The notes beneath the pieces are model-generated. The model was given only the letters and a program-made list of their open reading frames with translations. It was not told the DNA's origin and searched no databases. Shown piece by piece: positions 1 to 64,000 of a stretch of 64,000 nt of DNA; position 1 is the stretch's first letter; each line of letters begins with the position of its first letter. A program made the translations under genes and the position numbers. The stretch is from Hyphococcus sp. (GTDB taxonomy: Bacteria; Pseudomonadota; Alphaproteobacteria; Caulobacterales; Parvularculaceae), in the NCBI GenBank assembly GCA_028281665.1, contig JANQJK010000006.1, positions 62,001 through 126,000 of the forward strand. The letters are read 5' to 3'.

Positions 1-389
1 CGCGCATGGGCGCCGGCCGGGCCGCCGGCCTCGTCGAGGGCGCCGGCGTTGCTGATCACGATGCCCTCCGCATCGGACCCGATATGCGAAGCGTTGGTGA
101 TGCTCTCGACACGGATGGAATACGGCAATCGCCAGGAGGCTTCCGTCAGCGCTTCAATGGCGCGCAGCCGTTCTTCGGTGAAGAGATCGCCGTCCTCTGC
201 GTGAACAACGATCAGCAGGTTCACGCCGGGGGCGTAGCGCGCCTCGAACACGTCAAGCGCGCGCCGGTTTTCATTGTCCTTGGCAAAAAAGACGCGCGTA
301 TCGGCGTTTATGCTGAGCCGCGGCAGGCCGGCGGCGCAGACAAGCATGACAAAAAAAGACAGCAAAAATGCGTTGCGTCGCGAAACCAC
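1..389 (-). CDS. MMPL/RND-family exporter, N-terminal fragment (runs off the window)
   Basis: This reading frame is absent from the ORF track because it leaves the window at base 1. It starts at a GTG (389) five codons after an in-frame TGA, and reads a basic start (VVSRRNAF), one hydrophobic segment (LLSFFVMLVCAAGLPRL), then a periplasmic stretch with VFFAKDNENRRALDVFEA and NLLIVVHAEDGDLFTEERLRAIE. That pattern (one helix, then an xFFxxDN...LxxFE segment, then a xNxLIVVxxEDGDxF stretch) is typical of predicted exporters of the RND superfamily/MMPL type, including HpnN-like proteins. About 129 residues of an expected 750-900 are visible. The substrate cannot be told. It is divergent from the aminotransferase at 743. 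Confidence 0.7.
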   Translation of the reverse strand, partial: MVSRRNAFLLSFFVMLVCAAGLPRLSINADTRVFFAKDNENRRALDVFEARYAPGVNLLIVVHAEDGDLFTEERLRAIEALTEASWRLPYSIRVESITNASHIGSDAEGIVISNAGALDEAGGPAGAHA

Positions 390-742
390 AAGCGAACCCG
401 TTCATCGTCTTACCTGGAACGGGCCGCGCAACTTCGCGCGTCTCCCCCCGTTTACGCAACGGAGGACACGTTAAGGCGTTCTTCGGGAAACTCAAGAGTG
501 TACGGAACCGAAGCGATCGCAAAATTTCCTACTCGTTATTTTATCACGGGAAGGGATGCGCCATCTGCATTGCTCTTTTCGAATGCGCCGCGCCCCGGCG
601 CCGATCTGTCGGACCGCTCATGCGCTATTGCGGAGGAGGATATCGAAACGCGCATCTTCCGCCGGCAATCGTCCATGCAGTTATTTCCAAGGCGCGTTCT
701 TGCTGACATAAAACGCGGGGCAACAAATAATGCGGGAGTGAA
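390..742. other. Intergenic region between divergent exporter and aminotransferase
   Basis: No coding frame here has convincing composition; the track ORFs crossing it read straight through both gene edges. It must carry the two divergent promoters. No repeat or RNA structure was recognised. Confidence 0.5.
703..731 (+). promoter_or_regulatory. Candidate sigma-70 promoter for the aminotransferase
   Basis: CTGACA, 17 bases, then AATAAT, with the -10 ending about 11 bases before the ATG at 743. The implied leader is very short, so this is only a candidate. Confidence 0.3.
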
Positions 743-1918
743 ATGGCGAAGTTAGGTTTCAGTGAGTGGATCGCAGTGGGTCAGGTGATCGCCAGCGGAC
801 GCACTGTTCGGTACGGCGAAATGAAAGGACCGTTTACCGATCGGTTTGAACGCCGTCTTGCAGAAAAGTGCGGCGTAGACTTCGCACACACCGTCAACAG
901 CGGCACGTCGGCCCTCATCTGCGCCCTTGTGGGCGCCGGCGTCGGTCCCGGCGACGAGGTTCTCGTGCCCGCCTACACCTGGGTCGCGACGGCGGCCGCG
1001 GTTGCGTCGGTCGGCGCCGTGCCTGTCCTGGTTGAAATCAACGAAACGATGACAATGGATCCCGAAGATCTTGAGTCCAGGATCAACGAGAACACCCGGG
1101 CGATCATTCCGGTACACATGATCAACCTTGTCTGCGACATGGACGCGATTATGGAAATCGCGCGCCGGCGAGACCTGATCGTGATCGAGGACGCATGCCA
1201 GGCGGTCGGCGTCACCTACAAGGGACGGCGCGTCGGCTCCATCGGCCATGTGGGCGCGTTCAGTTTCAACCTGTACAAGAACATGAATATCGGCGAAGGC
1301 GGCGCGATTATCACAAACGACGAGCGCATCTATGCGCGCGCTCGCATGTATCATGACGTCGGCTCATATACGCGCGGGCATGACGATTTCGACGAACCCG
1401 TGTTTGTCGGCCAGAACTTCAAGGCGACGGAATTCGACGGCGCCATGCTGGGCGCGCAGCTTAGTAAACTCGATCCCCTGCTGAAGCGCATGAAAAAACG
1501 CCGCAAGAAAATTGCGGAGATTCTCGCGGCCAGCGACGCTTTCGACATCAGCCCCCACAACGATCCCGAAAACGCCGTCGGGCTTACCGTCCGTTTTTCA
1601 TCGCAGGAACAGGCGGCGGCATTTGCAAACCGGCGCGGGGTTTTTCATTTGTTCGACCGCAGCCGGCACATCTACACGAACTGGGAGCCGATCGTGGCGC
1701 GCCGCGCCTGGCATCCGATGCTCAATCCCTGGTCGCATGCAAAGCGCGATATTTCCTACTCGGCGCAAACCTGTCCGAAGACGCTCGACCTATTGTCCCG
1801 CGTCTGTCAGGTTTCCGTTGGCGCTCAATACCCCTCGCCGCTTATGAGTTATCTCGCACGCACCTATGTGGCGGCCTCAAAAGACATCGTCGGTGAAACT
1901 ATTTCAGCGCGTGCTTGA
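743..1918 (+). CDS. DegT/DnrJ/EryC1/StrS-family PLP-dependent aminotransferase
   Basis: A 391-residue fold-type I aminotransferase of the sugar/aminotransferase (DegT) family. Visible family marks are NSGTSAL (about 52-58, phosphate binding), DEVLVPAYTWVATA (71-84), the IEDACQAVG motif (148-156) and the presumed Schiff-base lysine K179 in NLYKNMNIGEGGA. Members transfer an amino group from glutamate or glutamine to keto-sugars or other ketones. No nucleotide-sugar genes lie nearby, so the substrate is unknown. The last 20 bases overlap the convergent GMC oxidoreductase gene, and the exporter gene diverges upstream, which hints at a small tailoring/export locus extending to the left. GGGAG precedes the ATG. 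Confidence 0.85.
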   Translation: MAKLGFSEWIAVGQVIASGRTVRYGEMKGPFTDRFERRLAEKCGVDFAHTVNSGTSALICALVGAGVGPGDEVLVPAYTWVATAAAVASVGAVPVLVEINETMTMDPEDLESRINENTRAIIPVHMINLVCDMDAIMEIARRRDLIVIEDACQAVGVTYKGRRVGSIGHVGAFSFNLYKNMNIGEGGAIITNDERIYARARMYHDVGSYTRGHDDFDEPVFVGQNFKATEFDGAMLGAQLSKLDPLLKRMKKRRKKIAEILAASDAFDISPHNDPENAVGLTVRFSSQEQAAAFANRRGVFHLFDRSRHIYTNWEPIVARRAWHPMLNPWSHAKRDISYSAQTCPKTLDLLSRVCQVSVGAQYPSPLMSYLARTYVAASKDIVGETISARA

Positions 1919-3644
1919 GGTGATCGGCGAGCCGCGTCGCCAGAGCGACGATTGTGAGCGTCGGATTTACGTGGCTGCTTGTGGGAAATACGGAACTGCC
2001 GGCGACATAGAGGTTTTTCGTTCCGTGCACACGGCAGTCAAGATCGACGACGCCGTCTTTGGGGCTCGCCGATATACGCGTACCGCCCATTGCATGGGCC
2101 ATGTCGATGAAGACGCCGTCCTCCGGCCGCTCGTCGATGACCCAGTCTTCCAATACAGGCGTCGGCAACCCCGCGCGCTCAAGCGCTGAAGCGAACAGTT
2201 GAGAAAGCCGGATGACCGACAGGCGCTCCTGCCGGCCGATCCGCCAATCAATTCTCGCAATCGGCACGCCAAGCGCGTCCCTTTTGTCGGAAAGCACCAC
2301 ACGGTTTTCCGGATCCGGACTTTGTTCTGAAATCACGTCGATAAAAAGCGAATCGAGCTTGTGGGGCAGCCCGCGCCGCTGTTGTTGCGTAACGGCGAAA
2401 TTCGGAAACCGTGCGATCATGAAATTGATCACCGCGTCCTTGAATCTCTCCGGCAGCAGGTTGCTGGAGAACAGCATCATCGCCGCGCCGTTCGCCAATG
2501 TATACGGGCTGGTCAGGACAGCGCGGAAATCCGACCATGGATGATCGCTGTTGCGTTTGACAAGTCGTTTTATCGCATCCCACGGATCGTCCGCCGCCCG
2601 GTTTTCCAGCATATAGAGCGCGCAATTGACGAGGCTTTCCCGCCGCTGCGCGTCTTCACTCAACGAAACGCCGTGCATGTATAACTGCCAGCGGTCGCCG
2701 TCCTTAACCCCGTAAAAGCCAAACCGGTTGTTGATCCTGTTGGCGTCTTCTTTCTTGAAGTATCCGACGCGAACGCCGGGATGATCCATAAAGTAGCGTC
2801 CGACCGTGTCGTGCGCATTGCCCACGCCATTTTGGTGTTTGCGGTCAGAGGCGAGAAGCAGGCGCGGGTTCTCAATGCCACCGGCCGCCAGCACCGCAAC
2901 CTTCGCACGGACATGGGATTTCGCGCCGTCAATGGTGGATATTTCGAAGCTGGCAAAATCTCCGGCGTCGTCCGTATCGATGTGTGTCGCCGTTGCATTC
3001 ATCAGAATGCGAATGTTCGCCGCGTCGAGCCGCAGAAACTCCGGCGCGATCCGCAAGATGTCCAGTTTATCAAGCCGCGACCGGGCGAATTGCCAGAAAA
3101 AGGGCTTCAAAACCTGCGGATCCAATTGCGGTTTGGGCGGCTCGGTCCCCGCTCGTTCAAACAGCCTTTCGTCGTAACAATTGGGCCCGAGATTCAGGAG
3201 CGCGGCGGCGCGGTCAAGGAACGGCGCCAACTCGTCATGGCCTATCGGCCAGCCGGAATTGGGAACCCATGACCTTGCCTCATGGTCAATCGGCTGAAAC
3301 GGCGCCGACTTGCCGGCCCAGCTTCGCGTAGACCCGCCGAAACATCGATTGCGCACGCCATAGGGCTGCTCGTCGGCGGACCATGACGGAATGAGCCCGC
3401 TGTGAAACTCAATGCGCTTTTCCTTCTGGGCGTCCGATACGAGCTCAGTCTCGATTTCCGTCCGGTTCAGCGCCGTATAGGCGGGCTGTTCCTCCTGAAG
3501 GCCGCTTTCAACGATGAGGACTTTTATGTCGCTGCCGGCAAGTTCCCGAGCGATTGTATAGCTTGCAGGCCCGCTCCCGACGATGACAAGGTCGGTCTCA
3601 AAGGTCGAGCCCGCGGGAAAATCGGCGAGGTTTTCCGTTTGCAT
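1899..3644 (-). CDS. GMC-family FAD-dependent oxidoreductase
   Basis: A glucose-methanol-choline family flavoprotein. The N-terminus carries the dinucleotide-binding stretch TDLVIVGSGPASYTIARELA, and the C-terminus has the family signature VAGSSVFPTSSHVNPTLTIVALA, where the HVNPT histidine is the usual catalytic base. There is no signal peptide. The track starts at a TTG (3671); I prefer the ATG at 3644 (MQTENL), which keeps the whole FAD fold, but neither has an ideal ribosome site. The 3' end overlaps the convergent aminotransferase. Substrate unknown: family members oxidise alcohols, sugars or choline. Confidence 0.85.
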   Translation of the reverse strand: MQTENLADFPAGSTFETDLVIVGSGPASYTIARELAGSDIKVLIVESGLQEEQPAYTALNRTEIETELVSDAQKEKRIEFHSGLIPSWSADEQPYGVRNRCFGGSTRSWAGKSAPFQPIDHEARSWVPNSGWPIGHDELAPFLDRAAALLNLGPNCYDERLFERAGTEPPKPQLDPQVLKPFFWQFARSRLDKLDILRIAPEFLRLDAANIRILMNATATHIDTDDAGDFASFEISTIDGAKSHVRAKVAVLAAGGIENPRLLLASDRKHQNGVGNAHDTVGRYFMDHPGVRVGYFKKEDANRINNRFGFYGVKDGDRWQLYMHGVSLSEDAQRRESLVNCALYMLENRAADDPWDAIKRLVKRNSDHPWSDFRAVLTSPYTLANGAAMMLFSSNLLPERFKDAVINFMIARFPNFAVTQQQRRGLPHKLDSLFIDVISEQSPDPENRVVLSDKRDALGVPIARIDWRIGRQERLSVIRLSQLFASALERAGLPTPVLEDWVIDERPEDGVFIDMAHAMGGTRISASPKDGVVDLDCRVHGTKNLYVAGSSVFPTSSHVNPTLTIVALATRLADHLKHALK

Positions 3645-3712
3645 GAACGTAGGCGCCTTGATGGGGCGCAACCGGCGCCGGGATTTTCGTGTCAGTATAT
3701 CAAATTGCCGCT

Positions 3713-4042
3713 TCAGGGGAGCCCCGGAAAACTCTCCACATACTGGACCTTGATGTCCGGGAAGCTGTCGACGAGCTGAATTTTCACGTCCGGAAAACTG
3801 TCAACGAACTTCCACTGGCCGCAATCGTCCGGAAAGCTCTCGACCACCTGGACCTTGAGATCAGGAAAACTGTCCACGATCTGCACTTTCAAATCCGGGA
3901 ACGACTCAACGATCTCCACATCGCCGTAAAGCGGAAAGCCGTTGAAGGTACAGTCATCCGCGATCAGGTCTTCGGCGGCGGCGTCTGGTGCATTCAACGA
4001 GACGGCACAAAACACGGAAAGCCCGACAACCTTAGCTGTCAT
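3713..4042 (-). CDS. Secreted SFPD-repeat protein, probable 7(1) septoil-knot domain
   Basis: About 109 residues. An N-terminal signal peptide (MTAKVVGLSVFCAVSLNAPDAAAE) is followed by CTFNGFPLYG and then six imperfect copies of an 11-residue unit of the form V-[DE]-SFPD-[LVI]-K-V-Q-[VIY], interrupted once by DDCGQW. One cysteine sits before the repeats and one in the interruption, so a disulfide is possible. I recognise this as the small family described as forming a 7(1) torus knot (septoil knot); this rests on recall of the repeat pattern, not a search. The ATG at 4042 has GGAG seven bases upstream and is preferred over the ATG at 4057. It overlaps the end of the signal peptidase gene, so the two are almost surely co-translated. 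Base composition is lower in GC than the flanks. Biological role unknown. Confidence 0.75.
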   Translation of the reverse strand: MTAKVVGLSVFCAVSLNAPDAAAEDLIADDCTFNGFPLYGDVEIVESFPDLKVQIVDSFPDLKVQVVESFPDDCGQWKFVDSFPDVKIQLVDSFPDIKVQYVESFPGLP

Positions 4043-5054
4043 TTGTTTGCTCCACATTCTTCTCTTTGGATAAATGTACCCGGCCGATTACAAAATCTTT
4101 GTGGATGTATCCAACTCTAGAGATTACGCGACTGTCTTGTGATTGGTCACGATTATCGCCAAGCATGAAATAGTGATCAGGCGGCACTGTATAGGGGCCG
4201 ACATTGTCAAATCGCCCAAAATCGGCATCGCATTCCTTCGTCTTATAAAACACGCCATTTGGCAACGTCTCGACATAAGTCACTGCCGATCCGGCATATC
4301 GGCATCCATTGTTTGTTCCATCTACCTCTTCGCGAGCGACCGGAACTCCGTTGATATGCAGCCGCCCACCAACAAACCTGATTTCTTCACCGGGTAGCCC
4401 AACCAGCCTCTTTACATAGGTATTGAGACCGTCTTTGGCATTGCGAAAAACTACAATATCGCCACGCTCGGGAGTCTTTTCCGCAAAACGTCTGTCGGGA
4501 AGCAATATGTCAAATGGCGCGAAAGAATGCTTGTTGATTCCGTAGGCGCTTTTTTCGACAAGGAAATAACTATTTTGGCCAATCGTTGGCATCATGGATG
4601 CTGCGGCAATATGAAAAGGCTGCACCAGAAAGAACCGGATTACTAATGCAGCGGCGACAGAAATCGCGATTGGCGCCGCCCAGATAACAACATAGCCAAG
4701 CAATCGACGCGGCCCCGCTTTCTCAGCCAATCGCGGCGACTTGACGACATAAACCCAGACACCGATTACGAACGGCGTTGAAAGCAATAGATAAGCAAGA
4801 TCACTAATGTCATTGATCGCAAAGCCCGCTGGCAGTGACACGGGCGAGTTCATGTAGATATAGGTTATACCGGCTACGCCCAACGATATGGCAGCGATCC
4901 CAGAAGCAACTGACATCAAAATAGCCGCCTTAGTGCGTCGAGCATAATATAAGCCAACGCCCCACCCCAAAACTGTCAGCAACGCGGCAATCCACGGTCT
5001 GATTTTTCTTAGGTCAGAGTCGTCAACGGTCTCGTCAGCTTTCTGATCAGCCAT
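4032..5054 (-). CDS. lepB: Signal peptidase I with multi-helix N-terminal extension
   Basis: A 340-residue type I signal peptidase. The catalytic serine is S153 in AAASMMPT, the general-base lysine is K215 in NTYVKRLVGLPGEEI, and box E is GDNRDQSQDSR near the C-terminus. Before the usual anchor helix (about 121-143) lie extra hydrophobic stretches (about 20-38, 43-67 and 85-103), giving a polytopic N-terminal domain not found in E. coli LepB. The family cleaves signal peptides of exported proteins on the outer face of the inner membrane. The downstream repeat-protein gene overlaps its 3' end. GC content is visibly lower than in the neighbours. This may be a dedicated or second signal peptidase; the housekeeping copy is not in view. 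Confidence 0.92.
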   Translation of the reverse strand: MADQKADETVDDSDLRKIRPWIAALLTVLGWGVGLYYARRTKAAILMSVASGIAAISLGVAGITYIYMNSPVSLPAGFAINDISDLAYLLLSTPFVIGVWVYVVKSPRLAEKAGPRRLLGYVVIWAAPIAISVAAALVIRFFLVQPFHIAAASMMPTIGQNSYFLVEKSAYGINKHSFAPFDILLPDRRFAEKTPERGDIVVFRNAKDGLNTYVKRLVGLPGEEIRFVGGRLHINGVPVAREEVDGTNNGCRYAGSAVTYVETLPNGVFYKTKECDADFGRFDNVGPYTVPPDHYFMLGDNRDQSQDSRVISRVGYIHKDFVIGRVHLSKEKNVEQTNDS

Positions 5055-5126
5055 TCGCCTTCCTCATGCGGAACCAGATGAATGTAGCATAACTGGATCC
5101 CGGTTCGGCGCGGACGAGCCAAGCGC

Positions 5127-6626
5127 TCACAACCCAAGTTTCGCCCACAATTCATCCACCCGCCGCACCACATCCTCGTCCATCTTCATCACCTCGCCCC
5201 AGTCGCGTTTGGTTTCCGGTCCGATCTTGTCGGTGGCGTCGAGGCCGATCTTGGAGCCGAGCCCGGATTCCGGCGAGGCGAAGTCAAGATAGTCGATCGG
5301 CGTGTTTTCAATGATGGTGATGTCGCGGGCGGGGTCCATTTTTGTCGAGACCGCCCACATCACGTCTTTCCAGTCGCGGGCGTCGACATCCTCGCCGACA
5401 ACGATGATCCATTTCGTATACATGAACTGGCGCAGATAGCTCCACGCGCCCATCATCACCCGCTTGGCGTGACCCGCATAGGCCTTCTTCATACGGATGA
5501 CCGCAATACGATAGGAACACCCTTCCGGCGGCAGCCAGAAATCAATGATTTCCGGGAACTGCTGCTGCAAAAGCGGAATGAAAACCTCGTTCAGCGCCTC
5601 ACCCAGGATCGAGGGCTCGTCCGGCGGGCGGCCGGTGAAGGTCGAAAGATAAATCGGATCGCGCCGATGCGTGATCGCGGTGACGGTGAAGACCGGAAAC
5701 CGTTCGACTGAATTATAGTACCCGGTGTGATCGCCGAACGGGCCTTCATCCGCATACTCATCAAGGGAGACATATCCCTCGATCACAATCTCCGCCGCCG
5801 CCGGGACTTTGAGGGGCTGCGTCTTGCAGTCCACCAGATCGACCTTCTTGCCCCGCAGCAATCCGGCGAACTGATATTCTGACAGCGTGTCGGGAACGGG
5901 CGTCACGGCGGCGAGGATGGTGCCGGGATCGGCGCCCAGAACGGCCGCCGCCGGCAACGGTTCGCTCTTCGTCTTGCCCCAACGGGCATGGTGCTGCGCG
6001 CCGCCGCGATGTTTCAGCCAGCGCATGATCGCTTTGTCCGGCGCGATCTTCTGCATGCGGTAAATGCCAAGATTGAAATCGTCCTCGCCTTTGCCGCTCG
6101 GCCCTCTGGTGACAACGAGCGGCCAGGTGATCAACGGCCCGGCGTCTCCCGGCCAGCAGGTCTGAATGGGCAATGCGTCGAGGTTTATGTCGCCGCCGGT
6201 TTTGATGACCTCGTGTACGGGGCCGGAGCGCCTGTTCGCCGGCTTCATGGCCATCACGGTTTTCAGGAGCGGCGCCATTTTCAGGGCGTCCTTAATGCCG
6301 CCCGGCGGCTCGGGCTGGCGCAGGAAGGCCAGCAGCTCGCCGACCTCGCGCAATTCCGCGCCGGTTGTTCGCTCCTTGCCCTCCAGGGTCACGCCCATGG
6401 CGACGCGCTTCACTGTGCCAAAAAGGTTCACCAGCACCGGCGTCGGCGAAATCGAGCCGTCATCCATCACGGGCTGCTCGAACAGCACCGCGGGCCCGCC
6501 TTCGGCGAGGAGCCGAAGCTGGATTTCGGTCATCTCAAGATTGACCGCGACGGGCTCGGCCACGCGAACAAGATCGCCGGCCGCTTCCAGTCGCTCAATG
6601 AAGTCGCGCAGGGATTTGTAAGCCAT
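5127..6626 (-). CDS. ubiD: UbiD-family decarboxylase (3-octaprenyl-4-hydroxybenzoate carboxy-lyase)
   Basis: Full-length UbiD (499 residues; E. coli about 497). It opens with [19 protein letters not shown] and has family stretches [26 protein letters not shown] and [34 protein letters not shown]. UbiD enzymes decarboxylate the ring carboxyl during ubiquinone synthesis using prenylated FMN and Mn2+; the flavin prenyltransferase UbiX is not in the window. It stands alone, with an intergenic region of about 250 bases to the divergent gene at 6875. Assignment to ubiquinone synthesis rather than another aromatic acid rests on close likeness to E. coli UbiD. Confidence 0.93.
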
Positions 6627-6874
6627 TCGTCCGACTTAGCGCGGTTTTTGCGCCTTGGATATCGGGCCCCCTGCCGCACGGTAAATGGGGGGCCGCCGCG
6701 GGAACGACCGGCAAGACATAAACAAAAAGTTACGCGGCGCTTTACCAAATTTTCGCGCGCGCCCTTTACCGTCTCCGGGCGAACGCCTAATTACAATGCA
6801 TTGCGGCGCGGAGCTTGTCTGGGCCCCCTCGCATGATTGTATCGGGAGCGGACGGTAAGGAGTAGCCAGCGGCG

Positions 6875-7135
6875 ATGTTGCCGATTTTGCATCAAGTGGC
6901 CGGATCGACATTGGTGGTGACGGGGTTGATCGTTCTCCCGCTGCCGCTGCCTTTCGGCCTCATCATGCTGGTGATCGGCTTTGCGCTTCTTGCTCCTTAT
7001 ATCCCCGCCGTGCAGCGGCTGATCCGGATCATGCGCCGCAAATGGCCGACGGTCGACGCCATCCTCCTTCGCTATCGCCATCGCTTTCCGCCGGTGATCA
7101 AGCGGACCATCGACAAGACCCATCCGGCTGAATAG
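6875..7135 (+). CDS. Small two-helix membrane protein (PGPGW-like)
   Basis: 86 residues with a first hydrophobic stretch (about 8-24) and a second (26-44) joined by PLPLPFG, then a basic tail (RLIRIMRRKWPTVDAILLRYRHRF). The helix-PLPLPFG-helix layout resembles the PGPGW family of putative transmembrane proteins, which have no known function. AAGGAG lies shortly upstream of the start. It runs in the same direction as the DUF2867-like gene that follows. Confidence 0.65.
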   Translation: MLPILHQVAGSTLVVTGLIVLPLPLPFGLIMLVIGFALLAPYIPAVQRLIRIMRRKWPTVDAILLRYRHRFPPVIKRTIDKTHPAE

Positions 7136-7204
7136 CGGAGCCCCCAATCATCCAGATTGCCGCGCGGCGATTTGCTGGGCGCCGGCGGCTTTGCGGACCC
7201 TCTA

Positions 7205-7696
7205 ATGTCTGTTGCCATGGCCCACGCCGTTACCGAAGTTGAGGTCGCACTGCCGCACGATGCGTTGCCGTCGGGCGACTGGGCCGATGCATATCGAGTC
7301 ACGCTGGAGGCGCCGTTTGCGAATGCGCGCGCCGCCGGCGATGCAACATTTTCAACTTTTCCATTCTGGGTGAACGGACTGATGGCGCTGCGCAATCTCA
7401 TCGTCTCGCCTTTTGGCCTGAAAACCAGCGCGAAAGAACGGGCCGAAAGAGGGCGCATCGGCTTTTTCCCCATCATCTCGGAAAGCGAGACGCGGGTCGT
7501 CGTCGGCATGAACGACCGCCATCTGGATTTTCGCTGCATCGTCGACATAGCGGGCGCCGGCGCCGGGCAGACCGTTACGATTACAACGGTGATCGACCGT
7601 CACAACTGGCTCGGGCGTATTTACCTCGCGACAATAACGCCGTTTCATCGGCTGATCGTGCGCAGCGCCATGGCGCGCATTACCGGCAGGGACTAA
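7205..7696 (+). CDS. DUF2867-like protein
   Basis: About 163 residues. Typical family stretches are FPFWVNGLMALRNLIVSPFGLKT, IGFFPIISESETRVVVGMNDRHLDFR and DRHNWLGRIYLATITPFHRLIVRSAM. No catalytic role is known for the family, which sometimes occurs as the C-terminal part of NAD-binding proteins. The track starts at TTG 7157; the ATGs at 7205 or 7217 fit the family start (AHAVTEVEVALP) better, but none has a clear ribosome site, so the start is uncertain. Confidence 0.7.
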   Translation: MSVAMAHAVTEVEVALPHDALPSGDWADAYRVTLEAPFANARAAGDATFSTFPFWVNGLMALRNLIVSPFGLKTSAKERAERGRIGFFPIISESETRVVVGMNDRHLDFRCIVDIAGAGAGQTVTITTVIDRHNWLGRIYLATITPFHRLIVRSAMARITGRD

Positions 7697-7751
7697 GCCG
7701 CGCGGCGTTTGAAATTGACTGCCGCGCGCCCGGCTTTTATGCCTGCGACCC

Positions 7752-8393
7752 ATGACTGACCTTACCCTTACGATTGGCGACAAAAACCTTTCTTCCTGGT
7801 CCTTCCGCCCGTGGTTCCTTATGACCGAGGCCGGCGTTCCGTTCACGGAGGAGAATATCCGCCTTGACCGACCGGAGTCGCGCGGCGTCCTGAAAGAGAA
7901 ATCGCCCTCCGGCCTTGTCCCCTTCCTCACCCATGGCGACTTACAGGTCTGGGACTCCCTTGCGATCATGGAATATGTCGTGGACCTTTTTCCCGAAAAA
8001 CAGCTCTGGCCCGCCGAGCCCGGACCCCGCGCAATCGCGCGCGCCGTATCGGCTGAAATGCACTCCGGGTTTTCCGCGCTGCGCACGGTCTGGCCCATGA
8101 TGTTCCTGCGGTCGCACCCGAACCATACGACGCAGGCCGGCGTCGCGAGGGACATCGCCCGCATCGATACGCTCTGGACCATGTGCCGGAAGCAATACGG
8201 CGCCGGGGGCGATTTTCTGTTCGGCGCATTCTCCGTTGCCGACGCCATCTATGCGCCGGTGGTCTCGCGGTTTTCGACCTATGGCCCGGTGACGGCCAGC
8301 ACTGAGAGCGCCGCCTATATGGAAACCATCCGCGGCACGGATGCGTGGCAAAAATGGCGCGCCGGGGCCGAAGCGGAAGTCGCGGCCGGCTGA
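7752..8393 (+). CDS. Glutathione S-transferase family protein
   Basis: 213 residues. The N-terminal thioredoxin-like domain (about 1-80) shows LTIGDKNLSSWSFRPWFLMTEAGVPF, with serines in the position of the catalytic residue, then SGLVPFL (cis-proline) and the glutathione-binding DSLAIMEY. The C-terminal helical domain has GAFSVADAIYAPVVSRF, the usual N-capping box. Cytosolic; the physiological substrate is unknown. The start ATG at 7752 places the first strand exactly at the N-terminus. Confidence 0.88.
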   Translation: MTDLTLTIGDKNLSSWSFRPWFLMTEAGVPFTEENIRLDRPESRGVLKEKSPSGLVPFLTHGDLQVWDSLAIMEYVVDLFPEKQLWPAEPGPRAIARAVSAEMHSGFSALRTVWPMMFLRSHPNHTTQAGVARDIARIDTLWTMCRKQYGAGGDFLFGAFSVADAIYAPVVSRFSTYGPVTASTESAAYMETIRGTDAWQKWRAGAEAEVAAG

Positions 8394-8454
8394 GCCTCGC
8401 TGGCGCCCCGGCCCCGCCTTGCGCGCCTTGGCGCGCGCGGCTATCTCCCGCCTC

Positions 8455-9798
8455 ATGAAAAGCGAACAGGCGCAAGCCATTCTCGAAACGCTGATGAAGG
8501 ACGCAAAAGCCGCCGGCGCGGACGCCGCGGACGCCGTTCTTTATCACTCGGTGTCGTCAGCCGTCTCCTGGCGCATGGGCAGGCTTGAAGATGTGGAGCG
8601 CTCCGAAAGCGCAGACCTTGGCCTGCGCATCATGGTCGGCAAGCGCCAGGCGAGCGTTTCAACGACGGATCATTCCCCCGCATCGCTGAAGGAACTCGCC
8701 GAGCGCTGCGCCGCCATGGCGAAGGCCGCGCCCGAAGACAAATATTGCGGCCTTGGCCCTAGGGACCGCCTCGCCAAACCGCCCCATAAGGACCTCGATC
8801 TCGGCGACTACGACGAGCCGGCGACCGAAGCGCTGAAGACCCGCGCCGCCGAATGCGAAGCCGCGGCCCTCGACGTCAAAGGCGTGACCAATTCCTCCGG
8901 CGCCGGCGCGAGCTATGGCGAGGGCCAGAAATGGCTGATCACCTCCGACGGGTTCTTTGGACAGTCCGGCGGCTCCAACCATTCGGTCTCGGTAAGCGTT
9001 CTCGCCAAAAACGACGACGGCATGGAGCGCGACTATGATTACGACTCCAAGACGCATCTGTCTGACCTGAAGTCGGCCGACGCTATCGGAAAAAGCGCCG
9101 GCGAGCGCACGGTCGCCCGACTTTCCCCGCGCAAAATCAAAAGCCAGTCCGCGCCGGTGATCTATGACAACCGCCTTTCGCGCTCGCTCCTGTCGAGCCT
9201 TGCCGGCGCAGTCAATGGCGGGGCCATCGCCCGCGGCGTCAGCTATCTGAAGGAGCGCCTCGGCGACCAGATTTTTGACGGGCGCATCAATGTTATCGAC
9301 GACCCCCATATGCAGCGGGGCGCCGGATCGCGGCCGTTTGACGGCGAGGGACTCGCCAACGGGCGCATCGATCTCATCAGGGACGGCGTTCTCACGACGT
9401 GGCTCCTCAACTCCGCGCAAGCGCGCCAGCTGCACCTTAAGAGCAACGCCCGCGCGACGCGGGGAACAGGCGGCGCGCCGGGCTCGTCATCGACCAATCT
9501 CTATCTTCAGCCCGGCGCCCAAACCCTCGACGCGCTGATGCAGCACGCAAAACAGGGACTGCTTGTAACCGACATGTTCGGGCCGCAGGTCAATCCGAAC
9601 ACCGGCGATTATTCCGTCGGCTGCGCCGGTTTCTGGTTTGAGAACGGCGCCCGCGCCTTCCCGGCGTCGGAGATCACCATCGCCGGAAATCTGCTCGACA
9701 TGTTTAAAACCCTTCAGCCTGCGAACGATCTCGAATTTCTCGGCAGCACCAACGCGCCGAGCGTGCTGATCGAGAAGATGACCATCGCCGGCGATTGA
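8455..9798 (+). CDS. pmbA: PmbA/TldE-family protein
   Basis: 447 residues from the ATG at 8455 (MKSEQAQ); the longer track ORF reads back through the GST tail. Family marks are VSWRMGRLEDVERSESADLGLRI near the N-terminus, the central SRSLLSSLAGAVNGGAIARGVSYL, and the C-terminal GPQVNPNTGDYSVGCAGFWFENG. TldE (PmbA) is the partner of TldD in a two-subunit metalloprotease that degrades or matures small peptides; TldD carries the HExxxH metal site, and none is seen here. The tldD gene is not in the window. DUF4170 follows 19 bases downstream. Confidence 0.9.
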   Translation: MKSEQAQAILETLMKDAKAAGADAADAVLYHSVSSAVSWRMGRLEDVERSESADLGLRIMVGKRQASVSTTDHSPASLKELAERCAAMAKAAPEDKYCGLGPRDRLAKPPHKDLDLGDYDEPATEALKTRAAECEAAALDVKGVTNSSGAGASYGEGQKWLITSDGFFGQSGGSNHSVSVSVLAKNDDGMERDYDYDSKTHLSDLKSADAIGKSAGERTVARLSPRKIKSQSAPVIYDNRLSRSLLSSLAGAVNGGAIARGVSYLKERLGDQIFDGRINVIDDPHMQRGAGSRPFDGEGLANGRIDLIRDGVLTTWLLNSAQARQLHLKSNARATRGTGGAPGSSSTNLYLQPGAQTLDALMQHAKQGLLVTDMFGPQVNPNTGDYSVGCAGFWFENGARAFPASEITIAGNLLDMFKTLQPANDLEFLGSTNAPSVLIEKMTIAGD

Positions 9799-9817
9799 TA
9801 ATATCAGGAATTGCGCA

Positions 9818-10060
9818 ATGAGCGAAACAGAACCCAAGCAATTGCTTCACCTCGTTTTCGGCGGCGAACTCGAAAGCCCCGAGGAGTGCAATTTTCGCGA
9901 TCTGGACAATCTCGACATTGTCGGGATCTTTCCCGACTATGCGTCGGCGGAAAGAGCCTGGCGCGCAAAAGCGCAGCAAACCGTCGACAACGCCCATATG
10001 CGTTACTTCATCGTCCACATGCACAAGCTGCTGGACCCGGACGGCGACGGCAAATTCTAA
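9818..10060 (+). CDS. DUF4170 protein
   Basis: 80 residues, no signal peptide or membrane segment. HLVFGGELESPEECNFRDLDNLDIVGIFPDY and AWRAKAQQTVDNAHMRYFIVHMHKLLDPD match the short alphaproteobacterial DUF4170 family, often encoded beside pmbA as here. Function unknown. Its last four bases overlap the convergent sterol desaturase gene. Confidence 0.85.
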   Translation: MSETEPKQLLHLVFGGELESPEECNFRDLDNLDIVGIFPDYASAERAWRAKAQQTVDNAHMRYFIVHMHKLLDPDGDGKF

Positions 10061-10944
10061 GGCGCCGGCGCGCGCGGCGCAGAATCGTTCGCCGGCTGCT
10101 CGTTCAGCGCCCGCGACGGCGGCGCAAACAGCACCGTCCAGACTTCCCGCCACGACCGCGCACGGTTTAGATCGCCGACAAAACGCGGCAGTTCCGAAAA
10201 CCAGACGACAAACGGATTAACGCTGTCAAAGTCCCGCTTCAGGCCGTATCGCGGCGTTTCCTCTTCCCGCTGATAGGTGCCGAACAGGCGGTCCCAGACG
10301 ATCAGTATGCCCCCGTAGTTTTTGTCGATGTATTTATCATCGCATCCATGATGAACCCGGTGGTTCGCCGGCGTGTTCAACACCGCGTCCAGGGGCCCGA
10401 GCTTTCCGATCAGTTCCGTGTGGATCCACGTCTGATAGGCCAGCACGACCAGAATGCCGAAGAAAATCAGGGCCGGCGGAAACCCGATAAAAACCAGCGG
10501 CAGGTGAACGATCGCCGAAACGACGCCTTCCAGCGGCCCGAATCGTATAGCCACGCTGATATTCATGTATCGCGAGGAATGATGGACGGCGTGCTGCGTC
10601 CACAGGATGCGGATCTGATGGGCGAAGCGATGCTCCCAATAATAGAAGAAGTCTGCGGCCAATACCGCCAGCAAGACGGTCCAGGCCGTGATCGGGAACG
10701 TCCATGTAACGAATTGCTCCGCAAGCAGAACATATACGGCATAGGCAAGCGACAGAACCAGGGCCTCAACAAGCAGATACGGGATCTGCGTTGAAATGCT
10801 GGCGATCATATCGAGGAACTCGCGCCAGCGGAGCGATCTCGTGAACAGCCCCTTTAAGATTTCGATCGCGAAGATCGCGCCGCCGATAACGAAAAAAGCG
10901 TCGTCAAAAGCGGCGCCGAACTGGCCGATGGATTCCGGGGTCAT
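10057..10944 (-). CDS. Sterol desaturase/fatty acid hydroxylase family membrane protein
   Basis: 295 residues with several hydrophobic helices (about 15-30, 47-75, 85-105, 140-170). The di-iron histidine clusters are visible: HRFAH, HAVHHSS and NHRVHHG. The family oxidises or desaturates membrane lipids (sterols, hopanoids, carotenoids, fatty acids). The start ATG overlaps the tetR stop by four bases, so both are read from the tetR promoter and are probably repressed by it. The substrate is not predictable. Confidence 0.9.
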   Translation of the reverse strand: MTPESIGQFGAAFDDAFFVIGGAIFAIEILKGLFTRSLRWREFLDMIASISTQIPYLLVEALVLSLAYAVYVLLAEQFVTWTFPITAWTVLLAVLAADFFYYWEHRFAHQIRILWTQHAVHHSSRYMNISVAIRFGPLEGVVSAIVHLPLVFIGFPPALIFFGILVVLAYQTWIHTELIGKLGPLDAVLNTPANHRVHHGCDDKYIDKNYGGILIVWDRLFGTYQREEETPRYGLKRDFDSVNPFVVWFSELPRFVGDLNRARSWREVWTVLFAPPSRALNEQPANDSAPRAPAP

Positions 10945-11501
10945 GATGATGGTTCCTTGAGGCCGTGCGTAAGGGTGCGCCAGGCGAGACCGGCCGCCTG
11001 GGCCGGCGTCGTTTCGCCGGCTTTGACGCTTTCCCAGGCGGCGTAAAGCAGGTGATCGTAGGCCTGCGTGATCCAGGCCACCGGAACGGCCCTGTCAAAA
11101 ACGCCTTCCTCCTGAGCGGCTTTGACGACTTCCTGCGTTTCGCGAAGTTGCCGGTCAAATTCGGCGGCGATCTCCGGATCGTTTTCAAGAGGCTCGCGGG
11201 CCAGAAACCCGTGGCGGTCGCCGAGGGGAATCAACGCCTCAAGGCTCAGGCGAAGCGCGTCGCCCTGAGTCTGCGCGCCTTCGCACGCCGCGTCGACCGC
11301 TTCGTCCATTTCCCTGATCGCAAGTTGGGCAAGGGCGCGAACGAGATCGTCCCGGCCGGCGAAATGACGGTGCAGCGTGGCGCGGCCGACGCCGGCGCGC
11401 TCGGCAACTTCGGAAAGGGACGCGCCGGGGTTCTGGCTCAACACCGTATAGGCCGCTTCTATCAGCGCATCTTTGGCGGAGGGGCGTAGAGGTGATTGCA
11501 T
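10941..11501 (-). CDS. TetR-family transcriptional regulator
   Basis: About 186 residues from the ATG at 11501 (MQSPLRPSAKDALIEAAY). The helix-turn-helix is SLSEVAERAGVGRATLHRHFAGRDDLVRAL. The C-terminal half is a typical ligand-binding domain without recognisable signature. It is co-directional with, and overlaps, the sterol-desaturase-like gene it likely controls. The start lies inside a 20-base perfect palindrome, and a TTGACA -35 lies upstream, so the mRNA may be nearly leaderless. The longer start at 11537 would put promoter elements inside the gene and is less likely. Confidence 0.88.
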   Translation of the reverse strand: MQSPLRPSAKDALIEAAYTVLSQNPGASLSEVAERAGVGRATLHRHFAGRDDLVRALAQLAIREMDEAVDAACEGAQTQGDALRLSLEALIPLGDRHGFLAREPLENDPEIAAEFDRQLRETQEVVKAAQEEGVFDRAVPVAWITQAYDHLLYAAWESVKAGETTPAQAAGLAWRTLTHGLKEPSS

Positions 11502-11519
11502 GAGACATATATGTCTCAT
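11500..11519. promoter_or_regulatory. Palindromic operator at the tetR start
   Basis: ATGAGACATATATGTCTCAT is a perfect 20-base inverted repeat, the size expected for a TetR dimer. It covers the presumed -10 and the start codon of the tetR gene, so binding would block transcription of the tetR/desaturase operon. Confidence 0.7.
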
Positions 11520-11537
11520 TTGGTATTCAAATGTCAA
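11508..11537 (-). promoter_or_regulatory. tetR promoter
   Basis: On the minus strand TTGACA (11537-11532) is followed after 17-18 bases by ACATAT/CATATA inside the palindrome. The -35 is perfect; the -10 is weak by itself. The predicted transcript would begin at or near the ATG at 11501. Confidence 0.5.
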
Positions 11538-11866
11538 TAGCCGAAATTTACCCGCATTAGTTGTATTGGCGCACGCATAGGGCGAAAATCGTCATGAATC
11601 CCGCATTTGGTAGATACGTATCAACGCCCTCCCGGACGGCGGTATAGTTTCCCCGTGATGCAAAGACAGTTGATTCTCATCCCCGCGCCCTCGCCCGGAT
11701 CCGCGCGCCGCCTCAACGGAACCGCCGATAAACATCGTCGCTGCGTGCGAACGGCGTATGATGGGCGAATGAAAAACCATGGCGGCGAAAAAATGCGACG
11801 ACCCGAGCGTTCTGACCGAACGGCGCCCCCCGTGACCGTCGCCGGAGAAGCGCCCGGAGGAGCGCA
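11520..11866. other. Intergenic region between tetR and the phosphatase
   Basis: Apart from the tetR promoter and the duplicated element at 11594-11626, no convincing coding frame or structured RNA is seen. The 87-aa track ORF here has arginine-rich shadow composition. Confidence 0.4.
11594..11626 (+). repeat. Duplicated 33-base element, copy A
   Basis: Matches copy B (20771 to 20739, minus strand) at 32 of 33 bases and contains the palindrome GATACGTATC. Weaker likeness continues for about 35 bases downstream. It starts with an ATG that opens a 17-codon frame, MNPAFGRYVSTPSRTAV, then TAG. It could be a regulator site or a leader peptide. Confidence 0.75.
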
Positions 11867-12562
11867 ATGACCGCCGCGGCGTGGACGGCTGAGTATGCGG
11901 GCGCAAACGGGCGCCGGCGCGCGTGGCGTGAGCTAATGCTGGGCGACCACGGCGTATTGCGAAAACTCTACGACAACAGTCACGAAGTCGCCCCCGGCAA
12001 GCTGTGGCGCAGCTATCAACCCTCGCCGTCCGATCTGGAGCGCTGGAAAGCGCGCGGGGTGCGGACCGTCGTCAATCTGCGCGGCGACAAACCGAGCGGC
12101 TATCTGTTTCTCGAACAGGAAGCCTGCGCCCGGCTGGGCCTCGACCTTGTCGCCTTGCGCGCCTGGTCGCGCGAGGCGCCGCCCCGGGAATTCATCCATG
12201 CGGCGCGCGATCTCTTCAACCGGATCGAGTATCCCGCGCTCATCCATTGCAAGTCCGGCGCAGACCGCGCGGGGCTCATGGCGACGCTGTTCCTGTTTCT
12301 GCATGAGGGCCGCCCGCTCGACAAAGCCATGGAACAGCTGTCCTTCCGCTACGGCCATGTGCGTCAGGGCAAGACCGGCGTCATCGACGCCGCGTTTGAC
12401 GCCTACATGGCGCACGCGCGCGGGCGCGGCGTCGCGCTGGACGACGTTGACGCTTTTTTTGACTGGGTGGACGGGGCGTATGACCCGGCGCGGATCAAGC
12501 AGCAGTTTCGCGGTACGCTCTGGGGGCGGATCGTCTCAGATCTGGTGCTGCGCCGTGAATAA
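11867..12562 (+). CDS. Dual-specificity/tyrosine phosphatase-like protein
   Basis: 231 residues with the HCX5R phosphatase loop HCKSGADR (C128, R134) and the preceding GVRTVVNLRGDKPS strand that is typical of bacterial PTP/DSP proteins. A general-acid aspartate is not obvious in the W99-S101 region. The protein is soluble with no signal peptide. GGAGG stands six bases before the ATG. It sits convergent to the MsbA-like exporter gene, two bases away. Substrate unknown; similar proteins dephosphorylate phosphotyrosine or phosphoinositide-like compounds. Confidence 0.82.
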   Translation: MTAAAWTAEYAGANGRRRAWRELMLGDHGVLRKLYDNSHEVAPGKLWRSYQPSPSDLERWKARGVRTVVNLRGDKPSGYLFLEQEACARLGLDLVALRAWSREAPPREFIHAARDLFNRIEYPALIHCKSGADRAGLMATLFLFLHEGRPLDKAMEQLSFRYGHVRQGKTGVIDAAFDAYMAHARGRGVALDDVDAFFDWVDGAYDPARIKQQFRGTLWGRIVSDLVLRRE

Positions 12563-12564
12563 GG

Positions 12565-14343
12565 TCAGGCGAACTGCAATTCCGCATGGCGCGCATAGAC
12601 CCCGCCTTTGGCGAGCAGATCGTCATGGCGGCCCGTTTCAACGATACGGCCATCTTCCATTACGAAGATCACGTCGGCGTCTTTTACCGTCGACAAACGG
12701 TGCGCGATCACCAGCGTTGTGCGATTCTGCATGAGCGTGCGGATGGTTTCCTGTATGCGCGCCTCGTTTTCCGCATCGAGCGCCGATGTCGCCTCGTCGA
12801 GGAGAAGGATTGGCGCGTCTTTCAAAAACGCGCGAGCCAATGCAAGGCGCTGGCGCTGGCCGCCGGAGAGAATGGCGCCGCCCTCGCCCAGCGGCGTGTC
12901 GAAACCGCCGGGCAGGGATCCGATAAAGTCGCTCGCGGCAGCGGCCTCGGCCGCGGCCACGATCTCTTTTCGGCTTGCCCCGGGCCGGCCGAAGGCGATG
13001 TTTTCAAGCGCCGACATGTTGAAGATCACCGCCTCCTGGCTGACAAGCGCCATGCGGGCCCGCAAGGAGTTCAGCGTCACCGCCGATATGTCATGACCAT
13101 CAATCAGTATGCGCCCGTTACTCGCCTCATAGAGGCGCGGCAGAAGGTTTATCAGCGTGGTCTTGCCGGCCCCCGACGGCCCGACCAGCGCCGCCGTCGC
13201 GCCGGCCGGTATGTCCATATCGATGTCGCTGACCGCGGGACTGCCGTCGGAATAGGAAAAGGAAACGCCTTCGTATCTGATCGCCCCCGGCCCGGCCGAA
13301 AGCTCCGCGGCCCCTTCCCGGACAACGATAGCCGGTCGCGCGTCGATCAGCGTCAGCATGCGTTCGAAGGCGGCAAAGCCTTCCTGCGCCACCGCATTCA
13401 ACGTGCCGAGGCCCCGCGCCGGCTGCGAGAGCAACAGCAATGCGATGATGAAGCCGACAAACTCGGATGTCGACAAAGCGCCGGCCGCGATGCGCATGGC
13501 GACAATCGCAACCACAATCGCCAGGGCGACCGAGCCGGCAAAGAAAATCACCGGCTCATTGGCGCCGCGCGTAAACGCCATCTTCTTCAGCAGCGAGAGC
13601 CGCTCCTCGAAGGCGCCGGCGGCCCGCGCACGCTCCAGCGGTTCAATCTGGTAGGTCTTGACCATGCGGGCGCCGGCGATGCTTTCGCCGACAAGCCCGG
13701 TGATCACGCCGGCCTGCGCCTGCGCGCCGGCGGATGTTCGCCGCAGTATTTTCCCGATCCGCGCGACCGGCAGGCCAATTAATGGGTACACGAATAAAAT
13801 AACGAGAAACAAAATCCAGTCGTAGAAGATCATCATGGCGCAAAGGCCCGCAAACGTCAGAAGGTCTCGGACGGCGTTTGAAACACGCTGCAAGGTTTCG
13901 CGCAAAACCGCGGCGTCATTGGTGAAGCGCGACACAAGCTGACCGGAGTCCTCCGCTTGCAACTGCCCGAAATCGAGCGCCGTCATGCGTTCAAACATGT
14001 CGTTTTGAAGGTCTCTCAGGGTCGACAGCGCCGCTGTCGCCGAAAGGCGCGTCTGGGCGTATTGCGCAAGGGCGTTCGCGGCGCCAAGGCCGATCACAAG
14101 GAGCGGACCAAGCATCAGCACCTGATCAAGACTTGGCGAATACCGCTCGCTGTCGCCGGAAAGACCGGCGTTAATCCACTCGACGCCGGCGGGAATGGCG
14201 CTCGCGGACGCCGCATAAACCGCCATCGCAAACAATGCGAGAATCAGCCGCGTCCAGTAGCGCGAAAGATAGTCGCGCCAGAGCCTCGCCGCGAGCGCCC
14301 CGGTCGCAGCGGCCGGGCCCGGTTCAGTCGCCGTTTGCGTCAC
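12565..14343 (-). CDS. msbA: MsbA-like ABC exporter (fused permease and ATPase)
   Basis: 592 residues: a six-helix exporter domain (about 20-330) and a nucleotide-binding domain with Walker A GPSGAGKTTLINLL, signature LSGGQRQRLALARAF, Walker B ILLLDEATSALD and the H-loop IAHRLSTV. Half-transporters of this size act as homodimers. The divergent neighbours (DUF374, waaA, lpxK, LpxL-like) make a lipid A flippase role likely; other lipid or drug exporters share the architecture. Inner membrane. Confidence 0.8.
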   Translation of the reverse strand: MTQTATEPGPAAATGALAARLWRDYLSRYWTRLILALFAMAVYAASASAIPAGVEWINAGLSGDSERYSPSLDQVLMLGPLLVIGLGAANALAQYAQTRLSATAALSTLRDLQNDMFERMTALDFGQLQAEDSGQLVSRFTNDAAVLRETLQRVSNAVRDLLTFAGLCAMMIFYDWILFLVILFVYPLIGLPVARIGKILRRTSAGAQAQAGVITGLVGESIAGARMVKTYQIEPLERARAAGAFEERLSLLKKMAFTRGANEPVIFFAGSVALAIVVAIVAMRIAAGALSTSEFVGFIIALLLLSQPARGLGTLNAVAQEGFAAFERMLTLIDARPAIVVREGAAELSAGPGAIRYEGVSFSYSDGSPAVSDIDMDIPAGATAALVGPSGAGKTTLINLLPRLYEASNGRILIDGHDISAVTLNSLRARMALVSQEAVIFNMSALENIAFGRPGASRKEIVAAAEAAAASDFIGSLPGGFDTPLGEGGAILSGGQRQRLALARAFLKDAPILLLDEATSALDAENEARIQETIRTLMQNRTTLVIAHRLSTVKDADVIFVMEDGRIVETGRHDDLLAKGGVYARHAELQFA

Positions 14344-14438
14344 TTCGTCCCCATTTCATTGCGCCGCCATTGTCACGATGCTCGGGCCGCAAGGCAACCT
14401 ATTGACCAATCAGAAGAAATGATGAACGCCCCTTGCCA

Positions 14439-15164
14439 ATGTTTAAGTCGTTTCTGAAATCGCGCGCAGCCGCTTCTGTGGCGTCTCAACTGGGCGCGCT
14501 ATATCTGCGCCTGCTTGACGCGACATCGCGCAAGACGATTGTCGGGCGCGACCGTTTCGATGACGCGCAAGCGCGCGGGCGCGGCGTCATCCTGGTATTC
14601 TGGCATAGCCGTCTTATCCTCGCGCCCTTCGTTCGACGCGAGACCGACGCCACCATCAACATGCTCGTTTCAAACCATCGCGATGGAGAACTGATTACGA
14701 AAGCGGTCAGCGGATTCGGCGTCAGGTTCATCCGGGGCTCGTCGGCCAATCTGAACAAACCGGGCGCGGCAAAACACGGCGCGTCGGCGGTCGCGCAAAT
14801 GCTCGCCGCCCTGGAAAAGGGTGAAGTCGTCGCGATCACCCCGGACGGACCGCGCGGGCCGGCGGAGGTGCTTCAGGCCGGCGCGATCAGGCTGGCGCAA
14901 CGATCCGGCGCAACGATCCTTCCGGCCGGCGCATCGTCCTCGCGCGGACGACGCCTCAAAAGCTGGGACCGATTTCTGCTGGCAACGCCCTTTGCCCGTT
15001 TTTATTATGTTGCAGGCGAGCCCATGACTGTTCCAGAAGATGCCGACGCGGAAACCATCGAGAGCCTGAGGGCCGAGATGCAATCGCGCTTGACCGGGGC
15101 GACGAGTACGGCGGACGAGATGGCCGGCATGACGAAACCGAACATGCGCAGCAGCAATACATGA
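14439..15164 (+). CDS. DUF374 lysophospholipid acyltransferase-like protein
   Basis: About 241 residues. The FWHSRLILAP stretch, the LVSNHRDGELITKAVSGFG segment and VAITPDGPRGPAEVLQAGAIRLAQRSGATILP are hallmarks of the DUF374 acyltransferase-like family found beside waaA in alphaproteobacteria. It probably acylates a lipid A or phospholipid intermediate, by location only. I take the ATG at 14439 rather than the TTG at 14433. Its stop overlaps the waaA start (ATGA), so translation is coupled. Confidence 0.82.
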   Translation: MFKSFLKSRAAASVASQLGALYLRLLDATSRKTIVGRDRFDDAQARGRGVILVFWHSRLILAPFVRRETDATINMLVSNHRDGELITKAVSGFGVRFIRGSSANLNKPGAAKHGASAVAQMLAALEKGEVVAITPDGPRGPAEVLQAGAIRLAQRSGATILPAGASSSRGRRLKSWDRFLLATPFARFYYVAGEPMTVPEDADAETIESLRAEMQSRLTGATSTADEMAGMTKPNMRSSNT

Positions 15165-16456
15165 CGACGATGCGAGAACCGTTGGGCCTGAAGATCTACC
15201 GCGCCGCGAGCCGCGCCGCCGAGCCCGTTGCGAGCATTGCGCTCAAGCGACGGTTGCGCGCCGGCAAGGAAAGCGCGGACCGGATCGGCGAACGGCGCGG
15301 CGTTGCAACAATCGAGCGTCCGCAAGGCAAGCTCGTCTGGATACACGGGGCCAGCGTTGGCGAATCCCTTTCGGTTTTGCCGCTTCTGGAAAGCCTGAAA
15401 GCGCAGATGCCCGATGCGCGTTTTCTGGCGACTACCGGCACGACAACATCGGCGGCGCTGATGGCCGAGCGCCTGCCCGAAGACGCCATGCATCAGTTCA
15501 TTCCGCTCGATCATCCGGATTTCGTGCGCTCCTTTCTCGACCACTGGCGCCCGGACGCAGCCATATTCGTGGAGTCCGAGTTCTGGCCGAACCTCATCCT
15601 TCAGGCGCGCAAAGCGACGCCGTTTATGGCGCTCATCAACGGTCGCATGTCGCCAAAGTCCTTCAGCGACTGGCAAAGCCAGCCGAACGCTATTCGCTTC
15701 ATCCTGTCGTCATTCGATCTTATCCTTGGACAAGACCGGAAAAACGCCGACCGCCTCAAAACGCTTTCAGGGCGCGAGGCAGGCATGTTCGGCAATCTGA
15801 AAAATGCGGCGGCGCCCCTGCCTGCTGACAGTGGCGACGCGGAACAACTGCAAGACTGGATTGGCGGGCGAACCCGCTGGCTTGCCGCCAGCACCCATCC
15901 GGGCGAAGAAGAAATCATCGTCGCCGCGCACCAACAGCTCGTTAAAGAGTATCCCGATCTCCTCACGATTATCGCGCCGCGCCACCCGGAACGGGGCGAA
16001 GACGTCGGCGCACTTGCGGAAAAGGCGGGCGCGGCGCCGGCCATGCGCTCGCGCGGCGACGCAATTTCAGCGGATACGCAGTTCTATATCGCGGACACGC
16101 TTGGAGAACTCGGTCTGTTCTATCGCCTGAGCGACATCGCATTTGTCGGCGGCAGCATTACGCCCAAAGGCGGCCACAACCCGTTGGAGCCGGCGCGGCT
16201 GGGCGCCTCGATCTTGCACGGCCCCGAAACGTTCAACTTCGTCGAAACCTACGCCGAGATGCGCAACGCCGGCGGCGCGGCTCTCGTTCGAAACGATCGT
16301 GAAATGGCGTCCGCGGTCAGGCGGTTGTTCAACGATGCAAAAACGCGCCGCGCGATGGCCGACGCCGCGCAGGGAACAGCGGAAGAAAACGCCGAGCGCA
16401 CGCTTCGCGATATTACGCAGCAACTGCTGGACAAAATGACGGAAGCCGCGACGTAA
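15161..16456 (+). CDS. waaA: 3-deoxy-D-manno-octulosonic acid (Kdo) transferase
   Basis: 431 residues, GT-B fold, family GT30. The N-terminal motif LVWIHGASVGESL holds the catalytic glutamate (E68). Further family stretches are ESEFWPNLILQA, LINGRMSPKSF, STHPGEEEIIVAAH and FVGGSITPKGGHNPLEPARLG. It adds Kdo from CMP-Kdo to the lipid A precursor at the inner face of the inner membrane. It overlaps the DUF374 gene upstream by four bases and lies two bases before lpxK: one operon. Confidence 0.94.
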   Translation: MTTMREPLGLKIYRAASRAAEPVASIALKRRLRAGKESADRIGERRGVATIERPQGKLVWIHGASVGESLSVLPLLESLKAQMPDARFLATTGTTTSAALMAERLPEDAMHQFIPLDHPDFVRSFLDHWRPDAAIFVESEFWPNLILQARKATPFMALINGRMSPKSFSDWQSQPNAIRFILSSFDLILGQDRKNADRLKTLSGREAGMFGNLKNAAAPLPADSGDAEQLQDWIGGRTRWLAASTHPGEEEIIVAAHQQLVKEYPDLLTIIAPRHPERGEDVGALAEKAGAAPAMRSRGDAISADTQFYIADTLGELGLFYRLSDIAFVGGSITPKGGHNPLEPARLGASILHGPETFNFVETYAEMRNAGGAALVRNDREMASAVRRLFNDAKTRRAMADAAQGTAEENAERTLRDITQQLLDKMTEAAT

Positions 16457-16458
16457 CG

Positions 16459-17439
16459 ATGGCTGGCGAACCATGGTTCTGGCGAGATGATAGCATTGCG
16501 GCGCAAGCCGTCAGCACAGCGCTTGCGCCCCTCGCGTTTGTTTATGCGGGAGCATCCGCCGTGCGAAGACAACTCGCAACGCCCTGGCGCGCGCCGGCGC
16601 CGGTTATTTGCGTCGGCAATGCGTCGGTCGGCGGCGTCGGCAAAACGCCGTTCGCCCTGATGCTCGGGCAAATGCTGATTGACGCCGGCTACGCGCCGCA
16701 ATTCCTGTCGCGCGGGTATGGGCGCCGAACGAAGGAGACCATGCGCGTTAATCCTGATACGCACCATGCCGTTGACGTCGGCGACGAGCCGCTGTTGCTG
16801 GCAGGCCTGGCGCCCACATGGGTGAGCAGAACGAAACGTCGCGGCGCGGAAGCAATGGTCGCCTCCGGCGCCGACATCATCATCATGGATGACGGCTTTC
16901 AGAACCCGACGATCGAAAAAGACTTCTCGATTTTGCTGATCGACGACCGGCAACGCCGGAGCAACGGCATGATATTCCCCGCCGGCCCCATGCGAGAGCG
17001 ACTTGAGGACGCGCAAAAGCGAGCCGACGCCATTGTCGAAGTCACAACCAAGCCCGGGGTGGAAACCGCCGAAGCGGCTGTCAATTTTACCGCATGGCTT
17101 GAGGCGGCGCCCGCGACAGAAGGGCGAAGAGTGCTTGCCTTTTGCGGCATTGCAAACCCCCGCCGGTTCTTTGACATGCTGGAAGCCCATGACTTTGAAC
17201 TCGCCGATACGGTCGCCTTTCCCGATCATTATCAGTTCACGAAGAAAAATATCGACTCGCTTGCAGCACGCGCACGCAAGCTGAACGCCGAGCTTATGAC
17301 GACGGAAAAGGACTGGGTGCGCATAAGCCGTGACCAGCGCGACGCGGTGAAAACGCTGCCGGTGCGCATGCGCGCCTCGGATCCCGAAGGATTGACTTCG
17401 TCTGTCCTCGCCGCCGTTGAAAAACATCGCGGAAACTGA
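16459..17439 (+). CDS. lpxK: Tetraacyldisaccharide 4'-kinase
   Basis: 326 residues. The P-loop GNASVGGVGKTPFALML begins at about residue 53, and the LpxK marks LSRGYGRR, VGDEPLLLA and IIMDDGFQNP are all present. It phosphorylates the 4' position of the lipid A disaccharide using ATP at the membrane. The N-terminal helix (ALAPLAFVYAGASAVRRQL) is the usual membrane-associated part. Two-base gaps separate it from waaA and the acyltransferase gene that follows. Confidence 0.95.
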   Translation: MAGEPWFWRDDSIAAQAVSTALAPLAFVYAGASAVRRQLATPWRAPAPVICVGNASVGGVGKTPFALMLGQMLIDAGYAPQFLSRGYGRRTKETMRVNPDTHHAVDVGDEPLLLAGLAPTWVSRTKRRGAEAMVASGADIIIMDDGFQNPTIEKDFSILLIDDRQRRSNGMIFPAGPMRERLEDAQKRADAIVEVTTKPGVETAEAAVNFTAWLEAAPATEGRRVLAFCGIANPRRFFDMLEAHDFELADTVAFPDHYQFTKKNIDSLAARARKLNAELMTTEKDWVRISRDQRDAVKTLPVRMRASDPEGLTSSVLAAVEKHRGN

Positions 17440-17441
17440 CG

Positions 17442-18386
17442 ATGGAAGGCAATCTCGACCCGTCGATAGATTTGCCTGAGCGGCGCAGCGACCGACCGGT
17501 GACGATTGGACACCGCGTCGAGTACCTGTTCGTTGCGGGGATGATGGCTTTTTTTCGCCTCTTCCCCGTAGACACGGCGTCGGGTTTTGCAGGTCGCGCA
17601 CTGCGCAATATCGGCCCGTTGCTGCGACCGATTTCCAGGCGCGGCGAAGACAATCTCCGGCTCATCTTTCCCGATTGGCCGGAAAACAAAGTCCGGGAAA
17701 CCATCGCTGACGTCTGGGAAAATATCGGCCGGACCGCGGCGGAATACGCCCATCTCGACAAATTCTCCGTAGACGGACCGAATGCGAGGATAACGGCGTC
17801 CGGCGTCGACGACATTCTGCATGTATTTGAAAATCCGGGACGGGCTGTCTTCGTCAGCGGACATTTCGCAAACTGGGAAATCTCCGGCATCACGGCCAAT
17901 CAAATGGGCATGAAGTTTGGCGTCATCTACCGCGCCCTCAACAATCCGCTGGTCGATGAACTCATCATCGCCAAGCGCGCCGCCGTTACGACGCGCCGGC
18001 AGATACCGAAAGGCGCAGCAGGCGCGCGGCCGCTCGTTGACCTGTTAAAGGACGACTGCTGTATCGCCTTTCTCGCCGATCAGAAACTCAACACCGGCGG
18101 CATCAGGATTCCTTTCATGGGGCACATGGCCATGACGGCGCCGGCGGCGGCGCGCATCGCCGTGCGATTCAAGCTGCCCGTCATTCCCATATCTACCGAA
18201 CGCTTGAACGGCGCCCGCTTTCGCGTGACGACGCATCCGCCGATTGAGTTTCAGCCCGGCGGCGATCTCGTCGCCGATGTCGAAGCGCTCACCATCAAGA
18301 TCAACGAGGCGCTGGAGCGCGACATTCGCGCGCGACCGGGACAATGGCTGTGGCTGCACCGGCGCTGGCCGAGGCAGCCGCGATAA
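17442..18386 (+). CDS. LpxL/HtrB-like Kdo-lipid A acyltransferase
   Basis: 314 residues. The acyltransferase HX4E motif is H141-E146 in SGHFANWE, followed by GVIYRALNNPLVDEL, LLKDDCCIAFLADQKLNTGGIRIPFMG and PGQWLWLHRRWP, the C-terminal signature of late lipid A acyltransferases. A hydrophobic segment at 27-42 serves as anchor. It transfers a secondary acyl chain from acyl-ACP to lipid A. It closes the lpx operon. Confidence 0.88.
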   Translation: MEGNLDPSIDLPERRSDRPVTIGHRVEYLFVAGMMAFFRLFPVDTASGFAGRALRNIGPLLRPISRRGEDNLRLIFPDWPENKVRETIADVWENIGRTAAEYAHLDKFSVDGPNARITASGVDDILHVFENPGRAVFVSGHFANWEISGITANQMGMKFGVIYRALNNPLVDELIIAKRAAVTTRRQIPKGAAGARPLVDLLKDDCCIAFLADQKLNTGGIRIPFMGHMAMTAPAAARIAVRFKLPVIPISTERLNGARFRVTTHPPIEFQPGGDLVADVEALTIKINEALERDIRARPGQWLWLHRRWPRQPR

Positions 18387-18408
18387 TTACTCCGTAGCGG
18401 CGAAAAGC

Positions 18409-18888
18409 CTAGCCATCGCCTTCTTTCATCTGCGATTGCATGTACCGCTCTTCTCCGATTTTCTCGATCAGGCCGAGCTGTGTTTCCAGATAGTCGATAT
18501 GTTCTTCTTCGGATTCCAGAATGCGCTCAAAAATCTCGCGGCTCACATAATCCTTGACGGATTCGCAGTACTCAATGCCTTCCTTGTAAACAGGATGCGC
18601 GCGCACCTCCGCCTTCAGATCGGCTTCAAGACATTCCTTGACCGTTTCGCCGATGAACAGCTTGTCGAGGTCCTGGAGGTTCGGCAGCCCTTCGAGAAAA
18701 AGAATGCGCTCGATCAGCTCGTCCGCATGCTTCATTTCATCGATCGACTCTTCATACTCGGTTTTCGCGAGGCGTTTGAAACCCCAGTCCTTGAACATGC
18801 GCGCGTGCAGAAAATACTGATTGACTGTCGTCAGCTCCAGCTTCAACGCCTTGTTAAGATAATCGATGACTTTTTGGTCGCCTTTCAC
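18409..18888 (-). CDS. bfr: Bacterioferritin
   Basis: 159 residues, a standard length. All ferroxidase-centre residues are in place (E18, E51, H54, E94, E127, H130), and the heme-ligand methionine M52 is present in IDEMKHAD. It forms a 24-subunit cage that oxidises and stores iron. The bacterioferritin-associated ferredoxin gene lies 137 bases upstream on the same strand, so release of iron is encoded next door. It is convergent with the lpx operon. Confidence 0.97.
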
Positions 18889-19025
18889 CGCGAGGATCTC
18901 CTTTTCGAATCAATGGCGCAAAAGATAGCGGGGCCGATACCTTGCACAAGGACTATCGTTGCAACCGCGTCGCAGTTGCGCACAAATTTTTGCAAACGAA
19001 AATCAACCGCGAAAAAAGCCGGGTC

Positions 19026-19220
19026 TTATTCAGCGGCAACTTTCTGCACGCCGGAATTGAGAGATCGGGACTGCTCAATGATCTGCGCAACGTCGGTGAG
19101 GCATTTCCCGCATTGAGGCCGCCTGCCGCAACGGCGGAACACGTCGGCGACGGATCGCGCGTCGCCGCTGGCGGCCGCCAGATCCCTGTCGCGCAGTGCG
19201 TTGCAGATGCAGATGTACAT
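19026..19220 (-). CDS. bfd: Bacterioferritin-associated ferredoxin, BFD-like [2Fe-2S] protein
   Basis: 64 residues. Four cysteines in the Bfd pattern: CIC near the N-terminus (C4, C6) and CGRRPQCGKC around residue 31-40. MYICICNALRDRDL is the classic start. Bfd binds bacterioferritin and passes electrons to its heme to mobilise stored iron. It is followed by bfr. A Fur-like sequence lies about 65-80 bases upstream. Confidence 0.93.
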   Translation of the reverse strand: MYICICNALRDRDLAAASGDARSVADVFRRCGRRPQCGKCLTDVAQIIEQSRSLNSGVQKVAAE

Positions 19221-19284
19221 TTTTTGCCAGCAATCCCGATAGGCGGCGAAGCGCCGCCGCTCAACGGAATAAACATGGGCCAGT

Positions 19285-19299
19285 TAAGAATGATTGTCA
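19285..19299 (-). promoter_or_regulatory. Fur-like box upstream of bfd
   Basis: On the minus strand TGACAATCATTCTTA agrees with a Fur-type inverted repeat (TGATAATCATTATCA) at 12 of 15 positions. It overlaps a TTGACA -35-like hexamer between the M23 gene and bfd. The regulator could be Fur/Mur or another iron sensor. Confidence 0.4.
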
Positions 19300-19311
19300 A
19301 TAGCAGGGCGC

Positions 19312-20349
19312 TTACCCGCCCTCGTCCCCGCCGGCGCCGGGCATTTCACCAAGGGTGAGCCGCGGGTCGACCAGTCGGCCGCGCCATTTGAGGGACCAGT
19401 GAAGATGCGGGCCCGTGGCGCGCCCTGTCGCCCCCACCGCGCCAATCACATCGCCTTTTTCCACCCGGGTCCCGGGCTCAACATCGAGGCGCGACAGATG
19501 CAGGAATGCGCTTTCCAGCCAGTGGCCGTGATCCAGCAGCACCAGGCCGCCCTCGAAATACATCCCCTCCTCTGCAAGGGTAATGACGCCGGGCGCCGGG
19601 GCCCGGATGGGCGTTCCCTGCGGCGCGGCGATATCGAGACCGGAATGGGGACGCTTTGGCTCGCCATTGAGGATACGCTGGGAGCCGAAGACGCCGCTGA
19701 TCCGGCCCGTCACCGGCCAATCGAACCCTTCGGCCCAATCCGCCGCCGTTTGCGACGTTTCGCGCGCCGCATCTTTCTTCACGCGATCGGCGGCGATTTT
19801 TTCCAGCTGCGCCGGGGTGAAACCCGACACCTTCGACTGGTCGAGACCGTCAATGCGCTGGACGGGAAACTCCCGATCTTCAAGTTCGATCGCGCGACGT
19901 TCGACGGCGCCATCGGACAAGGTCACGACCAGCAGCGCCGTCAAAGCGCTGTCGCGCCCGAAACCGACAACGAAACGACCGTCGTCTCCGACCATAACCG
20001 TATCACCGTCAAGGCGGACTTCGGCGCCCGGTTCGGTTTCCCCGAACAGCAACCCACCCTGGGCAAACGAGCCTTCAAGCGAAACCCGCTCAAGACTGTC
20101 GCCAAAGACTTTCTGGCGTTCTTCAACATCGCGCATAGCCTCGCTGAATTCCGCCCGACGCGCGATGGCGTCATCGCTCACGAATTCCATTGCGGCGTCA
20201 GATGCGGCGTCGGGGGCGGCGGCGGGCGCCGTCGTTTCCGGCGCAGGCTCGCTCGCCGCAGCAGCGGCGGCCGGTTTGTCAGCGGCGCAGGCGCTGACGG
20301 TCAAGGACGACAGGGCCAACATCATCGCCGGCAGCGACGGTCTCATCAT
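19312..20349 (-). CDS. M23 metallopeptidase lipoprotein
   Basis: 345 residues. A lipoprotein signal ends in TVSAC (lipid-modified C21), followed by an alanine/proline-rich linker (about 22-50). The C-terminal peptidase domain has HSGLDIAAPQGTPIRAPAPG with the metal ligands H and D, and GPHLHW with the HxH pair. M23 enzymes cut peptidoglycan cross-bridges; the family includes activators of cell separation. It would be anchored to the inner or outer membrane facing the periplasm. Its start overlaps the DUF2093 stop by four bases. Confidence 0.9.
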   Translation of the reverse strand: MMRPSLPAMMLALSSLTVSACAADKPAAAAAASEPAPETTAPAAAPDAASDAAMEFVSDDAIARRAEFSEAMRDVEERQKVFGDSLERVSLEGSFAQGGLLFGETEPGAEVRLDGDTVMVGDDGRFVVGFGRDSALTALLVVTLSDGAVERRAIELEDREFPVQRIDGLDQSKVSGFTPAQLEKIAADRVKKDAARETSQTAADWAEGFDWPVTGRISGVFGSQRILNGEPKRPHSGLDIAAPQGTPIRAPAPGVITLAEEGMYFEGGLVLLDHGHWLESAFLHLSRLDVEPGTRVEKGDVIGAVGATGRATGPHLHWSLKWRGRLVDPRLTLGEMPGAGGDEGG

Positions 20350-20558
20350 TTCCGCTCTCCATAACCGAAGCCGGTCATGGCCGCAGCCGCGTCCGCATAG
20401 GCTTCCTGTTTGTCCACATTCCAGTACCGCAGCGATTTGACCGGAATGCGCGCTCCAGTGACGGCGCAGATCACATACGCGCCCGGTTTGACGATGTGGA
20501 ATTCCGCATCGTCATAGTCGAGAACGGCCTCGCCGCCGGCTGAGTCGAAGGGGTTCAT
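20346..20558 (-). CDS. DUF2093 protein
   Basis: 70 residues, soluble. EAVLDYDDAEFHIVKPGAYVICAVTG and IPVKSLRYWNVDKQEAYADAAAA match the alphaproteobacterial DUF2093 family, which lacks a known function. It overlaps the M23 peptidase gene downstream by four bases, so the two are translated together. Confidence 0.88.
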   Translation of the reverse strand: MNPFDSAGGEAVLDYDDAEFHIVKPGAYVICAVTGARIPVKSLRYWNVDKQEAYADAAAAMTGFGYGERK

Positions 20559-20861
20559 GGCGCGTATTCCTGACTGTTCCGGCCGATGTTTTCAAGCACA
20601 TATGGGCCCGCAAACCGGCATTTCAGCGCAGAGCCCGCTCCCGCGCCGCGATGCGCTCGGCGGGCTGGCGAGCAAGACGGGTCCGCCGAAAAATGGCATC
20701 GTACATTCACGCCGGAAGCATACAGCCATCCGCAGAGACGTTGATACGTATCGACCAAATGCGGGATTCATTGAAGAATTTACGGTTATTGGGGTAAGCG
20801 CCAATCCGGTTCGCGCTATTGGGGCGGATGTTTTCCGGCCTTCTCGCCACGTGGCGGAGAT
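20559..20861. other. Intergenic region upstream of DUF2093
   Basis: Contains the second copy of the duplicated element (20739-20771) but no frame with convincing coding character. The 70-aa and 67-aa minus-strand track ORFs are dominated by proline, serine, arginine and cysteine and look like chance frames. Confidence 0.4.
20739..20771 (-). repeat. Duplicated 33-base element, copy B
   Basis: Same as copy A (11594-11626) with one mismatch, on the opposite strand. It includes GATACGTATC and the start of a frame reading MNPAFGRYVSTSLRMAV. It lies about 180 bases upstream of DUF2093 and about 90 bases downstream of the tRNA-like sequence on the same strand. Confidence 0.75.
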
Positions 20862-20936
20862 TGTTCCGGGCGGGGAATCGAACCCCGCAAAATCCGGTTC
20901 GAAAACCGAAAGGTCTTGCCATTAAACGACCGGAAC
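20862..20936 (-). tRNA. tRNA-like sequence with irregular anticodon and T arms
   Basis: A 7-bp acceptor (GTTCCGG/CCGGAAC), a D arm with GTTTAATGGCAAGAC, an anticodon arm and a T arm GCGGGGTTCGATTCCCCGC are all visible, but three places deviate. The best anticodon stem TTCGG/CCGGA leaves an 8-base loop (TTTTCGAA), two bases instead of one sit before that stem, and the T stem is 6 bp or carries a bulged C. No CCA is encoded. The isotype is therefore not clear (TTC, Glu, or TCG, Arg, by eye). It may be a degenerate tRNA or a real variant. Confidence 0.55.
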
Positions 20937-20961
20937 GCTGCAAATACTAACGACGCCTGCG

Positions 20962-21165
20962 CTACCCCTTTTTCGCCTCGCGCAGCACCTGTTTGACATA
21001 GGCGTCTACGTCCAGGTCGCCGGTTGCCCGGCCTTTGATCCGCTCACGGATTTTTGACGGAAGCTCGGACGGATCGATCGGGCCGGCGCTCGCAATGGTC
21101 GCGCGGATCAGTTCCTTCAGCGCATCCTCATCAAGCTCCGGCTCCCATTTTCTCTTGTCGCTCAC
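20962..21165 (-). CDS. Small conserved-looking soluble protein after clpB
   Basis: 67 residues from a GTG with AGGAAGG upstream, starting 10 bases after the clpB stop, so probably in the same transcript. Charged and helical throughout (WEPELDEDALKELIRATIASAG, then LPSKIRERIKGRATGDLDVDAYVKQVLREAKKG). I do not recognise a family. Codon usage looks coding. Position suggests a stress-expressed accessory, by inference only. Confidence 0.65.
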   Translation of the reverse strand: MSDKRKWEPELDEDALKELIRATIASAGPIDPSELPSKIRERIKGRATGDLDVDAYVKQVLREAKKG

Positions 21166-21175
21166 GGGCGCCTTC

Positions 21176-23839
21176 CTAGTTCAGCAGCGCGCCCGGCGGC
21201 GGGGCGGCGTCGCCCGCGCCCGAGAACGCGAAATAATCGCGCCCTTCCACCGTTTCGCCGTTAATGGTCAACGCATCATTGTCCGCCGAGACATGAAGCG
21301 TCTCCCCGTCCGCGACCTTGCCCGCAAGCAGAAGCTCTGCGAGGGGATCCTGCAGGGACTTCTGGATGACCCGTTTCAGCGGCCGGGCGCCGTAAACGGG
21401 ATCATATCCCTTGTCGCCGAGCCAGGTTCGCGCTTTTTCGTCAAGTTCAAGCACGATCTTGCGATCCGCAAGCAGGCCGCCGAGGCGGGCGATCTGGATA
21501 TCGACAATCGCATCCATATGCGGACGCGCCAGGCGGTGGAACAGGATGATTTCGTCAAGCCGGTTGAGGAATTCCGGGCGGAACTTCGCGCGCACGGCTT
21601 CCATGACCGGACCACGAACAGCGGAGGACTCCTCGCCCTCCTTCTGGGCTGCGAGAAACTCAGCGCCGAGATTCGACGTCATGATGATCAGCGTGTTTTT
21701 GAAATCGACCGTATGCCCCTGCCCGTCCGTCAGGCGGCCGTCATCAAGCACCTGTAAGAGCACGTTAAAGACATCCGGGTGCGCCTTTTCGACTTCATCG
21801 AAGAGGACGACCTGATACGGCCGGCGACGCACGCGCTCGGTAAGGACGCCGCCTTCTTCGTAGCCGACATAGCCCGGCGGCGCGCCGATCAGTCTCGCTA
21901 CGGAATGTTTTTCCATGAACTCCGACATGTCGATGCGCGCAATGGCAGTCTCATCGTCGAAAAGAAACTCGGCGAGCGCTTTGGTCAACTCGGTCTTGCC
22001 GACGCCGGTGGGTCCGAGGAACAGGAACGAACCCATGGGTCGGTTCGGGTCTTTCAGCCCCGCCCGCGCGCGGCGTACGGCGGCGGATACGGCGCCGACG
22101 GCTTCGGCCTGACCGACCACACGACCGCCCAGCGCCTCTTCCATCTTCAGAAGTTTTTCCCGCTCGCCTTCCAGCATCTTGTTGACAGGGACGCCCGTCC
22201 ACCGGGAAACGACGCTGGCGATGTTCTCATCATCGACGACTTCCTTGACGAGCGCGCGCGCTTTTCCGTTGGCGTCTGCATCGTCCTCAGCTTTCGCAAG
22301 CTGCTTTTCAAGCGCCGGTATCTGTCCGTATTTCAGCTCCGAGGCTTTGCCGAGGTCGCCGCGACGTTCGGCATCGGCCAGTTGCTGACGCAACTGGTCC
22401 AGCTGTTCTTTCACCTTGGTCGACGAGGCAAGGCTGTCTTTCTCGGCCCGCCAGCGCGCCGTCAGTTCCGCGGAACGTTGCTCCAGCTGAGACAGTTCGC
22501 TGTCGAGATTTTCGAGGCGGTCTTTTGACGCCTGATCGTCTTCTTTCTTCAACGCCTCGCGTTCGATCTTCATCTGGATGATGCGGCGATCAAGCTCGTC
22601 GAGTTCTTCGGGCTTGGAATCCACTTCCATTTTCAGGCGCGAGGCCGCCTCGTCCACGAGATCGATCGCCTTGTCGGGGAGGAACCGGTCGGTGATGTAA
22701 CGATGAGACAGGGTCGCGGCGGCGACAATCGCGGAATCCGATATGCGCACGCCGTGATGAAGCTCATACTTCTCCTTCAGCCCGCGCAGGATAGAGATCG
22801 TGTCTTCGACTGACGGCTCGTCGATAAAGACCGCCTGAAACCGCCGCGCGAGCGCCGCGTCTTTCTCGACATACTTCTTGTACTCGTCGAGGGTCGTCGC
22901 GCCGACACAATGGAGTTCGCCGCGGGCAAGGGCAGGCTTCAGCAAGTTCGACGCGTCCATGGCGCCGTCGGTTTTGCCGGCGCCCACAAGCGTGTGCATT
23001 TCGTCGATAAAGAGGACGATCTGCCCGTCTGCGTCGGTCACTTCCTGAAGGACGGCCTTTAGGCGCTCCTCGAACTCGCCGCGATACTTCGCGCCGGCGA
23101 TCAAGGCGCCCATATCGAGCGCCAGAAGCGATTTTTCTTTCAGGCTTTCCGGCACGTCGCCATTAATAATGCGCTGCGCAAGGCCCTCAGCGATGGCGGT
23201 CTTGCCGACGCCGGGCTCGCCAATAAGCACCGGGTTGTTTTTCGTGCGGCGGGACAGCACCTGCATCGTCCGTCGAATTTCTTCATCGCGCCCGATGACC
23301 GGATCGAGCTTGCCGTCGCGGGCCGCCTCCGTGAGATCGCGGGCGTAGCGCTTCAGCGCATCATAGGCTTGCTCGGCCGACGCGGTGTCGGCCGTGCGCC
23401 CTTTCCGGATGTCGTTGATCGCTTCGTTGAGCTTTACCGCCGTAACGCCGGCTTTCTTGAAGATGTCGGCGGTCCCGGCCTGAGCCTCCACCGCAAGAGC
23501 CGTCAGGAGGCGCTCGGCGGTGACGAATTTGTCGCCGGCCTTTTTGCCGATTTCCTCCGCCGCGCCGAACACCTTGGCGGTGGGCGCCGCCATATAGATC
23601 TGGCCCGAGCCGCCTTCGACCTGCGGCAGCTTGCCGAGCGCTTCGTCTGTCAGTTGCAATGCAACTTCAGGCTTGCCGCCGGCGGCGCGAATAAGGTTCG
23701 CGGCGAGCCCTTCCTGATCGTCAAGGAGCGCTTTCAGGACATGTTCGGGCGTGAATTGCTGGTGGTTTTCGCGCAGCGCAATGGTTTGCGCGGCCTGAAT
23801 GAGACCGCGGGCGCGGTCGGTATAATTCTCAAATTGCAT
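21176..23839 (-). CDS. clpB: ATP-dependent disaggregase ClpB
   Basis: 887 residues. An N-terminal repeat domain (1-150), first AAA+ module with Walker [14 protein letters not shown] near residue 205, the long coiled-coil middle domain (about 405-530), and the second AAA+ module with [14 protein letters not shown] near 607. The C-terminus has the usual [11 protein letters not shown] stretch. ClpB extracts polypeptides from aggregates together with DnaK in the cytosol. A match to an RpoH heat-shock promoter sits about 65 bases upstream. The small 67-residue gene follows. Confidence 0.97.
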
Positions 23840-23903
23840 GTCGACCTCAAATGAGCGTCAGAATTCAAAAGCGCCCCCGGAGGCGGCGCCGGTCCTTAAA
23901 GGT

Positions 23904-23931
23904 AGATGGGGGCGCGCACCCGTTTCACAAG
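23904..23931 (-). promoter_or_regulatory. RpoH (sigma-32) type promoter of clpB
   Basis: The minus strand reads CTTGTG, 14 bases, CCCCATCT, close to the heat-shock consensus CTTGAA-N13-15-CCCCATNT, about 65 bases before the clpB start. Confidence 0.65.
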
Positions 23932-23953
23932 GCCCCGCGCGCCTGGCGAATAC

Positions 23954-23986
23954 AAAAAAACCGGCGCAGATTGTCGCCTGCGCCGG
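23954..23986 (-). terminator. Intrinsic terminator after the EF-hand gene
   Basis: The minus strand has CCGGCGCAG and its complement CTGCGCCGG around an 8-base loop, followed by seven T. It lies 30 bases after the EF-hand stop and just upstream of the clpB promoter. Confidence 0.85.
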
Positions 23987-24015
23987 CTTCGTAATCGTTA
24001 ACCGAGTGTGGGCGT

Positions 24016-24366
24016 CTACCCGTCTTTCCTGCCTTCCTTCTTGGCTTTGTATTTCGCCTTCTTCTCAGCCATCTTGGCCGCCTGTTTGGCCTTGGCTTCG
24101 TCCAGGGTAATCGCGCCGTCCGCGTCGCCTTCGACCCATTTCGCCCAGTCTTTTTCCGCTTCGGCAGTCTTATAGGCCATGTACTCCGCGCTCGTCACCG
24201 AGCCGTCGCCATTGGCGTCGACTTTCGCGAATTTTTCTTCGAGCTTGGCTTCCATTTTGGCTTTCTTTTCGTCCCACGACATTTTCTTCTTTTCGTCGCC
24301 GGCAATTGCAGCCCCCGCAGCCAACGCAACCGCGCCAGCCGTCAGTGTAAAGATGGTTCTTTTCAT
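24016..24366 (-). CDS. Secreted EF-hand protein
   Basis: 116 residues. A signal peptide (MKRTIFTLTAGAVALAAGAAIAG) is followed by a lysine-rich helix, a canonical calcium loop DANGDGSVTSAEY, a second, shorter loop EGDADGAITLDEA, and a very basic C-terminal tail (AKQAAKMAEKKAKYKAKKEGRKDG). Probably a periplasmic calcium-binding protein; the basic tail might contact acidic polymers or membrane. It has its own terminator and stands between clpB and thiG. Confidence 0.82.
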   Translation of the reverse strand: MKRTIFTLTAGAVALAAGAAIAGDEKKKMSWDEKKAKMEAKLEEKFAKVDANGDGSVTSAEYMAYKTAEAEKDWAKWVEGDADGAITLDEAKAKQAAKMAEKKAKYKAKKEGRKDG

Positions 24367-24551
24367 TGGACGTCCTTTCCCTCAAGAGTATGCGCGCACG
24401 CAACGCGCAGATTGGATATGCCTTCGCAATCGCGACTGCATTGGAAATGCTCTAGCATGACGACATGCAATGCGACCCGCGTCGCAGGGGCAAATCGACG
24501 CCTTACGTTTTCGTAAGCCGATGAAGCGTTCTTCCCGCGCGACGAATGGAG

Positions 24552-25322
24552 TTAAATCAGCCCCGCCAAGGGCGAAGACGGATCGGCGTACCGTTTTTTT
24601 GGCATGCGCCCCGCGTGATAGGCTTCGCGTCCCGCGATCACCGCATGCTTCATGGCGCTTGCCATCAGGATCGGATCCTTCGCTTCGGCGATTGCCGTAT
24701 TCATCAAAACGCCGTCGCAGCCGAGCTCCATTGCAACCGCCGCGTCCGACGCTGTGCCGACGCCGGCGTCAACAATAACGGGTACGGACGACTGCTCGAT
24801 GATGAGGCGGATATTGACCGGATTGATGATGCCGAGCCCCGAACCGATGAGGCTTCCGAGCGGCATGATGGCGCAGCAGCCCGCATCTTCCAGCTTGCGC
24901 GCATAAACCGGGTCGTCCGAACAATAGACCATGACCTCGAAGCCGTCCTTAATCAGGAGCTTCGCCGCGGCGAGCGTTTCCTCCATATCCGGGTAGAGCG
25001 TTTTCTTGTCCGAGAGAACTTCGAGCTTGACGAGATTCCAGCCGCCCGCTTCGCGCGCCAGCCTTAACGTCCGGATGGCGTCGTCGGCGGTGAAGCAGCC
25101 GGCGGTGTTCGGCAGGTAGACGTATTTTTTGGGGTCGAGAAAATCGACCAGCATCGGCTTGTCTTTATCGGTGAGGTTCACCCGCCGGACGGCGACGGTC
25201 ACCATTTCCGCGCCGGCCGCCTCCGCCGCTTCCGCATTCTGGGCGTAGGTTTCGTACTTGCCCGTGCCGATGATCAGGCGCGATGAGAATTCGCGGCCCG
25301 CAATCGTTAAAACGTCGCTCAA
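24552..25322 (-). CDS. thiG: Thiazole synthase ThiG
   Basis: 256 residues from a TTG at 25322, four bases after the thiS stop, with GGAGG (inside the last thiS codons) eight bases before it. The longer track start would overlap thiS by 65 bases. The TIM-barrel family marks are [33 protein letters not shown], the Schiff-base lysine K99 in NLVKLEV, and [21 protein letters not shown]. It builds the thiazole phosphate of thiamine from DXP, dehydroglycine and ThiS-thiocarboxylate. The glycine oxidase that can supply the imine (thiO) is at 37-38 kb. Confidence 0.95.
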
Positions 25323-25326
25323 TGGT

Positions 25327-25527
25327 TCAGCCTCCGCCGACAAACTGTACGATCTCAATGCGATCGCCTTCGGCGACCGGCGTATCGTCATATAGGGACC
25401 GCGGAATGATTTCGCGATTGCGTTCGACTGCTATTTTCCGCGCTTCCAGCTCAAGCGCGGCGAGGAGACCGGCGACAGTCGGCTCGCCCGCATGCTCGTA
25501 TTCTTCGCCGTTCAGAGTAATATCCAT
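25327..25527 (-). CDS. thiS: Sulfur carrier protein ThiS
   Basis: 66 residues with the ubiquitin-like ThiS pattern: ITLNGEEYE start, [15 protein letters not shown]-like middle (here [17 protein letters not shown]), and the C-terminal VQFVGGG whose terminal glycine is adenylated and thiocarboxylated. It donates sulfur to ThiG. The gene precedes thiG directly; its last codons also provide the ribosome site for thiG. Confidence 0.95.
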
Positions 25528-25636
25528 GGATTTTCAAGCGGTTCTCTTATTGCAGCGCGCTGCGGCGCACGGCTATATGTAGACCCTTCATAATCGGCGG
25601 TGAAGGCGGCGGCGACAAGTTTATGGCGAAGTCTGT

Positions 25637-26083
25637 ATGACCAAGAGGGCGGCATATGTCCTGAACGGGCCGAACCTGAACCTGCTCGGAACCCGTGAGC
25701 CGGAGATTTACGGCAGCGACAGCCTCGCCGATATCGAAAAGGACTGCCGGAAAAAGGCGGCAACACTGGGCCTGTCGGTGGATTTTCGCCAGTCGAACAC
25801 CGAGGGGACCCTTGTCGACTGGGTTCAGGAAGCGGGCTCGAAGGGCGCAGGGCTGATCATCAATCCGGGCGGCTACACGCATACGTCCGTCGCACTGCTC
25901 GACGCATTATCGGCGATCGGGATACCGAAAATTGAACTTCACCTGTCAAACATACACGCCCGGGAAGAATTCCGCCGCCGTTCGGTGACCGCGTCGGCGG
26001 CGGATGGATTAATTATGGGTTTAGGCGCGGCGGGGTATGGGCTTGCGCTGGAAGCGCTCGCGGGCCTCATTGGCCGGGCCTGA
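25637..26083 (+). CDS. aroQ: Type II 3-dehydroquinate dehydratase
   Basis: 148 residues. [19 protein letters not shown] holds the catalytic tyrosine, and [18 protein letters not shown] and [20 protein letters not shown] hold the histidine and arginine of the type II enzyme. It converts 3-dehydroquinate to 3-dehydroshikimate in aromatic amino acid synthesis. It leads the aroQ-accB-accC-aat gene order common in alphaproteobacteria and is divergent from thiS. Confidence 0.96.
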
Positions 26084-26161
26084 CGGGGGCCGGGCCTGAC
26101 GGGGAAGGTTTTGTTCGCCGGCGGAACTTGGTAAGGCCGGTGAGTTTATAGCGGAAAGCAT

Positions 26162-26629
26162 ATGGCTGGGAACAAAAACAAAGAAGATCGCGGCGCGGAA
26201 GCGCACTGGATCCGGGAACTCGCCGGAATACTGGAAGAAACGGGGCTGACGGAAATCGAGATCGAACGCGATGGCGCGCGCCTGCGCGTCTCCCGTCAGG
26301 GCGGCGCCGTTGCTGCGCCGGCGCTTGCCGCGCCAGCAGCGCCAACGCCCGCGCCCGCTGCGCCGACACCGGCGGCTGCGCCCGCCGGCGATCACCCCGG
26401 CGCCATCAAGTCGCCCATGGTCGGCACGGCATACCTGTCGCCCTCGCCCGGCGCCGCTCCGTTCATCACGGAGGGCGGCGCGGTTACAGAGGGGCAGACG
26501 GTGATGATTGTCGAGGCGATGAAGACCATGAACCCGATTGCCGCGCCCCGTTCCGGCACGGTTACGAAAATCATGGTCAGCGACGCCCAGCCTGTGGAGT
26601 TCGACGAACCGCTGTTGATTATTGAATGA
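26162..26629 (+). CDS. accB: Biotin carboxyl carrier protein of acetyl-CoA carboxylase
   Basis: 155 residues. An N-terminal region (WIRELAGILEETGLTEIEIERDGARLRVSR), an alanine/proline-rich linker (about 50-76), and the biotinyl domain with the biotinylated K121 in EAMKTMNPI. It carries carboxybiotin between AccC and the carboxyltransferase in fatty acid synthesis. accC follows after 166 bases that contain a palindromic element. Confidence 0.96.
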   Translation: MAGNKNKEDRGAEAHWIRELAGILEETGLTEIEIERDGARLRVSRQGGAVAAPALAAPAAPTPAPAAPTPAAAPAGDHPGAIKSPMVGTAYLSPSPGAAPFITEGGAVTEGQTVMIVEAMKTMNPIAAPRSGTVTKIMVSDAQPVEFDEPLLIIE

Positions 26630-26635
26630 AATATA

Positions 26636-26770
26636 ATCCCTCTTCCGCCGCTTGCGGGGGAAGTGTCAGCGAAGCTGACGAAGGGGGCGGCTTAGTTACT
26701 CAAGCGTCAAAATACCCCCTCCGGCCCTTCGGGCCACCTCCCCCGTAAACGGGGGAGGAAAAACGAGAGT
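26636..26770. repeat. MITE-like palindromic intergenic element between accB and accC
   Basis: Several nested inverted repeats: CTCCCCCGTAAACGGGGGAG, CCGGCCCTTCGGGCC and GTCAGCGAAGCTGAC, with CCCTCTTCCGCCGCTTGCGG at one end resembling the complement of the other. This style of GC-rich palindrome is dispersed in many alphaproteobacterial genomes. No other copy was seen in this window. Confidence 0.6.
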
Positions 26771-26795
26771 TGGAAAATGATTATTCGTTTAGAAG

Positions 26796-28139
26796 ATGTT
26801 TGAAAAAGTCCTGATCGCCAATCGCGGAGAAATCGCCCTCCGCATCCACCGCGCCTGCAAAGAGCTGGGCATCCAGACGGTCGCGGTGCACTCAACCGCC
26901 GATCAGAACGCCATGCATGTACGCCTTGCGGACGAAAGCGTTTGCATCGGCCCGCCGGCGCCGAAGGACAGCTACCTCAATATTCCCGCGATTATTTCAG
27001 CGGCGGAAATCACCGGCGCGGACGCAATCCATCCGGGATACGGGTTCCTGTCCGAGAACGCCCGCTTCGCCGATATCGTCAAAGCCCACAACATCACGTT
27101 TATCGGTCCGGAGGCGGAGCATATCCGCGTCATGGGCGACAAAATCGCGGCGAAGGAAGCCGTCGGCAAGGCCGGCATTCCCCTCGTTCCGGGCTCTGAG
27201 GGCGCCCTCGCCTCCATGGAAGAGGCGCGCGCCGCGGCCGACAAGATCGGCTATCCGGTGCTGGTCAAAGCCGCCGCCGGCGGCGGCGGGCGGGGCATGA
27301 AGCTCGCGCCGACCCCGGCCGATCTCGAAGAAGCGATTTCGACCGCCAAGTCCGAAGCCAAAGGCGCCTTTGGCGACGACGCCGTTTATCTCGAAAAGTA
27401 TCTGACGAAACCGCGGCATATTGAATTGCAGATTATCGCCGACAGCCACGGTAATGTGGTCCAGCTGGGCGAGCGGGACTGTTCGCTTCAACGTCGCCAC
27501 CAGAAGGTGCTGGAAGAAGCGCTGTCGCCGGCCCTTGGGCCAGAGGAACGCGCGCGCATCGGCGAAACCGTCAGAAAGGCGATCGAGCAGCTCGGTTATC
27601 TCGGCGCCGGCACCATCGAGTTCCTTTACGAAGACGGCGAGTTCTATTTCATCGAGATGAACACGCGCCTGCAAGTCGAACACCCGATCACGGAGCAGGT
27701 GACGGACATCGACATCGTCCGCGAACAGATCTGCGTCGCCGCCGGCGCGCCCTTGAGCATCAAGCAAGAGGACGTTCGCTTTCGCGGGCATTCTATTGAG
27801 TGCCGCATCAATGCGGAAAACCCGAAGACCTTCCGGCCGTCGCCGGGCAGGATTACCGACTTCCACGCGCCGGGCGGCCCGGGCGTGCGCTTCGACAGCG
27901 CCGTTTACACCGGTTACTCAATTCCGCCTTATTACGACTCGATGATCGGCAAGCTGATCGTTTTCGGCGACACGCGCGAGCTGTGCCTTGCACGATTGCG
28001 GCGCTGCCTGTCGGAATTCGCCCTCGTCGGTATTGAAACGACGATCCCGCTGTTTCAGGAGCTGATCGACCAGCCGGACTTTCAGCGCGGCGACTATCAT
28101 ATTCACTGGCTTGAAAACTGGCTGGCGGAGTCTGAGTAG
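26796..28139 (+). CDS. accC: Biotin carboxylase subunit of acetyl-CoA carboxylase
   Basis: 447 residues, full length. The N-terminal domain starts [25 protein letters not shown]; the ATP-grasp domain has [12 protein letters not shown], and the catalytic region reads [16 protein letters not shown]. It carboxylates the biotin on AccB using ATP and bicarbonate. It is separated from accB by the palindromic element but surely works with it. Confidence 0.97.
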
Positions 28140-28216
28140 ACTACGCGCCTGGGCATAAGGGCTGCACAACGCGACCCCGATTGCACAAACCCGCGATTCA
28201 AGGCGATACTCGCCCC

Positions 28217-28882
28217 ATGCCACGCGACAGCGCCAATGCGATTCCCGTCGACGAACTTATCAAGGCCTATACGCTCGGCTATTTCCCGATGGCGCGGGCA
28301 CGCGACGATGCGACGGTTGTCTGGGTGCTGCCGGAGGAGCGCGGCGTCATCGGTCTCAGCGACGCACGCGCGCCGAAACGATTGCTGCGACTGGTAAAAA
28401 CCGAACCTTTCGACATTCGCATCAATTCGGCGTTCCCGGAGGTTATTGCGGCGTGCGCCGACGCGACGCCCGCCCGCCCCGACACATGGATCAACGACGC
28501 CATTGTCGAAGCGTATACGGAGCTTCACTATCGCGGCCTCGTGCACAGCGTTGAGTGCTGGCGCGACGGCGCTTTGGTCGGCGGACTTTACGGGATGGCG
28601 CTCGGCGCGGCGTTTTGCGGCGAAAGCATGTTCTCTCGGATGCGTGACGCCTCAAAAGTCGCGATGGTCCATTTGATGGCGCGGTTGAAAATCGGCGGCT
28701 TCGATTTCATCGACGCGCAATTCTACAACGAACATCTTGAACAGTTCGGCCTTATCGGCGTCCCGAACGACGCCTACCAGTTGCGGTTGAAAACGGCGCT
28801 GAACGCCAAAGCGGATTTTTTCGCCGCGCCCGATCAGCTCTCGACGGCGCGAGTCGTGCAGTCGATCACCCACACGTCGTAA
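28217..28882 (+). CDS. aat: Leucyl/phenylalanyl-tRNA-protein transferase
   Basis: 221 residues from the ATG at 28217; the upstream TTG in the track adds 12 unlikely residues. Family marks are AYTLGYFPMAR, WINDAIVEAYTELHYRGLVHSVECW, GLYGMALGAAFCGESMFSRM and FDFIDAQFYNEHLEQFG. It adds Leu or Phe to proteins with N-terminal Arg or Lys, marking them for ClpAP. The 3' end overlaps the convergent DUF2155 gene by 49 bases. Confidence 0.95.
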   Translation: MPRDSANAIPVDELIKAYTLGYFPMARARDDATVVWVLPEERGVIGLSDARAPKRLLRLVKTEPFDIRINSAFPEVIAACADATPARPDTWINDAIVEAYTELHYRGLVHSVECWRDGALVGGLYGMALGAAFCGESMFSRMRDASKVAMVHLMARLKIGGFDFIDAQFYNEHLEQFGLIGVPNDAYQLRLKTALNAKADFFAAPDQLSTARVVQSITHTS

Positions 28883-29541
28883 ACGGGGTGCTCCAGCGCA
28901 TTGAGCGCCGGGCTTGAAGCAAACATCCATCCACGAAAGATGTTTTCGCCTTGCGCCTGCGGCCCGCTCAACACTTCCGGCGCCGGCAGCGTCGGCAAGG
29001 GCTCCGACGATAGGGGCGCTGCTTCGACAGGCGCATCCTCTTCCGCCGCGTCGGCGCCAAAGGCGGGGATTTCGCGCAATTCGAGATCTTCATCGACCGG
29101 CACCGCAATGGGCTCATCGGCGCCCTCTTCGCCAGTTTCCAGCAAGGAGGGATCGATTTTCAAGTCGTCGCCGCGCGCGCCGAATTCCCGATCGAACACT
29201 TCGAGAAACGCCGTCGTTTCGGGAAACTCCTCCGGCGGACGCTTGTCGCAGTAACGCGGCAAGAGTTCGAGGGAGCCGAACTGCGCGATTTTGTTCATGG
29301 GGATTTCGATATCCGTGTACCGCGCCGTAATCTTGTCGAGGGCGCGCAAAGTGACGGAAACCGGCTCGCGCTCGGCCCGCTCGATCACGCCGGCAAACGG
29401 ATCGTCGCTGTTGCGCGACAGGGCCTCAAGTTCGTCGAGGCGATCGTCCATGGGCGTTTCCAGCCGCTCGTTCTGCGCAAGCGCGCCCGTGAACGAACAG
29501 GGCGCGAAACACGCGGCCGTCAACAACAACAAACTTCGCAT
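28834..29541 (-). CDS. DUF2155 periplasmic protein
   Basis: 235 residues with a signal peptide (to about A22). The family core is ALDKITARYTDIEIPMNKIAQFGSLELLPRYCDKRPPEEFPETTAFLEVF, then, after a 70-residue acidic insertion, IFRGWMFASSPALNALEHPVYDVWVIDC. The two conserved cysteines may pair. Function unknown. Encoded directly after mlaD with a one-base overlap, so it may act with the MCE lipid-transport system (inference). Confidence 0.92.
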   Translation of the reverse strand: MRSLLLLTAACFAPCSFTGALAQNERLETPMDDRLDELEALSRNSDDPFAGVIERAEREPVSVTLRALDKITARYTDIEIPMNKIAQFGSLELLPRYCDKRPPEEFPETTAFLEVFDREFGARGDDLKIDPSLLETGEEGADEPIAVPVDEDLELREIPAFGADAAEEDAPVEAAPLSSEPLPTLPAPEVLSGPQAQGENIFRGWMFASSPALNALEHPVYDVWVIDCTTRAVES

Positions 29542-30035
29542 TAAAATTCTCCAAGCGGATCGTCCTCGGACGCATCGTCGCTCTTGCCGCCTTGCTGGTT
29601 CGTAAACGCCTGCACCGCCAGATTCAGGAGATCGACCGATCCGCGCGTAATGGTGATCCTGTCGCCTTCCTGGAAGTATTCCTCGGACGCGCCCGGCTCA
29701 ATCGAAACATGGGCGCCGCCGAGAAACCCGTCCGATACGATCTTGGCCACGGAATCGTCAGGGACCTGAACATCGCGGTTAATGCTCATGGACACGGTCG
29801 CTTCGTAAGTGGCGGGATCGAGCACGCTGCCTGACACCTCGCCAACTGAAATGCCGGCAATCTTGACGTCGGCGCCGACAGAAAGACCGTCAACGCGCCC
29901 GAACACGGCATCGAGCTGATAGTCCGCGACGCGGGCCCGGTCCCCGCTGACGCCGGCGGCGTACCAGAGAAACGCAACCGCCACGGCAATGACGATCAGT
30001 CCGACAATCGTTTCAAAAGCGCCGGCGCGGCTCAT
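29541..30035 (-). CDS. mlaD: MCE-domain protein MlaD
   Basis: 164 residues: one N-terminal membrane helix (about 8-28) and one MCE domain (YQLDAVFGRVDGLSVGADVKIAGISVGEV onward), then a hydrophobic pore-type helix (VDLLNLAVQAF) and a charged tail. MlaD hexamers bind phospholipids between the inner membrane MlaFEB transporter and the periplasm. No other mla gene is adjacent; it lies between the NDUFA12-like gene and DUF2155, a common alphaproteobacterial order. A separate Mla-like operon is at 43.7-47.2 kb. Confidence 0.9.
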   Translation of the reverse strand: MSRAGAFETIVGLIVIAVAVAFLWYAAGVSGDRARVADYQLDAVFGRVDGLSVGADVKIAGISVGEVSGSVLDPATYEATVSMSINRDVQVPDDSVAKIVSDGFLGGAHVSIEPGASEEYFQEGDRITITRGSVDLLNLAVQAFTNQQGGKSDDASEDDPLGEF

Positions 30036-30056
30036 CAGACGTCTCCCCTGTTTCCG

Positions 30057-30467
30057 TTACGCCTCTTCAGGCTTCCAGGCTTCATAATCGTCGTTCACGT
30101 CGGCGGGCCCGCCGGCGCGGGCGAGCGAGCCCGGCGGATGATAGGCGAGCGGCGTGCCGGTCATGTTGGGAAGATGATCCTTTTCCCATTCCCGTCGGAT
30201 CAACGGCTGTTCGCTCGGCGGTTCATCGAAGATATGGTGGAGCCAGCCGTGCCAGTCCGGGGGCACGCGCGAGGCCTCGGCGACCCCATGGTAAACGACC
30301 CAGCGCCGCGGGCGCGTGTTTTCGCTGCCGGGCAGCGAATTGGCCTTTTCCTCGAAATAGCGGTTGCCCTGCTCGTCCTTGCCGACCTCGCGGGCGCCCT
30401 TGCGCCACAGGGTGAAGGACGTGCCGAGGGTGGCCGAATTCCACCAGGTAAATAGTTTCGAGATCAA
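30057..30467 (-). CDS. NDUFA12-like NADH:ubiquinone oxidoreductase accessory subunit
   Basis: About 136 residues from a TTG at 30467, which has AGGAG six bases upstream; the longer track start adds a basic leader of shadow type. FTWWNSATLGTSFTLWRKG, then GNRYFEEK, RRWVVYHGVAEASRVPPDWHGWLHH match the NDUFA12/B17.2 family. In alphaproteobacteria and mitochondria this is an accessory subunit or assembly factor of complex I. Followed 21 bases later by mlaD. Confidence 0.9.
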   Translation of the reverse strand: MISKLFTWWNSATLGTSFTLWRKGAREVGKDEQGNRYFEEKANSLPGSENTRPRRWVVYHGVAEASRVPPDWHGWLHHIFDEPPSEQPLIRREWEKDHLPNMTGTPLAYHPPGSLARAGGPADVNDDYEAWKPEEA

Positions 30468-30570
30468 AAGGCGCTCCTGAACTTCTAAGGGGCTGGGTAG
30501 CCCCCTCTCGCGGCGCGAATATGGCGCCCGCCGCCGGGCCGGGCAATCGCCGTGCCGCATCCTATAAGCT

Positions 30571-30798
30571 CTATTTCATTAGTTTTTTGGCGCTTATTCT
30601 CAATCGTCGACGCCTAGCTTCTTTGAAGCGCTCGTTTATGAGCGAATTTCCAGCAATCTCGTGATCAATATAGAGTTTCAGCGCCTGTCGCACCGCGTCA
30701 GTGGCAGTCATGCGCGTCGCTTCGCAATAGTCCGCCAATAGCGAGCGATATGGCTCACCCAGGTTAAACCTTGAACCTGTTGTGCTTTTTCGTGCCAT
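30571..30798 (-). CDS. Ribbon-helix-helix (CopG/Arc-like) repressor
   Basis: 75 residues. A beta strand (SRFNLGEP) followed by two helices (YRSLLADYCEATR and TATDAVRQALKLYIDHEI) gives the ribbon-helix-helix pattern, with a basic tail (RFKEARRRRLRISAKK). Such proteins are commonly antitoxins or small repressors, but no toxin gene is adjacent. The start codon abuts three 10-base repeats that are likely its own operator. Lower GC than its neighbours. Confidence 0.7.
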   Translation of the reverse strand: MARKSTTGSRFNLGEPYRSLLADYCEATRMTATDAVRQALKLYIDHEIAGNSLINERFKEARRRRLRISAKKLMK

Positions 30799-30824
30799 TG
30801 TCCATTAATGTACATTACTGTACA
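30799..30824 (-). promoter_or_regulatory. Three tandem operator half-sites in front of the RHH gene
   Basis: TGTACA at 30819 and 30809 and TGGACA (plus strand TGTCCA) at 30799 repeat exactly every 10 bases, each followed by (G/T)TAA in the first two. The array directly touches the start codon. Helical spacing suits side-by-side binding of RHH dimers and autorepression. Confidence 0.65.
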
Positions 30825-30892
30825 AATAACTCAATCCTGATTCGAGCTGCGGCGCTGACGCTCTTGCAAGCTGGTTTCGTGATCGTCAGGAT

Positions 30893-30925
30893 AAAAAATG
30901 GGCCGCACCCGAGAGGGAACGGCCC
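30893..30925 (-). terminator. Intrinsic terminator after the YegP-like gene
   Basis: The minus strand has GGGCCG/CGGCCC around a 14-base loop (inner TCCC/GGGT pairs help), followed by ATTTTTT. It lies about 30 bases past the stop of the small gene at 30957. Confidence 0.75.
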
Positions 30926-30956
30926 GGCTTTATAAGCAATGGTGGAGGGGTCGTGC

Positions 30957-31148
30957 TTAACGCTCGTACACAGGCGCGTCGTACGATCCCTTCATCAGTC
31001 CAACCGCGTTCAGGCAGTCGGACTTGTTGTGGTAAGATTCACCGCTAGCAATGATCTCGTGATTGTTCGCCTTGAAACGCCAGCGCCAATAATCGCGAGT
31101 ATCGCGGTAAATCTCATAGTAACCGGTTGATTTATTTATCTTACTCAC
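30957..31148 (-). CDS. YegP-like (DUF1508) small protein
   Basis: 63 residues from the GTG at 31148, which has GGAG at good spacing; a longer GTG start at 31175 would overlap the divergent ORF. YYEIYRDTRDYWRWRFKANNHEIIASGESYHNKSDCLNAV is the DUF1508 unit (strand, strand, helix), normally present once or twice; here once. The function of the family is not established. It has its own terminator, and belongs to a lower-GC patch. Confidence 0.75.
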   Translation of the reverse strand: MSKINKSTGYYEIYRDTRDYWRWRFKANNHEIIASGESYHNKSDCLNAVGLMKGSYDAPVYER

Positions 31149-31161
31149 CTCCTCTCCATCT

Positions 31162-31389
31162 ATGAACGAATCCACTTACGCAACTCATCTCTTCAGCTAC
31201 CGGTTCAACGGCCGCGAATACACGGTGGACATCGTGGCCAAAGATGCCGATGAGGCCAAAGAGCGTCTCAAGGCTTTGGTCTGGGCTAAGTACGATGGCG
31301 AACTTGTTGCCCGCGTCCCGGCGGAGGTTGGCACTTTGGCTCGAATCGCAATAGCGCTTCGTAATGTAATTGTCGCCATTTTCCGGTGA
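31162..31389 (+). CDS. Small conserved-looking protein of unknown function
   Basis: 75 residues. THLFSYRFNGREYTVDIVAKDADEAKERLKALVWAKYDGELVARVP reads as two strands and a helix, and resembles short alphaproteobacterial hypothetical proteins I have seen with the same spacing; the C-terminus (LARIAIALRNVIVAIFR) is amphipathic or membrane-seeking. Thirteen bases separate it from the divergent YegP-like gene. No Shine-Dalgarno is visible, but a clean terminator follows at 31436, supporting a real gene. Confidence 0.6.
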   Translation: MNESTYATHLFSYRFNGREYTVDIVAKDADEAKERLKALVWAKYDGELVARVPAEVGTLARIAIALRNVIVAIFR

Positions 31390-31407
31390 TTCCGGTTATG
31401 GCACGAG

Positions 31408-31423
31408 ACACTATAAATTGTGC
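31408..31423. promoter_or_regulatory. Possible distal NrdR box
   Basis: ACACTATAAATTGTGC resembles the NrdR box ACACWATATATWGTGT at about 14 of 16 positions, 121 bases upstream of the proximal box. It sits before the terminator of the preceding gene, so its relevance is unsure. Confidence 0.4.
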
Positions 31424-31435
31424 TCATACATATGG

Positions 31436-31460
31436 CCACCGCAATTTGTGGTGGTTTTTT
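31436..31460 (+). terminator. Intrinsic terminator after the 75-aa gene
   Basis: CCACCGC and GTGGTGG form a 7-bp stem around AATTT, followed by six T. Confidence 0.85.
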
Positions 31461-31528
31461 GCCTTTGCGAGGCCTATTAGTTGCTCTCGGCATTTTGCCC
31501 AGAACTGCTTTTCAATCAAAACTCACCC

Positions 31529-31544
31529 GCACTATATGTAGTGT
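31529..31544. promoter_or_regulatory. NrdR box in front of nrdJ
   Basis: GCACTATATGTAGTGT matches the NrdR box consensus at all but about two positions and overlaps the likely -10 (CTATAT, with TTTTCA 17 bases upstream). NrdR is the ATP/dATP-sensing repressor of ribonucleotide reductase genes. Confidence 0.65.
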
Positions 31545-31565
31545 CTAAGAAACCGAGCCCGTCCG

Positions 31566-34500
31566 ATGCTCATTGAACGCCGTTTTTCCGAGGATTGGCG
31601 CGCGCCTTATGGCGCGATCGCCTTCAGGCGCGCGGATTCCGAGATCCGGACCTTTGCGGGCGAGATCATCTTCGAGGCCCGCGACGTTGAGGTTCCAAAG
31701 CAATGGAGCCAGACGGCGGTCGATATCCTCGCCCAGAAATATCTGCGCAAGGCAGGCGTCCCCGCCGCGACCCGGCGCGTGCCGGAAAAAGGCGTGCCGA
31801 AATTCCTCCAGCGCTCCATGCCCCATGTGGCTGCGCTTGCCAAAATGCCGGCGGAGGACCGATACGGCGCAGAGACCTCCGCGAAACAGGTGTTCGACCG
31901 CATGGCCGGCGCCTGGGCCTATTGGGGATGGAAGGCCGGGCATTTCTCGTCGGAAAAAGACGCCGAGGCCTTCATCGACGAAATGCGCGCCATGCTGGCG
32001 CTGCAAATCGGCGCGCCGAATTCTCCGCAATGGTTCAACACCGGTTTGCACTGGGCATACGGCATCGACGGACCCGGCCAGGGCCATTTCTTTGTGGATC
32101 ACGAAACGGGCGCACTTGCCGAATCCGACAGCGCCTATGAACGCCCGCAGCCCCACGCCTGTTTCATCCAGTCGGTGGACGACAATCTCGCCTCGGAAAA
32201 CGGCGTGATGGATCTGTGGCGGCGCGAGGCGCTGTTGTTCAAATACGGCTCGGGCACCGGCACGAATTTCTCCAACATTCGCGGCGAAGGCGAGCCCCTG
32301 TCGAGCGGGGGCAAAAGCTCCGGCCTCATGAGTTTCCTGAAAGTCGGCGACGCCGCAGCCGGCGCCGTTAAGTCCGGAGGCACCACGCGGCGCGCGGCGA
32401 AGATGGTCATCGTCGATGCGGATCATCCGGACATTGAACAATTCGTTCGCTGGAAGGCGCGGGAGGAAGAAAAGGTCGCGGCGCTGATCGCGGGATCGCG
32501 CGCCCTCGCCAAACACCTGCCGCTGATCCTTGAAGCGTGCTGGGCGATCGAAGACGACGACCGCCTCGACCCGAACGAAAACCCCGCGCTGGGCGCCGCG
32601 GTGAAAGCGGCGAAGGCCGCGTTCGTGCCTGACGGATCGATCAGGCGCGCCATCGAATACGCCCGTGAGGGGTATCGCGACATTGACGTCGACGTCTTCG
32701 ATTTCGACTGGGATTCGGAAGCCTACCGCACGGTGTCCGGTCAGAATTCGAACAACTCTGTGCGCGTCACCGACGCGTTTTTAAAGGCGATCGCTGAAGA
32801 CGACGACTGGACGCTTACCCGGCGCACCGACGGGGCGGCGGTGAAAACGGTCGGCGCCCGCGAACTCTGGGAAGAGATCTGCGCCACCGCCTGGGCGTGC
32901 GCGGATCCGGGCGTTCAGTTTCACGACACGATCAACGCCTGGCACACCTGCCCCGAGGGCGGCGATATTCGCGCCTCCAATCCGTGCTCGGAATATATGT
33001 TTCTTGACGACACCGCCTGCAACCTTGCATCGGTCAATCTCGTCAAATTCAGGACCGATGAAGGGTTTGACGTCGACGGCTTTGAACACGCATGCCGATT
33101 ATGGACGCTGACGCTCGAAACCTCCGTCACCATGGCGCAGTTCCCATCGGCGGCGATTGCGCGCCGGTCTTTCGACTATCGAACGCTCGGCCTCGGCTTC
33201 GCCAATATTGGCGGCCTCTTGATGCGCTCAGGCATCGCCTATGACAGCGACGAAGGCCGCGCGGCCTGCGCCGGCGTATCGGCACTGATGACGGGCGCCG
33301 CCTACCGGACAAGCGCGGAAATGGCGGGCGCTCTCGGCCCCTTCGATAAGTTCGGCGAAAACCGCGACGCCATGCTGCGCGTCATGCGCAATCACCGGCG
33401 CGCGGCGACCGGCGTTTCCGAAGGCGGCGAATTCGAAGGGCTTGGCGCGGAACCCTCGCAGTTTAACGACGACGCCTGCCCGTGGCCGGAACTCGCCGAG
33501 CGGGCGAAGACCGTCTGGAACGAAGCCTACGAACTCGGCGCGCTCAACGGCTATCGCAACGCGCAGATCTCCGTCATCGCGCCCACCGGCACCATCGGTC
33601 TCGTGATGGATTGCGACACCACGGGCATCGAACCTGATTTCGCGCTCGTCAAATTCAAGAAGCTCGCCGGCGGCGGCAGCCTCAAGATCATTAACCAGTC
33701 CGTACCCGCCGCGTTAAGCGCGCTCGGGTATAAGGATGCGGAGATCGCAGACATTGAGGCCTATGCCCTTGGCCGCGGCACGCTGGAAGACGCGCCGGGG
33801 ATCAACCTTGAAGAGTTGCGCAACGAAGGCTTTGAAGATCGCCACATCAAGGCGCTGATCGAGCGCCTCAAGACGGCCTTTGACCTCACTTACGCGTTCA
33901 CGCCCCAGGCGCTGGGCGAGGATTTCTGCACGAACGTTCTCGGTCTGCCGGAATCGATGCTGACGGCGACCGGCTACGAGATCCTGCGGGACATCGGCTT
34001 CACCGACGAAGAGATTCACGAAGCCAACCTTTTCTGCTGCGGGGCGATGACCGTTGAGGGCGCGCCGCATCTGAAAGAGGAACACTACCCCGTCTTCGAC
34101 TGCGCAAACCCGTGCGGGCGCATCGGCGAACGGTTCCTCTCGCTGGAGGCGCATCTTGGCATGATGGCGGCGGCGCAACCGTTTATTTCAGGCGCCATTT
34201 CAAAAACCATCAACCTGCCGTCGAGCGCGAGCGTCGGCGACTGCGCGCGGGCCTATATGCTGGGCTGGCACATGGGCCTGAAAGCGATGGCCGTCTACCG
34301 CGACGGCTCAAAGCTCTCGCAACCGCTGTCAGCCGCGCTGCTTGCCTCTTCCGATGGGAAGGACGAGGAGCCCCTAGCCGACACGGTTGCCGATGCGCCG
34401 ATGACGGAAAAATCGAAAATCGTCGCCGAGCGGATCGTCGAACGGATTATCGAGCGCACGCCGGGTCGGCGCCGGTTGCCGGATCGGCGCAAAGGCTACA

Positions 34501-35282
34501 TTCAGAAAGCCATCGTCGGCGGGCACAAGGTTTATCTGCACACGGGCGAATTCGATGACGGCGAACTGGGCGAAGTCTTCATCGACATGCATAAGGAAGG
34601 CGCAGCGTTCCGCTCACTGATGAATAATTTCGCCATCGCTGTGTCGCTGGGGCTTCAATATGGCGTGCCCCTCGACGAGTTTGTCGACGCTTATGTGTTC
34701 ACGCGGTTCGATCCGTCCGGGCCCGTGCAGGGTAACGACCAGATCAAGCATGCAACGTCCATCCTTGATTACATTTTCCGCGAACTTGCCATCTCCTATC
34801 TAGGCCGCGGCGACCTCGCCCATGTCAATCCCGACGACTCCTCCGTTGACGCCATCGGGCGCGGCGTTTCGGAAGAGAAGACGCAAGCGGAAGCCGCAAA
34901 GCTGATCTCGAAAGGCTTCAGCCGGTCGACGGTCACGGACAATCTCGTCATACTGCGCGGCGGGGACTTTGATCGCCTTCGCAAAAACGCCGATCAGGAC
35001 GCCAATGACGACGCCGTGGAGGAGATTGCGGAGGGCGCGCCGAAAGCGGAAAGCCCGCCGGAAATCGAGGCGCAGGTTGCAAAACTCGCCGAGGCCGTGA
35101 ACCAGAAAGCGCCCCGCGGCGTTCTGGCGACGCCCGGCCGGCCCGCAAACCAGCCGCGGGACGAGGCCCGCATCAAAGGCTATGAAGGCGACGCGTGTCC
35201 CGATTGCGGACAGTTTACGCTGGTGCGCAACGGCGCCTGTCTCAAATGCGAAAGCTGCGGCGCATCAACGGGTTGTTCATAA
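31566..35282 (+). CDS. nrdJ: Adenosylcobalamin-dependent (class II) ribonucleotide reductase
   Basis: 1238 residues, the size of the long alphaproteobacterial NrdJ. The catalytic barrel begins after about residue 100 ([14 protein letters not shown]); NPCSEY with C474 is the conserved loop cysteine region, and [24 protein letters not shown] and [12 protein letters not shown] follow. The C-terminal tail has a zinc-ribbon-like [23 protein letters not shown], which also holds redox cysteines. It reduces ribonucleotides using a cobalamin-generated thiyl radical and does not need oxygen. NrdR boxes precede it; no cobalamin riboswitch was seen. Confidence 0.96.
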
Positions 35283-35386
35283 ACTTCTGAGCGCACGGAC
35301 AACAATTCTCCAAACAGCCTTAATCATTAATTGACGCGGCGACCGCAAAATGCCCGGCGAAACGAATTCGCTGCGGAACTGGTTGC

Positions 35387-36229
35387 ATGCTGAAATACAT
35401 CGCACTGATCCTTCTCTTCATGGTGATGGTGTTCGCCACGGTCGCGGCGATTCTGCCGGGCTCGGAGTCGAAAACCAATCCGGTCGCCGATATCGGCAAG
35501 GAGATCGCCAAGCCGCTCGCGAAGGTCGACGATATTGCGCCGGATATTTCCCAGGCGCTTGACAGCGTGAAGCTGCCCGGCCTCTCAAAACCTTCCACCG
35601 ACGTAGAAGTCCTCGACGAAAACGCCCTTGCAGATCATTCGGGCGCGGTGTTCTCCAACAAGGATATGCCGAAAGCGAACTTCGCCGGTTCACTTCTGTC
35701 AAACGCGGCGTTCGACGGCGCGCTGCTGGACGGCGCGGTTCTCGAAGGCGCCAATGGCGCCGAAGTCAATTTCGCCGGCGCCCAGCTTGCGAAGGCCAAC
35801 TTCACGGCGACGGCTTTGCCCGAGGCCAATTTCACAAGCGCAGAGTTGCGTGAAGCGACGGCGCGCGGCGCGCGCTTTCGCGGAGCAAAATTTACCGATG
35901 CGGACATTTCCTTTGCGTCGTTCTCCGGCGCGGAACTTGTCGGCGCCGATTTCCGCAAAGCTTATGGCGCGGGCGCCTTTTTCGTCGGCGCCGACCTTTC
36001 CAACGCGAAGTTCACGGGCGCGGACCTGACCGGCGTGCGTCTGTCGCGGGCGAACCTTAAAGGCGCGATCTTTGAAGCAGCCGATATGAACCTCGTCGAC
36101 CTTTCGAATGCAAACATTCATGGCGCGGATTTGTCGGGCGCCATCAATCTGACGCCGGAGCAGATCGCCGCCGCCTGTGCGAATTCGGAAACAAAACTGC
36201 CCGAAGGCTTTGCATCAACGCGCTGTTAG
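35387..36229 (+). CDS. Membrane-anchored pentapeptide-repeat protein
   Basis: 280 residues. One N-terminal membrane helix (LKYIALILLFMVMVFATVAAIL), a short linker, then from about residue 85 to 265 roughly 30 A(D/N)LxX-type pentapeptides (for example GADLTGVRLSRANLKGA), predicted to form a right-handed quadrilateral helix. The repeat part probably faces the periplasm. Function unknown; pentapeptide proteins range from DNA mimics to structural proteins. The stop overlaps the convergent transglycosylase gene by four bases. Confidence 0.88.
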   Translation: MLKYIALILLFMVMVFATVAAILPGSESKTNPVADIGKEIAKPLAKVDDIAPDISQALDSVKLPGLSKPSTDVEVLDENALADHSGAVFSNKDMPKANFAGSLLSNAAFDGALLDGAVLEGANGAEVNFAGAQLAKANFTATALPEANFTSAELREATARGARFRGAKFTDADISFASFSGAELVGADFRKAYGAGAFFVGADLSNAKFTGADLTGVRLSRANLKGAIFEAADMNLVDLSNANIHGADLSGAINLTPEQIAAACANSETKLPEGFASTRC

Positions 36230-37053
36230 CGTTGATCGTCGCGCTCTGAGGCGGAAAGCCGCGTCGGGTCGAGCGCCTGCAAAACACTCATCGCCAGAAG
36301 AGAAAGCCTCGCCGGCGCAAACGCCGGTTCGGTGCGTTGCGGCGCGGTCGCGACAGGGTTTTCCGGCCGCGCTTCATCGGAACGAGACGCGGACTGCGCC
36401 GCCGCCGGTTGCGTATCTGAAGCCGGCAGAGTCGCAGTGCGTTCGCCCAGCGATGCTGCAAAGGACGCAATCACTTCACCAACGGTTTTTGCGCGCGCGC
36501 CGTCGTAAAAGACCGGCGCATTTGAACGCGCCGCCGCCGGCAGGATGTCCGCCGCTTTTACGGTCGCCGCAGCGTTCATCAGTTTGACCGCGCCGGCTGG
36601 CCCCAGAAAGTGCGCCGCATAAAGGTCCGCGGCGGACGCGGCGCGCCCAAGCTTCGTTTCCAGGATACGCGCGTTTTCCTGCGTCAGTTCCCCGGCCATC
36701 GCGGCGGACGCCGCCGCGTCGTAGCGAAGGTTCAGGATTTCCGCGCGACGCGTCGCATCCGCGATCTGAAACTTGCCGGATGCGTCCTGCATGATGTCGG
36801 CGGCAGCGGCGGCAAATCCATGGCGCGCGCCGTAAGTCTTCACCGCACCGAGCCATGTCTGTTCGATGAACTGAAAAAGGCCCGCCGCGCTCGATGTCGT
36901 CGCCTTCGCACTGGCGTCGAGGCTCGATTCGCGCAGCGCGGTTTTCATCAGATAATCGAACCCCGCACCGGTCGCGTCGCTGGCGCGCCGGATTGCGGAC
37001 GATACCGCCGCATTCGCTGAAACCGCTGACTGGACTTCCGCTGGCATGGGCAA
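36226..37053 (-). CDS. Lytic transglycosylase (SLT-domain) protein
   Basis: 275 residues. The SLT-like catalytic region is DYLMKTALRESSLDASAKATTSSAAGLFQFIEQTWLG, with the catalytic glutamate in the ALRESSL segment. There is no clear signal peptide, so export by a flagellar, phage-type or holin route, or by another way, is possible. The C-terminal third is disordered and alanine/proline-rich. Similar proteins occur with flagellar or GTA genes; here a GTA-type holin lies 1.2 kb away on the same strand. Confidence 0.82.
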   Translation of the reverse strand: MPMPAEVQSAVSANAAVSSAIRRASDATGAGFDYLMKTALRESSLDASAKATTSSAAGLFQFIEQTWLGAVKTYGARHGFAAAAADIMQDASGKFQIADATRRAEILNLRYDAAASAAMAGELTQENARILETKLGRAASAADLYAAHFLGPAGAVKLMNAAATVKAADILPAAARSNAPVFYDGARAKTVGEVIASFAASLGERTATLPASDTQPAAAQSASRSDEARPENPVATAPQRTEPAFAPARLSLLAMSVLQALDPTRLSASERDDQR

Positions 37054-37082
37054 AAAATAGCCGGCAAGCCGTCAAGAAATCG

Positions 37083-38198
37083 CTAACCAAACCGGTTCGG
37101 ACGGAACGGGGAAAGGTCGATATCCGGCTCATTCCCGAGGATTTCCGCCGCCAGGGCCGCCGCGCTCGCCGGAGCGAGCAGGACGCCGTTGCGATGATGG
37201 CCGAGGGCAAGCCATGCCGGCCGCGCGCGGCGCCCGGCGGGCCCAAGTATCGGCGCACCATCCGGCGTCGCCGGCCTCAGCCCCGCCCAGCGCGCAAGCT
37301 CGGCGCAGTGTTCAAGCGCGGGCACAACATCAACCGCCCCGCCGCGCAGGGTTTCGATCCCCGCCGCGGAAACGTCAAGGTCGGCCCTGTCGCGCTGCTC
37401 GGTCGCGCCGATCACGATGCGTCCGCCCGCTTTCGGGCAGATATAGGCGCCAGGACCACGGACCACCCGCGCCAGTGACGCGGCGCTGGTCGACGCAACG
37501 GAAAACGCCTCGCCTTTCACCGGAAAGACAGGCGGCCGCGATACGCCGTCAATCGCCCAGCCCGATGCGGCGCCGGTTGCGATCACGATATCGTCGGCGA
37601 CAAATCCGTCGCCCGCGCCAAGCGCGACGCGCCAGCGGCCGGCCTCGGCCTGCGCCGACGCGACATAATCGTCGATCAGCGCCGCGCCGCGCCGTTCGAC
37701 GGAGAGACGCAGCGCCGCCGTCAGTTTCACCGGATCGACCTGCGCATCCTCGGGCGCCTGCATCGCCGCCGTCACGCGATCCGACAAGGCCGGTTCCAGC
37801 GCGCGCGCCTCGGTGCCGGTCAGCATGGCCGCGTCTGCGTCTCGCTTTGCAAGCGCGGCGCATTGCGCCTCAAGCTTTCGAGCGGCGGCTGCGTCGAGGG
37901 CGACGCCAAGAATGCCGTCGCTGCGAAAATCGATATCGGCGCCGGTTTCCTCAGCAAGGGACACCGCAAATGACGACCACATCCTGAGACTGGCCGCGCT
38001 CAACTCATATAGCGCGCCGCCGCCGAGATCCTTCTCGAATGACGGCGCGAGCATGCCCGCCGCCGCCGCCGTCGCCGGGGGGATGCGCGCCGACGCATCG
38101 ACGACCGCGAGCGAGCGCGTTTGCGCCGCCAGTTCGCGCGCCAGCGCGAGGCCGATCACGCCGCCGCCGATAATCGCAATGTCGTAGCGCGCCTTCAT
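37083..38198 (-). CDS. thiO: Glycine oxidase ThiO-type FAD-dependent oxidoreductase
   Basis: 371 residues from the ATG at 38198 (MKARYDIAIIGGGVIGLALARELA, the FAD-binding start). Other marks are the AAAAGMLAPSFE stretch, typical of ThiO, GPGAYICPKAGGRIVIGATE, and WAGLRPATPDGAPILGP near the C-terminus. It oxidises glycine to the imine used for the thiazole of thiamine. thiS-thiG are 12 kb away rather than adjacent, so another D-amino-acid or sarcosine-type substrate cannot be excluded. Confidence 0.85.
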   Translation of the reverse strand: MKARYDIAIIGGGVIGLALARELAAQTRSLAVVDASARIPPATAAAAGMLAPSFEKDLGGGALYELSAASLRMWSSFAVSLAEETGADIDFRSDGILGVALDAAAARKLEAQCAALAKRDADAAMLTGTEARALEPALSDRVTAAMQAPEDAQVDPVKLTAALRLSVERRGAALIDDYVASAQAEAGRWRVALGAGDGFVADDIVIATGAASGWAIDGVSRPPVFPVKGEAFSVASTSAASLARVVRGPGAYICPKAGGRIVIGATEQRDRADLDVSAAGIETLRGGAVDVVPALEHCAELARWAGLRPATPDGAPILGPAGRRARPAWLALGHHRNGVLLAPASAAALAAEILGNEPDIDLSPFRPNRFG

Positions 38199-38248
38199 CG
38201 CCGATCCGTCTTCGATGAAGGCGGACCATGACGCCGCGGCGGCAGAAT

Positions 38249-38818
38249 TCAACCGCGATTTTCCGACGCAGCGCCCTCGGCGGGCTCGGGCGGGAACGCC
38301 ATCAGCCGTGTTTTCTCTTTCGAGCCCGCCGACGAGCCAAAGAAGTAATTGACGACCGCCGCGGTCATGGTGGCGAGCGCCCCGAGCATGATGGAGAACT
38401 CCGTCTCTGTTCCCGCGGGCAGTCGCCGGGCCACCATGGCGCCGAGCACGACAAAGAAACCGAGAATGATCAACGCGCCCAGCGCCGACGGCGTCCAGTC
38501 ATCGAGCGCGATCTGTCGTTCGCGAGCGTTGGCGCGATCGGCAGCGTCAACACGCCGGACCGCCAGCTGCGTTTCCCGCAGCGCGATCTGAAACTCCTGC
38601 TCGGCGCGTTTCAGGGCAATCAACTGTTCCGGCGTTGCTGCGGAAAGCGTTTCCGCCAGCGCCGTTTCGTCAACGTCCGGCGCGCCGAAAATTGCGCGCG
38701 ACAACTGCGCCGCCGCCGCGCCCGCAAGAGGCCCGCCCAGCGCATGGGCAAGCTGCGGCGCCGCGCCGGCGATAATCCGTTTCAGTTTGCTTCGCGACTT
38801 CTGTTTGTCATTCGTCAC
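38249..38818 (-). CDS. GTA-type 3TM holin
   Basis: 189 residues from GTG. An N-terminal weakly hydrophobic helix (GGPLAGAAAAQLSRAIFG), a charged helical middle (EQLIALKRAEQEFQIALRE), then two strong membrane helices (TPSALGALIILGFFVVLGAMVA and FSIMLGALATMTAAVVNYFFG) ending in GSSAGSKEKTRLM. This matches the 3TM holin family first seen with gene transfer agents. Holins make holes in the inner membrane to release endolysin. No other phage or GTA structural genes are in the window. Confidence 0.82.
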   Translation of the reverse strand: MTNDKQKSRSKLKRIIAGAAPQLAHALGGPLAGAAAAQLSRAIFGAPDVDETALAETLSAATPEQLIALKRAEQEFQIALRETQLAVRRVDAADRANARERQIALDDWTPSALGALIILGFFVVLGAMVARRLPAGTETEFSIMLGALATMTAAVVNYFFGSSAGSKEKTRLMAFPPEPAEGAASENRG

Positions 38819-39214
38819 GCTCGAAACCTCCGTAGCAGCGTTGCGAAATCATGAGCGGGCATAATACGCCCTCCAGATGTCATGGCTGGCTTTGCGCGCA
38901 GAAAAAAACGCGCGCTTCACGCCGATTCTGACGAATACGGACGAAGTGGTTGTTTTAATTGGGATTGAAATAAAAACCGAATTGCGGCCTGGCGCCGGCA
39001 GCTTTAAAAATACAACCCTGAGGCGATGTTTGTAACGCCGCACGCAACAACGCATTTCTGACGGGTCCTGACGATCCCGCTTAATGGTCGGAGCGCCGCC
39101 GCGTTACGCAGGTTTCAGAAATTTAAAATTGATTTTAAAAACGGATCAATTCACCGTCGCGGCAACTGATTCGCCAGCCTCGCCAAGGGCCGAATCGCAA
39201 CGGCGGTTGACCAT
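38819..39214. other. Intergenic region between holin and antiporter genes
   Basis: About 400 bases, locally A/T-richer, with no credible frame on either strand. It holds the divergent promoters of both genes. No clear repeat or RNA was recognised. Confidence 0.5.
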
Positions 39215-40423
39215 ATGATTTTTGCGGCGTCCGCGGCGATCCTCGCCGCGATTCTCGTGAGTCTCGACCGGGCGAAAATCCTCGAAAAAGCGGCGCGCTT
39301 CCCGGCGCTGCTGATGCTCGCCGGTATGGGCGGCGCGCTGGTCTATCGCAGCACGGGCGGGCCCGCCGCGCCCGCGGAATGGGTGGCCGCCGGCGCGGAC
39401 GTTCTGCTCGCCGCGCTTGGCTTCGCCGCCGCAGCGCAGTTCCGGATTTCGCGGCTCGCAACGAGCTGTCCGGCGTCCTTTCGGCTGACCATCGGGGGCG
39501 CGCCGCTGTTTCTGATCATCTGCGGCCTTGCCGCCTTTATCCTCGCCCCGAACCTGACCCTCGGCTCTGCGTTCCTGCTGGCCGGCGCCCTGACGCTGAA
39601 CGGCGCCGCCTTCGACCGGCGAGCGGTCGCCGACGCGCCGGCGCCCGCGGTGATCAAGGCCGCCGTCAGACTGGAGAGCGCGGCCATTCTGGCGCTCGGG
39701 CTGCCGATCGCGATTTTTCTGGAAGCGGCCGCAACCGTCGCGCCGGAGACCATGCCGGCGGCGACCCCGATCTTCGAGGCGAGTTTTTCGGCGCTGGGCG
39801 GGTTCGCCCTTGGCGGTCTTGCCGGGCTTTGCGCGGCCATCGCCGGCAACCTCGCGGAGAACAAGCGCCGGCGCGCCCATTATGCGATCGCCGCCGGCGT
39901 CTTCGCGGCGCTGTTTGCGGCGCCGTTCGGCGCCCACCCTGTTATCGCCGCAACCGCCGCGGGCCTCCTGTGGGGCGAGGAAACGGCCGTGCCTGCAACA
40001 ACCCGCGTGCGGCTGCGCCGGTATGTGGACAAGCTCGCGCTGCCAGCGGCGTTTCTGGCTTTCGGCGCCCTGCTCGGTCCGCAAATTCTCCAGGCCGACA
40101 TGCTGACGGTCGTGTTCGCCGTCGCCGCCATCACGGTGTTGCGCGCCGGACCGCGCCTCGCCAGCCTCGGCTCTCTGTCCCTTGCGAAAGAAAGCCAGCT
40201 GTTTCTCGCCTGGTTCGGCGGCGCGCCGGGCGCCGCCTCGGCGCTGTTCCTGATTTCGCTTTTCGACGCCCCCTCGATCATGGCGCTTGATGCGGTGCTG
40301 ACCGTGGGGGCGCTCACGATCATGTTGAGCATCATTGCCGCGCGCATCACGTCGCGTCCCCTGCTCAATGTGTTGTTGAAAGAGACAGCCGTCGCGCGCA
40401 AACGCGCGCTCTATGTCGGGTAG
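39215..40423 (+). CDS. Cation:proton antiporter-like membrane protein
   Basis: 402 residues with about 12 hydrophobic helices. The layout and the late motif LFLAWFGGAPGAASALFLIS match the sodium/proton exchanger (CPA1) fold. In the helix where NhaP-type exchangers have ESxxND, this protein reads RLESAAILALGLPIAIF: the glutamate is kept but the ND pair is not. It may have altered or lost exchange activity. Stands alone between divergent and convergent neighbours. Confidence 0.75.
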   Translation: MIFAASAAILAAILVSLDRAKILEKAARFPALLMLAGMGGALVYRSTGGPAAPAEWVAAGADVLLAALGFAAAAQFRISRLATSCPASFRLTIGGAPLFLIICGLAAFILAPNLTLGSAFLLAGALTLNGAAFDRRAVADAPAPAVIKAAVRLESAAILALGLPIAIFLEAAATVAPETMPAATPIFEASFSALGGFALGGLAGLCAAIAGNLAENKRRRAHYAIAAGVFAALFAAPFGAHPVIAATAAGLLWGEETAVPATTRVRLRRYVDKLALPAAFLAFGALLGPQILQADMLTVVFAVAAITVLRAGPRLASLGSLSLAKESQLFLAWFGGAPGAASALFLISLFDAPSIMALDAVLTVGALTIMLSIIAARITSRPLLNVLLKETAVARKRALYVG

Positions 40424-40450
40424 CCGCGCGACCAATACGAAACTGAAACG

Positions 40451-41236
40451 CTAGTCGCGCTCCCGTCGCGTCAGCGCTTCGACTTCGGCGCGGATGGCGG
40501 CAATGTCGTCCGCGATGGCTTTCTGGTTCGCGACAATGTCGGCGACCAGCGGCTCGGAATCCTCCTCCACCACGCGGACCACAATCGCCACAAACAGGTT
40601 GAGCATCGTAAAGGTCGCCAGCAGCACGAAGGACAGAAAGAACACCCATGAACGCCCATGGGTTTCGCCGACCTGCGCGGCGATGTCCGGCCAGCCCTCA
40701 AGGGTCATCACCTGAAACAGCGTGTACATGGCGGTGAACACGTCGCCAAAGAGCCGAGGATGGTCCGCCCCGTAAAGATTGGAGGCGATCACCGCGAACA
40801 CATAAATGATGAGGGCGAGGACGACGCCCACCGAGGCAATCCCCGGCAGGGAATCGAGCAGCGCCGACACGACGACCCGCATCCTCGGGATGACGGTGAT
40901 GACGCGCAGTACCCGCAACACGCGAAACGCCCGAAGCGCCGCCAGACCGCTCGTCGCCGCGACCACCGAAATGGTGACGATTACAATATCGAAAAGATTC
41001 CAGCCCTGGCGGAAATAAGCGCCGCGCCAGGCGAAGACCCGGAGGCCGATCTCCAGAATGAAGATCATCAGGATCCACCGGTCGGCCATGCCGAGCGCCG
41101 GCCCGACCGTCTTGACAACGCCGGGAAACGTCTCGGCGCCGAGAATGACCGCGTTCAGGATGATCAGGGCGAGAATGCCGGTCTGGAAAACCGTGCTTTC
41201 AACGAGCTTTTGCGTTCGGTGCTGAAGGGTGCTCAT
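40451..41236 (-). CDS. Voltage-gated cation channel (NaChBac/CavMr-like)
   Basis: 261 residues, a single six-helix subunit that would tetramerise. S4 carries four arginines three residues apart (R102, R105, R108, R111 in LRAFRVLRVLRVITVI). The pore helix and filter read TLFQVMTLEGWPD (filter about T178-D184), followed by S6 (FVLLATFTMLNLFVAIVV) and a C-terminal coiled coil. Known sodium-selective members have TLESWS; a glycine after the glutamate, with a late aspartate, recalls the calcium-selective CavMr filter. Confidence 0.9.
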   Translation of the reverse strand: MSTLQHRTQKLVESTVFQTGILALIILNAVILGAETFPGVVKTVGPALGMADRWILMIFILEIGLRVFAWRGAYFRQGWNLFDIVIVTISVVAATSGLAALRAFRVLRVLRVITVIPRMRVVVSALLDSLPGIASVGVVLALIIYVFAVIASNLYGADHPRLFGDVFTAMYTLFQVMTLEGWPDIAAQVGETHGRSWVFFLSFVLLATFTMLNLFVAIVVRVVEEDSEPLVADIVANQKAIADDIAAIRAEVEALTRRERD

Positions 41237-41340
41237 AAGGCTGTCGGTTCCCGGGCGAGGATCGGCTAGAGCTATGAAATACGCAGATTCTTTTTGGCGC
41301 GGACAAGGCCCGGCGATTGGCGGGCTATCGAAAATCCGCT

Positions 41341-43740
41341 ATGCGGGTCTTTTTTTGGCGGCCGGAGAAGGTTTTGACCGAAACGCCCAGGGATATCGAC
41401 GCTGACGCGGCGGACGCCGACGCTGGGCACGCCGGCTCGGGCGACGCCAGCTCGGGGGAAAAATCGCGACAGCCGAGCCGCGTGCGCTTCAAGGGCATTG
41501 TCGAGTCCGAACAGGTGCGGGACGAATATGGCGTCCTCACCATCAACCGCGATGCGCGCCGCTGGGCCGCCGACAGCCGGCAGGCCATTCAGGTCAGCCG
41601 GCTTGTGGCGCTGTTCGTGTTTTTCTCGTTCACCGTCGGGCCGCCCCTCGGGAATTATCTGGCGCACCAGCAGATCTATGGATCGGCGGACGGCTGGAAC
41701 CCGCTCGCGGCCTATGGGACGGAAACCATTCTCTACGCCTTTGTCGTGCCGTTGCTCGTGCTCGTGATCGGCTACGCCGTTTCGCGCATGGCGACGATGA
41801 TGAACGCCGCAGAATCGATCGCCGTCGCCGCGCAGCAATATGTGACGCCGGACGTGACCGCCGCTCACAACGCCGACGCCGTCGGCGAAGTCGTGCGCGG
41901 CCACATGGTTGCGCTGAACGAGGGGCTCGACGGCGCGCTGACGCGCCTTGCTTCCGTCGAAGCGATGATCCGCCAGCATGTTGAAGCGATCGAGATCGCC
42001 GGCGAAGCGATCGAGCACAAAGCGACGGGCGCCGTCACCCGCGTCGCCGATGAGCGCACGCGGCTGATGGAACTGACCGAAAACCTCAATACCCACGCGG
42101 ACTCGTTTGCCGCAGCGATTGCCGAACGGGCCAAGGCGTCAATCGAATCCCTGCAATCGGCGGACAATATCTCAAGCCGCGCGGAACATGATTTTCAGGA
42201 ACGGCTCGGCAATCTCGAAGCGGCCGCCGGCCGCGCCGTTGCGAGCTTTGAATCCCTGCGCTCGGCGCTTGAGGATTCGTCGACAAGTTTTACGACCTCC
42301 GTTTCCACCATTGACGAGGCGGCGCGCCAGACCGAAACGGCGACCAAGCGCGCCAACGCAGCGGCCGACGCCGCCGCCGAATCCGCCGCGCGCAACGCCG
42401 CCAATGTTTCCGCGTCAGCCCGGCGCGCCCTCGACAACAGCAAGAAAGCCGCAGACGAGGCCATTGAAGCCGCGATGAAAGACGCCGAACGAATTGCAGA
42501 TTCAGCGATCAGCGCAGCAACCGAACAGGCGGCGCGGGTGAAAGATGCGGCGACGGAAGCGGTCAGCGAAGTCTCCGCCAAAACGAGCGAAGCCGTTGAA
42601 GCCGCCAGCGCCGATGCGGAGAAAGCGGCCAAAGCCGCAGCGGAAGTCTCCGACGCTGCGAGACAGGCCGCCGATGTGGCGCAAAAAGCGTCGCAGGACG
42701 TGGCGGCCGCCAGCGAAGCCGCGCGCAAACATTCCGAGGATGCGCTCAACTATTCGCAAAACGCCGCGGACAAAATTGCCGAGCGCAACAAGGCGCTCGC
42801 CGACGCCCGCGCGGCCCTGGAGAAAGAAAACCAGCGCCTTGAAAACCTCATCGACGAGCAACGTCAGCGTGCGGACAGACTGGCGGACGCCATTGCCTCG
42901 CAGACGGACCGCCTGACCAGGCTCGCCGAGGCGCAGCTGAAAGAACAGGAGACCGCCGCGCGCCTGACGGAGGCTCATAACGAAGCCCAGGCGCGCGCCG
43001 CCGAAGAAGCCGAACGCGCCCGCAAGGCGGCGGAAGAAGCCGCAGCGCAGGAAACCGCAAAGAAAAAGTCGCCGAACCGGCGCGAAAAGCCGGCAAACGC
43101 CAAGACGCCCGCAGACCCTGACGGCGCGGCGCGCCTTGACGAACTCGCCCGGGATATCGCCGAGCGTCGGCCGCGCAAACGCAAAGGCGGCGCGGGCCAG
43201 TCAGCCTCAGGCGGGTCGACGCCGGAACGCATCGGCGCATCGGCGCACGCAAAAGCCGAGCGCGAGGCGAAGTCGCGACGGGACGTCTCCTGGCGGGAGA
43301 TCCTCGACGCCGCCGACGACGCCGAACCGCTGGAACTCGACAAACCGGCGAAAAAGAAAGCGGCGAAGACGCGCGATGCGGCGGACGACGCCATCCGCAT
43401 CATTTCCAATCTCCAGGCGTTTACTTACGACCTTGAAACGCGCCTTTACGGAGATCCGCCGCCGGCCCTGCAAGAACGATATGAGCGCGGCGACCGCAAT
43501 GTGTTCGCCAATCGCCTGCTGCGTCTTAACGAGGCCGACGTGAAACGGCGCATCCGCAGCGAGTCCGCGCGCGACCGCGACTTTGAGCGCAATGTGCAGG
43601 ACTTCCTGCAAAGCTTCGAAAAACTGCTTGAAGACGCGACAACATCGGAAACGGCGGACGAGGAATTAGAGGAGTATCTCTCCTCGCCGCTCGGCCGGGT
43701 CTATCTGTTGATCGGCGCGACGGTCGGCTATTTCGCGTAA
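41341..43740 (+). CDS. Large two-TM coiled-coil protein, TipN-like candidate
   Basis: About 799 residues. A short cytosolic start, two membrane helices (about 83-105 and 128-150), then some 450 residues of alanine/glutamate-rich heptad coiled coil, a basic linker, and a folded C-terminal domain (AIRIISNLQAFTYDLETRLYGDPPPALQERYERGDRNVFANRLLRL ... LSSPLGRVYLLIGATVGYF). This architecture resembles the Caulobacter pole-marking protein TipN; the C-terminal domain also occurs in other alphaproteobacterial coiled-coil proteins. A polarity or envelope-anchoring role is inferred. The start is uncertain: an upstream TTG at 41317 also fits. Confidence 0.7.
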   Translation: MRVFFWRPEKVLTETPRDIDADAADADAGHAGSGDASSGEKSRQPSRVRFKGIVESEQVRDEYGVLTINRDARRWAADSRQAIQVSRLVALFVFFSFTVGPPLGNYLAHQQIYGSADGWNPLAAYGTETILYAFVVPLLVLVIGYAVSRMATMMNAAESIAVAAQQYVTPDVTAAHNADAVGEVVRGHMVALNEGLDGALTRLASVEAMIRQHVEAIEIAGEAIEHKATGAVTRVADERTRLMELTENLNTHADSFAAAIAERAKASIESLQSADNISSRAEHDFQERLGNLEAAAGRAVASFESLRSALEDSSTSFTTSVSTIDEAARQTETATKRANAAADAAAESAARNAANVSASARRALDNSKKAADEAIEAAMKDAERIADSAISAATEQAARVKDAATEAVSEVSAKTSEAVEAASADAEKAAKAAAEVSDAARQAADVAQKASQDVAAASEAARKHSEDALNYSQNAADKIAERNKALADARAALEKENQRLENLIDEQRQRADRLADAIASQTDRLTRLAEAQLKEQETAARLTEAHNEAQARAAEEAERARKAAEEAAAQETAKKKSPNRREKPANAKTPADPDGAARLDELARDIAERRPRKRKGGAGQSASGGSTPERIGASAHAKAEREAKSRRDVSWREILDAADDAEPLELDKPAKKKAAKTRDAADDAIRIISNLQAFTYDLETRLYGDPPPALQERYERGDRNVFANRLLRLNEADVKRRIRSESARDRDFERNVQDFLQSFEKLLEDATTSETADEELEEYLSSPLGRVYLLIGATVGYFA

Positions 43741-43752
43741 AACCCGTCTCTA

Positions 43753-44373
43753 TCAGGACGAAGTATCAGCGCCGGTGCCTTCAGCGAATGTCCAGTTGAC
43801 GATATCGGCGACCACGTCTTTCAACGCCGCGTCGAAGGCCGCGGCGACGTCGTCTCCGCCCCCGCTTCGCGCCGGCGCGGCAGCGCTGAATGCTCTTGCG
43901 GCGAACACACTCGACCGACCGTTTGTCAGCCGGACATAAACGTGAATGCGCGCCGACCGATTGCCGCCGGCGACATCGAGGTCCAGCCGGCGTATATCCG
44001 TTTGCAGCGCAAAATCGCTGAGACCGATATCGGCACGGTTGCCGACCGCCAGAATGCGCCCGGAATCCTCAAAAGCCTGGATCAGCGACATCTGGACGAC
44101 CACCGGCGCGCGGCTTGCCCACTCCCCGCCGCCGAAATATTCGATGCGGCCGGGCGCCGGCGACACGGCGATTTTCGTCGTGTCATAGGCGCGCGAAGCG
44201 CCGGGGTTTTCAACAATCAGCGACCAGCCGACATCCGCGCCGGCAACGGCGCCGGCGTCCACCGCGCCGATCATATAGCGCGGTTTCGGCGGGCTGGTTT
44301 CCAGCAGTTGCGACACGCAGCCGGAGGCCGCAAACGCAAAGCCAATAATCAGAATGCGGAACGCCTTGTTCAT
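43753..44373 (-). CDS. ABC-type transport auxiliary lipoprotein
   Basis: 206 residues with a lipoprotein signal ending ASGC. The body (PPKPRYMIG, VENPGASRAYDTTKIAVSPAPGRIEYFGGGEWASRAPVVVQMSLIQAFEDSGRI) matches the auxiliary lipoprotein family (PqiC-like) that accompanies MCE transporters. Probably in the outer membrane, receiving lipid from the MCE protein. Last gene of the Mla-like operon; shares one base with the MCE gene. Confidence 0.88.
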   Translation of the reverse strand: MNKAFRILIIGFAFAASGCVSQLLETSPPKPRYMIGAVDAGAVAGADVGWSLIVENPGASRAYDTTKIAVSPAPGRIEYFGGGEWASRAPVVVQMSLIQAFEDSGRILAVGNRADIGLSDFALQTDIRRLDLDVAGGNRSARIHVYVRLTNGRSSVFAARAFSAAAPARSGGGDDVAAAFDAALKDVVADIVNWTFAEGTGADTSS

Positions 44374-45293
44374 CAGTTCGCCTCCGCGTTGTATTCCGGC
44401 GTCGGCTCGCCCAGGAAAAACGCTTTTGGATCGCGCTCTATTTCGCGCAAGGTGTAATCGAGGCTGCGCATGAGCTGGCGCGCCTCAGCAAGCGCCGGCG
44501 CAACCTGCCCCAGCCCCTGATCTGTAAAGTACCGGAAGGATTCCCGGTTCTCGCTGACCAGCGCTTCGGTTTCTGCAATCAAGGCCCGGATATCGGTGAT
44601 CAACTCATCCGCATTCCGAACAACCTCCGGCCCGTCTTCGGCCAGCATGGTTTCAAGCCCGTCTGAGGCGCGACGGAGGTTTTCAAGCGTCACGGTCAGC
44701 TCAGCGGTGGCCGCATTTGCGTTTTTGATAAGGCCGGAAATCTCGTCGCGATTTTCCGCAACGGCGCCGGTGACTGTTTGTATGTCGTCGAGGGTCTGTG
44801 AGATATTGCCGATATTCTCATCGGACAAAAGCAGGCTGGCGCGCGCCAGAATTTCGCTGGTGCCGGCCAGGAACTGCGAAATGCCAGACGTATCGGCCTT
44901 GATTTGCGGCACGCCATCGACAACGTCTTTCAGGAGCGGCGCCTCTTCACTGCTGCCAACGAACTGAATGATCGCAAGACCGGTGAACCCTACCGGTTCC
45001 AGCTCGACCTTTGTCTTGGTTGTTACCGGTGTCGTCGCCTCCACGCGCACGCGGGCAATGACGTTGGAAGGATTGTCAGGGTCAAGAACAAGGCTTTCGA
45101 CCTCGCCAACCTGAATGCCGTTATATCGAACGATCGACCCATTTGAGAGGCCGGTCACCCGTTCCTCAAAGATGACTTCATAGCGGTCGAAATCGCCCTG
45201 GGTCGACGTCACGCGCAGCACGAATACAAACGCCGCGGCGATCACCGCCATGACGAAGGATCCGATCAAGATATAGTGCGCGCGCGTTTCCAT
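44373..45293 (-). CDS. MCE-domain lipid-transport protein (MlaD-like)
   Basis: 306 residues: one membrane helix (ILIGSFVMAVIAAAFVFVL), one MCE domain (YEVIFEERVTGLSNGSIVRYNGIQVGEV ... GLAIIQFVGS), and a long helical tail (about 145-290) likely forming a needle or tube. The long tail is unlike MlaD at 29.5 kb and resembles PqiB/YebT-like or plant/mycobacterial single-MCE tubes. It would link the inner membrane permease to the lipoprotein encoded next. Confidence 0.9.
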   Translation of the reverse strand: METRAHYILIGSFVMAVIAAAFVFVLRVTSTQGDFDRYEVIFEERVTGLSNGSIVRYNGIQVGEVESLVLDPDNPSNVIARVRVEATTPVTTKTKVELEPVGFTGLAIIQFVGSSEEAPLLKDVVDGVPQIKADTSGISQFLAGTSEILARASLLLSDENIGNISQTLDDIQTVTGAVAENRDEISGLIKNANAATAELTVTLENLRRASDGLETMLAEDGPEVVRNADELITDIRALIAETEALVSENRESFRYFTDQGLGQVAPALAEARQLMRSLDYTLREIERDPKAFFLGEPTPEYNAEAN

Positions 45294-45312
45294 GACGCAA
45301 TTCTACCCCCCC

Positions 45313-46095
45313 TCAACTCGCCTTGGCGGCGAGCGCCGCGCGACCGCGCGGGCCGGCGAAATATTCCTGCACCCACGGATGATCGGTCCGGCGCACTTCA
45401 TCGAGCGGCCCGACGGCGATAACGCGTTTTTCAGCCAGGACCGCGACGCGGTCGCAGGCGGCGTGGAGCGTATCAAGGTCATGGGTCACCATAAACACTG
45501 TTAACCCTAATGTTTCCTTGAGATTGACGATCAAATCGTCAAATTTCGCCGCCCCGATGGGGTCCAGCCCCGCCGTGGGCTCGTCGAGGAACACAAGCTC
45601 CGGATCGAGGGCGAGCGCCCGCGCGAGCCCTGCGCGCTTTTTCATGCCGCCGGAAAGCTCCGACGGAAAATTGGCGCCGGCCTCGGCGCGCAAGCCCACC
45701 ATGGAGATCTTCAGGGCCGCCATATCTTTGGCAAGGTCCCCTTCGAAGCCAAGATGTTCGCGGATCGGCGCCATGATGTTTTGCGCGACCGTCATCGATG
45801 AAAAAAGCGCGCCGCCCTGGAACAACACGCCCCACCGCCGCTCAATCGAGAGGCGCGTGTTTTCGTCAGCGTCGTAGAAGTTCTCGCCGAAGACATTCAC
45901 CGTCCCGGCATCCGGACGTTTAAGGCCGATGATCGCCCGCATCAAAACGGATTTACCGGTGCCGGAACCGCCGACAACACCCAGTATCTCCCCGCGCCGA
46001 ACATTGAGGTCGAGATTGTCGTGCACCACATGATCGCCGAATTGCGTCCGCAATCCGCTCACCTCGATCACATTTTTTCCCGCAGCGCTGCTCAT
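45313..46095 (-). CDS. ABC transporter ATPase, MlaF-like
   Basis: 260 residues. Walker A GGSGTGKSVLMRAI, Q-loop region VLFQGGALFSSMTV, signature LSGGMKKRAGLARAL, Walker B LVFLDEPTAGLDP, H-loop VTHDLDTL. The MlaF-type signature with MKKR is characteristic. It energises lipid movement by the permease encoded one base upstream. Confidence 0.93.
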   Translation of the reverse strand: MSSAAGKNVIEVSGLRTQFGDHVVHDNLDLNVRRGEILGVVGGSGTGKSVLMRAIIGLKRPDAGTVNVFGENFYDADENTRLSIERRWGVLFQGGALFSSMTVAQNIMAPIREHLGFEGDLAKDMAALKISMVGLRAEAGANFPSELSGGMKKRAGLARALALDPELVFLDEPTAGLDPIGAAKFDDLIVNLKETLGLTVFMVTHDLDTLHAACDRVAVLAEKRVIAVGPLDEVRRTDHPWVQEYFAGPRGRAALAAKAS

Positions 46096-47234
46096 CAGTA
46101 GTCAATCTCAAGAAAGAACATGGCGAAGAACGCATCCATGACGATGACCAGGAAAAGGGCCTGAACGACTGACAACGTCGTACGCTGACCAAGGGACTCG
46201 GCGCTGCCTTCCACCTCCATCCCCTGAAAACAGCCGATGACCGCAATCACAAATGCAAAAAACGGCGCTTTGATCAGGCCGACATAGAAATTGTTGATGC
46301 CGATCGTCTCCTGAAACTGCGCCATGAAAAGCGCCGGCGGGATTTCCATGACCAGCCAGGAGACCAGCCCGCCGCCCACGAGCCCCAGCATCGCGGCGCA
46401 GAAGGCCAGCACCGGCAGCATGATCATCAGGGCGACGACACGCGGCACCACGAGGACTTCAATGGGATCGAGGCCGAGCACGCGCATGGCGTCAATTTCC
46501 TCACGCAGCTTCATCGACCCGATCTGCGCGGTAAACGCGCTGCCCGACCGGCCGGCAACAAGAATGGCCGCCAGCAAGACGCCGAATTCGCGCAGCACCG
46601 AAATGCCGACAAGCTGCACGGTCAGGATTTCCGCATTGAAGAGACGCAGAATTTTTGCGCCCATAAAGGCGATCACCGCGCCGATAAGAAACGACATCAG
46701 GCCGACAATCGGCATTGCATCGAGGCCGGTCGCTTCCATGTGGTGGACCGTGGCGCGCCATCGCATTCGGGCCGGTCGCACAATCAGGCTGGCGCCGCTT
46801 ACAAGCGTACGCCCAATGAAATCCCAGAGTTCCAGTATTGCGCGCCAGGCGTTCCACGTCCCTTCGCCGAGCCGCTCCGTCATCATCAGGAATGCGTTGC
46901 GGTGAACAGGTTCAACGTGACACGGCACCAGGTGGCCTTCGATCTGTTCCAGCAAATCCGCGTGCCCCTCGCGGGCGCCGACAAATTTCGATTTTGCCGT
47001 GCGGCTCTGACAGGCCTGAAACGTCCGCTGGAGGACCATGGCGCCGGCGGTGTCCAGACGTTCAACGCCCGACATGTCGATGATGATGTCCCGGCCAACC
47101 GAATCGTCGGCGAAATCACGCAAGGGGGTATCGATCGGTTTCAGATAGCGCGCACGCCAGTCGCCGAACGCCTTCAGGCGCAAAATGCCGTCGCTCGCGA
47201 GATCGATATCGAAATGGGCCGCCGAATCCGCCAT
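46095..47234 (-). CDS. MlaE-family permease with N-terminal STAS domain
   Basis: 379 residues. Residues about 5-110 form a STAS domain (IIDMSGVERLDTAGAMVLQRTF), the equivalent of separate MlaB in E. coli; the rest is a five-helix MlaE permease (IVGLMSFLIGAVIAFMGAKILRLF, SGSAFTAQIGSMKLREEIDAMRVLGLDP). Fusion of MlaB and MlaE is common in alphaproteobacteria. First gene of the operon. It mediates phospholipid transport across the inner membrane. Confidence 0.93.
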   Translation of the reverse strand: MADSAAHFDIDLASDGILRLKAFGDWRARYLKPIDTPLRDFADDSVGRDIIIDMSGVERLDTAGAMVLQRTFQACQSRTAKSKFVGAREGHADLLEQIEGHLVPCHVEPVHRNAFLMMTERLGEGTWNAWRAILELWDFIGRTLVSGASLIVRPARMRWRATVHHMEATGLDAMPIVGLMSFLIGAVIAFMGAKILRLFNAEILTVQLVGISVLREFGVLLAAILVAGRSGSAFTAQIGSMKLREEIDAMRVLGLDPIEVLVVPRVVALMIMLPVLAFCAAMLGLVGGGLVSWLVMEIPPALFMAQFQETIGINNFYVGLIKAPFFAFVIAVIGCFQGMEVEGSAESLGQRTTLSVVQALFLVIVMDAFFAMFFLEIDY

Positions 47235-47427
47235 AGATAATACTTTCTTAACCGCCCGCAGGCCCGGCCCTCAGCTTGCAATAATCCGGGCTTGCTGTGT
47301 CATCATGCCTTCGAGGGTGTTAAAATCATCCTCAAATTTGTGCGCCAGGCCCCATTTTGAACCATTGCCGGGGCCTTTGTCTTCGGCGTTTTCGCCTTTT
47401 CGGGAGCCGGCCTTGCCGAGTAGCAGA

Positions 47428-49662
47428 ATGTTTCGCGACAGCTTCGCATGGCTCAAGGCGCTGCCGCTGCTGGCGGTGACCGGGGCGCTTGCGGTGATCG
47501 CGATATTCGCCCTTGCCGGGGCCCAGTCGCCGGACGGGCGCATGCGCGAGCAGCTCTTCGATTATTTCCAGCGTCTGGCGCCCGCCGGATATGACGCCGG
47601 CGAGCAATTTCACGTGGTGCTCATCGACCGGGAGAGCGTCAATCTGGTCGGCCCCTGGCCCTGGCCCCGCACGGTGCTGGCGGATCTGGTTGAGGCGGCC
47701 GCGCTTGCCGGCGCCAAAGGCGTCATCCTTACCGAGCCCGCGGACGCGCCGGACCCTTTGTCGCCGGAGACGATCGGCGCGTTCTGGCTCGAAGGCGCCA
47801 GCGACGACGCCCTGGCGCGCGAGCTGGCGCGCCTCCCATCCACCGATGCGGCGCTGGCGTCAGCCTTCAGCGGCGTCGCCGGCGGCGTCGGCGCCTCGCT
47901 CAATCCGCCGGAGAATCCCGCATTGGAGGTCGCCTTGCAGCGGGCCGACGTCGCCGATGCGCCGTGGCTTTCTGTTGTTAACGGCGTCGACTATCTGGCG
48001 CTGCCGGCGGCGCGCTACCTCTACAGTTTCGACGGAACGCTCGCCGACGCAGCGTCCCCGGCGATCGCCGCGCTTGCACCGGACGCCGATGGCGTCGTGC
48101 GCCGACTGCCGCTCCTGTGGGCCCTCGACGGCGACGCGGCGGCGTCCATCGCGCTGCGCGCCGCGCATCTCGGCGGCGAGGGCGGGACGGTCGTCGTGTC
48201 AACGGACCCGTCAGCGGCCCAGTCCCAGGGGCGCATCGTGCGTCGCATCGCAGTCGGCGACGCCGATATGAACGTTGCGGAAAACACTGCCATGCGCCTC
48301 TACATGCCCAGACGCATCAACGCCCCAACAACGTCGGCGGCGCAGCTCCTCGGCCGGGGTTCGAACAGCCAGCTCGCCGGCAAAGTCGTCCTGATCGGCC
48401 GCGACGGCGAGATCGGCGAGCTTGCGGCGACCGCGCGGGGACGCCTCGCGCCGGCCACGGTGCACGCCCTCGCCGCGGCCCAGATCGCAAGCGGCGCCGC
48501 AGCGACGCGCCCGCGCTGGGCCGGCTATATCGAGGCGCTCGGCGTCATGATCCTCGGCGCGGCGGCGATCATGACGGCGCAACGGCTGCAATTCTGGCAG
48601 GCCGTAGGCTTTGCCGCTGCAATCAGCGCGGTCCTGACGGTCGGCGCGTTCTTTATTTTCGCAGGCTCAAAAGTCCTCCTCGATCCGCTGGCGCCGTCGC
48701 TGGCGCTCTTTGTCGGCGCGTTGTCGGTCGCCGGCGGACGATCCATCGGCGGCGCGCTGCGCGATGACTCCGTGCGCGGATCATTTCACGACACGCTTCC
48801 CGAACCGGTCATGAAACGCCTGCGCGAAGGGGAAGGGGGAGAAATCCTTTCGGGAACCCGGCGCGACATCACCGTCCTCGCCTGCGAATTGCGCATCGCC
48901 GATGAAGACCTCGAAATGTTGCAGGATCACCCGGACGACGTAACGAAAATACTCGCGGCGGCGTCCATCGACCTGCGCGAAACCATTATCGATGCGGGCG
49001 GCGCAGCCGATCAGGCCGATGGCGGGCGCGCTTTCGCCTATTTCAATGCGCCGGGCGATCTCGCGGACCATATACAGGCAGGCTGCGCCACGGCCCTGCG
49101 CCTCATCGAAAGCATGGACAAAATCAACACGGACCTCGAAACGTCGAGCCGCACCCGCGGCGTGCAGGTCCATCTCGCGATCGGCGTCGCGACGGGCCTG
49201 TGTTTCGCCGGTCCGATGGGCCATGGCCGCAACAACCGCTATTCCGCGTTCGGTCCCGCCGTCGACCACGCAGCCTTCCTGCGCAGCCTGTCGGCCTATT
49301 ATGGCCCGGCCATGATCTGCGACGAGGCGGTCTACAAGGAAACCCATCACCAGTTCGCCTATCTCGAACTCGACAAGATCAAAACCCGCGACGCGGCGCG
49401 CCCGTTCAGCGTCTACGCCCTCATCGGCAACCCGTTCATCAAATCGTCAAAAGGGTTCCGCGACCTCGATGATTCTCATCGCGCGCTGCTCGCGGCGTAT
49501 CGGGGCGGCAATATCAGCGAAGCCCAGGAGATTCTGGCGCGTATCAAAAAGTCGCCGGGCGCCAAGATCGCCCTGTTCGATATTTACGAGGAACGCCTCA
49601 ATGCATTTGCCGCCAACGGCATGCCGGAGGATTGGGACGGGGTGACGATAGCCGGCGCCTGA
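47428..49662 (+). CDS. CHASE2-domain adenylate/guanylate cyclase-like protein, degenerate active site
   Basis: 744 residues from the ATG at 47428. An N-terminal helix, an extracytoplasmic CHASE2 sensor (FHVVLIDRESVNLVGPWPWPRTVLADLVEAA), three membrane helices (about 370-445), and a C-terminal class III cyclase fold (about 470-680). The two metal-binding aspartates appear replaced: ITVLACELR has E487 in place of D, and ADGGRAFAYFNAP has G533 where GD is usual. The late motif reads FGPAVDHAAFLRSL instead of GxxVNxAxRL. Catalysis is therefore doubtful; it may sense or bind nucleotides instead. Confidence 0.82.
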   Translation: MFRDSFAWLKALPLLAVTGALAVIAIFALAGAQSPDGRMREQLFDYFQRLAPAGYDAGEQFHVVLIDRESVNLVGPWPWPRTVLADLVEAAALAGAKGVILTEPADAPDPLSPETIGAFWLEGASDDALARELARLPSTDAALASAFSGVAGGVGASLNPPENPALEVALQRADVADAPWLSVVNGVDYLALPAARYLYSFDGTLADAASPAIAALAPDADGVVRRLPLLWALDGDAAASIALRAAHLGGEGGTVVVSTDPSAAQSQGRIVRRIAVGDADMNVAENTAMRLYMPRRINAPTTSAAQLLGRGSNSQLAGKVVLIGRDGEIGELAATARGRLAPATVHALAAAQIASGAAATRPRWAGYIEALGVMILGAAAIMTAQRLQFWQAVGFAAAISAVLTVGAFFIFAGSKVLLDPLAPSLALFVGALSVAGGRSIGGALRDDSVRGSFHDTLPEPVMKRLREGEGGEILSGTRRDITVLACELRIADEDLEMLQDHPDDVTKILAAASIDLRETIIDAGGAADQADGGRAFAYFNAPGDLADHIQAGCATALRLIESMDKINTDLETSSRTRGVQVHLAIGVATGLCFAGPMGHGRNNRYSAFGPAVDHAAFLRSLSAYYGPAMICDEAVYKETHHQFAYLELDKIKTRDAARPFSVYALIGNPFIKSSKGFRDLDDSHRALLAAYRGGNISEAQEILARIKKSPGAKIALFDIYEERLNAFAANGMPEDWDGVTIAGA

Positions 49663-49689
49663 GGCGTCGCTGTCCCGGCGCAGTGCGCG

Positions 49690-50094
49690 CTAGGACGGAT
49701 CGCGCGCGTCGCCGAACACAAAGAACTTTGCGGTAAGAAAGTTGACGCCCATGCCGGCAACGGATCCTACGGCGATTGCGGCGATCGGATGGGACGCGAA
49801 AAACGGATACGCCGTTACAAGCAATGCGTAGACGCCGTAATTGACGGCGCCGCCGGCCGTCTGCAACAGCAGAAAGCGCCCCCATTCCTGCACCGGCGAA
49901 CGATCGCTCGCCTTAAAGGTAAACTTGCGATTGAGGATCCAGTTGCTGCTCGCCGCCGCGAGATACGAGACCAAGCGCGACAGATAGAGGTTCTGCAAAA
50001 AGAGATTGGCGCCCGTGAAAACGGCCGCATCGATGATAAAACCGAGCGTGCCGATGCCGCCGAATGAGATGAGTTGCCGCGCAAGATTCAACAT
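49690..50094 (-). CDS. GtrA-family membrane protein
   Basis: 134 residues with four hydrophobic helices. ISFGGIGTLGFIIDAAVFTGANL, YLAAASSNWILNRKFTFK and GVNFLTAKFFVF are the GtrA hallmarks. Family members are thought to flip undecaprenyl-phosphate-linked sugars or support glycosyltransferases of cell-surface polysaccharides. No glycosyltransferase is adjacent. Convergent with the CHASE2 gene. Confidence 0.92.
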   Translation of the reverse strand: MLNLARQLISFGGIGTLGFIIDAAVFTGANLFLQNLYLSRLVSYLAAASSNWILNRKFTFKASDRSPVQEWGRFLLLQTAGGAVNYGVYALLVTAYPFFASHPIAAIAVGSVAGMGVNFLTAKFFVFGDARDPS

Positions 50095-50146
50095 GGGCTC
50101 GCCGATAGTCGCACTGGCGCCATTATAGGCCGCCGCCCCTTACCAA

Positions 50147-51346
50147 TTACTCAAAAAGCCGCCCGCCCCGCCAGACCCGCGCGGCAATGAGCGCCAGGAC
50201 CGCCGCTGCGGCGCCCATGACGGCCATCATCAGATAGGCCGCCGCCGGCCCCATATCGCGCCAGACGAAGCCCGCGATGACCGTGGCGAGGCCGGTGACC
50301 GCGCCAACGCCGGTCGCGGACATTAACGTCATCGCCGTATTCACGAGCCGAACAGGAACGGCCCGGTCGACAAACTCAATCGAGCCGAGATAGGCCGCCG
50401 CGAATGTGAGAGCGTGCGTGATCTGCACAAGGAATAACATCGCCAGCGGCGGCTCCGCCGCGGTCAGCGTCCAGCGCAGCGCCGCCGCGCCGCCGCCCAG
50501 GGCGAGCAGGACAGCGGGCGACCGCCGGCGCACGACCCGGCGCGCCGCCACGAGGATAAAAATCTCAGCGACCACCCCGGTCGCCCAGAGCGCGCCGATG
50601 ACGATTTCAGAATATCCGATCGCAGACCATCGCAGATAGGAAAAGGCGTAATAGACGGCGTGCGCCCCCTGGGTAAGGCCCGCCGCAAAGAGCACCAGAA
50701 GAAACACCGGCGCCCGCAACAGCTTCGGCGCCTCGCGAAACGAAACGGGTTTTGCGCCGCCGCGGCCGCCGGCCTGGGCGGGCAACAGAAAGGACATGAC
50801 GAAAGCAAAGAGCGCCGCCGCAGCCATTGCCGGCGCAGCGGCGGCGATGCCGAAGCGGCCGAGCGCGGCGCCGCCAGCAAGAGTGGTCGCCAAAAACGCA
50901 AAGGAGCCGACGGCGCGAATGCGCCCATATTGCAGGTATCCGTTGCGGTCAGCGCGCAGGACCGCGGTATCGGTAAGGGGCACCAGCATGCCAAACGCCC
51001 ACAGCACGAGAAATGCGGATACGGCGATTAACGCCTTGTCAGGCGAAACAACAAGCCCGGCGGCGCCAACCGCGAACACGCCGGAAACGATGCTCAGCGC
51101 ACGGCGTTCATCGTCCTGATGATCGGCCCAGAATGCAATGAAAGGCCCTACCGCAAGGCGCGCGATGAGGGCGGCCCCGGTCAACACGCCGATCTCCGGC
51201 GCGGTAAATCCGTTCAAAGACAGCCAGCCGGCAAAGAAGGGAAGCTGCACGCCGAGCAGGACGAACTGGCCGCTGTAGAAAAGCGCATAGAAGGGCCCGG
51301 CAAGGCGCTTTGGCGAACTGGCGGGCGTCAGGCGGCCGAAATCCAT
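50147..51346 (-). CDS. MFS transporter, PPP/NCS-like
   Basis: 399 residues, about 12 helices. FYSGQFVLLGVQLPFFAGWLSLNGFTAPEIGVLTG and FWADHQDDERRALSIVSG resemble the phenylpropionate permease (HcaT/PPP) and LacY-like branch of the major facilitator superfamily. Substrate unknown. Stands next to a lipoprotein gene on the same strand. Confidence 0.85.
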   Translation of the reverse strand: MDFGRLTPASSPKRLAGPFYALFYSGQFVLLGVQLPFFAGWLSLNGFTAPEIGVLTGAALIARLAVGPFIAFWADHQDDERRALSIVSGVFAVGAAGLVVSPDKALIAVSAFLVLWAFGMLVPLTDTAVLRADRNGYLQYGRIRAVGSFAFLATTLAGGAALGRFGIAAAAPAMAAAALFAFVMSFLLPAQAGGRGGAKPVSFREAPKLLRAPVFLLVLFAAGLTQGAHAVYYAFSYLRWSAIGYSEIVIGALWATGVVAEIFILVAARRVVRRRSPAVLLALGGGAAALRWTLTAAEPPLAMLFLVQITHALTFAAAYLGSIEFVDRAVPVRLVNTAMTLMSATGVGAVTGLATVIAGFVWRDMGPAAAYLMMAVMGAAAAVLALIAARVWRGGRLFE

Positions 51347-51397
51347 GGCGCGCGGTGTATACGAAATTGCAGTGAGCCGACAGATGCGTCTGGCCGG

Positions 51398-52036
51398 CTA
51401 GAGTTCCGAGGCTGCCCCCGCGACGATGCGACTGGGCGCCGCGAATGTCGCCGAACGGTCTTTCGCCCGCCGTTTGGCAAGGTCGTCCGCGGCGGCGCCG
51501 AGCGCGCGCACCATGTCGTTGAAACGACCGCGCATGTGATCGACCTCGTCGTCGTCAACCGGCTCACCCGCATCTTCCAGACTTCTCGCCGCGGCGGCAT
51601 AGATGTCTCGATGGTCCCGCAGGGTCCGGATACACTCCTCAACGATGGCAACGTCCCTCAGCGATACCCGCGGCGCTGAAACGGCATTGACGGCGATTGC
51701 ATGGAAGCGCGCTGCGTCGGCAAGCTTCCGGTCCGCGTCGGCCAAGAGGGCCGGGAAGCGGCCCGTCTGAGGCAGAAGGTCTACATAGGAGTCAACCGCG
51801 TCTGTCTTGGTGAACCTTTCTCCGTCGCCGCCGGTGATCCAGGCGAGAACCGGCGCCGGCTCGGGCTTTCTCCATTTGGTTGTTTCGACGTCGCGCGCCG
51901 CCTCGGCCAGGAGATCGCGCTCCGCCACCGGGGCTTTAAAGGTCTGAGGCGTTTGTCCGCCGCCTACGGCGCAACCGCCGATAAGAAGAAAGATCGCCGC
52001 GCAGAACGCGCGCGCTGCTGGTTGACCGCCCTTCAC
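51398..52036 (-). CDS. Lipoprotein of unknown function
   Basis: About 212 residues from the GTG at 52036, giving a lipoprotein signal (VKGGQPAARAFCAAIFLLIGGC). The mature part is mainly helical and charged (ARDVETTKWRKPEPAPVLAWITGGDGERFTKTDAVDSYVDLLPQ; later VEECIRTLRDHRDIYAAAARSLEDAG). The track start at 52096 adds an unlikely leader. I do not recognise a family. It is divergent from pip. Confidence 0.65.
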   Translation of the reverse strand: MKGGQPAARAFCAAIFLLIGGCAVGGGQTPQTFKAPVAERDLLAEAARDVETTKWRKPEPAPVLAWITGGDGERFTKTDAVDSYVDLLPQTGRFPALLADADRKLADAARFHAIAVNAVSAPRVSLRDVAIVEECIRTLRDHRDIYAAAARSLEDAGEPVDDDEVDHMRGRFNDMVRALGAAADDLAKRRAKDRSATFAAPSRIVAGAASEL

Positions 52037-52122
52037 CAGACCCCTACTCCCACCAATACCGAAACGCCCACATTCACCCTTTCTGTTTATTAACAAACAT
52101 CCTCGGAAAAGTCAGCTGCGAA

Positions 52123-53079
52123 ATGACGGAACGCATCAAATTATTTCCGCCTGTTGAGCCGTTCGAGACCGGCATGCTTCGGGTATCGGACATTCATGAA
52201 GTTTATTATGAGGTTTCCGGTGCAATTAACGGCAAACCCGTCGTAGTCTGTCACGGCGGGCCCGGCGGCGGGTCTACGCCGTCAATGCGGCGATACTTTG
52301 ACCCCGAGCGCTACAAGATCATCGTGTTCGACCAGCGCGGCTGCGGCCGGTCTACGCCCCATGCCAGCCTCGAAGACAATACGACCTGGACGCTGATCTC
52401 CGACATGGAACTCTTGCGCGAGCGCCTTGGCGTTGAACGCTGGCAGGTGTTCGGCGGCTCGTGGGGGTCGACCCTGGCGCTCGCCTATGCGCAAAGCCAC
52501 CCCGACCGCGTCAGCGAACTTGTTTTGCGCGGCGTATTCACGCTGCGCCGGTCGGAGCTTTTATGGTTCTATCAGGAAGGCGCCAGCGCCATTTATCCGG
52601 ACGCCTGGGAAGGGTTCCTGAAACCCATACCGGAGAGCGAGCGCGGCGACCTGATGGCGGCGTATTACAAGCGCCTCACCGGCGACGACGAGAAAGCGCA
52701 ACTGGAAGCGGCGAAAGCCTGGAGCGTCTGGGAGGGCGGCACGGTCAGTCTCATGCCGTCAGCGGAGCGCATGTTGAATTTTTCATCGGACGCCTTCGCC
52801 ATCGCGTTTGCGCGGATCGAATGCCACTACTTCGTCAATGGCGGCTTTTTCGAACGCGACGATCAGATCATCGCCAATATTGACCGTATACGGCATATAC
52901 CGGCGACAATTGTTCAGGGCCGGTATGACGTCGTGACGCCCATGGTCACCGCCTGGGAATTGCACAAAGCGTGGCCGGAAGCGGATTTCGATCTGGTGCT
53001 GGACGCCGGGCACGCGGCGAGCGAGCCCGGCATTGTCGACAGTCTGGTGCGCGCGACGAACAAATACGCGGCGCTTTAA
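52123..53079 (+). CDS. pip: Proline iminopeptidase
   Basis: 318 residues, alpha/beta hydrolase. VVCHGGPGGGSTPSMRRYFDP (oxyanion region), the nucleophile serine in FGGSWGSTLALAYAQSHP, the SELVLRGVFTLRRSELLWFYQEGAS segment typical of bacterial proline iminopeptidase, then ARYD-like GRYDVVTPM and the histidine in DAGHAASEPG. It removes N-terminal proline from peptides in the cytosol. The stop overlaps the convergent NSS transporter gene. Confidence 0.94.
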   Translation: MTERIKLFPPVEPFETGMLRVSDIHEVYYEVSGAINGKPVVVCHGGPGGGSTPSMRRYFDPERYKIIVFDQRGCGRSTPHASLEDNTTWTLISDMELLRERLGVERWQVFGGSWGSTLALAYAQSHPDRVSELVLRGVFTLRRSELLWFYQEGASAIYPDAWEGFLKPIPESERGDLMAAYYKRLTGDDEKAQLEAAKAWSVWEGGTVSLMPSAERMLNFSSDAFAIAFARIECHYFVNGGFFERDDQIIANIDRIRHIPATIVQGRYDVVTPMVTAWELHKAWPEADFDLVLDAGHAASEPGIVDSLVRATNKYAAL

Positions 53080-54590
53080 CCCCCGCTGTTGAGCGCCGGC
53101 AGAATGAACGGCGCCCAGATGGTCGAATAGACGAGCACAAGACCGATGCCGAAGGGGCAAACCCATCGGATCAGGAACCGCCAGCGTTTGAACCACGCTT
53201 CCGATTTGAACCCGATCGCTTCGCGCGCCGTCGACGTGGTGACGATCCAGCCGGCGAAGATCGCCGCAACGAAGCCGGAGAGCGGCAGGATGATGTCTGT
53301 CGTCGCGGACAGAAAATCGAGAAGCACCATGCCTTCGAAGATCGGAATATTGCCGGCCGGCTGCCAGGTATTCCAGAAATTCGATTGATCCTCGCCATTG
53401 GGGCCGACTGCCGGCACCTGGCTCAGCGCGTTAAGAACGCCGATAGCAAAGATCACGATGCCGATGACGCCGGCGGATTTCCACCGGTTGTCGCCCTTCG
53501 ACTGTTCGTCGACCCATTTTGTCGATGTTTCGAGAAGGGCGATGGACGAGGTGATCGCCGCGAAGAAGGCGAGCAGGAAGAACAGGACGCCAAAAACGCC
53601 GCCGCCGGGCATGCCGTGAAAGGCGAGCGGCAGGGTCTGGAACATCAGCGTCGGTCCCGCGCCGGCTGCAAGCCCCATGGCGAAAACGATCGGGAAAATC
53701 GCAAGACCGGCGATAATGCCGACGCCGGTGTCGGCGATGGCGATGAGGCGCGACGACCGCGGCAGATCCTGATCGGACCGCATATAGGCGCCATATGTCG
53801 CCATCAGCGCCGAGCCGAGCCCGATGGAGAAGAAGGCTTGCCCGAGTGCGGCGGAGATCACCGACCCGCCATCGGTGAAACCGCGCATGAAGTCTTCCGG
53901 ACGCACGCCAAGGAGAAAATCGACGCCGCGGGGCGCATCGCCTTCGATCAGGGCGAACGCCAGGAGGATCAAGAGCAGGATAAAGAACGCCGGCATCAGG
54001 ATCGTCACCGCCGTTTCGATCCCGCCCTGAACGCCCCGGGCGACAATCGCGACGGTCAACACCATAAACAGCGCGTGATAGATGATCATGCGGGTCGGGT
54101 CGCTCAAAAGTTCGACGAGTTTCGCGCGAACCTGCTCATCGGTCTGACCGGCGAAGGCGCCCGCCGTCAGGCCGCCCAAGCCGTCGCGCGCCGCAGCAGC
54201 GATAAGATCGCCGCCGATCATCACCACATAGGCGAGCACCCATCCGGCGATGACCGAATAGAAGGTAAGGATGATGAAGGCGCCGATCATGCCGAGCCAG
54301 GACTGAATCGCCCAGAACGGCGAGCGCCCCTCGGCTTTTGCAATCTTGACCACGCTGCCGACCGCCGACATGCCGCCGCGCCGCCCGATAAACAATTCGG
54401 CCACAAGGACCGGCAGGCCGATCAATACAACGCAGATGACGTAGAAGAGGACAAACGCCCCGCCGCCGCTCTCACCGGCCACATAGGGGAACCGCCAGAG
54501 GTTGCCGAGCCCCACCGCGGAACCGATCGCCGCCAGGATGAAAGCCGCCTTCGACGACCAGGTTACGCCCTCGCCCGCTGTACCCTGCAT
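53076..54590 (-). CDS. Sodium-dependent transporter of the NSS (SNF) family
   Basis: 504 residues, about 12 helices. The first helix reads AFILAAIGSAVGLGNLWRFPYVAGESGGGAFVLFY, the sodium- and substrate-binding signature of the neurotransmitter:sodium symporter family (LeuT-like); GQAFFSIGLGSALMATYGAYM is helix 6. Probably imports an amino acid or similar compound with Na+; the substrate is not predictable by eye. Confidence 0.95.
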   Translation of the reverse strand: MQGTAGEGVTWSSKAAFILAAIGSAVGLGNLWRFPYVAGESGGGAFVLFYVICVVLIGLPVLVAELFIGRRGGMSAVGSVVKIAKAEGRSPFWAIQSWLGMIGAFIILTFYSVIAGWVLAYVVMIGGDLIAAAARDGLGGLTAGAFAGQTDEQVRAKLVELLSDPTRMIIYHALFMVLTVAIVARGVQGGIETAVTILMPAFFILLLILLAFALIEGDAPRGVDFLLGVRPEDFMRGFTDGGSVISAALGQAFFSIGLGSALMATYGAYMRSDQDLPRSSRLIAIADTGVGIIAGLAIFPIVFAMGLAAGAGPTLMFQTLPLAFHGMPGGGVFGVLFFLLAFFAAITSSIALLETSTKWVDEQSKGDNRWKSAGVIGIVIFAIGVLNALSQVPAVGPNGEDQSNFWNTWQPAGNIPIFEGMVLLDFLSATTDIILPLSGFVAAIFAGWIVTTSTAREAIGFKSEAWFKRWRFLIRWVCPFGIGLVLVYSTIWAPFILPALNSGG

Positions 54591-54758
54591 TTGCTATCCC
54601 CTTGTTATCTGCGAAAAATTTCGCTGTTTGTGCCACGCCGGACCATTTTAGACAAATTTTTACGATTGTTAGCAAATATTGCTCAACGGAGCCGTGATCA
54701 AAGCCGCCGGCGCAGCGAAATTCGCTGGCGGAAGTAGATTGCGGAGGGGAGCGAGAGA

Positions 54759-55130
54759 GTGAACGAGCCTGTGAACGCCGATGGCGATCATATCGAGACC
54801 GATCAGCTCAACGGGCTGATCGCGGCCGCCGGCGTCGATGGCGCGCGCGAAATCCTCAATGCGTTCTGGCAATCGACCGAGGAGTTGCTCGACGTCCTGT
54901 CGAAACAGGTGAATGCCGGCGACCTCGAACTCGCATCGAAAACCGCCCACGCGATCAAGGGCATGGCGGCGAATGTGGGCGCGGCCCGACTTTCATCCAC
55001 GGCCTCCGATCTCGAAGTTGCGTGCAAAAACCATAGCCGCGATGCAGCACCGAAACTGATGGGAAACGCCCACTCCGACTTCGAAGCCGCGCGGGGCGAG
55101 TTGCTTGAGCATTTACGTAAGGCGTCATAA
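54759..55130 (+). CDS. Histidine phosphotransfer (Hpt) domain protein
   Basis: 123 residues from a GTG with GGAGGGGAG eight bases upstream. The Hpt helix reads LASKTAHAIKGMAANVGAARLSSTASDLE, with the phospho-accepting histidine in TAHAIKG (about H64). Single-domain Hpt proteins relay phosphate between a hybrid kinase and a response regulator; in alphaproteobacteria ChpT-like or GGDEF pathways are possible partners, but none is encoded nearby. Convergent with rodA. Confidence 0.88.
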   Translation: MNEPVNADGDHIETDQLNGLIAAAGVDGAREILNAFWQSTEELLDVLSKQVNAGDLELASKTAHAIKGMAANVGAARLSSTASDLEVACKNHSRDAAPKLMGNAHSDFEAARGELLEHLRKAS

Positions 55131-55163
55131 GGCGAGCGCTGGGCGGAAATCGCCGGTCGCGCT

Positions 55164-56312
55164 CTAGAGAAAATCGCCGCGTTTCAAGACATCCTGATCG
55201 CGATAGACATATGCGCTCATCACCAGGCCAAAGCCGGCCATGATCGTCATCATCACTGTGCCGCCATACGAAACCAGCGGAAGCGGCACGCCGACAACCG
55301 GGGCGAGGCCCATTACCATCCCTGTGTTGATCAATACATAGAGCGCAAAGGTCGCAACGACGCCGACAACGGTGAGCCGCGCGAAATGCGACTTCGCCCG
55401 CGTCGCGATCGACAGGCCCGTCAGAATAACGGCGAGATAAAGCATCAGGAGACCGACGGACCCGACGAAGCCGAATTCCTCGCCGAAGATGGTGAAGATG
55501 AAGTCCGTGTGCATCTCGGGCAGAAACTGAAGCTGGCTCTGGGTGCCCTGCATAAACCCTTTGCCATCGAGGCCGCCGGACCCGAGCGCAATCTTCGACT
55601 GAAGCAAATGATATCCCTGCCCCGACGGATCGAGATCGGGATTGAGAAAGGTCGTAATGCGCCGGATCTGATACTCCTTCAGAATGTCGAACCGGTAGGC
55701 GGCGTAGCCCGCGCCGACGGCGCCGAGCACGCCCAGGAAACCGATCCGCCAACTCAGTCCCGCGACGAAAACGATAATCACGCCCGTGGCGCCAAGCAGC
55801 AGCGCGGTGCCGAGATCGGGCTGAATGAACACGAGGGCGACGGGGGCGCCGATCATCAGCGCCGGCGGAATGAGATAGAGAAGGTGGGAGACCTGCTCGG
55901 CGCGAAGCCCGTGATAATAGCGCGCAAGCCCCATGACGAGGCCGATCTTCATGGCCTCGGACGGCTGAAACTGTAAGCCCCCAAGCTCGATCCAGCGGCG
56001 CGCGCCCATATTGACCTCGCCGATGAAGGGCACCGCGAGAAGCGCGGCCAGCGCTGCAAAATAGATCGGATAAGCAAGCGCCATCCAATAGCGGATCGCG
56101 ATGAGCCCCATGCCGAGCAGCAGGCATGCTGCGAACCCGTAACGGATTGCGTGTTTCAGCGCCCATGGACGCCAGTGACCTTCGGCGACGGAGTAGAGCG
56201 TAATCACCCCGGCGAGGGCAATCAGTGTAAGGAGGATCAGCAGCGGCCAATGGGTTTTTGCAAGACGCGCGCGGATCCCGCGATGCGGCCCCGGCAGGAT
56301 CAGCGACGCCAC
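55164..56312 (-). CDS. rodA: Rod-shape peptidoglycan glycosyltransferase RodA
   Basis: 382 residues from a GTG at 56312, five bases from the mrdA stop, with GGGAGG in front. The track start is far inside mrdA. About ten membrane helices; family marks are WIELGGLQFQPSEAMKIGLVMGLARYY, FIQPDLGTALLLGATG, TFLNPDLDPSGQGYHLLQSKIALGSGG, and PEMHTDFIFTIFGEEFGFVG. SEDS polymerase working with PBP2. Last gene of the mreB-rodA cluster. Confidence 0.95.
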   Translation of the reverse strand: MASLILPGPHRGIRARLAKTHWPLLILLTLIALAGVITLYSVAEGHWRPWALKHAIRYGFAACLLLGMGLIAIRYWMALAYPIYFAALAALLAVPFIGEVNMGARRWIELGGLQFQPSEAMKIGLVMGLARYYHGLRAEQVSHLLYLIPPALMIGAPVALVFIQPDLGTALLLGATGVIIVFVAGLSWRIGFLGVLGAVGAGYAAYRFDILKEYQIRRITTFLNPDLDPSGQGYHLLQSKIALGSGGLDGKGFMQGTQSQLQFLPEMHTDFIFTIFGEEFGFVGSVGLLMLYLAVILTGLSIATRAKSHFARLTVVGVVATFALYVLINTGMVMGLAPVVGVPLPLVSYGGTVMMTIMAGFGLVMSAYVYRDQDVLKRGDFL

Positions 56313-56316
56313 GGGC

Positions 56317-58257
56317 CTAAGCCTCCCGATTTGCGGCGGCCGTTCGGACCAGCTCACGCGGGTCGACGGTCTGCCGGGAGGACGGATCGCGTTCCGCGAC
56401 CTTGCGCATGATATCGCGCGCTTTCGGACCGGCGGCCCGGGACCCGCCAATGCCGTGTTCAACGAGCACGGCGCAGGCGTAACGCGGATTTTCAAACGGC
56501 ATGTAACTGACAAACAGCGCATGGTCGCGCCGGGCCCAGGGCAGGTCTTCCTGTTTGGTCAGGCCGCGCGCGCGTTCTTCGGCGGTGATCCGAAAAACCT
56601 GGCTGGAGCCGGTCTTGCCGGCCAGTTGCCAGTCCGGGTCCTCAAGCCGCGAGCGCGCCGCCGTGCCGTATTCATTGGTCACCGCGTTCATCCCCTCGCG
56701 CACAACGTCGAGATGGGCCGGATTGACGTCAATGGCGGGCGCATTGGGCGCGGGCAGAATGAGATCGCCCACCGCACGCACCAGGCGCGGGCGCACGGCG
56801 CGCCCGGTGGCCACACGCGCCGCCATAACGCAGAGCTGCAACGGCGTGGCGGTCCAGGCGCCCTGCCCGATGATCGCCGACAGGGTCTCGCCCTGGAACC
56901 AGGTCTGGTTTTCAGGCTGGCCCGCATAATACTGGCGCTTCCACTCCCGGCTCGGAACGACGCCGGGCTTTTGACCGGTAATGCCGAGTTCAAACATCTC
57001 GCCGAGGCCGAACTTGCGGGCGGTGTCAGCCAGCAAATCGATGTCGAGGGTTTTGGCGATTTCGTAGAAGTAGACGTTGCAGGAATCCTTGATGGCGCCC
57101 TTCATGTCGCGCGTCCCGTGACCGCCCGGCTTCCAGCAATGAAAATTCCGGTTTCCGTACCACATCCGTTGACGGCAATAGGTGGTGTGGCTCGGGCGCA
57201 CGCCGGCTTCCTGCGCGGCGATTGCAGATATGATTTTCAACGTGGAGCCCGGCGCGTACTCGCCCGTCAGCGCCTTGTTCAAAAGCGGCTTATACGGACT
57301 GTTGTTCAGCTCGCGCCACAAATCGGGGTCGATGCCCACATTGAAGTCGTTGGGATTGAACGCCGGCGTCGAGGCCAGCACAAGAATGTCGCCGGTCACC
57401 ACATCCATCACGACGGCGGCCGCGCTTTGCGGCTCGTCGGGCTGGCGTTCGGCCGGCGTCGCCAGCACCTGCATCGCATGGGTCTGCAATTCCGCATCGA
57501 TGGTGAGCGTCAGGGGCTTGCCCTGCTCCGACGGAACGGCGCCTTCCTTGACCTCTTCGATGACGCGGCCATGAGCGTTGATGACAACGTTCATCTTGCC
57601 GGCCTTGCCGCGGAGCTCCTTTTCATAGGTGCGCTCAAGACCTTCGCGGCCAACCTTGAACCCCGGCTGGCGTAAGAGGTTCCGGTCCCCGTCGCTTTCC
57701 TGCGCCGCGAGATCCGCGTCCGTCACGGCGCCCACATAGCCGATCACGAAGGACGTCGCCGATCCCAGCGGGTAGTCCCGCGTATCGCCGACATCGGGGA
57801 GGACGCCCGCGAGATGGGGAAGTTCGTAGTTAATGCGCGAAAACGCTTCCCAGTCGAGATTGTCGTCGATCTCGATCGGCGTGAACGCGCCGCGGCGGCG
57901 GATTTCCCGGAAGATGCGGTTGCGCCGTTCCTCCGGCACCGGAACGATGGCGGACACATGATCGAGCGTCGCATTCACATTCTGCGACTGTTCCGGCAGC
58001 AGGAGGATTCTGAAGTTTTTCCGGTTCGACGCGAGAACATTGCCGAAACGGTCGACAATGTCGCCGCGAAGCGGCGTCAGCACGCGCCGTTTAAACTGGT
58101 TTTCCTGCGCGAGGGTCCGATACTTTTCGTGATCGGCGATCTGCAATTGATAAAGCCGGCCGGCGATTGCGAAGACGCCGACACACACGCCCCCGCCAAA
58201 CAGAAAGGAACGGCGGGATACAATTTCCTGACGTTCCGGATCATGATTGTTCATCAT
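56317..58257 (-). CDS. mrdA: Penicillin-binding protein 2 (elongasome transpeptidase)
   Basis: About 646 residues, starting at the ATG pair at 58257 with GGAGG nine bases before it. One membrane helix (SFLFGGGVCVGVFAIAGRLYQLQ), pedestal domain, and transpeptidase domain with the serine motif STLK (GEYAPGSTLKIISA), the SCN motif (KDSCNVYFY) and KTGSS. It cross-links peptidoglycan during elongation with RodA. It follows mreD with overlapping translation signals. Confidence 0.95.
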   Translation of the reverse strand: MMNNHDPERQEIVSRRSFLFGGGVCVGVFAIAGRLYQLQIADHEKYRTLAQENQFKRRVLTPLRGDIVDRFGNVLASNRKNFRILLLPEQSQNVNATLDHVSAIVPVPEERRNRIFREIRRRGAFTPIEIDDNLDWEAFSRINYELPHLAGVLPDVGDTRDYPLGSATSFVIGYVGAVTDADLAAQESDGDRNLLRQPGFKVGREGLERTYEKELRGKAGKMNVVINAHGRVIEEVKEGAVPSEQGKPLTLTIDAELQTHAMQVLATPAERQPDEPQSAAAVVMDVVTGDILVLASTPAFNPNDFNVGIDPDLWRELNNSPYKPLLNKALTGEYAPGSTLKIISAIAAQEAGVRPSHTTYCRQRMWYGNRNFHCWKPGGHGTRDMKGAIKDSCNVYFYEIAKTLDIDLLADTARKFGLGEMFELGITGQKPGVVPSREWKRQYYAGQPENQTWFQGETLSAIIGQGAWTATPLQLCVMAARVATGRAVRPRLVRAVGDLILPAPNAPAIDVNPAHLDVVREGMNAVTNEYGTAARSRLEDPDWQLAGKTGSSQVFRITAEERARGLTKQEDLPWARRDHALFVSYMPFENPRYACAVLVEHGIGGSRAAGPKARDIMRKVAERDPSSRQTVDPRELVRTAAANREA

Positions 58258-58261
58258 GAGA

Positions 58262-58774
58262 TCACGCCTCCACCAGCACGCGGCTGTGCAGTTCGCGGAA
58301 GGCGACGCCAAACACGGGGTAGATCAGGATTGTCGCCGCGACCTGCGCGGACAAGGCGGCGACAGGCAACAGAACGCCGGACATGAGACTCATCACGAGC
58401 CATAACATAAGGCTCGCAACGCTCGCCGCCAATGCAAATCCCATCCACACGACCTTTTGTTCGCGCCCGAGGAAATAGGCCCGCTGCGAACTCACGGCGA
58501 ATTGCGTGACAAGGTAAACGGCGGCCCAGAGGCCAAGCGGGCCGCCCATTAACAGGTCCTGTAAAAGGCCGATTGCGAAGACGCTTGGGCTTGGCAGAAA
58601 GTCCGGCGAATAGATGGACCAGAAAAAGACCACCACGAGGGGAATAATCGGCGTCGGCAGCGCCCCTTCAAAAAACCGGATCGGCAGCGCCAGAATAAGC
58701 ACGCCGACAAAGCCGAGCAGCGTCGGCGTGAGCGACCGCAGGATGGAGAATAACTGTTCCGCGCGATATCCCAT
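58262..58774 (-). CDS. mreD: Rod-shape determining protein MreD
   Basis: 170 residues, five to six membrane helices; VVVFFWSIYSPDFLPSPSVFAIGLLQDLLMGGPLGLWA is the conserved MreD stretch. Position between mreC and mrdA confirms the assignment. Inner membrane part of the elongasome. Confidence 0.92.
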   Translation of the reverse strand: MGYRAEQLFSILRSLTPTLLGFVGVLILALPIRFFEGALPTPIIPLVVVFFWSIYSPDFLPSPSVFAIGLLQDLLMGGPLGLWAAVYLVTQFAVSSQRAYFLGREQKVVWMGFALAASVASLMLWLVMSLMSGVLLPVAALSAQVAATILIYPVFGVAFRELHSRVLVEA

Positions 58775-58779
58775 GGCGG

Positions 58780-59697
58780 CTAACCCTCCGCCTGGGACTG
58801 GTCGTCCGCAGCGGCGCCGGCATCTTCCTCGGAAGTTTCCTCCGCCGCCGCGTCGGACACGGCGGGGAACGCAAAATTGATCACGCGCACCATGCGCGCG
58901 CGCGTATAATTCGCATAAAGGTCAACTTCGAGTTCACGGGCGCCGTCCTCAACGACGCCGACCGGGAGGCCACGCGGCAATACGCCCTCGGCGCCGGACG
59001 TCAGGACGCGCTGGCCGGGAAGAATTTCGATATCGTCGGATGTCTCGATGATGGAAATTGTCGGGCGGGCGCGGGTGCGGCCGACGAGAATGCCGTCCAC
59101 GTCCGCGCCTTCCACATAAACCGGAACGCGGCTCTGAACGTCGGTCAGCAACAGAACGCGCGATGCGTTCGCGCCGATATGAACAATGCGGCCCAACAGG
59201 CCGTCCGGGTCCATCACGGCCTGGCCGGGCTCGACATTCTTTCGCCGGCCGGCGTTGATGATCATCGATCGCGCAAAGGCGTCGTTCGCCTCGCCGATGA
59301 TAAAGGCGTCCACCGGGCGAACGGCGGGCGGCGCCTGATAGGACTGAAGCTGCTCGAAACCGGAAACGACGGAACGCAACTCCAGCGCTTCGTTCATCCA
59401 CTGGCGCAGTTCGGCGTTTTCCCGGCGCAACGCATCGTTCTGTTCCAGGACCGCGAAATAATCGCCGATATAGCCGATGACGCCGTTCACATAGGCAATC
59501 GGTCCGGACAGAATTTCCAGCACCGGGGATGTGGCGTCGAGAACACTTTCGCGCGCTTTCTTGAAGACGGAGGCCTGCGCCGAATAGAGGCTCGAAAGCA
59601 GCAGGAATACCGATGCGAGGATAAGGACGACAAGGATAACGCGGGAATTCGCCTTACGGCCCAGTCCTTCGCGTCTGTCCTGCCCTAAATAATCCAT
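58780..59697 (-). CDS. mreC: Rod-shape determining protein MreC
   Basis: 305 residues. One membrane helix (SRVILVVLILASVFLLLSSL), a coiled coil (LEQNDALRRENAELRQWMNEAL), and the two beta domains with IINAGRRKNVEPGQAVMDPDGLLGRIV and LPGQRVLTSGAEGVLPRGLPVGVV. An acidic C-terminal tail (about 280-305) is alanine/glutamate-rich. Periplasmic scaffold that activates PBP2. Confidence 0.95.
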   Translation of the reverse strand: MDYLGQDRREGLGRKANSRVILVVLILASVFLLLSSLYSAQASVFKKARESVLDATSPVLEILSGPIAYVNGVIGYIGDYFAVLEQNDALRRENAELRQWMNEALELRSVVSGFEQLQSYQAPPAVRPVDAFIIGEANDAFARSMIINAGRRKNVEPGQAVMDPDGLLGRIVHIGANASRVLLLTDVQSRVPVYVEGADVDGILVGRTRARPTISIIETSDDIEILPGQRVLTSGAEGVLPRGLPVGVVEDGARELEVDLYANYTRARMVRVINFAFPAVSDAAAEETSEEDAGAAADDQSQAEG

Positions 59698-59755
59698 GCC
59701 TCACTTATACCGCCGGGGGTCGCTGAACACAGGGCCCGGCGAACGCGGGGGCCCC

Positions 59756-60826
<1,071 letters not shown>

Positions 60827-60997
60827 CTATCGGCGCAATACTTATCCTTAATGCGTTCCTAAATCGTCAACATGGGCCGCAAATGCGGCCTATCTCCTGG
60901 CGTCCGGCGGCAGCGCGACCGCCTCACGCGATCGCCGCTAACGGTCAGTTAACAGGATTCTCGCCAGGCAAACCAGTTTCCGCGGCGAATATGAGCA

Positions 60998-61777
60998 TCA
61001 ATATGCGCCCTCGCGCGCCCGCATGCGCCGGTAAATGGCGCGCACCAGCAGCAAAAACCCAAGCCAGAGGGCGATCACGCCGGCGATGATCGCGAGATCG
61101 CGCGGCTCCCGGCTCATGAAGAAATCGACAACCCCGTCGACGCCCTCCGACAGGGTCTGCGCATCCGGGAAATAGGCCGCCAGCACGGCGACGACACCGA
61201 TTTTCGGGATGATCCCGAGGCCCGTGCCGATCCAGTATTTCCATAAGGGAATATGGGCCGTTCCGGCCGCGGCGTTGATGACGATAAACGGCGCTGACGG
61301 CACGACGCGGATCATGCCGCTGGCGACGATTCCGTGATTATGGAGAAAATTGATGGTGCGCTGGACCCGGTCGCCGGCGAGCCCGCGGATCCACCGCCCG
61401 CCGAGAAAATGCCCGAGGCCGAAGGTCAGCGTCGCGCTCGCCATGGTGGCAAGCCAGGCGTAGAACGCGCCCACCACCGGCCCGAAGACGATCACCGTCG
61501 CCGTAATCAGGAGGATTTGCGGAAAGCCCGTCAGCGCCAGCAGGGAATAAATCGAGACGACGCCGATAAGGGCGTAAGGCGACTCCGCGGCGGCGGCGAC
61601 GATGCGATTGACCTGCTGAATGCCTCCATCGTCGTGATCGAGGTTCATCCAGCCCTGCCCGAAGAACAGCATAAAGACGACAAATACGAGGAGAACGACA
61701 GACACCGCCAGCGACGTCGCCGCCTTTGCGTCCATGGAACTGAGGAAGCCTGTCAGCCGCCGCAGAAACTCGACCAT
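60998..61777 (-). CDS. TVP38/TMEM64 (DedA-superfamily) membrane protein
   Basis: About 259 residues, five to six helices. The SNARE-associated family core is TGFPQILLITATVIVFGPVVGAFYAWLATMASATLTFGLGHFLGGRWI, with RVVPSAPFIVINAAAGTAHIPLWKYWIGTGLGIIPK. This superfamily includes proteins with lipid scramblase or flippase activity. The ATG at 61777 is preferred to the track start at 61828. No partner genes adjacent. Confidence 0.87.
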   Translation of the reverse strand: MVEFLRRLTGFLSSMDAKAATSLAVSVVLLVFVVFMLFFGQGWMNLDHDDGGIQQVNRIVAAAAESPYALIGVVSIYSLLALTGFPQILLITATVIVFGPVVGAFYAWLATMASATLTFGLGHFLGGRWIRGLAGDRVQRTINFLHNHGIVASGMIRVVPSAPFIVINAAAGTAHIPLWKYWIGTGLGIIPKIGVVAVLAAYFPDAQTLSEGVDGVVDFFMSREPRDLAIIAGVIALWLGFLLLVRAIYRRMRAREGAY

Positions 61778-61957
61778 ACCCTGTCCCGGTCCCGACAATC
61801 TGACCTGCGGCAGACAACGTATCGTCATATGCCGCCGGCGGCGCCGATCGGTTGCGCCTTGTTACACCCAGATTGGACCGTGTTCAGGCCCCCGCCCGGT
61901 CCTGCTTCCCATGAAGAGATGGTGTCTTAGCTTCCGGTCCGGCGGAGCGCAACGGCC

Positions 61958-62914
61958 TCAGTCTTCGTCCGCAAAAAAGTATTCGACCGCGGCGGCCGGA
62001 TTCTCCACGCGCGGCCAGTCGGCCGCCTGATTGCGGAACCAGGTGAGCTGGCGCTTGGCGAAGCGCCGTGTTGCCTGTTGCAGTGCGGCAAGGCACGCGG
62101 CTTCGTCCATGTCGCCGGAGAGGAGCGCCGAGATTTCGGGCACGCCGAGGGCTTTCATCACCGGAAGGTCTTTATCGAGACCGCGCTCAAGAAGGCGCGC
62201 GACTTCCTCGATCGCACCGCTCGACATCATCGCCGCAGCGCGGGCGTCGCATTGCGCATAAAGGGCCTCGCGCGGCGGGTCGACAAGGACGCGCCGCGCC
62301 GGCGCAGCAATCATCGGCGCCCGCGGCAAGGCCTGAAACTCCGAGAGTTTCTGGCCCGTGGCCTCAAAAACCTCCCATGCCCGGATGAGCCGCTGCGCGT
62401 CCCCCGCCGGCAGCTTTGTCATGGCGTCGTCCCGGGCGATCACTTCGTCGCGAAACTTTTCCGGCCCCAGCGCATCGCGGCGGCGCTTCGCCATTGCACG
62501 AATCTCCGAAGGAATCTCCGGAATTGGCGAGAGCCCCTCTTCAAGGGCGCGGAAGTAAAGCCCGGCGCCGCCAACAACGATGGCGGCCCGCCCCCGCGCG
62601 CCTATTGCTTCGATGATCGGTGCCGCCATGCGCGCCCAGCGCCCGGCCGAGCAGCGTTCCGAACCGTCTATCACGCCATAGAGATGGTGGGCGGCGCGCG
62701 CTTCGTCAGACATGGACGGCCGGGCGGTGACAACGCGCAAATCGCGATAGACCTGCATCGCATCGGCATTCACGATTTCGCCGCTTAGGCGCTCGCAAAG
62801 CGCAAGGGCCGCCCCCGACTTGCCGCCGGCGGTCGGGCCTGCAATGAAAATGATATGAGGCTTATCTTCGATGGTTTCGCTGGCTTTATTGGCTCGCAGA
62901 ACTATAACACTCAA
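61958..62914 (-). CDS. miaA: tRNA dimethylallyltransferase
   Basis: 318 residues from a TTG (no ATG is available in frame near the start). P-loop IFIAGPTAGGKSGAALALCERL, then VNADAMQVYRDLRVVTARPS and AIVVGGAGLYFRALEEGLSP, and LTWFRNQAADWPRV near the C-terminus. It adds the isopentenyl group to A37 of tRNAs reading UNN codons. Divergent from serB, with a palindromic repeat between them, a common arrangement. Confidence 0.95.
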   Translation of the reverse strand: MSVIVLRANKASETIEDKPHIIFIAGPTAGGKSGAALALCERLSGEIVNADAMQVYRDLRVVTARPSMSDEARAAHHLYGVIDGSERCSAGRWARMAAPIIEAIGARGRAAIVVGGAGLYFRALEEGLSPIPEIPSEIRAMAKRRRDALGPEKFRDEVIARDDAMTKLPAGDAQRLIRAWEVFEATGQKLSEFQALPRAPMIAAPARRVLVDPPREALYAQCDARAAAMMSSGAIEEVARLLERGLDKDLPVMKALGVPEISALLSGDMDEAACLAALQQATRRFAKRQLTWFRNQAADWPRVENPAAAVEYFFADED

Positions 62915-62934
62915 CGATTTTTTGGGTCACAATT

Positions 62935-63025
62935 TTCTCCGCCGTCCCCGGCGAAAGCCGGGGTCCAAGCGGGCAAATTCAGTGTATGCACACCTGGATC
63001 CCGGCTTTCGCCGGGATGAGCGGTG
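62935..63025. repeat. REP-like palindromic element between miaA and serB
   Basis: CCCCGGCGAAAGCCGGGG on one side and CCCGGCTTTCGCCGGG on the other form two hairpins and also pair with each other across a GGTCCAAG...TGGATCC spacer. This type of GGCGAAAGCC palindrome is a widespread intergenic repeat in proteobacteria. Confidence 0.75.
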
Positions 63026-63063
63026 TAAAGATTAAAGCTGTTCGACACAAAACGAAAACTCAG

Positions 63064-64000
63064 ATGCAACTCACACTCGTATTGATATCAACAACCGAGG
63101 ACGCAAAGCTGACAGACACCAAACTCGGTGAAATCCTGTCGCCCATCCCTCGCGAACAACGCTCGAACACACCTGATTGGTTTGCGCCGGAATCAGCCTG
63201 TCAGATTCAAGTGTTTGCCTGGGACGGAAGCGGTAAATCATCAGCCTGGGACAGCGAAGACGATATGTTGGCGTTTGTTCGAAAGAATGTCGTCAATCTT
63301 GCTCAGTCAAAATTCAATATCGACGCAGCTGTCATTCCCACGGAGCACCGCCGCAAGCGCCTCCTGATCGCGGACATGGATTCGACCATGATCCAGCAGG
63401 AATGCATCGATGAACTCGCCGAATTCGCCGGCAGGCGGGCCGAAATCTCCGACATCACCGAGCGCGCCATGCGCGGAGAACTCGATTTCGAAGGCGCGCT
63501 GAAGGCGCGGGTTGCGATGCTGGAGGGGCTGCCGGAATCGGTGCTTGAGGAGGCGTTTGAAAAACGCATTTCCTTAACGCCCGGCGCGCGAACCCTGGTG
63601 CAGACAATGAATGCGGCAGGCGCCGTCACGGCGCTCGTTTCCGGCGGGTTTACGTTCTTTACGTCCCGCATCGCGGCGGCCTGCGGCTTTCAGCACAATC
63701 AGGCGAATGAACTGATCATCAAGGACGGCCGCCTCACCGGCGAAGTGGTGGAACCCATTCTCGGCCGCGCGGCAAAACAGAACGCCTTGCTTCGCATTGC
63801 CGGCGAGAACGACATCGACCTTGCCGACACGCTCGCCGTGGGCGACGGCGCCAATGATCTTTCCATGCTGGAACGGGCGGGGCTTGGCGTCGCCTTCCAT
63901 GCAAAGCCGGCGGTCGCCGAAGCCGCGCACGCGCGCATCGACCATGGCGACCTGACGGCGCTCTTGTACCTGCAGGGTATTCCGCAGGCGGAGTTTGTGG
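63064..64000 (+). CDS. serB: Phosphoserine phosphatase (runs off the window)
   Basis: 312 codons visible; the 3' end is outside. The track shows only shadows here; the frame from ATG 63064 is open throughout. An N-terminal ACT-like domain (about 1-90) precedes the HAD domain with the nucleophile motif DMDSTM (D104), the ECIDELAE segment, SGGFTFFTSRIA (motif II) and GDGANDLSML (motif III). It makes serine from phosphoserine in the cytosol. No good ribosome site is visible at the ATG. Confidence 0.95.
   Translation, partial: MQLTLVLISTTEDAKLTDTKLGEILSPIPREQRSNTPDWFAPESACQIQVFAWDGSGKSSAWDSEDDMLAFVRKNVVNLAQSKFNIDAAVIPTEHRRKRLLIADMDSTMIQQECIDELAEFAGRRAEISDITERAMRGELDFEGALKARVAMLEGLPESVLEEAFEKRISLTPGARTLVQTMNAAGAVTALVSGGFTFFTSRIAAACGFQHNQANELIIKDGRLTGEVVEPILGRAAKQNALLRIAGENDIDLADTLAVGDGANDLSMLERAGLGVAFHAKPAVAEAAHARIDHGDLTALLYLQGIPQAEFV

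Follow-up and report, generated by a model that had tools for sequence, protein, structure and literature searches.

Complex protein knots are rare. To our knowledge, the most complicated knotted protein known is Q9PR55 (UU089.1) of Ureaplasma (PDB 8iwa, 8iwb, 8iwc, 8jrm and 8w68), which forms a 7_1 (septoil or septafoil) knot. This knot was predicted by AlphaFold and then confirmed by crystallography (PMC9278004, PMC13352647), and the knotted core spans residues 27-83 (PMC9278004). For P73136, a homologue of Q9PR55, the prediction is a 5_1 knot with a core at residues 45-94 (PMC9278004). Here we describe a gene of this family in a Hyphococcus sp. contig (the window, i.e. the whole stretch of 64,000 nucleotides analysed), together with the signal peptidase gene that it overlaps. 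According to our analysis, the locus is very probably made up of an ordinary Sec-exported knot-family protein and a foreign-looking accessory lepB that was inserted upstream of it, with the two genes coupled by chance and the peptidase no dedicated partner.

The septoil-family gene and the fold of its product

The septoil-family gene is on the minus strand (3713-4057) and its ORF encodes 114 aa with six repeat units (five SFPD and a last one SFPG), in agreement with the initial annotation, which described a small secreted SFPD-repeat protein at this place. There are two candidate ATGs, at 4057 and 4042. The second one, which gives a protein of 109 aa, is probably the true start, because a GGAG is found 7 nt 5' of it (read from the sequence), translation from it begins with a classical signal peptide, and the start in the nearest relative agrees with it. 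Pfam and NCBIfam searches assigned no family to the small protein; PF19647, considered as a possible septoil-knot entry, is named DUF6150 in Pfam and has no match in the window genome. The gene is no chance ORF, since the small protein has matches among its relatives down to E 8.8e-57, it matches Q9PR55 at E 2.8e-11 (the sole credible match by phmmer against all PDB sequences), and its mature part differs from that of the closest relative (locus L083 of genome G023) by 20 synonymous and 2 non-synonymous differences (dN/dS about 0.018), which shows that the mature domain is under purifying selection.

A profile built from 78 relatives matches Q9PR55 at E 3.4e-16 over chain residues 26-85, i.e. 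nearly the whole published knotted core. The mature repeat domain (3713-3973, minus strand) was modelled from the 78 diverse relatives with pLDDT of 95, pTM of 0.81 and six strands; this model replaced an earlier one built on 27 close relatives (pLDDT 48). According to Foldseek results, the model matches 8iwa with probability 1.00, E 4.5e-6, TM of 0.59-0.64 and rmsd of 3.3, and the matches to 8iwa, 8iwb and 8jrm taken together have E values of 4.5e-6 to 4.9e-5, TM of 0.55-0.64 and rmsd of 3.3-3.4. Both sequence and fold thus place the small protein in the Q9PR55 knotted-protein family as a new member, and the proposed septoil-knot membership stands.

The superposition on 8iwa is looser than expected for about 46% identity, so the topology may differ from that of Q9PR55. 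We do not claim a 7_1 knot for the window protein, because a 5_1 knot was predicted for the homologue P73136. That the SFPD protein has the family fold with no knot, or with a 5_1 in place of a 7_1 knot, is a serious possibility that falls somewhat short of an even chance: the P73136 prediction and the TM of just 0.59-0.64 speak for it, while the profile alignment, which spans nearly the whole Q9PR55 core with a length difference of 2 residues, speaks against it. Either outcome is compatible with our main account of the locus.

Probable export and distribution of the family

The protein begins with a putative Sec-type signal peptide (MTAKVVGLSVFCAVSLNAPDAAA; 3974-4042, minus strand) read from the sequence, with a predicted cut before Glu29 (114-aa ORF numbering). 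A hydrophobic N-terminal segment is present in 74 out of 80 family loci, and a twin-arginine motif in none of the 80. These features suggest that the septoil protein is Sec-exported. Its Cys36 (3950-3952) and Cys79 (3821-3823; both in 114-aa ORF numbering) are candidates for a disulfide, and both cysteines are found in 76 of the 78 aligned relatives and both are missing in the other two. L142 and L147, two members from the Selenomonad lineage, are the sequences that lack both of these otherwise near-invariant residues. Joint absence in two sequences is expected for a disulfide, yet the two are closely related and count as one event. From this pattern a Cys36-Cys79 disulfide is probable.

Within the genus, 23 of 28 genomes contain a member of the septoil family; among 399 genomes from across the phylum 6 have one, and the named genome collection yielded 423 stretches with family members. 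Judged by record titles, the best 80 of these 423 stretches come from Alphaproteobacteria, Betaproteobacteria, Bacteroidota, Ignavibacteria, Myxococcota, Leptospiraceae, Cyanobacteria and Selenomonadales. All 50 collection genomes that were searched whole contain one copy each. One genome carries a shorter and more diverged second copy (L052; G015:C89:2540-2671) in addition to a full-length one. Phage sequences contain no member at E 1e-5, and plasmid records contain three. In Leptospira weilii and Burkholderia stagnalis, members that are unannotated or annotated as hypothetical lie on large replicons (NZ_CP092208.1, NZ_CP092209.1 and NZ_CP156686.1).

The neighbouring genes in most genus genomes encode a DEAD-box helicase and a GGDEF protein (Pfam), and those in other lineages include PntB, urocanate hydratase, peptide deformylase and glutathione peroxidase (read from the sequences only). 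A general gene partner for the family was rejected, as the neighbours change with lineage.

In the account that we favour for the window protein, the septoil product would be made as a preprotein and exported unfolded through the Sec translocon, a signal peptidase would cut it after Ala28, and the mature protein would fold outside the cytoplasm, where the Cys36-Cys79 disulfide would probably form and where a torus-type knot, if there is one, would be tied. Since most family members have Sec-type signal peptides, their chains would likewise cross the translocon unfolded and knot later. We give about even odds to the broader reading that the Q9PR55 family is not a mycoplasma curiosity, and that its members are widespread, single-copy, Sec-exported, probably disulfide-linked proteins with no fixed partner that knot outside the cytoplasm with no help from ATP-driven chaperones.

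The signal peptidase gene and its probable insertion

The gene overlapped by the septoil gene (4032-5054, minus strand) encodes an accessory signal peptidase I (S26) of 340 aa, with a Peptidase_S26 match at E 2.2e-40 (PF10502, 138.8 bits, cut-off 22.9; TIGR02227, 137.1 bits, cut-off 47). The Ser-Lys dyad is present (Ser153 in SMMPT, codon 4596-4598; Lys215 in KRLVGLPG, codon 4410-4412). As had been proposed, the protein has extra hydrophobic segments ahead of the canonical one (residues 121-139): they lie at about 45-63 and 86-104, with a weaker one, judged by eye, at about 20-38. They are within an N-terminal extension (about residues 1-117; 4704-5054, minus strand) that has no Pfam match and that, searched against 385 genomes of the class, gave weak matches only, to membrane proteins that are unrelated by sequence and none of which is a signal peptidase. 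The window genome has four S26 genes, including a housekeeping lepB in a lepB-rnc-era arrangement at another locus. Full-length relatives of the extended LepB were found in 2 of the 27 other genus genomes, in both cases on a different contig from the septoil gene of that genome, and one of them adjoins era; 20 out of 23 septoil-positive genus genomes contain no full-length extended LepB. In one relative (L054; G016:C35:18961-19929) the motif reads FHIPSGAMKPA, with the nucleophile Ser before Met apparently replaced by Ala.

The overlap of the two ORFs, also noted in the initial annotation, was found to be 26 nt (4032-4057, minus strand) from the first ATG and 11 nt (4032-4042, ATGACAGCTAA) from the second. 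The closest relative shares the upstream neighbour, a ubiD-type decarboxylase gene (5127-6626, minus strand), and the downstream neighbour, a GMC oxidoreductase gene (1899-3671, minus strand), and there the septoil gene follows ubiD directly, with no lepB in between. By blastn, the DNA is 93% identical to L083 until ubiD ends and 91% identical once the signal peptide has ended, and an AT-rich segment of about 1.14 kb in the window (3992-5130, minus strand) has no counterpart. This segment runs from the ubiD stop into the septoil signal peptide, where it ends; between these two points L083 has about 71 bp. lepB has a GC content of 49%, as compared to 62% in the window as a whole, and a GC3 of 0.50, as compared to 0.70-0.78 in the neighbours. 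In another genus member a GAF-EAL gene takes the place of lepB between ubiD and the septoil gene (L034:5271-6506, minus strand), so the spot seems to tolerate insertions. We infer, mainly from the one close relative, that lepB was inserted here; its loss in the L083 lineage instead stands as a formal alternative.

Such an insertion, in the window lineage, of a foreign-looking accessory lepB downstream of ubiD and upstream of the knot gene would have placed the start codon of the knot gene within the 3' end of lepB, and with this position the two genes are probably translationally coupled. The coupling is thus likely but recent, and the overlap does not imply a partnership.

The search for linkage in other genomes first used our own S26 profile, which found the LepB-type genes but not two short S26 paralogues in the window genome, and it was therefore repeated with PF10502 on whole genomes. 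Among the 27 related genomes with a septoil gene, none has a Peptidase_S26 gene less than 5 kb from it; the closest approach is in G032, where about 13 kb separate the two on one contig. The same holds for 50 additional genomes, most of them from different families and phyla, where the smallest distance is about 8 kb (in the cyanobacterium G815). Many contigs with a septoil gene are short, and some of the neighbourhoods counted are incomplete. The two-gene unit proposed from the sequence, for which repeated linkage was the suggested test, is therefore not borne out; the closest relative has no lepB at the spot, and where the extended LepB has relatives, their genes are not on the septoil contig. 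The signal peptidase is not a conserved partner of the septoil protein and looks like a one-off insertion. It is probably able to process the knot preprotein, like other preproteins, without being dedicated to it.

It is rather unlikely that the pair was imported together, i.e. that a donor had both lepB and a septoil gene and that recombination inside the septoil gene brought in lepB, the start codon and the signal peptide as one block. The imported segment does seem to include the septoil start together with the larger part of the signal peptide, so a donor may have had the lepB-septoil order; compared with L083, the signal peptide has diverged far more than the mature part and the DNA downstream, which are 91% identical, and the AT-rich character spans lepB. 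However, signal peptides diverge fast, so that no replacement is needed, and no donor was found in the 28 genus genomes, the 385 class genomes or the plasmid collection. Were the pair imported, the linkage would be real in a donor lineage, though rare. A dedicated unit, in which the extended peptidase specifically processes the knotted protein and the overlap fixes the ratio of the two, is very improbable: the overlap of 11 or 26 nt with a Shine-Dalgarno sequence inside lepB, the intact Ser/Lys dyad and the inclusion of the septoil start and signal peptide in the imported DNA agree with it, but linkage is missing from every other genome examined, most septoil-positive genus genomes do without the full-length extended LepB, and its relatives lie on other contigs, one adjoining era. 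The interest of the locus is in the knot family, and the supposed peptidase partnership is not worth pursuing as a system.

Comparison with known systems

The window peptidase shares with LepB (S26, PF10502/TIGR02227) the catalytic domain and its Ser153 and Lys215 motifs, and differs from it by an N-terminal extension of about 117 residues that contains hydrophobic segments; it is an accessory enzyme and not the copy of the rnc-era operon. Of the described knotted proteins, P73136 (112 aa) is close to the window protein in length, and its predicted core would be the equivalent region if about 30 residues are signal peptide in both. Q9PR55 and the window protein have in common the repeat sequence, the alignment over the whole published core and the fold (Foldseek E 4.5e-6), whereas the signal peptide, the near-invariant cysteine pair and a further C-terminal SFPG unit distinguish the window protein from Q9PR55.
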